This document shows, piece by piece, positions 1-42,774 of a DNA stretch of 42,774 nucleotides. How positions within the stretch are numbered: the stretch's first letter is position 1; each line of letters opens with the position of its first letter. The position numbers and the translations under genes were made by a program. The DNA is from Kiritimatiellia bacterium. GTDB taxonomy: Bacteria; Verrucomicrobiota; Kiritimatiellia; SLAD01. The DNA is taken from NCBI GenBank assembly GCA_007126515.1, contig SLBD01000099.1, positions 1 through 42,774 of the forward strand, written 5' to 3'. The notes beneath the pieces were generated by a model. That model saw only the letters and a list, made by a program, of their open reading frames with translations. It had not been told where the DNA came from and searched no databases.

Positions 1-20
1 CAAGGACAGGAATGTCCTTG
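1..20. repeat. Hairpin element CAAGGACA-GGAA-TGTCCTTG
   Basis: Perfect 8-bp inverted arms (1-8 / 13-20) around a GGAA loop; its right part is repeated at 130-150. Confidence 0.75.
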
Positions 21-53
21 CTCCGGGTTTTGGATATTTTGCGCTCATATTGA

Positions 54-81
54 GGTCCCACACTTCGGAAAGTGTGGGACC
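54..81. repeat. Hairpin element GGTCCCACACTT-CGGA-AAGTGTGGGACC
   Basis: Perfect 12-bp inverted arms (54-65 / 70-81) with a 4-nt loop. Confidence 0.85.
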
Positions 82-124
82 TTGGGGTTTTGGGCGACAT
101 GGGGATTCCTAGTCCTGTCAGCTG

Positions 125-150
125 CAAATACAGGAATGTCCTTGCTCCGG
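125..150. repeat. Degenerate copy of the first hairpin plus 21-nt direct repeat ACAGGAATGTCCTTGCTCCGG
   Basis: 130-150 is identical to 6-26; left arm CAAATACA versus CAAGGACA. Confidence 0.75.
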
Positions 151-159
151 CGACTGGGA

Positions 160-181
160 ACATGGGCATTCCTGCCCATGT
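160..181. repeat. Hairpin element ACATGGGCA-TTCC-TGCCCATGT
   Basis: Perfect 9-bp inverted arms (160-168 / 173-181), 4-nt loop; core is the reverse complement of CAGGAATG. Confidence 0.8.
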
Positions 182-404
182 AAAATGTTTCTGCCTTTTT
201 CATCCGATTTACTCAGAAAGAACAGGCAAGGATGACTGTTCCCACCCTGACGGAGCCGGAAATGGGCAAATGTCTGGGAATTTAGATGCGTCTGCCCTGG
301 CTCCAGTGCGAATCTCTGATTCCTATGAAGGATTCAAATGTCTGTATACCCGCGATATTGACATAACCACTTCAAATGACTACTTTGTTGCCAAGTGGAG
401 AACG

Positions 405-635
405 ATGATGAAAACAATGCCAATTACTGATTTTAAATCTCATGCACTGAAGGTACTCAGCCACATCGCTACACATAAGGAAAACGTGGTCGTGACTAAA
501 CGAGGTAAGCCATTAGCGGTCGTAGTGCCCTACAATGAGCCAGAACCGAGCGCCGGACGGCTAGCTGAAACACTTGTTTTCGAAAAAGACATTATCAAAC
601 CATTCGGTGATACGATGTGGGATGCTTGCAAATGA
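405..635 (+). CDS. Type II antitoxin, Phd/YefM family
   Basis: Protein MMKTMPITDFKSHALKVLSHIATHKENVVVTKRGKPLAVVVPY... has the Phd/YefM pattern (ITKRGKPVAVLVP-like); ATG at 405 chosen over the ORF-track start at 72; overlaps toxin start (ATGA). Confidence 0.8.
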   Translation: MMKTMPITDFKSHALKVLSHIATHKENVVVTKRGKPLAVVVPYNEPEPSAGRLAETLVFEKDIIKPFGDTMWDACK

Positions 636-1030
636 AGCTGTTGCTCGATACCCATGTGTGGATCTGGTGGAATATGGAACCAAAGAAATTGTCGCGACGA
701 GCGATGGCGGCGATAGAAGCAGTACAGGATTATTCTGAAGTGCTACTTTCTGCCATTTCGCCCTGGGAGTTTTGCAAATTAATTGAGAAACAACGCATCG
801 GCATATCCTGTGAGCCGCAGGAATGGATAACGGAAGCCTTGCATATGCCCAAACTCCGTCTCGTTCCCTTGACACCAACAATTGCCTACCGATCAACGTC
901 CTTGCCGCAACCGTTTCATGGAGATCCCGCCGATCAAATCATCGTGGCGACTGCCCGGGAAGAAAATGCCACAATAATCTCCAAAGATCAGCTGATCCGA
1001 GACTATCCTCACGTCCGCACAATTTGGTAG
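632..1030 (+). CDS. Type II toxin, PIN-domain ribonuclease (VapC-like)
   Basis: MKLLLDTHVWIWW...SAISPWEFCKL...GDPADQIIVATAREENATIISKD: PIN acidic residues in the expected order; overlaps antitoxin stop. Confidence 0.88.
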   Translation: MKLLLDTHVWIWWNMEPKKLSRRAMAAIEAVQDYSEVLLSAISPWEFCKLIEKQRIGISCEPQEWITEALHMPKLRLVPLTPTIAYRSTSLPQPFHGDPADQIIVATAREENATIISKDQLIRDYPHVRTIW

Positions 1031-1073
1031 AACGAATGGATCGGATAGCGACATTCCAATCACCGATTTTCAC

Positions 1074-1214
1074 TTTTCCATTGAGTGGAAAATCAGCTCC
1101 AAAAACTTCCATTGAGTGGAAAATCAGCCCGCAAATCTTCCATTGAATGGAAAAATCGCTCAAAAAGTTTCCATTGAGTGGAAAAAAGCGGTTTTTTCTT
1201 TCCAATGAGTGGAA
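1074..1214. repeat. Tandem array of five TTCCA-N5-TGGAA palindromes, exact 31-bp period
   Basis: 15-bp cores start at 1076, 1107, 1138, 1169, 1200 (all intervals 31 bp): TTCCATTGAGTGGAA x3, TTCCATTGAATGGAA, TTCCAATGAGTGGAA. Confidence 0.93.
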
Positions 1215-1288
1215 AACATCCAGCTATTGAATTCTCCGAACAGGACACGCAAAATAGTGTCAAACCAGTTAAAAGGAGTGTTGAAATT

Positions 1289-3910
1289 ATGCAAATGGAT
1301 CGATTGACCATCAAGTCGCAGGAAGTGTTGCATCGGGCGCAGCGTTTGGCCACGGAGCGGCATCATGCGGAAGTGGATCTGGAGCATGTTTTGATTGCGC
1401 TACTGGAGCAGGAGGAAGGTGTTGTCCGCCCTCTCTTGGCCCGTTCTGGAGTCAAACAAGATGCGTTGCGTAATCGTGTGGAGGAGTTGCTGTCGAAGAA
1501 ACCTGCCGCACAGGGGGCCGCTGCGGAGCGCTACCTGTCTCGCGCCCTCCGAACCGTCCTGGATCGCGCTTTTGAGCTGGCCTCGGACATGAAAGACGAG
1601 TACGTCAGCACCGAGCATCTGTTGCTGGCTATTCTCGAGCAAAAAGATACTCAAGTCTCCCACATTGCTGAAGAATTGGGACTCACCTCCGCTGCCGTGC
1701 TGCAAGCGTTGCAGAGCGTCCGCGGCAGCCATCGCGTCACCGATCCGTCTCCCGAGGATAAGTATGAAACGCTAGAGAAGTATGGACGTGATCTGACGGC
1801 AGCTGCACGCCAAGGAAAACTGGATCCAGTGATCGGTCGGGATGCAGAAATTCGCCGGGTCATCCAAGTCCTATCCCGCCGAACCAAAAACAATCCGGTG
1901 TTAATCGGTGAACCGGGGGTCGGGAAAACAGCCATCGCCGAAGGATTAGCCCAGCGTATCGTGGCGGGTGATGTACCGGAAACATTGAAAGAAAAGCGCG
2001 TGGTTTCGTTGGATTTGGGCTCCATGGTGGCAGGCTCGAAGTACCGCGGCGAATTTGAGGATCGATTCAAGGCATTTCTGAAAGAAGTGACTGCGTCCGG
2101 TGGCCAAATCATCCTTTTTGTGGACGAGTTGCATACCTTGGTCGGAGCGGGTGGCGCAGAAGGATCGATGGATGCCTCCAATATGATCAAGCCGCCATTG
2201 GCCCGTGGAGAACTGCGCTGCGTGGGGGCGACAACTTTAGATGAATACCGGAAATATATTGAGAAAGATGCGGCACTGGAGCGACGTTTCCAACCGGTGA
2301 TTGTCTCGGAGCCGACGGTGGAGGACACAATTGCGATCCTGCGGGGATTGCGGGAACGGTACGAAGTTCACCACGGGGTGCGAATTCAGGATGCGGCCTT
2401 GGTAGCAGCGGCAGTGCTTTCTGACCGCTACATTAGCGACCGCTTTCTCCCCGACAAGGCGATTGATTTGGTCGACGAGGCGACCAGCCGGTTGCGCATC
2501 GAAATTGATAGTATGCCAACGGAAATCGATGCTGTGGAGCGTCGCATCATGCAATTGGAAATCGAGCGTGAGGCCTTACGCAAAGAGAAGGATGCCGAAT
2601 CCAAACAACGGCTGACCAAGCTCGAAGCCGAGTTGCAGGAGCTGCAATCGGAAAGCGCAGCCATGAAAATGCATTGGCAGCGGGAAAAAGAACTGATCCA
2701 TGAAATCCAATCGCTCACCAGTTCGCTTGATTTGTTGCGGACACGCGAAGAAGAAGCCAAACGCCAGAACGAATTGGAGCGAGCGGCCGAGATCATGTAT
2801 GACCTGATTCCGAAGACGGAAAAGCAAATTGAAACGGCGAAACAAACACTTAGTGAATTTCAGCAAGATCAGAAAATGCTGAAAGAAGAAGTGGATGCGG
2901 AGGATATTGCGGCTGTTGTGTCCTCATGGACACATATTCCCATCAGTCGATTGCTGGAAGGCGAAAAGGACAAGCTCTTGCATATGGAAGATCGCCTGCA
3001 GAAGCGCGTGATCGGCCAGCGGGAAGCTGTCGAAGCTGTGTCCAATGCCGTGCGACGGGCCCGGTCCGGCTTGCAGGATCCGAATCGACCGATCGGCTCG
3101 TTCATCTTTATGGGTCCAACGGGTGTCGGTAAGACCGAATTGGCTCGGGCCTTGGCAGAATTCTTGTTCGACGATGAACATGCAATGATTCGTATCGACA
3201 TGTCTGAGTTCATGGAAAAACACACCGTCAGTCGCCTGATCGGCGCACCGCCGGGCTACGTGGGCTATGACGAGGGTGGCTACCTAACGGAACATGTGCG
3301 ACGCAAGCCCTATTCCGTCTTGCTCTTCGATGAGATTGAAAAGGCCCATCCCGATGTCTTCAATGTTTTGTTGCAGATTCTCGATGACGGCCGGCTTACA
3401 GATGGTCAAGGACGGACAGTGAATTTCACCAACACGTTGGTGATCATGACCTCCAATATCGGCGGGCATCTGATTCTGGCCACTTTGGATCAACATCCGG
3501 ACATCCATCCCGGCGATCTCGCCTATGAGGAAATGGAAACAAAAGTCCATGAGCTGCTCCGTCGTGAATTCCGGCCCGAGTTTTTGAATCGAATTGATGA
3601 AACCATCATTTTCCACAGTTTGAATCAGGAGCATATTCGCGACATTGTGAGCGTACAATTGGCAGCGATGCAAAACCATCTACGCGACAAACGGATCACC
3701 TTGGAACTCACGGAAGCGGCCACCGACTTGCTGGCAAAGCAAGGATATGACCCATCGTTTGGGGCACGACCGCTGAAGCGCCTGTTACAACGGAAAGTCA
3801 TTAATGAACTGGCCACCGCACTGCTCGAGGGCCGAGTGCAAGAAGGCGATACTGTTCGATTTGATGTGCATCCAGACACTCTGGATGAACTGCAGCTGGT
3901 TGGCGACTAA
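1289..3910 (+). CDS. clpB: ATP-dependent chaperone ClpB
   Basis: Clp N-domain, two AAA+ modules ([16 protein letters not shown]), coiled-coil middle domain; start [12 protein letters not shown] with AAAAGGAG upstream. Confidence 0.95.
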
Positions 3911-5193
3911 TTGCCAATTTCGCCAATAATCGATACCAAGGGCAGGAATAGTGCGATGACGATCGTTCCCACGATCAAGGCCAGGAAGACGATCAGCAAC
4001 GGCTCGATGATCGAAGTCAGACCAGCGACCGTATTGTCCACTTCATCGTCATAGTTGTCGGCAATCTTCATCAACATCTCTGGGAGTTCGCCCGTTTCCT
4101 CACCGACCTCCACCATACTAACAACCATCGGAGGGAAAACGCCACTTGCCTGAATGGGCGGCGCCATATTTTCGCCTTCCTTCACAGAGTCATGGATGGT
4201 CGTGACGGCTCGAGCAATCACTTCATTGCCCGACGTGTCCCGCACGATGTTCAAGGCCTGCAAGACCGGAACACCTGAGGTCATTAATGTACCCAGGGTT
4301 CGAGTGAATCGCGCAATCGCTGTCTTGCTCATCAATACACCAAAGATCGGCATATGCAGCTTCAGCCAGTCCACACCATAGGCGCCCGCTTTGGATTTCG
4401 CAGCGACCTTAATCCCGAAAATGATTGCAGCGATGATGATGATCAACGGCAAGGTGCGATTGGCAATGGTGTCACTCGCGTTCATGACAAATTGCGTCAA
4501 TCCCGGCAGCCCTCCCTCGCCTAACAAGTCATCAAAGATGGCTTCGAATTTAGGGATAATGACAATCATTAGGAAGGTGACGATACCCACGGCCATTAGA
4601 AGAACGACAATCGGGTACACCATGGCGCTGACCACTTTATTGCGGATGCGCTGGGCCTTTTCCATGAACTCGGCCAACCTCTCCAAGACCACATCCATGA
4701 CACCGCCCAATTCACCGGCCTTGACCATATTGACATACAATCGATTGAAAATTTTCGGATGCTGGCTGAGCGCTTCCGCGAATGTGCTACCCGTTTGAAT
4801 ACCGTCAACGATCTCGGCCGTTGCCTTCTGCAGTTGCGGATGCTTTTCTTGCTTCAAAATCACCTGAAGGCTTCGCATCAACGGCAACCCCGCATTGATC
4901 AGCGTGGCTAACTGCCGGGTATAGGTCATCAGTTGCTTGGGTTTGACCCGATTCATGAACGCGGGCAGCCGCAATTCTTTTGAGCCCACACCTTTTTTAC
5001 CGCCCTTGGCTTTTCCTTTTGAGGCTGTCTTGCTTGATTTTTTCGCCTTTCCGGCTCCGGCAGCTTCTACCTTGGTCGGGAACATGCCTTGCTCTTTAAT
5101 CAAAGCAATCGCCGCACCCTGGCTACTCGCCTCGACTGTTCCCGTCTGTTCCTTGCCATTGGAATCCATTGCTGTGAAGGTAAACGTCGCCAT
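3907..5193 (-). CDS. pilC: Type IV pilus / type II secretion inner membrane protein (PilC/GspF)
   Basis: Two GspF domains, e.g. [20 protein letters not shown] and [23 protein letters not shown]-terminal [17 protein letters not shown]. Confidence 0.92.
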
Positions 5194-5238
5194 ATCAATT
5201 ACTCCATAAACTCTCTATCGATTGAAACTGACAGCTGA

Positions 5239-6948
5239 TCAGGTGTACTTTAATACTTCTTCGACAGTTGTATAGCCATCCAAAATACAGCGAATTCCAT
5301 CTTCTCGCAATGTGCGCATCCCTAATTCAACTGCTTTCTCCCGCATCACCAGCGAAGGACGTCGCTCGGAAATCAGCGTTCGAATCGGATCGCTGATCCG
5401 CAAATATTCGTAGATCCCGCACCGCCCCCGGTATCCTGTATCATTACACTTCGCGCACCCAGCGCCGAAATAGAATGGACGATCTTCAATTTGATCTCTC
5501 GACAATCCTAAGCGATGAAGTTGTTCATCATCCGGCTCAAAGGCGGTTTTGCAGTCCTTGCAAATGGTCCGCACGAGTCGCTGTCCCAGCACCGCTTCCA
5601 ACGTGGATGAAATGAGGAATGGCTCCACTCCCATATCGATCAATCGGGTCACAGCCCCGGCTGCGTCATTGGTGTGTAGCGTGGAAAATACCAAGTGACC
5701 GGTCAAGGAGGCCTGCACAGCAATTTCAGCGGTTTCAATATCGCGAATTTCACCGACCATAATGATGTCCGGGTCTTGCCGCAGGAACGCGCGCAAGGTC
5801 CGCGCAAAGGTCAACCCGATAGCCTCGTGCATGGGAACTTGCACCAGTCCTTCAATGTCATATTCAACCGGATCCTCGGCGGTCAGCAATTTCGACTCAA
5901 TCTTATTGAGCCGACGGAGAGCGGAATAAAGGGTCGTAGTCTTTCCTGATCCAGTGGGCCCAGTTACAACGATGATCCCATTCGGCTTCACAATGTCCGT
6001 TGTGAAGTCTTCAAATAAATCGCCAGGGAATCCAAGATTTTCTAAATCCAGTGATACCACGCTACGGTCCAAGACACGAAGCACCACACTTTCGCCAAAT
6101 TGCGTCGGCAAGGTGGAAACCCGGAAGTCGATGGTACGACCGGCAACATTCAATTGAATACGGCCGTCTTGAGGCAACCGTCGCTCGGCGATGTTGAGGC
6201 CGGAAATCACTTTGATTCTCGACGTGACTGGCAAGGCCAAATGTTTGGGTGGTGGGGCCATTTCGTATAAGGCGCCATCGACTCGATAGCGGATTTTGAA
6301 CTCATTTTCAAAGGGCTCAAAATGAATATCCGACGCTCGATCTTGTACGGCTTGGTAGAGAACCAGATTCACAAAACGAACCACGGGGGCAGCATTGGCG
6401 GCGGTTTCGATTTCGTAGACGTTCTCGTCGGTGCTCAAGCCGATTAAGTCGCCCGCATCTTCCAGCTCGCCTTCCAAGGCCGAAAGCATATCGCTGACCG
6501 ATTCGCTTTCTTCGCCATAGAAACGCTGCAACATCGTCTTGATGTCGCCCTCCTTGCCCACACGAAACGCGACATCCCGCGTCAGCACAAACATCAACTC
6601 ATCAACAATTTCAGGGCTCAACAGGTCGCTGGTTGCCAATTCTACGGAACTCGAATCGGCATACAGGGGGATTACATTGTACATCCGAGCCACACTCGCG
6701 GGCAACGCCCGAACGACTTCAGGATCGATTTCCGCATTTTTCACATCAATGACATCGGTGCCCAGATGTTGCGCAATAATCTCAAGAAGCTGGTCTTCGC
6801 CGATCACGCCCATATCCAGAATGATTTCTCGAGTGGGTCGGCCGGTGCGTTCGTGCTCCTCCCAGATTTCGTTCAATTGCTGATTTTCCAGCAACCCATC
6901 CTGGTTAATCTCCTGCAAGAGAGAATCTTTATATTCCACTGTTGCCAT
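5239..6948 (-). CDS. Type IV pilus assembly / T2SS ATPase, PilB/GspE family (copy 1)
   Basis: MshEN-like N-terminus; [58 protein letters not shown]-x2-C zinc motifs. Confidence 0.93.
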   Translation of the reverse strand: MATVEYKDSLLQEINQDGLLENQQLNEIWEEHERTGRPTREIILDMGVIGEDQLLEIIAQHLGTDVIDVKNAEIDPEVVRALPASVARMYNVIPLYADSSSVELATSDLLSPEIVDELMFVLTRDVAFRVGKEGDIKTMLQRFYGEESESVSDMLSALEGELEDAGDLIGLSTDENVYEIETAANAAPVVRFVNLVLYQAVQDRASDIHFEPFENEFKIRYRVDGALYEMAPPPKHLALPVTSRIKVISGLNIAERRLPQDGRIQLNVAGRTIDFRVSTLPTQFGESVVLRVLDRSVVSLDLENLGFPGDLFEDFTTDIVKPNGIIVVTGPTGSGKTTTLYSALRRLNKIESKLLTAEDPVEYDIEGLVQVPMHEAIGLTFARTLRAFLRQDPDIIMVGEIRDIETAEIAVQASLTGHLVFSTLHTNDAAGAVTRLIDMGVEPFLISSTLEAVLGQRLVRTICKDCKTAFEPDDEQLHRLGLSRDQIEDRPFYFGAGCAKCNDTGYRGRCGIYEYLRISDPIRTLISERRPSLVMREKAVELGMRTLREDGIRCILDGYTTVEEVLKYT

Positions 6949-6959
6949 GATCGACCTCG

Positions 6960-8039
6960 CTATCGGGATTTGCGACTTTCTAATTTTTCAATGATGCTAG
7001 CTGGATTGTCAGCAACTCGAATCATTTCCTCGAGCGAGATGATCCCCTCATCAAACAGCTTCAACAAGCTGGCATCTAACGTCACCATGCCCAAGCGAGC
7101 ACCGGTTTGAATGTCGGACGTGATTCGGTATGTTTTCCCTTCTCGAATGAGGGAGCGAATCGAATCTGTCGCGATCATGATTTCGAATGCCGCTGCTCGG
7201 CCCGGACGATCCGTGCGAGGCAGAAGCACTTGAGAAATGACGGCCTGCATCGTGGCCGATAGCTGAATGCGAACCTGCTCTTGCTGATCCGTGGGAAACG
7301 CATCGACAATTCGGTCCACTGTGCGTGCCGCACCTGTGGTGTGCAAGGTGGCAAAGACCAAGTGTCCTGTCTCTGCTGCGGTGATGGCCGCAGACATCGT
7401 TTCCAAGTCGCGCATTTCCCCCACAAGGATGACATCGGGGTCCTGACGTAAGGCACCGCGGAGCGCCAAGCTGAAGCTTTTAACGTCGACACCCACTTCG
7501 CGCTGCGAAACCACGCTTTTCTGGTGATCATGGTAATATTCGACGGGATCTTCGACCGTGATAATGTGACAATCCCGTTCCTGGTTGATGATATTGATCA
7601 TGCTGGCCAATGTCGTCGTCTTACCCGAACCAGTTGGCCCCGTGACGAGCACCAACCCACGCGGCCGGAACAGCAAATCCCGGACCTGGGGAGGCAGACC
7701 GATATCCTCTAGCGACATCAGCTTGGAAGGGATCTGTCGCATGACAACCCCGTAATGACCTTTTTGCTTCAACACGCTGACGCGGAAGCGCGCCTGATCT
7801 TCAAAGCCAAAACCAAAATCGGTGCCGCCGACTTCCTTGATGCGAGCCATATGCTCATCGTCCGTGATTTCAAGCATCAGCCGCTCGGTGTCCTCTGGAG
7901 TCAAGGGATCCGTGTCCAACGGGTGCAGGGAACCGCTGATACGCAGCACCGGCGCCGATCCAACAGTCAAATGCAGATCAGAGGCCCCTTCATCGACCAC
8001 CAATTGCAATAGATCATTCATCCGCAGTTGACTACTCAT
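6960..8039 (-). CDS. pilT: Twitching motility ATPase PilT
   Basis: [51 protein letters not shown], length 359 aa. Confidence 0.93.
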
Positions 8040-9754
8040 AATGCTGCATCCCCCGCTGTGACTCGTAACACTTCCTGTAAAGTCGTCATACCGGCCAACG
8101 CCTTTCGCAAACCATCTTCACGCAACGTCCGCATCCCCAGCTCGCGCGCCTTGCGCCGCAATTCTGCAGCTGTGACCTGCGCATAAATCATGTGGCGCAC
8201 CTCGTCATCGATTGTAAAGATTTCAAACACACCCCAGCGGCCTTTGTAACCGGTGTGACTGCAATTCGTACATCCAGCGCCACGGTATAAATTTGCTTCT
8301 CGCACTTGCTCCGCATGAGGGCCTAACAGGCGCAATTCCAGGTCAGAAGGTTTATATTCCTCTTTGCAAGCGGGACAGATTTTTCTAACCAAGCGCTGAG
8401 CCATGATGCCGCGTGTTGACGATGCCACGAGGAACGGTTTGACGCCGATATCCATCAAACGGGTCACGGCACTCGGAGCATCATTTGTATGCAATGTGCT
8501 GAAAACCAAGTGACCGGTCAGCGATGCGTTAACCGCAATCTCGGCTGTTTCCATATCACGGATTTCTCCGATCATGATGATATTGGGTGCCTGTCGCAAA
8601 ATCGAGCGCAGCGCAGAGCTAAAGGTAAGTCCGATATCGGAGCGAACATGCACCTGATTCACACCAGCTAGCTGATACTCGACCGGGTCCTCGACCGTGA
8701 TAATTTTTCGGTCCGGCCGATTGATTTGGTTCAAACAAGCATACAACGTCGTCGTCTTGCCGGAACCAGTGGGACCTGTGACGAGCATAATCCCGTCAGC
8801 CATGCCAATCAACCGTTCAAAGAGTTGCTGGTCATCCGACAAGAAGCCCAGCTGCGGCAAGCCCAGTACAAGGCCCTCCTTATCCAAGATACGCATGACG
8901 ACACTTTCGCCATGGTTCGTCGGAATCGTCGAGACACGCAAATCCAAATCGCGGCCCATCACATTGATTTGAATACGACCATCCTGGGGCAGCCGTTTCT
9001 CCGCAATACTCATATTGGACATGATCTTGATTCGACTGATAATCGCTGCCTGCAAGCGTTTCGGCGGGCTTTCTACTTCGTGAAGCACGCCGTCAATTCG
9101 GTAGCGAATGCGAAACTTCTTGGCCATCGGCTCCAAATGGATATCGGAGGCGCGATTTCGAAAGGCTTCGAGAATCACTAAGCTGACCAATTTAATGATG
9201 GGAGCATCTGCCTCGGACACTTCTACGTCCTCACCAATTAGCTCCTGCATGGCGGTGGTCGGAACGGAGACAGATCCCTCTGTGATTTCCTCCAGCATCG
9301 TCTCCACTGCGCCTTGACCACTTTGTGGATAATACTGATTCAACGCAGCAGCGATTTGCTCTGCTGGGGCGACGGCTCCCTCCACATTGGACTTGAGAAC
9401 ATATCGCAAAGAATCCAGCGTCTCGACATCCAGTGGATCGCTGATGGCGACTGTAAGGATGTTATCGATTTTATAGGCGGGAATGACTTTGTAGCGACGG
9501 GCGACATCGGCCGGCACGGAGTCGATCACGTCTTGAGGAATTTCGTGACCGGTTAAATCGATAATTTCCATCCCGAACTGGTTCGCCAGTGTCTTCAGGA
9601 TATCCATTTTTTTGGCAATGCCCGACTCGACAAGTACGTCAATGACATCCTTATCTTTCTCTTGGGCAACCTTGAGCGCCTCGGCACTTTGCGTCGAGTC
9701 AATCAGTCCGACACTTTCGAGAATCTCTACGATATAATCATCATTCGCAGTCAA
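8036..9754 (-). CDS. Type IV pilus assembly / T2SS ATPase, PilB/GspE family (copy 2)
   Basis: [67 protein letters not shown] / CTNC zinc motif. Confidence 0.93.
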
Positions 9755-9924
9755 AATATCTGATCTCCCCCACTCGCCGTTGGATTTGTCGTGAACTGTC
9801 GTTCATGATGCCAGGAGCCTAGCTTATCCCACTAGCGCCTGTCAATCGCTCAAGCCCATTCTCTGCCTGTCTTCCTGATCATGTTCGACATTGCCAGACT
9901 GGCAGAAACAACTAGAATATCAGT

Positions 9925-10206
9925 ATGAAACGATCAAAAAAGCGTACTCTTCGTACGCTATCACTCAGCATATTGGTGACGCTGGCTGTAACGATTTTCT
10001 ATTTTAATGCGACACCTGCAGAAAAACGATTGCGCGACATTGTGAGCGGGATGCCGGTTCCGACGGATCCTACGTTTCTACCCATCATGCAAGCGCTGCT
10101 GAGCAACGCTATTCTCGATGGGAACGCGTTGATAACATGCCGTATGGCGGGGTCAAGGAAAGTGGTCTGGGCCGCGAGGGAATTCGCTTTGCGATCGAAG
10201 ATATGA
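9925..10206 (+). CDS. Small hypothetical protein with N-terminal membrane/signal segment; 3' part runs out of frame over an ALDH remnant
   Basis: [28 protein letters not shown]-terminus; no recognised domain. Confidence 0.35.
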
Positions 10207-10241
10207 CCGAAATCAAAAACTTGGTAATCCGTACGCCGTAG
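10122..10241 (+). pseudogene. 3' remnant of an aldehyde dehydrogenase gene
   Basis: A different frame from ORF 9925-10206 translates [39 protein letters not shown], the ALDH C-terminal signature (MPYGG-K-SG-GREG); no ALDH catalytic region in the window. Confidence 0.75.
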
Positions 10242-10279
10242 GGACAGCCCCCTTGGAAACGAACCATATTCTGCACCCC

Positions 10280-10295
10280 ATAGCTTATAAGCTAT
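10280..10295. repeat. 16-bp perfect palindrome ATAGCTTATAAGCTAT
   Basis: Sequence equals its own reverse complement. Confidence 0.85.
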
Positions 10296-10320
10296 AAGCC
10301 AAACGGGCACATCGAGATGC

Positions 10321-10338
10321 AATAGCTTATACGCTATT
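10321..10338. repeat. Related palindrome AATAGCTTATACGCTATT
   Basis: AATAGC/GCTATT arms; shares ATAGCTTATA with the element at 10280; overlaps the stop codon of the minus-strand gene. Confidence 0.7.
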
Positions 10339-11050
10339 ACGGCGCAGATTGGTAGGCGGCTTTGAGTCGATTGAATTCCTCGACCACTGCTTCCATGATG
10401 GCGGGGTCGTAGGGTCGAACACCGCTAATGATGAGGCGCTTGGAGCCCACACCCAATTGAGTGCCATCTTTCCGCATGGTGAATTCCAAATCGGCGTCCG
10501 CTCTTTTCCCGTCCACGAGCAAATTCGATCCGCTGAACTCGAGCTCCATATTGGCAACATCCAGCCGATCCAGTGAGTAGTCCATGCGATCATAGATGAC
10601 CAGCGGGCGCTGGGGATTGAACATGACTCCGTGAGCTTCCATGAGCGGTTTCAAATAGTGCGGGAAATTTAGACCGGAAAAAGATACGTACCGATGAGTG
10701 AAATCATTGATGGCTAGAGCATCTCGCGTGCAATCGCCATCGCACGTGGCTTCCAAATAGACCTTGCCAGCACGATCTTCGACACAAATCTTGTTCTGCC
10801 CGTCATTGGTGAAAAGTATCGGCGTATCGCGACCCACCATGCGGTGGAATTGAAAGCTCATCCGCTGATACAAGCCAAAGCGATGGAGCACCAGAGCAAA
10901 AAGAAAGTCACCCGGAACACAAAACCGGCGCGCATCTGGGTCATGAATGGGATTCAAATCGCCGGCGATATCTTTTGCAAAATGGCTGGCTTGCTCCGGC
11001 GTAATCGAAATTAAGTCGCCATCTTCGCTGTAATATAACTCTAAATTCAT
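10337..11050 (-). CDS. DUF3581-like protein
   Basis: ISITPEQASHFAKDIAGDLNPIHDPDARRFCVPGDFLFALVLHRFGLYQRMSF resembles the DUF3581 N-terminal signature. Confidence 0.7.
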   Translation of the reverse strand: MNLELYYSEDGDLISITPEQASHFAKDIAGDLNPIHDPDARRFCVPGDFLFALVLHRFGLYQRMSFQFHRMVGRDTPILFTNDGQNKICVEDRAGKVYLEATCDGDCTRDALAINDFTHRYVSFSGLNFPHYLKPLMEAHGVMFNPQRPLVIYDRMDYSLDRLDVANMELEFSGSNLLVDGKRADADLEFTMRKDGTQLGVGSKRLIISGVRPYDPAIMEAVVEEFNRLKAAYQSAP

Positions 11051-11133
11051 ACTTTCCTAATCAAGCTGACTGAGATTAGTAGGTTTTTGCTTTCATTGTC
11101 TAGCCTTCAATACCATGTCGTAGCACTCGCTCG

Positions 11134-11556
11134 TCACTCTCCACGCGAATGATCAACTGGCTTGCGCAAAATCTTCTTCTCTCCTTGGTGCCGCTTGTCG
11201 TCGAGCATCCGAGCTTTTTGTCGCTGTGATCGACGCCGCTTCTGGCGTCGGATGCGTTCCCGCTCTTGTTGTTTCCGACTTCTCTCTCCTTCGACCTGTT
11301 CAGCGATGCGCTCGCATAGTTCACGCCGAGCAAGAAAGCGATTTAAGGATTGGGATCTCCCTCGCTGGCACTTAATTTCAATCCCACTGGGCGCGTGTAA
11401 TAGATATACGCAGGAAGATGTCTTATTGAGTTTTTGACCACCCCGTCCCGAGCCCTTGATGAACCGCTCTTCGATATCTGATTCGCGCACGTTCAGTTGC
11501 GCCATGCGTCGAAACAAGGCGGCTTCCTTTTCGGGGCTGACCTTGAAAAGAGGCAT
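11134..11556 (-). CDS. Peptide chain release factor-like protein (stand-alone GGQ domain)
   Basis: FIKGSGRGGQKLNKTSSCVYLLHAPSGIEIKCQRGRSQSLNRFLARREL followed by a very basic C-terminus. Confidence 0.88.
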   Translation of the reverse strand: MPLFKVSPEKEAALFRRMAQLNVRESDIEERFIKGSGRGGQKLNKTSSCVYLLHAPSGIEIKCQRGRSQSLNRFLARRELCERIAEQVEGERSRKQQERERIRRQKRRRSQRQKARMLDDKRHQGEKKILRKPVDHSRGE

Positions 11557-11586
11557 AACGAGAACATTCTCAAACGCAAACTGTCA

Positions 11587-12471
11587 TCAGGCCGGTTCCA
11601 GCCAATTTTCAAGAAATCCGCGAACCATGCGACCCGTGACCCAACGGCGGTAGTCCGCCGTTGAACGGATATCATCGATCGGCTGCACCTCTTCGGTGAC
11701 ACGCTTCTCTACTTCGGCGAGCGTCGATTCATTTAGAGGACGATTCAGCAACCACTCCTCGATTCCGGTCAGGCGCACACAGGTGGCTGCTACACTTCCG
11801 ATAGCTACCCGAAATGATTGGATTTGGCCATCGAGTACCTGTCCTCGACAACTTCCCATGACCTTGGAAATGGCTTGCGCACGACGCGGCCCCAGCTTTC
11901 GCCAATATTCGCGCGATTCTGCCGACTTTTTAGGCAGGTGAAAACGAATGATCAACTCATCGGGCTGCAGATCAATTTTACGATAGCCTTGCCAAAATTC
12001 GGTGACGGGGATTTCGCGCTCTCGCTCGCGATTGGCGACGACGACTCGACCCTCGGTAATCAACAGCGATGGAGCTAAATCTCCTGCGGGGCTGGCATTG
12101 GCTACACTGCCTCCCACGGTACCCATGGTCTGGATCTGAAAGCCGCCGACTGTGGTGGCCGCCTCCGCCAAAGAGGGTACGTGTTTTTGCACCAAATCGG
12201 AGCTACGCAGTTGCATGTGAGTAACACCTGATCCGATCACCAACTCATCGCCAGCCTCGGAAATCCCCATGAGTTCCGGAAGGCCTTTGACGCTTATGGA
12301 TCGCTCGGGGCGATTCACGACCCCCGACTCCCATTGCACCATTAAATCTGTACCCCCGGCTAAGGGTCGTCCCCGCGTCGATTCATCGGCCATGAGATCC
12401 AACGCTTCGGCCAAACTGGAAGGAAAGGCACAATCCATTTCCTCAAATGAAGTGGGTGTCTTCGTGCTCAC
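11587..12471 (-). CDS. Xanthine dehydrogenase family protein, FAD-binding (medium) subunit
   Basis: LAGGTDLMVQWESG, IQTMGTVGGSVANASPAGDLAPSLL motifs. Confidence 0.88.
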   Translation of the reverse strand: MSTKTPTSFEEMDCAFPSSLAEALDLMADESTRGRPLAGGTDLMVQWESGVVNRPERSISVKGLPELMGISEAGDELVIGSGVTHMQLRSSDLVQKHVPSLAEAATTVGGFQIQTMGTVGGSVANASPAGDLAPSLLITEGRVVVANREREREIPVTEFWQGYRKIDLQPDELIIRFHLPKKSAESREYWRKLGPRRAQAISKVMGSCRGQVLDGQIQSFRVAIGSVAATCVRLTGIEEWLLNRPLNESTLAEVEKRVTEEVQPIDDIRSTADYRRWVTGRMVRGFLENWLEPA

Positions 12472-12474
12472 AAT

Positions 12475-12963
12475 TTATCCTTTCGCTTCAACTGGCCATT
12501 GCTCCGCCGCAGACTGAATGGCTTCTACGATCTTGTCATACCCGGTACATCGACAAATGTTTCCGGCATGAGCTTCTCGAATTTGCGCGGCATCCGTGGT
12601 GGGGTTGCGCGATAACAAGGCGTACGAGGAGACAATCATCCCTGGGATGCAAAAGCCGCATTGCGCAGCTCCCTTCTCAATGTAGGCGGCCTGCAATACT
12701 TTGCCACCCAGCGTCTTTTCTAGACCTTCAACGGTGGTCACAGTCGCACCATCCGGGACTTGCCCCGCTGCCAGCAAGCAGGAGAGAACTGTTTCCCCAT
12801 TCACGATCACTGTGCAGGCTCCACACTCGCCTTCTCCACAGCCTTCTTTAGTTCCTTTCAGCTGTAAGTCTTCCCGCAGCACATCAAGAAAACGCCGCAT
12901 GGGAGGAACTTCGGCTTCGAGCTTTTCTCCATTGATGATCCAAGTACGCTTAATCTTCATCAT
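12475..12963 (-). CDS. Xanthine dehydrogenase family protein, (2Fe-2S)-binding small subunit
   Basis: GTKEGCGEGECGACTVIVNG and QCGFCIPGMIVSSYALL ... CRCTGYDKIVEAI. Confidence 0.95.
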   Translation of the reverse strand: MMKIKRTWIINGEKLEAEVPPMRRFLDVLREDLQLKGTKEGCGEGECGACTVIVNGETVLSCLLAAGQVPDGATVTTVEGLEKTLGGKVLQAAYIEKGAAQCGFCIPGMIVSSYALLSRNPTTDAAQIREAHAGNICRCTGYDKIVEAIQSAAEQWPVEAKG

Positions 12964-12973
12964 AGTGGCTCCC

Positions 12974-15292
12974 TTATGCCGTCAATCGTTGCGATCGCGA
13001 AAGTTCTTCAAACAGGCGTTCCGGTGTCAAAGGCAAATCACGCAGACGAACCCCCGAGGCGGCTTCCAACGCATTGGCAATAGCAGGTGCCAAGCCATCC
13101 ATGGGCGCTTCGCCAACCCCCTTAGCACCCGGTTGGCAGTGATCCCAAGGATACTCGACAAAATGCAAATCCATCTCAGGTCCATCGACAGAGGTTGGAA
13201 TCACATAGGTCTGCATGCGATCTGCGTCATATTTCCCGGCCTTGATCGCAAGCTTCTCCATCATTGCATATCCCAATGCCTGGATGAGCCCCCCCTGCAC
13301 CTGCCCCATGGCCAATACGGGATTCAAAATGCGGCCAATGTCAAAGAAAGCGGTCACTTTGGTGACGCGGAATTCACAGGTCAACGTATCCACTTCGACT
13401 TCCGCCACATTACATCCCCACGCATAAGCGGGATACGCATCGCCAACAAAGTTTTCTTGATCCCATTTGACATAGTCTGGCAGCTTGAACTGATCATAGA
13501 CTCTGAACGGCCCGTGACTGGCAAGATAAGCGGCGGCCCCTTCGACGAAAGGAATGCTGCGATTGTCGTACTCCGCACGGAATTGATTTTCAACCAGTTC
13601 CGTGGGTTGTCCGTCGAACAACGTCTCTGAGACAAATGATTCAAGATCCGCTTTCATCTTTTGTCCCGCACTGTAGATAGTGCTGCCCACAACCATGGCC
13701 GTTCGTGAAGCGACAGTGGGGCCGCTGTCCGGGACTTTGAAGGTATCTGGCATTGGATAATCTACGTGAGTGACATCAATGCCCAGTGCATCTGCGGCTA
13801 CTTGTGGCAAGATCGTGCCGGTCCCCTGCCCCATTTCCGTTGAGCTGACGCGCACATTGACAATCGGAGTGCCATCTGCTCGCGTCTCAAGGTCCAACGC
13901 CACCTTGGATTTCATCCGAGCTTCGCCGTCGCCAGTAAATCCTGATCCATGCGCGAAGAACGATAATCCAATCCCGTACCAGAGTCGTTCTCCAGATTTA
14001 CCGCGACTACATTGTTGCCATTTTTCCGCAAACTGGCAGCGTTCCAATGTTTTCTCCAGGACTTCAGGCGATCCAACACTGTCCCGCAATAAGCCGCCAG
14101 TGGGAGTCACGTCCCCTTCGTGCAGGCAGTTCTTCAGTCGAAACGCATCGGGTGTCATACCGCAGGCTGCGGCTAGCTCGTCAATCAGTGATTCCCATGC
14201 CCACAAGGCTTGTGGAGCACCAAATCCGCGGAACGCGCCGTTGGGGAACGTATTTGTCCGATACACATGTCCGTCAATCGAGACATTCTCACAACGGTAT
14301 CCCATGGCTGCATGTAAGATCCCTCGATACATGACCACAGGACTCAGAGTTGTGTAGGCTCCGCCGTCGAGGACAAAGTCACATTCGATGGCACGAATCG
14401 TCCCGTCCTTCATCACTCCAACGCGATAATGCGACCACGAAGGATGTCTTTTGGTCGAATAGAGGATGTCTTGGTTCCGGTCATAAATCATTTTAATGGG
14501 GCGCTTGGTCTTTAGGGCAAGCAATGCACAATAGCCCGCAATTAAGGTGGGAAATTCTTCTTTTCCTCCGAAAGCCCCCCCGACGGCCGACTGTTTAACG
14601 CGCAGTTTTTCAGGCGGAATATCCAGCGTCTCGCATAGTTCAGGGTTGATATAGTACGGACACTGCATACTGCCGTGAATAAACATAGTGCCGTCCCGCT
14701 CCGGGATCGCCACCATCCCCTGGGGCTCGATGTAGAGCTGCTCTTGATGCCCAGCTGTATATTCACGCTCAAGCACGATGTCGGCATCCTTCAAGGCGCT
14801 AGCGGCATCGCCTTTGCGGATCGTTTGACCCGACAGTTTATGCAGCTTGGCCGGATCCTCTTTGTAGACGGCGACCATTTCTTGTAGAGTCAGCAAGGCG
14901 GGACGCTCTTCCACATCCACCTTGAAGTGAGCGGCGGCCTGCTTGGCTACATGCAAACTGGGAGCCGCCACTAGAGCAAGCGGCTCGCCCAAATACTGAA
15001 TCTCATCATGAGCGATGAAGGGCATATCCCGCCCCATCATATCGACGATATTGTTTCCAGGAATGTCTTCAGGAGTTACAACCGCGACTTGCGACCAATC
15101 AAATGCGGGATCGCGAGATAAAGATTTCAATTTCCCGCAGGCAACAGGAGCGCGGACGACAGCGCCGTACCATGTGTCGGGAACATGGAAATCATCGGCA
15201 TACTCGGCTTTACCACTGACCTTGTCGGCGGCATCCAGCCGGGGTATCCCTTGCCCAATGACTCGATACGCTCCTCGCTCTTGAACTGTCAT
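12974..15292 (-). CDS. Xanthine dehydrogenase family protein, molybdopterin-binding large subunit
   Basis: VGGAFGGKEEFPT, GAFRGFGAPQALWAWESLIDELA, and catalytic-Glu motif KGVGEAPM. Confidence 0.93.
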   Translation of the reverse strand: MTVQERGAYRVIGQGIPRLDAADKVSGKAEYADDFHVPDTWYGAVVRAPVACGKLKSLSRDPAFDWSQVAVVTPEDIPGNNIVDMMGRDMPFIAHDEIQYLGEPLALVAAPSLHVAKQAAAHFKVDVEERPALLTLQEMVAVYKEDPAKLHKLSGQTIRKGDAASALKDADIVLEREYTAGHQEQLYIEPQGMVAIPERDGTMFIHGSMQCPYYINPELCETLDIPPEKLRVKQSAVGGAFGGKEEFPTLIAGYCALLALKTKRPIKMIYDRNQDILYSTKRHPSWSHYRVGVMKDGTIRAIECDFVLDGGAYTTLSPVVMYRGILHAAMGYRCENVSIDGHVYRTNTFPNGAFRGFGAPQALWAWESLIDELAAACGMTPDAFRLKNCLHEGDVTPTGGLLRDSVGSPEVLEKTLERCQFAEKWQQCSRGKSGERLWYGIGLSFFAHGSGFTGDGEARMKSKVALDLETRADGTPIVNVRVSSTEMGQGTGTILPQVAADALGIDVTHVDYPMPDTFKVPDSGPTVASRTAMVVGSTIYSAGQKMKADLESFVSETLFDGQPTELVENQFRAEYDNRSIPFVEGAAAYLASHGPFRVYDQFKLPDYVKWDQENFVGDAYPAYAWGCNVAEVEVDTLTCEFRVTKVTAFFDIGRILNPVLAMGQVQGGLIQALGYAMMEKLAIKAGKYDADRMQTYVIPTSVDGPEMDLHFVEYPWDHCQPGAKGVGEAPMDGLAPAIANALEAASGVRLRDLPLTPERLFEELSRSQRLTA

Positions 15293-15402
15293 TGCCTCTC
15301 TCCTGTCATCGTTCTATGTCTCAGTTCCATGACTCAATCGTCTATGTATCAAGGGGAAAATATGACACAGGTCTACGGGCACCGCAACAGGTTTTCGGAC
15401 GT

Positions 15403-15780
15403 TTACCGATTCCAAAGCATTAACTCCACGGGGGGGCCATCCTGTGGATGGCGCAATCGATGCAAGGACGCAGCAATGGATTGCTCTTCCACATCGACCT
15501 CAATGCTCTCAGATTGAAGTGACCAAGGCGCCACCGACTCAGTAAAGTCGTCGAGCCTCTCCTGCCAGTGCGCAACCGCCATTGTCTGCAAATGAACCGC
15601 TGACGCTCGGGCCGCATCCGAATAACGCTCGGCGCGAAGGGACAAGAAGAGGGCTTGTCCCACAGCCACGGCAAAGAATCCGAGAATGAGCAGGGAAACA
15701 AGAACTTCTACAAACGTAAATCCCGCCTCAGGAGAACTCTCGGCCACCCTATAAATGGGCGCTGGAAATTTCTGCCGCAT
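15403..15780 (-). CDS. Prepilin-type N-terminal cleavage/methylation protein (GspI/PilV-like pseudopilin)
   Basis: EAGFTFVEVLVSLLILGFFAVAVGQA prepilin motif; start MRQKFPAP at 15780 preferred over the longer ORF. Confidence 0.75.
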   Translation of the reverse strand: MRQKFPAPIYRVAESSPEAGFTFVEVLVSLLILGFFAVAVGQALFLSLRAERYSDAARASAVHLQTMAVAHWQERLDDFTESVAPWSLQSESIEVDVEEQSIAASLHRLRHPQDGPPVELMLWNR

Positions 15781-16204
15781 GACCGGTGCCCCCGGGTTCG
15801 CCGTCGCTACCGTAGGAAATAATCTCGAATCGTTCCCCCGATCGTCCCGGTATAAGGAAGATGTATTCATTCCCCCAAGGATCCACAGGGATGCGGTTGC
15901 GACCCAAGTAGCCTCCCTCAGGAAAGTCACGAGGTACGGGAGGACGCGTGGGTCGCTGAACCAACGCCTCTAATCCCTGTTCCTGTGTGGGGAAACGGCC
16001 GTGATCCGCGTAAAAAGCATACAGAGCTTGCTCGAGTACGCCGATCTGTAGAATTGCCGTATTGACGCGCGATTCGCTGACATGTCTGACAACGTTCACA
16101 GTGACAATGCCAGCCAACCCCATAATGATCACCATCACGACAAGGACCTCAATGAGAGTGAATCCTTGGCATTTGCGGTCAGATGTATTGATCGGTTCTT
16201 TCAT
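15749..16204 (-). CDS. gspG: Type II secretion major pseudopilin GspG
   Basis: QGFTLIEVLVVMVIIMGLAGIV ... FYADHGRFPTQEQGLEALVQRP ... PVDPWGNEYIFLIPG ... SYGSDGEPGG; start MKEPINTSD at 16204. Confidence 0.93.
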   Translation of the reverse strand: MKEPINTSDRKCQGFTLIEVLVVMVIIMGLAGIVTVNVVRHVSESRVNTAILQIGVLEQALYAFYADHGRFPTQEQGLEALVQRPTRPPVPRDFPEGGYLGRNRIPVDPWGNEYIFLIPGRSGERFEIISYGSDGEPGGTGHAAEISSAHL

Positions 16205-16221
16205 GTCCAATATCACTTGCG

Positions 16222-17154
16222 TTACTGCATAAACCATTCAATGGTACGGCTCAAACCTTCTTGCAACTCTACGCGTGGTTCCCAGTTTAGCAACGTTCGG
16301 GCTCGACTGGAATCGGCCTGAGAATCACGCACGTCTCCTTCCCGAGAGGGTTCGTGCACGGGGGCGATCTCTTTATTCATGAGCGAGCCGATTTGATTCG
16401 CAAGATCTTTGATGGACAACCGGTTTCCCCAGGCCAAGTTGAAAACCCCTCCCGCCGCTTCATCACCTGCCTCAAGACAACATAGATTTCCAGCCACAAC
16501 ATCATCCACAAATGTGAAGTCGCGCGTTTGCTCCCCATCGCCATGAATCGTTGGGGGCTGGTCCTGTTTAAATGCATTGATGAATAATGGGATCACGGCA
16601 GCATAGTGTGACGCCGGATCTTGGCGCGGACCGAACACATTGAAATACCTCAAGGAAAAGGTCTTCAGACCATATAGCTCAGTAAAAATCCGGGCATAGT
16701 GCTCTCCTGCCAGTTTCGACAGCGCATATGGAGAAAGAGGCTCAGGACGCATATCCTCCTGTTTAGGCAAAACCGGGGTGTTGCCATACACAGATGAAGA
16801 AGAGCTCAATACAAACCGTTCAACACCTGCTTCACGAGCTGCAAGTAACAGATTCAAGGTCCCACTGACATTCACTTCGTGTGTGCTTAGTGGATCTTGA
16901 ACCGAGCGGGCTACCGAAGGTAATGCGCCGAAATGGAATATGGCTTGAACTCCCAAGCAGGCATTGAACAAGGCATCGGGGTCTCGCAAATCTCCCACTT
17001 GCAGATCGATATCATCTTTGATCTCAGCGACATTATCATGGCGGCCGGTGGAAAAATTGTCGAGTACACGGACAGATTTCCCCCTCTCCAACAATGCCCG
17101 AACCAAATTGGATCCGATGAATCCTGCTCCTCCCGTAACTAAACAATCAGCCAT
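16222..17154 (-). CDS. NAD-dependent nucleotide-sugar epimerase/dehydratase (extended SDR)
   Basis: VTGGAGFIGSNLVRALLERG, SSSSVYGN, YALSKLAGE, LRYFNVFGPRQDP. Confidence 0.9.
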   Translation of the reverse strand: MADCLVTGGAGFIGSNLVRALLERGKSVRVLDNFSTGRHDNVAEIKDDIDLQVGDLRDPDALFNACLGVQAIFHFGALPSVARSVQDPLSTHEVNVSGTLNLLLAAREAGVERFVLSSSSSVYGNTPVLPKQEDMRPEPLSPYALSKLAGEHYARIFTELYGLKTFSLRYFNVFGPRQDPASHYAAVIPLFINAFKQDQPPTIHGDGEQTRDFTFVDDVVAGNLCCLEAGDEAAGGVFNLAWGNRLSIKDLANQIGSLMNKEIAPVHEPSREGDVRDSQADSSRARTLLNWEPRVELQEGLSRTIEWFMQ

Positions 17155-17175
17155 TTCGACTCCTTCTTACACAAC

Positions 17176-19572
17176 TCATCCACCTAATCGAAGCTCCAGT
17201 CGAGGCAGCGCCAGCAAAGCGACATGCGCCCACACCCGCCATTCCTCATCATCCCCTTCTGTCAAACGTCCTCGAACCCCAACACCCAGGACCGTACAAT
17301 CGAAGCGGCGCTGAACAAGATATCGCTGTTCCTCTAAATCACCCTCTTCCAAATCAAATCGCCAATAGGCTTGGTAAGACCACTGGCCGCGCGGAAAGAG
17401 TACAAGATCCGCTTGCGCCGTTTGTCGTCGATCCCGGTTGTATCGGTATTCCAATCCTAAACTGCTGCGATCCTGTGCAAAAAAGCGTACACGGGTATTA
17501 AATAAGCGCATCTCATTATCGTACCAGTCATACGCGCCATCAAAATCTATATTGACCCAGTCAGCCAAACGCAAGCGGGCATTATAAAATAAGTCATCAA
17601 AATCCTCCTCGCCTTTTTCAGGATCGAGTCGGAAAAACGTAAACGTCTCGACATCGAGAAAGTCATGAACTCGCTGTCCTCGGCGGGCATGCTGATCCAT
17701 CATCTCTAACTCAGTATCTGTCCACTCGTCACCAATCGATCCCATCGGACGTGTGGCGCCTTGCTGCCGGCGGGTTTGCAGCTTATTCCTCACTCCCAAT
17801 CGAATATCATGCCGCTTATCCAGCCGGTCGATGGCATCAAATTGGTACAAATCATCGGGACGAAGGTTGGGTTCTGGAACCCATGTATAGCGAGCAGACG
17901 GCTCAACAATATGGCGCAAGCCCGTCCCGAGATAATTCGGATACTCATTCAGCACGCGAAACGCCTTAAAGGAGCTATCGACCCCAAATTCAAAAAGACT
18001 ACGAAACTCTGCTCCACCATCTTCGAAGAAGGTTGTAACCTCTTCCTCAAACACAAACAGTCCTTGTTCATCCAAGATCAATTCGCCGTCCTCATCAAAC
18101 TGGGGAATGATATCCGTGATTGTGGTTTGTTGCGGCGCGGCGGAGTACCATGTACCGCGATAAGAAGCGCGAGGAATGACATTCAGAAAGCCAGCCATTC
18201 GAGTGGGGAAAAGAATGGTATGTAACGTATCGGCTCGCAAGGAATCGTAGTCTTCCAATTCTGCGAACTCAGGGAAGACACGCTCTAAATTGCTGCCCCG
18301 GTGTTCGCTCTCATAAAAGAAACCCGTCTCGCCTATCTCTTGTCGAAATATATCCAGAGAAAGCTCCGGCAGCCGATTCACATTCTCATAAAAATCATTG
18401 AGGCGGAAATTAAACAGGATGCCTGCGTTAAAATTATCGCCTCGATGCGTAAGCGCCGCTCTGTTGGCCGGTTGGACATTGCGTCGAAATTCACGATCAA
18501 AGAAGTCTTCCAGCATGAACGGATCGCTGACATAATTGACATCAGCCAACAGCAAATTTCGCTCTGCGAATCGTTGCGAATGTTGAAAGCCAATCCAATA
18601 CCGATCACTGTCGACTAGGCCTTCTCGAATCAGAGCTTGCCTCTCAGAGCGAATCGGACGGTCATCATTTGCATAATACGCTTGAAATCGCCCTCGCATG
18701 CCCTGCTCGGGCACGTCCCATCGAAATCGCTGCCCTCCAGCCAGTCCCCGCTTACTACGATAATCGAACAGGGTGGATGACTGAACGCCGGGAATCGGCG
18801 AAAAGTTATAGGACGTGAGCAAGAACGCCCCCATGCGGCTGCTGTACCCAGGCACAAATTGCCAATTGCTGTCACGGTTAAAATCACGTTTGAGAAAGGG
18901 TGTGTAGAAAATCGGGATACCATACAACTGTGCAACGGCATGACGCGCTCTCAGGACATGACCGTCCGTAATGGTTGCGCGACGAGCCCTCACAACAAAC
19001 TCTTGACGTTCATCCACACTGCAGGTTGTTACACGGGCGCTTTGCAACTCGATCAGCGACGGCGATACCTGTCGCGACTCGCGAGCGGTAACATAGAACG
19101 GATCATAAAATAGCAAGAATTCACCAAAATCACCTTGGCGCGTACGAAAATTGTAGCTTAACTCCTCGCCTTCCCATGTCCGATCACCACGCCTCATGGT
19201 GATGTTACCTTGCGCCCTCGCCTCCTGCGATTCCATATCGAATTCGACAAAGTCAGCGCGCAGGACGTCTATACCTTGCTGGATTAAGACATTTCCAATG
19301 GCTGTCATGATCCTGCGGTCTGAATCAAACTCAAGGCGATCCGCATCGATTTCAACCCGCCCTTGTTGCTGCTCGGGGGCGACCTGCGTTTCTCGTCCGC
19401 TCGCAACCGTTGCGGGGCTGGGCGAGAGCCTGCCACGTGGAACCGGTTGTTGTTGCGGAGGAGGTTGTGCTTCGTCCGCAGTACGGCGCAAGTATTGTGC
19501 TTCAACGCCTCGGTATAACAGGCAGCCCCATACGATGAGCACAATTTGAAGATATCGATTCATCCGTCGCAT
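17176..19572 (-). CDS. lptD: LPS-assembly protein LptD (OstA)
   Basis: N-terminal OstA region (IDADRLEFDSDRRIMTAIGNVLIQQGIDVLRADFVEFD), YYLYGIPIFYTPF-like motif (QLYGIPIFYTPFLKRD), long C-terminal beta-barrel-like region. Confidence 0.85.
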   Translation of the reverse strand: MRRMNRYLQIVLIVWGCLLYRGVEAQYLRRTADEAQPPPQQQPVPRGRLSPSPATVASGRETQVAPEQQQGRVEIDADRLEFDSDRRIMTAIGNVLIQQGIDVLRADFVEFDMESQEARAQGNITMRRGDRTWEGEELSYNFRTRQGDFGEFLLFYDPFYVTARESRQVSPSLIELQSARVTTCSVDERQEFVVRARRATITDGHVLRARHAVAQLYGIPIFYTPFLKRDFNRDSNWQFVPGYSSRMGAFLLTSYNFSPIPGVQSSTLFDYRSKRGLAGGQRFRWDVPEQGMRGRFQAYYANDDRPIRSERQALIREGLVDSDRYWIGFQHSQRFAERNLLLADVNYVSDPFMLEDFFDREFRRNVQPANRAALTHRGDNFNAGILFNFRLNDFYENVNRLPELSLDIFRQEIGETGFFYESEHRGSNLERVFPEFAELEDYDSLRADTLHTILFPTRMAGFLNVIPRASYRGTWYSAAPQQTTITDIIPQFDEDGELILDEQGLFVFEEEVTTFFEDGGAEFRSLFEFGVDSSFKAFRVLNEYPNYLGTGLRHIVEPSARYTWVPEPNLRPDDLYQFDAIDRLDKRHDIRLGVRNKLQTRRQQGATRPMGSIGDEWTDTELEMMDQHARRGQRVHDFLDVETFTFFRLDPEKGEEDFDDLFYNARLRLADWVNIDFDGAYDWYDNEMRLFNTRVRFFAQDRSSLGLEYRYNRDRRQTAQADLVLFPRGQWSYQAYWRFDLEEGDLEEQRYLVQRRFDCTVLGVGVRGRLTEGDDEEWRVWAHVALLALPRLELRLGG

Positions 19573-19696
19573 AAAGATTCTCTTTTTCGATCCATGTGGC
19601 CACACAGTATTCAGCCACTAGAATGCCATTGGCGTTGCACGATAACACACGCACTTTGGCAACTCCAAGCGCTATGTGATGGGCTCATGAAAAGCA

Positions 19697-19717
19697 GGGG
19701 CAACTGCGATTTGCCCC
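19697..19717 (-). terminator. Possible rho-independent terminator downstream of the DUF1343 gene
   Basis: GGGGCAA-(7)-TTGCCCC inverted repeat followed on the minus strand by TGCTTTTC. Confidence 0.45.
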
Positions 19718-19733
19718 AAACGACGTCGGGTCT

Positions 19734-20891
19734 CTAACACGCCTCTGCCCCAGCGGCATACAAAAGATGCTTTTGACGCAACTGCCGAAATTCAGCAATA
19801 GAGGGCAACCAAGCCGCGCGAATCATGTCGGGGGATTGCTGAGCCAACAATGCCTCTCGAACCTGGTCTGTACCCATCAATTTATCAAACCAGTCTGGGC
19901 GAACGCCCTCAACCGACCAAATTTGATTGGATCCATGCAATCGCATGAGTTCGTATACGATCACGATACTGGCATAGATCGGTTGACAGGTTGATACATC
20001 CAGCACCTGCAATTCAATGCCCTCTTCTCGGCCACTCGCCTCATTCTTATGAATTGCACATTTCATGCCGGGCAATTGATGAGAGTTGAGAGCTTCGATC
20101 ATGGCTGCTGTCTTCAGCCAATCCGCTCGCAAAATGCGAAAGGCCCAGTCGGTCGACCGAGCGCAATCCAGATGAGGCAGGGCTTCAGTAAATACAGAGA
20201 CAGGAAAGCATGCCGCACATTGCCATGACCGAATAGCGGGTGATGGTGGAACCCATGTTGGCCAACATTCTGTCATTGTCATCGTCCGCTCATAGTCGGC
20301 TGGAATGACTACGAGATCCACGTTGAGCTGCAAGGCCTCAACGATCCAACGGGCTGTTTCGCCGGGAGTCATGCCATAGACCAAGGGGACCTCTATCGGA
20401 GCCACTACGGACCTGAAGGCACTGTCCAGCATGGGCCCGTCAATGCAACGCGACCAAGGAACGGCCCGGTCCGTCACAATCACACGTCCAGACTTTTTGG
20501 CAACGGTCTCCAACACTTGTCGCAGGGTATGCAAATAGGTGTAGCAACGCACTGCCAAATCTTGCAAATCGATAACCACCACATCCATCTCGGCCAATGC
20601 CTGCAGCCCTGGACGGACATCGCCATACAACGAATAGACTGGAATTCCCCATTCAGGGTGCGTCGCATCACATACTGAAATACCAGCCCCCGCGCTGCCC
20701 CAAAAACCGTGCTCAGGCCCAAGCAAGCACCGCAAACGATCCCCGACTCGATGTCGTAGCAAATTGGCTGATTGCAGCCCCTGCTGATTGACACTGGCGG
20801 GATGACAAACCAATCCGACATCTCCCGCCAACAGACGATCGCAATCATCGCTCGCCAAAAGCTGATTCATCCCTGTGCGATACGCTTTCAT
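19734..20891 (-). CDS. DUF1343 / NamZ-like exo-beta-N-acetylmuramidase family protein
   Basis: VGLVCHPASV, LLGPEHGFWG, GIPVYSLYGDVRP, VVIDLQDLAVRCYTYLHTL, VYGMTPGETARWI. Confidence 0.85.
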   Translation of the reverse strand: MKAYRTGMNQLLASDDCDRLLAGDVGLVCHPASVNQQGLQSANLLRHRVGDRLRCLLGPEHGFWGSAGAGISVCDATHPEWGIPVYSLYGDVRPGLQALAEMDVVVIDLQDLAVRCYTYLHTLRQVLETVAKKSGRVIVTDRAVPWSRCIDGPMLDSAFRSVVAPIEVPLVYGMTPGETARWIVEALQLNVDLVVIPADYERTMTMTECWPTWVPPSPAIRSWQCAACFPVSVFTEALPHLDCARSTDWAFRILRADWLKTAAMIEALNSHQLPGMKCAIHKNEASGREEGIELQVLDVSTCQPIYASIVIVYELMRLHGSNQIWSVEGVRPDWFDKLMGTDQVREALLAQQSPDMIRAAWLPSIAEFRQLRQKHLLYAAGAEAC

Positions 20892-20894
20892 CGG

Positions 20895-22037
20895 TCAGCC
20901 CATATCCACCCAACGCTTCGCGCGTAAACGGAATCGGCGCTCTGTCTCGAATTGCTGCTCGGCCGGAGGCGGCTGGCTTTGTTGCGGTAAAGCAATTGCG
21001 CGCAGATCTTTCATCACAAGCAGGCCAACGATATCTCGATCCACGAATACGGGGAACACTTCTTGGTTAAGGGCAGAAAGCTCCCAAATCGACTCATGCA
21101 GAGCCATGTTTGGGCTGACGCTCATATATCGCTGGATCATATGGCGTCCGATCCATTCGTCGGGGCCGCGTTCTTTGAGGACAGCCATCCATACTGAGGC
21201 CGGCAACAACCCGCGCAACGAGCCATCCACACCTTCGACGATGAAATGCTCGTGGCCATCCTGATGATACGCTTCCAAACAGCTTCGGACCGCATCGATC
21301 CCTCGAACTCGCCCAAAGTTTCGCCGCATTAGATCCGCCACTGTATAGGGTCGAAGAGCTTCTTTAATCTGTACATTTCGATATTCGCCCCCAGCCCCCA
21401 AAAAGATGAAAACCCCGATCAATGCCAGGAAAGGATTCCATCGCATCCCCAGGACAACAAAAAGGACCGCGACGACTCTGCCTGCGCCTGTAGCCCACGC
21501 CGTTGCCGTCGTGTAGGAAAAGCACATCGCCAGCAGCGCCCGCAGCACTCGTCCGCCATCCATTGGAAAAGCTGGCACCATATTAAACACAACGAGAGCT
21601 AGGTTCGCTCGGATGAGCCAGTCCATTAGTTCGCGTATTGACTGCGGAATCAGCGGAGCTTCTATAAGGTCAGGAAACCCCAAAAGGGGCACCATGATCA
21701 GCAAAATAACAATATTCACAGCGGGCCCCGCCACTGCAATCAATAACTCTTGCCACGGAGTGTCGGGGATTGATCGCATGGCGGCGACACCACCAATGGG
21801 TAATAACGTAATGCTCGTGACCTCAACTCCAAACTGCAAAGCCACCACACTATGGCCCAGTTCATGCAGAATCACACAGGAAAACAGTAGTACGATCATG
21901 CCAATCGCCCACAGACTGGCAGACCATCCGGCATATTGCCATCCCAGCCAAGCCATCCAGGCAATAATCAAGAAAAAGGTGGAATGAATTCCAATTCGGA
22001 TGCCAAGGACGCGGCCGAGTGGGATGGCTCCCTTCAT
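20895..22037 (-). CDS. Site-2 protease family M50 metalloprotease with C-terminal CBS domains
   Basis: CVILHELGHSVVALQFGV (HExxH), FPMDGGRVLRALLA, CBS-like C-terminus. Confidence 0.92.
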   Translation of the reverse strand: MKGAIPLGRVLGIRIGIHSTFFLIIAWMAWLGWQYAGWSASLWAIGMIVLLFSCVILHELGHSVVALQFGVEVTSITLLPIGGVAAMRSIPDTPWQELLIAVAGPAVNIVILLIMVPLLGFPDLIEAPLIPQSIRELMDWLIRANLALVVFNMVPAFPMDGGRVLRALLAMCFSYTTATAWATGAGRVVAVLFVVLGMRWNPFLALIGVFIFLGAGGEYRNVQIKEALRPYTVADLMRRNFGRVRGIDAVRSCLEAYHQDGHEHFIVEGVDGSLRGLLPASVWMAVLKERGPDEWIGRHMIQRYMSVSPNMALHESIWELSALNQEVFPVFVDRDIVGLLVMKDLRAIALPQQSQPPPAEQQFETERRFRLRAKRWVDMG

Positions 22038-23272
22038 GATGAGGGCAAATCCAGGCCGTTGCAGACCGTGTGTTGATGCAAAGCTGCAGTTACGCCCATC
22101 AGTAACATCAACACCATGAAAATAACGCTATTCCCAAAGTTATACTCAATCAACCCATTGACCATTAAGCCTGTGAACGCCGCCACACCGCCGAGCGCGA
22201 TCACTGCATGAATGGGGGGCCCTTGACGATATCGAATACCACTACGTGCCAGCATGAGCCACGTCAGCAGCATCCAATACAACCACACAGCTCCCCCTAA
22301 CCAACCGGCATCGACTGTCACCTGCAGGAGATTGTTATGCAAATGATTCAAGCCGGGCTGAACATAGTGTGGGGTCACTTGGGCAAAATCCGCATGTTCT
22401 AGGCTCCGGAATCCCGCGCCGACAGGGAATTGACGGATCAACTCCGGCGCCACTTCAGTCCACAACACCATACGCCCGCCTGTGCGCAGATTGAACTCTT
22501 CATGCAATAGATTTACGCGATCACGCACCTGTGGAAAGACCATCGAGAATGCCAATCCGAACATCAGATATCCGAGCAGCCGATAGCGACGTGTCAAGCC
22601 AGCCAGGACCAATATCGACACGGCTAACGAGATCCAAACACCCCGCTTAAAATGAAGCACGACTCCGAGCAGATTTATAGCGCTCGCTCCAATCAACAGC
22701 CATCGATTACTGCGGATTGGGCGATACAGCCAGAGTGCCAGCACGAACGAAAAGCTGACAAGATACAGTTGCGGGTCTCGCATATTGCCGGTGTCATAGA
22801 GGGCGATGCCTTGCCGCACTTGCAGCGGAATTCGAATCAAATCCCACAATCCCAAACAGGTGGCTCCCGCCACAAATGCCAACAGCGGCATCAGAATAGA
22901 TTCATGCAAACGATTGGCTCTCAAATCGAACGCTGCTGGAATTATGAATATCAAGACGCTCAGAAGCAGTCTGCGCGAGCGCGGAATGCTGTAAGCTGGC
23001 GAGGGCCCCATCCACGCCGCAAGTAGCATGAGCAGGATAAAACTCAACACAGGCCAAAAGAATGGGTTCGCGAAGATCGAACGGTCTCGACGCCAGATGA
23101 ATATGCAAATGCCCAAGGGAATGGCCAAATAAGCCAGCGGTTGGGCAATCGAGATCGATATTGGTAGTGTAAAAGCAAAGCAGATCAAAAGATGTCGCAA
23201 TATCGCGGTACCCGTCCGATCCAATTTATGTGCGTCAACATTCATGCTATCGATGCACCCAGAAGCGTACAT
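22034..23272 (-). CDS. O-antigen ligase family (Wzy_C / WaaL-like) membrane protein
   Basis: Multiple TM segments; FKRGVWISLAVSILVL, GAGFRSLEH, NHLHNNLLQVTVDAGWLGG. Confidence 0.83.
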   Translation of the reverse strand: MYASGCIDSMNVDAHKLDRTGTAILRHLLICFAFTLPISISIAQPLAYLAIPLGICIFIWRRDRSIFANPFFWPVLSFILLMLLAAWMGPSPAYSIPRSRRLLLSVLIFIIPAAFDLRANRLHESILMPLLAFVAGATCLGLWDLIRIPLQVRQGIALYDTGNMRDPQLYLVSFSFVLALWLYRPIRSNRWLLIGASAINLLGVVLHFKRGVWISLAVSILVLAGLTRRYRLLGYLMFGLAFSMVFPQVRDRVNLLHEEFNLRTGGRMVLWTEVAPELIRQFPVGAGFRSLEHADFAQVTPHYVQPGLNHLHNNLLQVTVDAGWLGGAVWLYWMLLTWLMLARSGIRYRQGPPIHAVIALGGVAAFTGLMVNGLIEYNFGNSVIFMVLMLLMGVTAALHQHTVCNGLDLPSS

Positions 23273-24888
23273 CAGCGCGGGTGACGGATTCGTTCTACCA
23301 AATCATCTCCACTTCCGGCTATGGCAAAGTTTGGATCCCCCAAATAGCGGCGAACAATCCCGCGCGTGTCCAGGCCTGTCATTTCTAAGCGATGAATAGG
23401 ATCATCAGCCAACCGCCTGACTACAGGGAACCGTCCACCTCCTGAGGCCAACACGTAACTATTGAGCGCCACCCGAATTCGTCGCCGAGGATGAATCGGT
23501 GTGCCATCTGCCCACCGAACATTCCTCACCCGCTCACCCGCAACAGCATACTCATGCAGCTCATACTGGATGCCAAAAACCCCCATAAACTGGGAACTGC
23601 GGATTAAATCAGCATTTTGTTCAAGGATTTCGCGGATCTCTCCAACCGTAAGCTGCAGAATTCCGATCTGATTCTCATAAGGAACAATGCGACGCAGATC
23701 CCTCTCGAGCATGTCCCCTTGCGCCAATGACTCATCCACTAATGTCCCATGCAGAACTACATCTGCTCCTGTCACATGGGCAATGGCGGAACATAACAAT
23801 TGCTGAATGCCAGACTGCCCCACCGTCCTCGACCGATGACTTAAAGGCTCTGGAAGCGAACCAATAACCTCGCTTGCCGCTTGCTCTGCCTGACGAAGCT
23901 CTGTTTCCAAATAGGTTCGTAATCCTTCGTGCTGTGGCACCTGCTCATCCACATAGGTAAGCGTGGCTGATCGTTCTGTCACACGTCGCTGAACCGTATC
24001 AAAGGTCATTTCGACCTTGCCAATCCAAATTCCAAAATAACCGGACTGAGTGTACAAAATCCCGTTGACTGTGGCGCTTTCGATCGGTTGATGACTGTGC
24101 CCGCCAATAATCAAATCCATTTCAGGGAAGTGGCGGGCAATCCGATTGATTTGATTCGCGGCGCTATCACCGAAAGGGCGATAGCCTTGATGAGCAATCA
24201 AGATCATCACATCTGGCCGCTCCGCACGCACCTGCGGCAGAACCCGTTGCAACGCAGTAACCGAGTCTTCCACCACCACATCCCCGAGCAAATGCGGTCG
24301 GCTCCAGGTGGGAATCGCATCGGTCGTCAATCCAATCAACGCAATCCGAATTCCGTCGATCTGCCGAATCACATAAGGTTGCACAGAAGGCAACGGATTC
24401 GATCGGCCCGGTCGACTTCCAATATTGGCGGCCAAAACAGGCACCGTAGACTCTCCAACCGCACCCGACAACACCCCGAGTCCCCAGTCAAATTCATGAT
24501 TGCCCAACACCCAAGCATCATACCCCAACCAGGCCAAGGCCCGATTCATGATTCGCCCACGCGTCAAATAACTCTCAATCGCCCCTTGGTATAAATCTCC
24601 CGCATCCACCAGCAAGAAATTGGGATGAGTTTCGCGCCATTCTTCAATGAAGGTGGCACAGCGCAATAGGCCACCCACATTTTCAGTGCCATCGTAATCG
24701 CGCGCCCCCCACACATGGCCGTGCAGATCTGTGGTATGCGCAATCACCAACGAAACCTGCCTTGCCATCACTGGCGTTGATCCACCCCAGAGCAACAGCC
24801 CGATGAGCAGTGTTCCCCAAAAGATGATCACAGCGTCGCCCTCCCACAGGATTCGACACTGCGACAGGAACTTTGGGGGAGTTCGCAT
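23272..24888 (-). CDS. Bifunctional UDP-sugar hydrolase/5'-nucleotidase family protein (UshA-like metallophosphoesterase)
   Basis: TTDLHGHVWG, DAGDLYQGA, LGNHEFDWG, GGHSHQPIE, C-terminal 5_nucleotid_C region. Confidence 0.92.
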   Translation of the reverse strand: MRTPPKFLSQCRILWEGDAVIIFWGTLLIGLLLWGGSTPVMARQVSLVIAHTTDLHGHVWGARDYDGTENVGGLLRCATFIEEWRETHPNFLLVDAGDLYQGAIESYLTRGRIMNRALAWLGYDAWVLGNHEFDWGLGVLSGAVGESTVPVLAANIGSRPGRSNPLPSVQPYVIRQIDGIRIALIGLTTDAIPTWSRPHLLGDVVVEDSVTALQRVLPQVRAERPDVMILIAHQGYRPFGDSAANQINRIARHFPEMDLIIGGHSHQPIESATVNGILYTQSGYFGIWIGKVEMTFDTVQRRVTERSATLTYVDEQVPQHEGLRTYLETELRQAEQAASEVIGSLPEPLSHRSRTVGQSGIQQLLCSAIAHVTGADVVLHGTLVDESLAQGDMLERDLRRIVPYENQIGILQLTVGEIREILEQNADLIRSSQFMGVFGIQYELHEYAVAGERVRNVRWADGTPIHPRRRIRVALNSYVLASGGGRFPVVRRLADDPIHRLEMTGLDTRGIVRRYLGDPNFAIAGSGDDLVERIRHPR

Positions 24889-24897
24889 GGGGAGAGA

Positions 24898-26154
<1,257 letters not shown>

Positions 26155-26174
26155 GATCCATCCTTTCTGCCGAA

Positions 26175-26801
26175 CTATTCAGCAGACGCTTTATCATTCT
26201 TTGCTTTGCTCTTCGCCACAACTTCATCGACTAATCCGTACGCCTTGGACTCGTCAGAACTCATAAAGAAATCGCGTTCCGTGTCGCGAGCAATATCTTC
26301 CACTGATTTACCCGTATGATGAGCCAAGATTCCATTCAATGTATCACGCAACCGGAGAATCTCCTTCGCTTGAATACTAATATCTGATGCTTGCCCCTGC
26401 ACCCCTCCCCACGGCTGATGAATCATGATTCGAGCATTCGGGAGCGCGTACCGCTTTCCTGCCGCTCCTGCAGCCAACAAAACCGCTCCCATACTCGCAG
26501 CCTGGCCAACGCAATAGGTCGTCACATCGCATTTCAGGAACTGCATCGTATCATAGATTGCCAAACCAGCAGTCACAGAGCCGCCCGGAGAATTAATGTA
26601 TAGATTGATATCTTTGCCGGCATCTTCGCCCTGCAAAAACAACATTTGGGCAATAATTAAATTGGCCACATCATCATTGATTGCAGTTCCGATGAAAATA
26701 ATCCGCTCTTTCAACAGACGCGAAAAAATATCAAATGCCCGCTCGCCGCGGCTTGTCTGCTCCACCACCATTGGGACTAAAACTTGACTTACTTCTGTCA
26801 T
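26175..26801 (-). CDS. clpP: ATP-dependent Clp protease proteolytic subunit ClpP
   Basis: [59 protein letters not shown]. Confidence 0.97.
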
Positions 26802-26814
26802 CGTACTTCCTCCA

Positions 26815-28116
26815 TTAAGACTCTGAAATATCGGCCTTTTCCATCAAGTAATCAATCGTCATGGATCGCCGCAGTTCCTTTTCGATGCCCGGCATCGCCT
26901 CTCGCTTTTTCAGTTCCTGACGAAATTCATCCGGCTTCATACCGTATCGCCTCGCCAATAAATCAATATGCGAATTCAATTGCGACGCAGACACTGTGAT
27001 GTTCTCTTTCTCGGCAATCCGATCGAGAACAAACTGTGCCTTCACACGACCTTCGGCATTGCGATTGGCCATTTCCACAATTTCATCTTTTTTCTCGATC
27101 AACTGTTCTTCCGACACACCGCGACTGGAGTTGTCCCGGAGAATATCTTGTATGATACCACGCGCCTCGCCAGACACAACCGTCTCTGGCAAATCACATT
27201 CAACCCCCTTCAACAATTGATCCACCAACTCATTGCGGAGCCGCCCCGTTTCGCGCTGTTGGGCTGATTCTTCCAAATCAGCGCGGATTTTGGCGCGCAA
27301 ATCTTCCTCATTCTCCACTCCTAGGCGTTCGAAGAAGGCTGCGTCAATCGGAGGTACAACTTTCGACCGAATCCCTTTCACAGTCACAAAGTAGGTTGCC
27401 TTCTTTCCGGCTAACGAAGAAGCAGCAAAGTCAGAGGGGAAATCGACCAAGATTTGATGCTTCGCGCCCACGTCCAGGCCAACCAAGCCATCCGCAAACT
27501 CGGGCAAAAAGGCATTCTCATCGGCTCGCACCCAGAAGTCGTCCCTCTTCCCCAGCCCCTTGGCATCTTCACCCAGATCTTCAATGGATTGCCCATCGAC
27601 CACGCCTTCGTAGTCTATTTGAACCAGATCGCCCTTCTCCACACTGCGACCGTCGACTTCATCAAACGAAGCAAATTGATCCGCAATGCCCTGAATCGTC
27701 TCATCTACCTTGGCCTCATCCACCTCAATGGCGTTGCGCTTCAGCTTCACACCTTCATAGGCAGGCAAGTCAAACTCAGGCGCCACTTCGACCGTAACAG
27801 AAAACGAAAGTGGTGTCCCGGGCTCCGCAGTGGGCTCTTTAAGATCAATAATATGTACGACTTCGACCCCATGCTCTTTCAGCGCCCCTTGATATCCTTC
27901 AGCCACCAAGCGGTCTCGAATATCTTCCAAAATGTTTTTGGCATACCGATTTTCCACCATCTTCACGGGAGCTTTACCCGGGCGAAATCCTTTAATGCGC
28001 GCCACAGAAGCATATTCTTTCAAGCTCTTCGCATATTCGGAATCCACACGTTCCGCAGACCACTCAATCTGCAACGTCTTGCGGCATGTACCCGCATCTT
28101 CAATTGTCACATTCAT
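26815..28116 (-). CDS. tig: Trigger factor
   Basis: [20 protein letters not shown] signature, FKBP-type domain, C-terminal helical domain; upstream of clpP-clpX. Confidence 0.93.
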
Positions 28117-28275
28117 TCTTTATCCTTTCCATAGCACGCCCACCCGACTTCTCTTGGGGTAGCAAAAGGGCGGTACGATAGTCCGCCGTAGCTGGTAGGT
28201 CAAGAATTGCCGTGAAAACTGATTGCCATCTGCGACCAATTTGGTAGGTTGCGCATGGAAATGAAAGGGATACCT

Positions 28276-28785
28276 ATGAACCGGAATATGCTGTCGTGCT
28301 TACCACTATTCACCTTGTTGATGCTACCCGCGCTGGTGATGGCTTCGATTGATCCTCGGGATGTCCCCGCAGATGTTCCGACCCGCTTGGAATTCGAAGA
28401 AAAATACGAATGGACAGCTCTGCACTGGGCCGTTCGACGTGGGCAAGTCGAAAATGTCCGCAATCTAATCAATCGAGAAGACATCGAAGCCAGAGATTTC
28501 CAAGGACGCACCCCATTACACATTGCGGTGCTATCAGGGCATGATGCTCTTGTAGAGTTATTATTGAGAAATGGAGCCAATGTGAACGCCCGCGACCAGT
28601 GGGAAGTCACTCCACTGCGGCGCGCGGAATTGGTATCAGAAATCCGTGGATGGGATCGCGCACAAATCAAAGCGATCCTGAAAGAACATGGCGGCATCTC
28701 CGATCAGATCAAGCCGAGTCGAGATATCTTCGCAGACGAAGATATAGATTACGAACCGGATGCAGATCTTGATCCCATTAAATAA
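28276..28785 (+). CDS. Secreted ankyrin-repeat protein
   Basis: Signal-like N-terminus MNRNMLSCLPLFTLLMLPALVMA; ankyrin repeats WTALHWAVRRGQVENVRNLIN, GRTPLHIAVLSGHDALVELLLRNGANVNARDQ. Confidence 0.85.
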   Translation: MNRNMLSCLPLFTLLMLPALVMASIDPRDVPADVPTRLEFEEKYEWTALHWAVRRGQVENVRNLINREDIEARDFQGRTPLHIAVLSGHDALVELLLRNGANVNARDQWEVTPLRRAELVSEIRGWDRAQIKAILKEHGGISDQIKPSRDIFADEDIDYEPDADLDPIK

Positions 28786-28821
28786 GTACAGCTGAACCGC
28801 TTTTCAGCATCAACCAGCAAT

Positions 28822-29769
28822 CTATCGAATCAAGTGGATGAGCCGTTGTTCGGCACCGTCCCTCTCGATCTCAATGACGACGGCATTAAGATTCCCACGT
28901 AAGAATTCACCGATAAAGTATTCTGCGCGGGCGGGACTAATCATGGGCATCGAATTCACCATACGGACGATATCCCCATCCTGAAAGCCGGCCGCTTCGT
29001 ACAATTCGTTTTCGCCCAGCATGTCCAACACAAATCCTTGGATTTCGTCATTCTGATCTAGAGCCGGTTGCATGGCCATCAGCAAAGCCGTCAAACGTTC
29101 AGGATCCTCCTGAATCTCATCTGCATACTCAAGCAACAACTCGCGCTGCATAATCCAGCGATCATCACCGATCCGCCGTCCAAAACGATTTTCTTCAAGC
29201 GTCGGCATATCCTCGAATCGGAGGGGGACTGGTGAATCCATCTGCGGAGCCGCAGCCAATTCCCGAGGATGATCCTGCGAATCAAACTCTGTAAAACTGA
29301 GGAATAATTCTTCCTCACCACGATGATCTCGCAAAACAATTGAATCCCGCTCGATTGTAACCACACGTACATCACCCAGTTTCTGGCCGTCCCTGACCAA
29401 ATGCTGTCGGCCGACGGTTACATCATCCAGAATCGCCCGGCGCCCAGCATCCGCGGCAGAAAAAGTATCGCCACTGTAAGCAGAGAACGTTCCAGCCAAA
29501 CGGAATCGTTCAGCCAAAGAAATTTCTGTATCGAGCGGCACCGCCGAATGGGGCCGACGAAATACATCCCAAGCGGCATCGACCAATGGTACAGGCGGCG
29601 GAATATCTGCACGATAAGAGACATCCTCCTCTGTAACCTCTGGTGAAATTGACAACACCCATCTCAGCCCGCTAAATAGCAGTATCGAAATCAAAATGAC
29701 TATGCTCACCGCGGCAACGGGCGCATATCGGCTGATTCGATGTATGGATAATTCTACCGCTCTCATCAT
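28822..29769 (-). CDS. GspC-like type II secretion protein with PDZ domain
   Basis: Single N-terminal TM, FRLAGTFSAY...LVRDGQKLGDVRVVTIERDSIVLRDHRGEEELFLSF HR-like domain, C-terminal PDZ (GFQDGDIVRMVNSMPM). Confidence 0.7.
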   Translation of the reverse strand: MMRAVELSIHRISRYAPVAAVSIVILISILLFSGLRWVLSISPEVTEEDVSYRADIPPPVPLVDAAWDVFRRPHSAVPLDTEISLAERFRLAGTFSAYSGDTFSAADAGRRAILDDVTVGRQHLVRDGQKLGDVRVVTIERDSIVLRDHRGEEELFLSFTEFDSQDHPRELAAAPQMDSPVPLRFEDMPTLEENRFGRRIGDDRWIMQRELLLEYADEIQEDPERLTALLMAMQPALDQNDEIQGFVLDMLGENELYEAAGFQDGDIVRMVNSMPMISPARAEYFIGEFLRGNLNAVVIEIERDGAEQRLIHLIR

Positions 29770-29794
29770 TGCCTACATTAGCTATGGGCTTATT

Positions 29795-30230
29795 GGTTGA
29801 GGATGGCTATAAGCCGGATTCTGTACCCGCAAGCGGGCGCTAGTCATTTATCTATGCAATCAACCCGGAACTGATCTGCGATAGCAGAATCGAGACGGGC
29901 CGCCTCCAGTTCCCTATTTGATCTTGCTCCAGATGGGGTTTACCCTGCCCCTTTCGTTGCCTCCAGGGCGGTGGTCTCTTACACCCCCTTTTCACCCTTA
30001 TCCCGATGCCGACTTCTCAGCCAGATCAGGACGGTATTTTTTCTGTGGCACTTTCCGTCCCCTTCGATATTGCAAAGGGTCCTTTCGTTATTGGCGAAAG
30101 CATCCTGCCCTGTGGAGTCCGGACTTTCCTCCCCGTCCCCGATCGCTGGCACATCCCCAAAAACTTTACTCATGGTAAATAAGGAACTACCACCGATCGG
30201 GGACGGAGCGACTAGCCGCCATCCTCAACC
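29795..30230 (-). ncRNA. rnpB: RNase P RNA, bacterial type A
   Basis: Minus strand has GGGGAGGAAAGTCCGGACTCC, AGGGCAGGATG, GGGTAAACCCC, ACAGAATCCGGCTTAT; terminal P1 arms GGTTGAGGATGGC / GCCATCCTCAACC perfectly complementary. Confidence 0.96.
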
Positions 30231-30247
30231 TTGTGAATCATACCCGA

Positions 30248-30952
30248 TTAAGGGATGTAATACAATAGGCGACCGCAGTACATGCACAATGTCATGTCGT
30301 CCAATCGCCGAGCATCATGAGCCGCCTGAGGTGGCAATTTCATGTGACAGCCACCGCATGTGTTGTTCTCAACCTCAACCAAGGCGTAATCACCCACGTG
30401 TTGAAAGATACGATCATATCGCTGTAGCCAGGTTGGATCGACATCACGGGCCAACTCAGCGCGATTTTGTTGCACCTCTTCCAACTCCCGGGCAATGTTG
30501 TCAGAGCGCTGTTGGAACAACTCCAGTTCGCCGGCAACAACCTTTTCTTCGTCCTTCAACGAAGCTAATTTTTCATCACGGATCTTCTGTAATCCCTCAA
30601 TTTCTTCCATTAACACCAAATCTCGATCTTCAACGTCAGAAATTTCCTGGTTCAATGTGGCAATTTGATGCTCAAAGGCGCGATAATCATCATTATTCTT
30701 CACCTCGAATTGCTGTTGTCGAAACTTACGGATACGCTCTTGGCGCTGCTCAATTTGCGCTTCCAAGTCTTTTTGCTCTAGAGACTTCTTACGGATAGCA
30801 TCTTCGGCCTCATCATGCGCTTTACGAAATGCATCCAGTTGCGCCTCGATCAATTGCTTGCGCTTTGGCAAGTCCTTAATTTCTTGCTCTAAGCGTCTAA
30901 TTTTTCGGTCCCGATCCTGGATTACCAGTAGTTTCTCAACGTTCGAAGACAC
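30248..30952 (-). CDS. Coiled-coil protein with C4-type zinc ribbon (CT398/HP0958-like)
   Basis: Long coiled coil then CGGCHMKLPPQ...MTLCMYCGRLLYY. Confidence 0.9.
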   Translation of the reverse strand: MSSNVEKLLVIQDRDRKIRRLEQEIKDLPKRKQLIEAQLDAFRKAHDEAEDAIRKKSLEQKDLEAQIEQRQERIRKFRQQQFEVKNNDDYRAFEHQIATLNQEISDVEDRDLVLMEEIEGLQKIRDEKLASLKDEEKVVAGELELFQQRSDNIARELEEVQQNRAELARDVDPTWLQRYDRIFQHVGDYALVEVENNTCGGCHMKLPPQAAHDARRLDDMTLCMYCGRLLYYIP

Positions 30953-31061
30953 AGGTCCTCCTTGACATCATCGTGATTATTGCGCGTGCTACTCCGGCAG
31001 ACTGTAGGGATGGGGTGAATCCAAGTCAACCGCAAGATGAATAGATCGAACCTAGTCAATC

Positions 31062-31943
31062 TCATCCGAACAACTCACCGAACGGCGGTAAGCGGACTCC
31101 CGTCCAGTCTGGGTGGGCAGCGATATCTCCTTGCTGCTCCACGACATGTCCCTTTCGAACCTGGAATCGGATATCAGCGTCCAACCCCGATGTAGCAGTA
31201 TGATGAGACAAACAAAAATCGGGCGTTCGATCAAAAAGCCACTCGGGAGAGGCGAACTCGCTGCGGCTCTCTGATAGCTGCTCCCCCCCCCACCCGTCAC
31301 CAATTTGATCTGCAGGCGCAGAGCACTGCCACGCCCGCATCAATGATTCCTGAATCTCTTGAATCGACACCCCCGTGCGACAACTCGAAAGGTTTTTGAC
31401 CCGCGCTCGCACCGAGGCCGTCGCCTTGGTTTCGATCCGCCATTCTTCAGAAGGCCGCAACGCCTGCCGCAACGACTCAATGTCTGCATCCACCAATAAC
31501 GTGCCATGATGCAGGACCGCGTGCTTTCGCATGCAGAAAGCATGACCCGATATTTTATACCCCTCCACATAGAGGCTGGTTCGATCAACACGAGTGGCAG
31601 GAATGCCAAGATGCCGCAACGCCTTCACTGTTCGCTCAAACACCTGATCGGTGTCATATGTCTCTCTGGGAAGAAATACAGCATAGTTCAGATTACCCAG
31701 ATCATGGTACACAGCCCCCCCGCCCGAAATCCTCCGAGCCAAGCAGACATTTTGTCGGGCCATCCAGTCGAGATTACATTCTCTCCAAGGATTTTGATTT
31801 TTCCCAATAATGACAGCAGGACGGCTACGCCAAAAAAACAGAAGCGGAGAAGAAGAAGGTTCGATTTTGGATAGCAGCTGCGCTTCTGCCGCCAAATTCC
31901 AATACGGATCCAATTCTGTTGAGATCAAGGCATGGCAAGGCAT
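31062..31943 (-). CDS. Lipoate-protein ligase A / biotin-lipoate A/B ligase family protein
   Basis: ARRISGGGAVYHDLGNLNYAVFLPR, PAVIIGKNQNPWRECN; start MPCHAL chosen at 31943. Confidence 0.9.
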   Translation of the reverse strand: MPCHALISTELDPYWNLAAEAQLLSKIEPSSSPLLFFWRSRPAVIIGKNQNPWRECNLDWMARQNVCLARRISGGGAVYHDLGNLNYAVFLPRETYDTDQVFERTVKALRHLGIPATRVDRTSLYVEGYKISGHAFCMRKHAVLHHGTLLVDADIESLRQALRPSEEWRIETKATASVRARVKNLSSCRTGVSIQEIQESLMRAWQCSAPADQIGDGWGGEQLSESRSEFASPEWLFDRTPDFCLSHHTATSGLDADIRFQVRKGHVVEQQGDIAAHPDWTGVRLPPFGELFG

Positions 31944-31950
31944 GGCATCC

Positions 31951-33999
31951 TTACCGTTCCGACGGTGACGGGAGATCGCCACCCGCCCGCTGAATCATAC
32001 CGTAGAAATCCTGCACGTATTGGTTCGCCACTCGATCGCAACGAATAAACAAGGTATTCTCATCATTGATTGCATTGGCGTTGTTGCTCCAATTTGCAGA
32101 GCCCGCAATAACCGTGGGATCGTGCGGAGTATCCGCATCGACAATCATATATTTATGATGCATGCGGCGCACCTCATTCGGCCGGAAGACAGGAGGATGA
32201 TGCCGCCAGCGGATATTCGGGTTCAAGTCCGAATACTGATCGGGCGTGCGTCCCGTCATATTGATCGCAGCTGACCACCAATCATCCCAGAACTCTGTCA
32301 ACCCACTCACTTGAAATCCCGTTCGCTCGCCTTTCATGTCCCGGTCATCGCCTTCCCACTTGACCTTCAGCGTCCGGTCTAAATGAAAGTCCGACCAAGC
32401 AAATATAGCGAAATAGACCTTTTCCTCCGCATGATCCTCAACGAATTGAGTGATACCTGGCACGACCTGATATCCTGGCGAAAAGAAGACATCTATTTCC
32501 ACATCGCCGACTGTCGCCTGATGCGGTACATCCCCGCCACTCTTTCGCCCGCTGAATCGTGCATTGCTGGGGTTGGGTTGATCTTCACTACTCCCCCACA
32601 TTTCCTCAAATTGTCGCAGATAGATCTCCACCAATTCGGGCGAGTGTATTTCCACACCATTGTTACTATTGCCACGCAACAACGATCGCTGTCTCGCCCA
32701 TTCAGAGCCATACAGATCGGTCAGCGTAAAATTCATGCTGCCCGTCCATAGCCAGCGATTATCAACCAGAATAAACTTGTTGTGCATCTGCGCGCCGGGT
32801 CGATAATAAGACCCATCTGCACGTTTCTCACCTTCAACCAATACTCGCCCACTGCGGGGGATCGCACCAAAGAAGATCTCCGTAATAGGAATATCTCTAG
32901 GGCGCGCCGGAAGCCCCATTTCCCTTCGCCGCTCCGAATCGGCATCGAACGCAAAGATCGGGGCATTCGCAAACACAATCACATCATCGTCTGTTCCCAA
33001 AACTCCATCACGCCCTCGCATCAAGCGTTCCAGTTGCATTCGTGCATCTTGCCACCGAGCGAGACGTTCCGCATCGTCTGGATTGGGTTCCTTTGAATCC
33101 GCGATAACCCGGACCCTCACCCCCTCCGCCGCCTTACGAATCAACATGTCCGTCAAATCGGGCAGATTCAGTTCATACACCGTGATATCAATCGTATGGG
33201 TCGCACGACGCAAACGATCTAAAATGCGTTCTTCCAAATTGACTTGATGATTGGCTTCATTGCCCGTGCTCGCAAATTCCGTCAAGCCAGGCTGATTAAA
33301 GTAGACATTGATTGAATCGGGAGCATGATAAATCGCATGGATACGTTGATCGGTCTGCCGTGTGGCATCTCTGAATCCCGGGGTGCCATATCCCACATCA
33401 TAGCGAACCGTCGATGTATCCCAACTGCCGCTGGCATAGCCAGCACGATACGGATACACCCTCTGCATCGTCGCATGTGTTTCGGGATCGCCCGCATACC
33501 AACGATCAACAGAGTCCACCAGTCGTCCCCGTCGATCCGTTAGCAGCAGTCGGACTTGATCATCACACCATTCCCCGGCAAAGGTCATATCAGCCTGAAT
33601 TCCCGGTAGCTCAGGGTACTCCTCTCGAATCAGTAAAAAGCTGTCACCCGGAGCCACAGTCCCCTCCAGCTCAATCACAAAACGCCGCTCTCGACAACGC
33701 AGTTTCCACCCATCCATCGAGACTGATTGATCCCCGGGATTGTATAACTCAATCCACACCTGATCAGCAGAGTAGGACGTCCCCATCCAAGCGATCTCAT
33801 GAATAATCAATTGATGACTGCCACGAAACGGACCAGCAGATACCCAACCGGCGAGGAACAGCCAGCAACCAAACACCCATACTCCCATAGTACTATTTTT
33901 GGGCAGAGCGACCCCTCTTTCAAATAAAGCGATGCGGCTGAGGTTCCGCCTCCCGATCGGCAAAAGGATCGAGTTGTTTTTTCCAGACATTCTAATCAT
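31951..33999 (-). CDS. Lamin-tail-domain + phospholipase D-like (two HKD motifs) protein
   Basis: LIIHEIAWMGTSYSADQVWIELYNPGDQSVSMDGWKLR (LTD); MHNKFILVDNRWLWTGSMNFT and MHHKYMIVDADTPHDPTVIAGSANWS (HxKx4D). Confidence 0.85.
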   Translation of the reverse strand: MIRMSGKNNSILLPIGRRNLSRIALFERGVALPKNSTMGVWVFGCWLFLAGWVSAGPFRGSHQLIIHEIAWMGTSYSADQVWIELYNPGDQSVSMDGWKLRCRERRFVIELEGTVAPGDSFLLIREEYPELPGIQADMTFAGEWCDDQVRLLLTDRRGRLVDSVDRWYAGDPETHATMQRVYPYRAGYASGSWDTSTVRYDVGYGTPGFRDATRQTDQRIHAIYHAPDSINVYFNQPGLTEFASTGNEANHQVNLEERILDRLRRATHTIDITVYELNLPDLTDMLIRKAAEGVRVRVIADSKEPNPDDAERLARWQDARMQLERLMRGRDGVLGTDDDVIVFANAPIFAFDADSERRREMGLPARPRDIPITEIFFGAIPRSGRVLVEGEKRADGSYYRPGAQMHNKFILVDNRWLWTGSMNFTLTDLYGSEWARQRSLLRGNSNNGVEIHSPELVEIYLRQFEEMWGSSEDQPNPSNARFSGRKSGGDVPHQATVGDVEIDVFFSPGYQVVPGITQFVEDHAEEKVYFAIFAWSDFHLDRTLKVKWEGDDRDMKGERTGFQVSGLTEFWDDWWSAAINMTGRTPDQYSDLNPNIRWRHHPPVFRPNEVRRMHHKYMIVDADTPHDPTVIAGSANWSNNANAINDENTLFIRCDRVANQYVQDFYGMIQRAGGDLPSPSER

Positions 34000-34070
34000 T
34001 TCCTAACGATACACACATCGGATGATGCGCCTAAATAATGAGAGATCTTGCTACGTCGATCAGGTCAGCG

Positions 34071-34385
34071 TCAATGAAGCCGTTTGATTTTAACAATACG
34101 CTGACTGGGAGCCGGTCGCAAATACTCTTCAGGAACATCAATTCTGACCGTCGATCCCTTCTTCATACTTTCAGCAGAAGGATCTTCAATTAGCCCCGTC
34201 ATCGCCTTCTCATCCGAAGAACTTGTATCCACTGGAGGCCTTTCAGCCGACTCCGCCCCTGGTGGCACGGGGATCTTGATCTTCTTCCCACAGTTCGGGC
34301 AATCGATCGCCCATCCCGCCATATCAGCAGGCGCATCCAAATTCTGGCCACACAACGGACAATCGAAATTAATCTCCGACATCAT
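34071..34385 (-). CDS. Small zinc-ribbon protein
   Basis: FDCPLCGQNLDAPADMAGWAIDCPNCGKKIKIP, two CxxC pairs. Confidence 0.75.
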   Translation of the reverse strand: MMSEINFDCPLCGQNLDAPADMAGWAIDCPNCGKKIKIPVPPGAESAERPPVDTSSSDEKAMTGLIEDPSAESMKKGSTVRIDVPEEYLRPAPSQRIVKIKRLH

Positions 34386-34419
34386 ACGCCCCTTTCGTCC
34401 TCGATATGCTTTTCATCAC

Positions 34420-34902
34420 TCAGTTCTTCCCGCGCGGATTTCCCAGCTCAACAACCCGCTCGAAATGATGCGGTTCTACAGGCTGAACCGACAACCGCAT
34501 ACCTTTCTTCAAAACCAGCATGCCCTCCAAAGCAGAATCAGCCTTAAGATCCTCACGTCCGACGGGATGCGGAAACTTTGATATGAATTGAACATCAACC
34601 AATTGCCAAATCGGGTTCTCGGAAGTCGCCTTGGCATCGTAATAGGGACTATTGGCATCAAACGCGGTCTCATCGGGATGCGCAGAGCTGCACACACGGG
34701 CCAAACCAACCACTCCGGGCGGCTTCGTATTTGAGTGATAAAACAGAACTAAATCGCCCTCTCGCATATCATCGCGCATAAAGTTGCGGGCCTGATAATT
34801 TCGCACCCCTTCCCATGATGTACTCCCATCTCGTTGCAAATCATCAATGGAGTAAACATCGGGCTCGCTCTTCATCAACCAATATCGGCGCTTCGCTGCC
34901 AT
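34420..34902 (-). CDS. EVE domain-containing protein
   Basis: YWLMKSEPDVYSIDDLQRDGSTSWEGVRNYQARNFMRDDMREGDLVLFYHSN. Confidence 0.95.
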   Translation of the reverse strand: MAAKRRYWLMKSEPDVYSIDDLQRDGSTSWEGVRNYQARNFMRDDMREGDLVLFYHSNTKPPGVVGLARVCSSAHPDETAFDANSPYYDAKATSENPIWQLVDVQFISKFPHPVGREDLKADSALEGMLVLKKGMRLSVQPVEPHHFERVVELGNPRGKN

Positions 34903-34913
34903 AGATGCCTCCC

Positions 34914-36170
34914 TTATCTAGCAGCGGATCCCATCTTTGCCGGAGAACGCCCAGGAACAGGAAAACGATTGCGCTTTTTCGGCTTGGGAGGCTTGCGATC
35001 CTGTTTGTTGGCAACAGCCGCCCGGCGCAGAATCGACTCTGGGGCATGATCTACAGCACCCAACTTTGTTTGCGATCTCATGCGTGTCAGCGCCGCACGA
35101 GCCAAGGGATTGGCATCCGCCGCAGGGATACTCTTGCTTTCAGCAGCTTGAGCAGAGGGTGACATATGAGCAGAATGCAAAGCCAATTGCTCCCTCAAAC
35201 CTCGAATCTGCTTTTCAAGCTCTGCTCGCTGCCGCTGCCACGCTTCTTCTTTTTGAGCCCATTCCGCTTGGGCAGAATCACCGCCATCGGTAGCGGATGC
35301 ACGCGAGACAGACGCTTGCTCTCTCGCCTCAGCTAATTGCTCAACCAGCTCTCCAGTTCGGCTTTCCAGTTTCTCTATCTGAGTCATCAACTCAGCTCGC
35401 ACAGAGGCAATCTCATTTTCTTTGTCTGCCATCATTTGCTGTGCAGACTGTTCGGATGCCGTCAATTTCTCCGAAGCACTATGAAGATCATTCTGTCTTG
35501 CCTCAAGCTCACGCTGCAACTCGTCCTTGACACGTTGCGCTTCGTTATATTTTGCTTCCAAGGCTTCTACTTCTGCACGCAAAAGGCGCAGCTCTGACTC
35601 TTTCACTTCCAGCCGAGATTTCATTTCCTTCAACTCATTCTCGACCGCCTCTTGCGCCAGCATTCCTGTCGCCTGCTCGTCCAGCTGCTGACGCAACCGA
35701 GACTCCGACTCTTCCAGTTCGGCTACCCGACTCTCCAATCGAGCCTGCAAGGCGCTTGCATCTTGAATGACGAGTGCATGATCCGCTTTCATTTGGTCCA
35801 ATTCTTCTTTGAGCTCGGACTCAGCAGCGGGACGGCGAGCCAGCGCCTTCAGAGCCACCATGCAAGCGGTCGATGTGTCATCCGAGCGAACATTGCGGAC
35901 CGAAATTTCCGGAGGAATATCACCCTCCAAGATCAACTCTGCCAAATACATTCGATGAACGGGACCGTACACCTCTCCCTCAGGAAGCTGAATCGTCCAA
36001 TCCATTTCCAACTCAGATTGTTGAGATACATCCAGCCAATTTACCTGATCACTAGAAACTGAATCGGTAGGCTCAATACGACCGTCGGATGCCCAATGAG
36101 ACAATTCCTCGAGAGCAACCGGCCCATAAACTGTGCCATCAAGTTTGCGCAAGTACCATGTTGTAGTCAT
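34914..36170 (-). CDS. GYF_2 (DUF4339)-like domain protein with long coiled coil
   Basis: WYLRKLDGTVYGPVALEELSHWASDGRIEPTDSVS and a second similar segment QLPEGEVYGPVHRMYLAELILEGDIPPE; then ~200 aa heptad-rich coiled coil. Confidence 0.75.
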   Translation of the reverse strand: MTTTWYLRKLDGTVYGPVALEELSHWASDGRIEPTDSVSSDQVNWLDVSQQSELEMDWTIQLPEGEVYGPVHRMYLAELILEGDIPPEISVRNVRSDDTSTACMVALKALARRPAAESELKEELDQMKADHALVIQDASALQARLESRVAELEESESRLRQQLDEQATGMLAQEAVENELKEMKSRLEVKESELRLLRAEVEALEAKYNEAQRVKDELQRELEARQNDLHSASEKLTASEQSAQQMMADKENEIASVRAELMTQIEKLESRTGELVEQLAEAREQASVSRASATDGGDSAQAEWAQKEEAWQRQRAELEKQIRGLREQLALHSAHMSPSAQAAESKSIPAADANPLARAALTRMRSQTKLGAVDHAPESILRRAAVANKQDRKPPKPKKRNRFPVPGRSPAKMGSAAR

Positions 36171-36223
36171 GACTGTGAGGCTACCATGCAGATATCATTC
36201 GCACAAGAAAGGAATCCAATGTA

Positions 36224-37168
36224 TCAAGTGGACGACTTGTCTTCCGGGCCACGACTGTCAATCTTTTGGAACACGGTCATGGCTGCAGACACCATGCCAG
36301 CTGTATCTGTCAAATTACTCGGGATAATTAAAGTATTGGATTCCTGAGCCAGGCGGCCAAACTCCCGGACATACTGCTCTGCCACGCGCAAATTTGCCGC
36401 CTGCGCCCCACCGGGCGACTGCAATTGTTGCGCCACCATATTCAATCCATCTGCAGTGGCACGTGCTACGGCCAAAATCTCTTCTGCCTGCCCCTGCGCT
36501 TCATTGATTCGACGCTGTTTTTCGCCTTCCGAACGGAGAATGGCATCTTGGCGATTCCCTTCAGCTTGATTGATCGTCGCTTGCCTCTCCCCTTCGGAGC
36601 GAGCAATGGCCGCACGTTTCTCCCGCTCGGCGGTCATTTGTGCCTCCATCGCCTGCCTCACGGTATCTGGCGGCAGGATATCTTTAACTTCATACCGCAG
36701 AACTTTGACACCCCAAGCCGCAGCCGCTTCATCAATCGACGCAACCACCTGTGCGTTAATCGCCTCTCTCTCTTCAAAGGTTTTGTCTAAATCAATCCGT
36801 CCCACACACGAACGCAACGTGGTTTGAGCCAATTGCGACGCGGCGATATGATAGTCATTTATACCATAGGCCGCTTGCTTACTGTCCACGACCTGTAAAT
36901 AGATCAAACCATCCACTTCCACCGTCACGTTATCTTTCGTAATGCACGTCTGGCTGGGAATATCCATCACTTCCTCTTTCAACGAATAGCGATATGCCAC
37001 CCGGTCGAGAAATGGGATCAGAAGATGAAATCCGGCTCCCAACGTGCCACTATACTTACCTAATCGTTCAACAATGAATTCGCTCCGCTGCGGCACGATC
37101 ACCGCCGTTTGGAAAAGAATGACGATGACCAAGACCGCCAAAATTAACATGGCAATTAATGCACCCAT
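36224..37168 (-). CDS. SPFH/Band 7 (paraslipin/QmcA-like) protein
   Basis: IVPQRSEFIVERLGKYSGTLGAGFHLLIPFLDRVAYRYSLKEEVMDIPSQTCITKDNVTVEVDGLIYLQV. Confidence 0.94.
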   Translation of the reverse strand: MGALIAMLILAVLVIVILFQTAVIVPQRSEFIVERLGKYSGTLGAGFHLLIPFLDRVAYRYSLKEEVMDIPSQTCITKDNVTVEVDGLIYLQVVDSKQAAYGINDYHIAASQLAQTTLRSCVGRIDLDKTFEEREAINAQVVASIDEAAAAWGVKVLRYEVKDILPPDTVRQAMEAQMTAEREKRAAIARSEGERQATINQAEGNRQDAILRSEGEKQRRINEAQGQAEEILAVARATADGLNMVAQQLQSPGGAQAANLRVAEQYVREFGRLAQESNTLIIPSNLTDTAGMVSAAMTVFQKIDSRGPEDKSST

Positions 37169-37169
37169 T

Positions 37170-37643
37170 TTATTCTCCTTGATGTTGGTGAACAGGTCGC
37201 ACAACAAACTGCTGAGAAATGCGTTCGTGACGGCCCATAATCTCTACCTGATTTCCTGCCTCAATGCTCTCGCTGGAAGACGCATCCCACTCTGTGCCAC
37301 GGTAGAATATCCGGCCCACTTCGGGAGGCTGGATAGACACGGTAACTTTGACGATAGCGCCAATCGGCTGATCATCGAATTCCTGTTCAGGACAATCCGA
37401 CATCACACCACGAAATGTACGCAGACACCACTTTCGCAGGGCTAACAACGATCCGACGGAAGCGAGCAAGAAAACGCCTACCTGAGCTGCCAACCCCAGT
37501 TCGGTTCCCAACAACAGCAGGAGCGCAACCACCCAGCAACCGATGCCGAAAAACAAAACAATAAAACCAGGCAGCACCAATTCCATTAAGGCCAATCCAA
37601 CGCCCAAAGCAAACCAAAGCAGCCACATTTGCTCAATCATCAT
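37170..37643 (-). CDS. NfeD-like membrane protein
   Basis: LWFALGVGLALMELVLPGFIVLFFGIGCWVVALLLLLG TM region with C-terminal OB-like region; adjacent to SPFH gene. Confidence 0.85.
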   Translation of the reverse strand: MMIEQMWLLWFALGVGLALMELVLPGFIVLFFGIGCWVVALLLLLGTELGLAAQVGVFLLASVGSLLALRKWCLRTFRGVMSDCPEQEFDDQPIGAIVKVTVSIQPPEVGRIFYRGTEWDASSSESIEAGNQVEIMGRHERISQQFVVRPVHQHQGE

Positions 37644-37683
37644 GACATCCTTTCCCTATCTCTAAAACCAGCCAGCGCGCCCC

Positions 37684-38673
37684 TCATGAAAACGTGGTGA
37701 TTAATCGAATCGGATCATGTCCCGGAGCAACAATGACAGCTAAATTCGCGGCCAAGTCAGGATGCGCCAATGCGATCCCCTGCCGGATACGATCACTGCG
37801 CACTCCCGTAATTCCTTCCAAGTATCCCCCCTCATACTGCTTGGCCATGCGTCCTTCTCTGTCCACAACACGAATCCGAATCCGACTCGGGTCCTCGACA
37901 TAGGTTGCTACCACCACCTCATGATCTTCCGTCATGTACGTGCCACCACGAACACCATATCCAGTGATAGTTTCGGCAGCGAGCAAAAAAGCATCTCGCT
38001 GTTTTGCATCATCGGCCAAATAAGGCGCAGCTTCTTCCTCGACAATGTGCGAACCACTCTGCGCTCCCACCAAATGCTGGTCAAGACGCACACGTTCCTC
38101 GGCCAGGTACTCGTGTCGTGGATCACCCGGATGAATCAACCGCGGCCCCAATCGACCGGCACCGCCTGTGCCTGAAATTCTTCCAATGAGGATATGCATT
38201 CTTGCCTGTAAGCAGGATTGCAGCTGTTTTGTTGTCAACGTCTGCGCGTGCCAACAGCCCGGGAAATAATCCACAGCCAACGAGCGCTCATTCCAGTAAC
38301 AAAGTACTTGCAAGGGAGTGTAAGCAAATCGCGTCAACCATTCCTCAGGAATGGCAGGCGTCTGAAAACGACTGAACGGGACAATCAACACGGAGGATTC
38401 CGCCTTTTCCACCACCAACACATACAGTGGCGACTCTGGATCAATGGATCCTGCAGGGGGAGGTTTCAGCAGCAAAATCGTCCCCGCCCGCAGATTAGAT
38501 ACCTCAACTTTAGCAACCGGCTCACCAAAATCTATTGATCTGGCAAGAGAGGGCTGAGGATTCGGGGCTTCAGGATCAGACAAGCTATGATCCAACTCCC
38601 ACTCGCTCAACCACTCCGCGAGCAGTGCTCGCTCGCGATCCAGCTCCGAGAGTGTGCGTTTTTTTAGATCCAT
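37684..38673 (-). CDS. Hypothetical protein, coupled to the upstream sigma-like gene
   Basis: 329-aa intact ORF; start overlaps the upstream stop by 1 nt (TAATG). Confidence 0.7.
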   Translation of the reverse strand: MDLKKRTLSELDRERALLAEWLSEWELDHSLSDPEAPNPQPSLARSIDFGEPVAKVEVSNLRAGTILLLKPPPAGSIDPESPLYVLVVEKAESSVLIVPFSRFQTPAIPEEWLTRFAYTPLQVLCYWNERSLAVDYFPGCWHAQTLTTKQLQSCLQARMHILIGRISGTGGAGRLGPRLIHPGDPRHEYLAEERVRLDQHLVGAQSGSHIVEEEAAPYLADDAKQRDAFLLAAETITGYGVRGGTYMTEDHEVVVATYVEDPSRIRIRVVDREGRMAKQYEGGYLEGITGVRSDRIRQGIALAHPDLAANLAVIVAPGHDPIRLITTFS

Positions 38674-39551
38674 TACAATCCGTCATCCTTTCCAGCAATC
38701 GATTCGATCCCCTGAGACATAAAGAAACAAGTGGCGCGGTCGTCCAACATTTTTTCAATGATGATTTGTTTGACCAGCTTTGCGATCGTAAATCGCAGCA
38801 TGGCGACGCAGAGCGCAGCCGATTGTTCTGGATAGACAGTGCGAATTCGGGCGGCCAATTCTTTCAGTACATGTTGATAGGTAGTGGCCAAGGTACTTTT
38901 CTTCCGGCCACAGCAGTGCTGCAATCCAATATGATTGAATGGAATTTTGTGGGCACTAGCAACCAGGACAACCCGCTCCAGTGCGGACAAGTGAGCACAT
39001 TGTTGATGAGCCAGATTAATCGCCAATTCCTGCATCTCCCGCTCTTCGATGCCAGACAACGGATCAGTAGAATCAGGGATCAGTTCAGCCAGACTCCATG
39101 CCTGTCCGCTCGCATCCGCATCATGCGCAGCATCCAATGAACACATAAAGCGCGCCGAATGCTCGCGACGGAGATGCCCCCGCACCACATCTCGCATCAG
39201 CAACGTCGCACCCGCCTCAATTGCCGCCGACCAATTCGCAGCCCCCACAGCCCGTGCAAATAACCAATTTTTATAGCTCTTGCCGGCACGATTACGTCCG
39301 ACATGGCAGTGCGTTTCCAGGAGATGCCATGCAGCATCTTGCTCAGGTGAGACGAAATCCTTGTTGAGAGGCTGCGAGTCGCCCGTCGTGCTCGCATATC
39401 GCCGACAATAAGTGGCAAATCGCACTTTCCCAAATCGCTTCAGGTTGGCGGAAGCGCTTGGAGAACAACGATCCGCAGCACATTCGCGCCTCCATTCCTG
39501 CCAGTCTGCAGCTGCTGGCCGAATCGCCGAGTATGAACTTTCTGTGTCCAT
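38673..39551 (-). CDS. Divergent RNA polymerase sigma-factor-like protein
   Basis: ATLLMRDVVRGHLRRE...SLDAAHDADASGQAWSLAELIPDSTDPLSGIEEREMQELA...LSALERVVLVASAHKIPFNHIGLQHCCGRKKSTLATTYQHVLKELA resembles sigma-70 regions 2 and 4. Confidence 0.55.
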   Translation of the reverse strand: MDTESSYSAIRPAAADWQEWRRECAADRCSPSASANLKRFGKVRFATYCRRYASTTGDSQPLNKDFVSPEQDAAWHLLETHCHVGRNRAGKSYKNWLFARAVGAANWSAAIEAGATLLMRDVVRGHLRREHSARFMCSLDAAHDADASGQAWSLAELIPDSTDPLSGIEEREMQELAINLAHQQCAHLSALERVVLVASAHKIPFNHIGLQHCCGRKKSTLATTYQHVLKELAARIRTVYPEQSAALCVAMLRFTIAKLVKQIIIEKMLDDRATCFFMSQGIESIAGKDDGL

Positions 39552-39698
39552 ACTGCAATCATCATCACCCGTGCCGCCAGGTCAACGGAAATATCAAGTA
39601 AATCGAACGCATGATTGGCTTTGATGCTCTAAAGAGATCTGGTAACGTTAGATATATAGACGCATGAATACGGTCACAGCCTGTAGGAGGAATTAAAC

Positions 39699-40229
39699 AT
39701 GAAAAATCTTATCACTATCTGCGCATTCACGGTTCTTGTTGTTGCAACCAGTTGCAGCGAGCTACAATTTGTGCAAGAAGCGCATACCGCACCCGCGCCT
39801 GCCGGCTCGCTGGCCAGCGTTTTGGGCGAACAATTGGTGAACGCGGAGGAGAGAACAATCAATGCGGATGACGTGCAGGCAGAGCGAATCGCTCTTTATT
39901 TCTCTGCACTGTGGTGCCCGCCCTGCCGCAATTTCACACCGCTTCTTGTTGATGCTTACAACGAACTGCAAGAAGCCGGAAAACCGTTTGAGGTAATCTT
40001 TGTCTCCGCGGACCGATCAGCAGAGGCGATGCAGAAATATATGGTTGATTACAAGATGCCGTGGCTGGCCATTCCTTTCGATGGCGAGGCCCGCCAGACG
40101 CTGCCACAACAGCATCGTGTCCGTGGCATTCCCGCTTTAGTTGTTCTTGATGCGGAGGGAAATGTGATTAGCCGTAATGCCGTTATGGATATTCGTGATC
40201 ATGGCGCCGCTGCTTTTGAGCGCTGGTAG
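39699..40229 (+). CDS. Thioredoxin-like (nucleoredoxin/TlpA-like) lipoprotein
   Basis: Lipobox-like VVATSC; FSALWCPPCRNFTPLLVDAYNEL; GGAGGAATT upstream. Confidence 0.9.
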   Translation: MKNLITICAFTVLVVATSCSELQFVQEAHTAPAPAGSLASVLGEQLVNAEERTINADDVQAERIALYFSALWCPPCRNFTPLLVDAYNELQEAGKPFEVIFVSADRSAEAMQKYMVDYKMPWLAIPFDGEARQTLPQQHRVRGIPALVVLDAEGNVISRNAVMDIRDHGAAAFERW

Positions 40230-40240
40230 GAAGACGGTGG

Positions 40241-40939
40241 ATGGCTAATCCGTGTGAGTTAATTGTGGCCTTGGATGTCCCTGGCGCGGACGATGTCCGC
40301 GCCGTGCTGGACATCCTCCCTGCTGAAATTCGCTGGTACAAGGTCGGCTTGGAATTGTTCTCTGCGGAGGGCCCCCCTGTTCTTCAAGTCCTACACGATC
40401 GCCAAAAGCACATCTTTCTCGACCTTAAATTACATGACATTCCCAACACCGTTGCCGCAGCGATTCAAGCCATTGCCCGACATAAAGTAGACCTGCTGAC
40501 CGTCCACGCAGCCGGCGGGAGTGCCATGCTGCGGGCGGCCGCAGAGTCAACGCGTCGGCATGCGGGACCGAAATTAATTGCAGTTACCACGCTTACCAGC
40601 TTGTCTGCCGATGACTTGCAAAGCGTGGGCATCCAGCGATCGATCTCGGAGCAAGCGCAGGCCTTGGGTGCGCTGTCGCTCGAGTCAGGTATCGATGGAT
40701 TAGTTTGCTCACCGCTGGAAGCCGCCTCGTTACGTGCCACGTTCGGCCCCGAATCGCTGTTGGTAACACCGGGCATTCGCCTCGCCGGAGATGCCGTCGG
40801 CGACCAAAAGCGGATTGCGACACCATCAGAAGCTGCCCGCAACGGATCCAACTACATTGTCGCGGGCCGGTCTCTTCTCCATGCAAAGGATCCGGCGCAA
40901 GCCGCCCTCAACCTGCTGGCCGATTTACGCGCCTGGTAG
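40241..40939 (+). CDS. pyrF: Orotidine 5'-phosphate decarboxylase
   Basis: VALDVPGADDVRAVLD, WYKVGLELFSAEGP, IFLDLKLHDIPNTVAAA, TPGIRLAGDAVGDQKRIATPSEAARNGSNYIVAGRSLL. Confidence 0.96.
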   Translation: MANPCELIVALDVPGADDVRAVLDILPAEIRWYKVGLELFSAEGPPVLQVLHDRQKHIFLDLKLHDIPNTVAAAIQAIARHKVDLLTVHAAGGSAMLRAAAESTRRHAGPKLIAVTTLTSLSADDLQSVGIQRSISEQAQALGALSLESGIDGLVCSPLEAASLRATFGPESLLVTPGIRLAGDAVGDQKRIATPSEAARNGSNYIVAGRSLLHAKDPAQAALNLLADLRAW

Positions 40940-42241
40940 AGGTTCGTCTTCCGCCTCGGAATCAACAGAATCTTCCAGCGCCGGTAGCGGCAACCGCTTA
41001 CTGACTTTGGCACCCAGCTCTCGCAATTGCTCCACCCGCCCCAATAGATTCCCCCGACCTTCTTGAAGCTGGCGCATTACCTTGTCGAATGATTCCGACG
41101 TACCGGCCAATCGTTTACGGGCATCCAGCATACTTTCGGCAAGGCGAGCAACTTGATCGTACAGCTTGCCTGCCCGGTCCGCGATCTTCTCGGCATTGCG
41201 ATTCTCGTTTTCCCGTCGCCAGATTTGCGCAATCAGTTTCAGCGTCACCATCAATGTATTCGGTCCTGTGATCACAATCGGGGAGCGCGATACGTCATAA
41301 ATTAGTTCGGGATCGGCCTGCATAGCTGCTTGATAAGCCGATTCCAGAGGAATGCAGAGAATCACAAAATCCAGCGTGCGATTGCCCATCAACTCCGCGT
41401 AATCCTTGGCTTGCAACTGATCAATGTGGCGACGGACCGACTGCACATGCTCTTTCAACGCCATCTTCTTCTCGTCGTCATCGGTCGCTGAATGACAGCG
41501 CTCGTACGCAGTCAGAGACACCTTTGAGTCAACAATCACGGATTTCTCGCCAGGCAGATCGACGATGAAATCTGGCCGTTTAAGTTGGCCATCGGAGTCG
41601 CGGATCGAGGCTTGCACGCGATACTCCCGGTCGCGCACGAGTCCAGAAGACTCAAAGATGCGCTCAACGATCACTTCCCCCCAGTCGCCTTGGGTTTTGG
41701 AATCGCCTTTGATCGCTTTCGCCAGTTCATTGGCTTCGGCGCTGACTTTACCGCTCAATTCCTGCAAGTGCCGCACCTGCGCCAGCAGCAGGGTGGATTG
41801 TTCAGTCCCCTGTTTGTGCAATTCGTCGACGCGGGTTCGGAAGGAATCGAGCTGCTCTTTTAGGGGTTGCAGGATACCGCCCAACTGTTGTCGATGCTGC
41901 TCGCTGAGGTTTCGCCCCCGCTCCTCGAAGATTTTGCTGGCGAGGTTCTCAAACTCAAGTTTGAGTCGCGTCTCCGCCTGCTCCAGTAAAGCCATTTTTT
42001 CCGCGGCCGCCCGGCGTTCATGTTCCAACTCCGCCGCCAGCCGAGCCCGTTCTGCTTGCACGGTTTGGAGAGCGACAGCCTCTTCCTGCTGCTTCACCAG
42101 TAGCCGCTGATAGTCCTCTTCTCGGAGGCGCAAGCGAGCCAGTTCCTCCTTGGCAGGTCCATCCAAGCGGATTCGCAGGGCCGTCCAGAGTCCCAATGCG
42201 ACCAACAGGACTAAGATCAGAATCAGTATCCACTCCATCAT
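40925..42241 (-). CDS. rmuC: DNA recombination protein RmuC
   Basis: N-terminal TM, coiled coil, KTQGDWGEVIVERIFESSGL, RPDFIVDLPGEKSVIVDSKVSLTAYE. Confidence 0.95.
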   Translation of the reverse strand: MMEWILILILVLLVALGLWTALRIRLDGPAKEELARLRLREEDYQRLLVKQQEEAVALQTVQAERARLAAELEHERRAAAEKMALLEQAETRLKLEFENLASKIFEERGRNLSEQHRQQLGGILQPLKEQLDSFRTRVDELHKQGTEQSTLLLAQVRHLQELSGKVSAEANELAKAIKGDSKTQGDWGEVIVERIFESSGLVRDREYRVQASIRDSDGQLKRPDFIVDLPGEKSVIVDSKVSLTAYERCHSATDDDEKKMALKEHVQSVRRHIDQLQAKDYAELMGNRTLDFVILCIPLESAYQAAMQADPELIYDVSRSPIVITGPNTLMVTLKLIAQIWRRENENRNAEKIADRAGKLYDQVARLAESMLDARKRLAGTSESFDKVMRQLQEGRGNLLGRVEQLRELGAKVSKRLPLPALEDSVDSEAEDEPLPGA

Positions 42242-42774
42242 GAAGAGGAGCTTACAGGATACAGGGAAAAGAATGTAGAAAATACTGCTTCCCCGATTCC
42301 GTTGAGGCGCAATTGGAAGTTGTCCAGGAATTCATGCAGGCCGCGGGCAATAATATCTTCAACCCGCATGTACAGCAGGTCCGACCGGACCTGCCCCAAC
42401 CGTTGTTCCGGCAGGGAGGTAAATGAACCCGGCTCTGATCCCGCAATCCGATGCAAGGATTCTTCGGCCCGGTCCAGGCAGTACAAGACCGCGCGCGGAA
42501 ATTGCCGATCCAGAATCAGAAACTCAACGATGCGGATGGGCAGAATCACGCCATATTTTTGGCGATACATCTCAAAGGCGCTGGCAGACCGCAGCACCGC
42601 CGCCCACTGAATATCGTCTACCGACAGCCCCACATGATCAACGGTTGGCAGCAAAATAAAGTACTTCACATCCAGCAACCGCGTGGTTTGATCGGCCCGC
42701 TCCAGGCTCCGTCCCAATTGACAAAAATGCCAGCCTTCCCCGTGGGTCATCGTCAAATCCATGATGCCCAGAAA
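42238..42774 (-). CDS. Alpha-E domain (DUF403) protein, partial at window edge
   Basis: FLGIMDLTMTHGEGWHFCQLGRSLERADQTTRLLDVKYFILLP; in-frame coding continues to the window end. Confidence 0.85.
   Translation of the reverse strand, partial: FLGIMDLTMTHGEGWHFCQLGRSLERADQTTRLLDVKYFILLPTVDHVGLSVDDIQWAAVLRSASAFEMYRQKYGVILPIRIVEFLILDRQFPRAVLYCLDRAEESLHRIAGSEPGSFTSLPEQRLGQVRSDLLYMRVEDIIARGLHEFLDNFQLRLNGIGEAVFSTFFSLYPVSSSS

Follow-up and report, generated by a model that had tools for sequence, protein, structure and literature searches.

A helically phased array of TTCCA-N5-TGGAA palindromes upstream of clpB belongs to a family of such arrays in the Kiritimatiellia

The window analyzed here is a stretch of 42,774 nt from a Kiritimatiellia metagenome-assembled genome (MAG; 2.47 Mb in 244 contigs), hereafter the source genome. 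Near its start, a Phd/YefM antitoxin gene and a PIN toxin gene overlap by four bases, and the pair lies directly upstream of an array of five exact TTCCA-N5-TGGAA cores, which is followed by clpB (Table 1). The label "vapC" used for the toxin gene in a preliminary description of this DNA is right in the sense of a PIN toxin, given the PIN domain and the adjoining antitoxin gene. The cores repeat with a period of exactly 31 bp over four intervals, and the chance expectation for exact cores in the 42.8-kb window is ≈0.04. Exact matching reproduces the core positions and the 31/31/31/31 spacing reported before, and the center variants, the drift of the linkers and the 74 nt separating the last core (end, 1214) from the clpB ATG (1289) are likewise as first given. 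The ATG is preceded by a ribosome-binding site, AAAAGGAG. A second small repeat or hairpin family occupies window positions 1 to 180, where CAGGAATGTCCTTGCTCCGG is present twice and CATGGGCATTCCTGCCCATG is palindromic, and a hairpin, GTCCCACACTTCGGAAAGTGTGGGAC, is found at ≈55 to 80.

Table 1. Features of the array and its neighboring genes in window coordinates.
Feature	Position	Strand	Basis
Phd/YefM antitoxin gene, upstream partner of PIN toxin gene	405-635		Pfam
PIN-domain (VapC-type) toxin gene, end 45 bp 5' of array	632..1030	+	Pfam PF01850
Core 1, TTCCATTGAGTGGAA	1076..1090	+	Exact match
16-bp linker 1, AT edges, GC middle	1091..1106	+	Sequence, linker comparison
Core 2, TTCCATTGAGTGGAA	1107..1121	+	Exact match
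16-bp linker 2	1122..1137	+	Sequence, linker comparison
Core 3, TTCCATTGAATGGAA	1138..1152	+	Exact match
16-bp linker 3, near genome-wide internal-linker consensus AAACGGGCCAAAAAGT	1153..1168	+	Linker comparison
Core 4, TTCCATTGAGTGGAA	1169..1183	+	Exact match
16-bp last linker with T-tract	1184..1199	+	Linker comparison
Core 5, TTCCAATGAGTGGAA	1200..1214	+	Exact match
clpB, 873 aa, first gene 3' of array	1289..3910	+	Pfam Clp_N, AAA_2, ClpB_D2-small

The array beside clpB is one of ≈30 in its genome and a member of a class-wide Kiritimatiellia family. A search of the source genome finds 141 exact cores, nearly all of which fall in ≈32 arrays of two to seven cores each, and a reversed-pattern control over the whole genome gives 0 matches. 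All of these arrays are strictly intergenic, and single cores are few, close to the number expected by chance. Neighboring cores in the retrieved source-genome loci are 31 bp apart in 85 of 93 cases, with the other distances at 29 to 32 bp and one at 62 bp, and the asymmetric centers are co-oriented within 31 of 32 arrays. Linker logos reveal AT-rich sequence beside the cores and a GC-rich mid-linker; on the outer side of the arrays this AT-richness is gone after two bases. T-tracts are found in 14 of 27 last linkers versus 8 of 58 internal ones. Similarity among linkers of separate arrays exceeds the prediction for independent columns, which indicates that unit copying between loci contributes to the family. 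Two contigs of genome G000, C131 and C142 (loci L167 and L170), both end in one array with identical linkers; assembly thus breaks at arrays, and the array count is probably too low.

Core pairs are found in 22 of the 38 genomes searched first (the source genome and relatives) and, in a sample of the phylum, in 22 of 47 genomes of the class, which harbor 2 to 747 pairs each. Outside the class, 1 of 98 genomes has core pairs, in this case a single pair. The presence of the motif is patchy, even inside single genera. Named GTDB matches derive mostly from Kiritimatiellae, "Lentisphaerae" or Verrucomicrobia MAGs, and the class of the motif is therefore taken as Kiritimatiellia, with a few record names suggesting other classes. 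This recurrence across the source genome and its relatives excludes a unique recent duplication beside clpB, which the preliminary description had named as an outcome that would speak against a binding array. A text search of the literature within reach, which left out most subscription papers, returned no description of the core strings or of palindromic or intergenic repeats in Kiritimatiellia.

The distances between neighboring cores cluster at 20 to 22, 30 to 32, 41 to 43, 52 to 53, 62 to 64, 73 to 74 and 83 to 84 bp, which correspond to whole helical turns; in 112 GTDB loci they are 20 to 22, 30 to 32, 41 to 42, 52 or 62 to 66 bp, with one at 17 bp. Over all loci, many of which were picked by a three-turn pattern, 99% of 717 distinct neighbor distances deviate by no more than 1.6 bp from a multiple of 10.5 bp, and outside the 29- to 33-bp class 95% of 81 distances are near such a multiple versus 30% expected. 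Because of this selection, we took an unselected sample from G106, which belongs to another family of the class, comprising sixty 20-kb windows (L424–L483, 1.2 Mb) spaced along a single-contig chromosome of 3.88 Mb. This sample contains 293 cores where ≈4 would be expected; enrichment is limited to the N5 spacer (other spacers, 0 to 5), and other arms of similar composition are found 0 to 2 times. The G106 cores are mostly single dispersed sites, 197 (two thirds) in called genes and 96 outside, and extrapolate to ≈950 cores per chromosome. Neighbor distances ≤130 bp follow a 10.45-bp period (R = 0.84, n = 40, p ≈ 5e-13); the phasing reaches 83 to 84 bp, or eight turns, and also holds for pairs within one gene (R = 0.94, n = 20).

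Whole-turn spacing combined with unrelated linkers is characteristic of proteins that interact along a single face of the DNA. The phasing in the unselected sample, including that inside genes, is strong evidence that the cores would be bound by protein on the same face, rather than act as RNA. The ordered same-face array first proposed on the basis of the clpB locus thus gains support, since the distances are quantized at whole turns throughout the class and not random. A DNA-uptake or other sequence-recognition signal (an uptake sequence or a modification site) with no architectural role would be compatible with the dispersed G106 copies, many of them in genes, but we consider it extremely improbable, as in the source genome the motif is nearly confined to intergenic arrays. 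Uptake signals are usually nonpalindromic and not phased in arrays, unlike the palindromic and phased motif described here. Two-turn spacing is seen as well: the pheS cores of G017 are 21, 21, 21 and 21 bp apart, counting two one-mismatch sites, and in L383 and L384 (G115 and G129), L114, L106, L072 and L045 the outermost intervals are 22 bp (two turns), with 30 to 31 bp inside. In these two-turn-ended arrays, the core beside the short A/T-only linker often has an ATGGT center, not ATGAT.

The placement of 172 arrays relative to genes, as defined by our own hexamer-based calls and not by curated annotation, follows the free intergenic space, with 30 convergent, 52 divergent and 90 tandem gaps versus 32, 54 and 86 expected (P = 0.82). 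Over these 172 arrays there is no preference for promoters or terminators and none of the upstream bias anticipated in the preliminary description; in tandem gaps, arrays lie slightly closer to the stop of the upstream gene. Arrays are oriented either way relative to their adjacent genes, with no evident bias. Serial RNA hairpins, also allowed for at the outset, here considered as terminators or mRNA stabilizers, are disfavored to the point of being highly improbable by this two-way orientation, sense or antisense to the neighbors, and by convergent regions not being favored. The arms could pair, and the clpB-side array folds with lower energy than shuffles (z = -4.1), but the minimum-energy RNA fold pairs core with core, as expected of any palindrome array, an Rfam search of the array gives zero families above threshold, and spacings quantized at two, three and four turns are a property of duplex DNA.

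Another reading is that of a classical regulon, with the arrays as transcription-factor operators for adjacent genes including clpB. The strictly intergenic arrays of the source genus, the plausible upstream-activating position of the clpB array, a pheS upstream array conserved across families, and the amino acid and nucleotide biosynthesis genes among those flanking arrays all favor such operators. We nevertheless regard a regulon as unlikely: free-space placement, with tandem arrays nearer the upstream stop, and the lack of any array before clpB in G001 and G003 of the same genus argue against a general role as promoter operators, and two thirds of the G106 cores lie inside genes. The same two genomes speak against a clpB-specific operator, which leaves clpB regulation as the purpose of the array, suggested originally, unsupported. 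Eleven motif-bearing genomes from several families have cores upstream of pheS, and no genome without core pairs does; among 116 start-side neighbors of arrays, pheS recurs seven times, and no helix-turn-helix family is among the commonest families. No regulator gene is seen in the pheS operon. In G000 and G002, pheT does not follow pheS (unlike in G005, G007 and G024), and the pheS upstream array is still kept.

In an array common to the sister species G002 and G003, the two sequences differ at 1 of 90 core positions, 0 of 60 arm positions and 16 of 80 linker positions (P = 3e-5), which bears out the earlier impression of conserved cores and drifting linkers. The source-genome center TTGAR occurs in none of the G002 and G003 core pairs, which have an AYGAT center instead, and zero pairs carry the source-genome center among the 79 and 78 of the same-genus genomes. 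In the dnaJ–rsmE gap, an array is present in both G000 and G003 with the center of every copy switched, and the center types with T/C versus A/G at position 6 are found in separate members of at least three families. Such a concerted change is expected where one protein reads all sites, and the switch between species of one genus looks as if the centers were tracking the specificity of a protein. G000, G002 and G003 have ≈30 arrays each and share only five positions pairwise. Few shared positions and alike linkers indicate that arrays come and go, partly by unit copying, and with most positions turning over within the genus, any given array is dispensable. This turnover, the shared ancestry of linkers at separate loci and the patchy distribution even within genera are features of a selfish or mobile (REP- or MITE-like) repeat spread by copying with no host function. 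We consider such a repeat improbable, as the whole-turn spacing holds despite nonhomologous linkers, also in genes and out to eight turns, the arms are invariant where linkers diverge, and there are neither conserved termini beyond the cores nor a GTAG/CGTC tag.

We consider it probable that the arrays are binding ladders of one dimeric, cooperating protein that bends DNA and has a chiefly architectural or global role, with clpB as just one neighbor among many. The motif itself, its phasing, distribution and conservation and the absence of promoter bias are shown by the data, whereas binding, wrapping and the role are inferred. One dimer would occupy each 15-bp palindrome, and whole-turn spacing would place the dimers on one face, where they could contact one another and bend or wrap the DNA. 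The linkers, AT-rich at the edges by the core and GC-rich in the middle ≈1.5 turns away, would fit bending. Because the sites are spread regardless of promoters and gene direction, their main role is likely chromosome architecture or global control, in the manner of a nucleoid-associated Lrp-like protein, with possible local effects at loci such as pheS. The family thus points to an undescribed chromosome-organizing or global DNA-binding protein, not to a private clpB switch. It is quite possible, if short of probable, that this reflects class-specific chromatin, in which an unrecognized nucleoid protein has hundreds of turn-locked sites per genome, and specificity and sites co-evolve such that the codes of related species differ.

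Among known systems, the Fis upstream activating sites of Escherichia coli (rrnB P1) have a 15-bp core and several one-face sites ≈31 and 41 bp apart, and resemble the arrays in core length and one-face spacing. The Fis core has G/C ends and an AT center, whereas the Kiritimatiellia core has TTCCA/TGGAA arms, a center that often contains GC, and no promoter bias; lacking the promoter-upstream position and G/C core ends, the arrays are not Fis sites of this kind. SlmA, Noc and parS sites are also palindromes scattered over the chromosome, from which a bound dimer spreads or clusters, but they have other sequences and are not known to form phased arrays, and relative to nucleoid sites of this type the origin-proximal trend of the G106 cores is weak and not significant (Spearman -0.21, P = 0.10). 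The CIRCE/HrcA operator, TTAGCACTC-N9-GAGTGCTAA, is not present in the array as read directly, in agreement with the preliminary description. CRISPR arrays consist of 24- to 48-bp repeats with unique spacers, versus a 15- to 17-bp repeat and 16-bp linkers with a shared consensus here. REP/BIME elements of the GTAG/CGTC families are short, clustered intergenic palindromes that occur in Verrucomicrobia (PMC3733652). The Kiritimatiellia cores are likewise many, short, clustered and intergenic, but differ from REP/BIME in having fixed whole-turn spacing, no head/tail dimers and no GTAG/CGTC tag; flank logos reveal only T/A beside the core.

The closest likeness in site layout is to Lrp-family operators, which are regularly spaced 15-bp semipalindromes with 15- to 17-bp spacers at two or three turns, where wrapping of DNA is possible (PMC10201364, PMC2995911). 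Lrp/AsnC (feast-famine) arrays, such as those of BarR and Ss-LrpB in Sulfolobales, share the 15-bp (semi)palindromes, the 5-5-5 layout and the two- or three-turn one-face spacing with the Kiritimatiellia arrays. Known Lrp arrays have degenerate sites and are found at a small number of promoters, either of the regulator's own gene or of its targets, in contrast to the hundreds of invariant-arm sites here, which have no promoter bias and a species-specific center. Almost all genomes of the class have a single full-length Lrp/AsnC protein, a relative of FL11/PH1519; the source-genome copy has 159 aa, and tentatively this single protein is the best candidate binder. It is encoded in every motif-bearing genome examined and is present in motif-free genomes as well, and no cores lie near lrp genes, which speaks against Lrp autoregulation. 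Recognition-helix columns 27, 32, 35 and 36 differ between center types in at least two families, and the same-type G002 varies equally; covariation with the core center at residues 27 and 32 is thus suggestive, not decisive. For these reasons, we liken the working of the arrays to that of an Lrp ladder but stop short of classifying them as one, Lrp being here only the candidate binder.

A genome-wide phased site set offers a direct handle on chromosome organization and global regulation in a poorly studied class, with a site grammar (arms, center, spacing and linker shape) that is readable from sequence, naturally variable between species, and predictive. The concerted center switch within a genus amounts to a natural experiment in which a DNA-binding protein would co-evolve with hundreds of sites. 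Finally, 26 stretches among 2.9 million viral contigs (IMG/VR) carry core pairs, many of them phased, and are perhaps from phages or prophages of the class; L401 and L402 have phased cores, with spacings of 31, 31, 22, 31 and 31 bp in L402.
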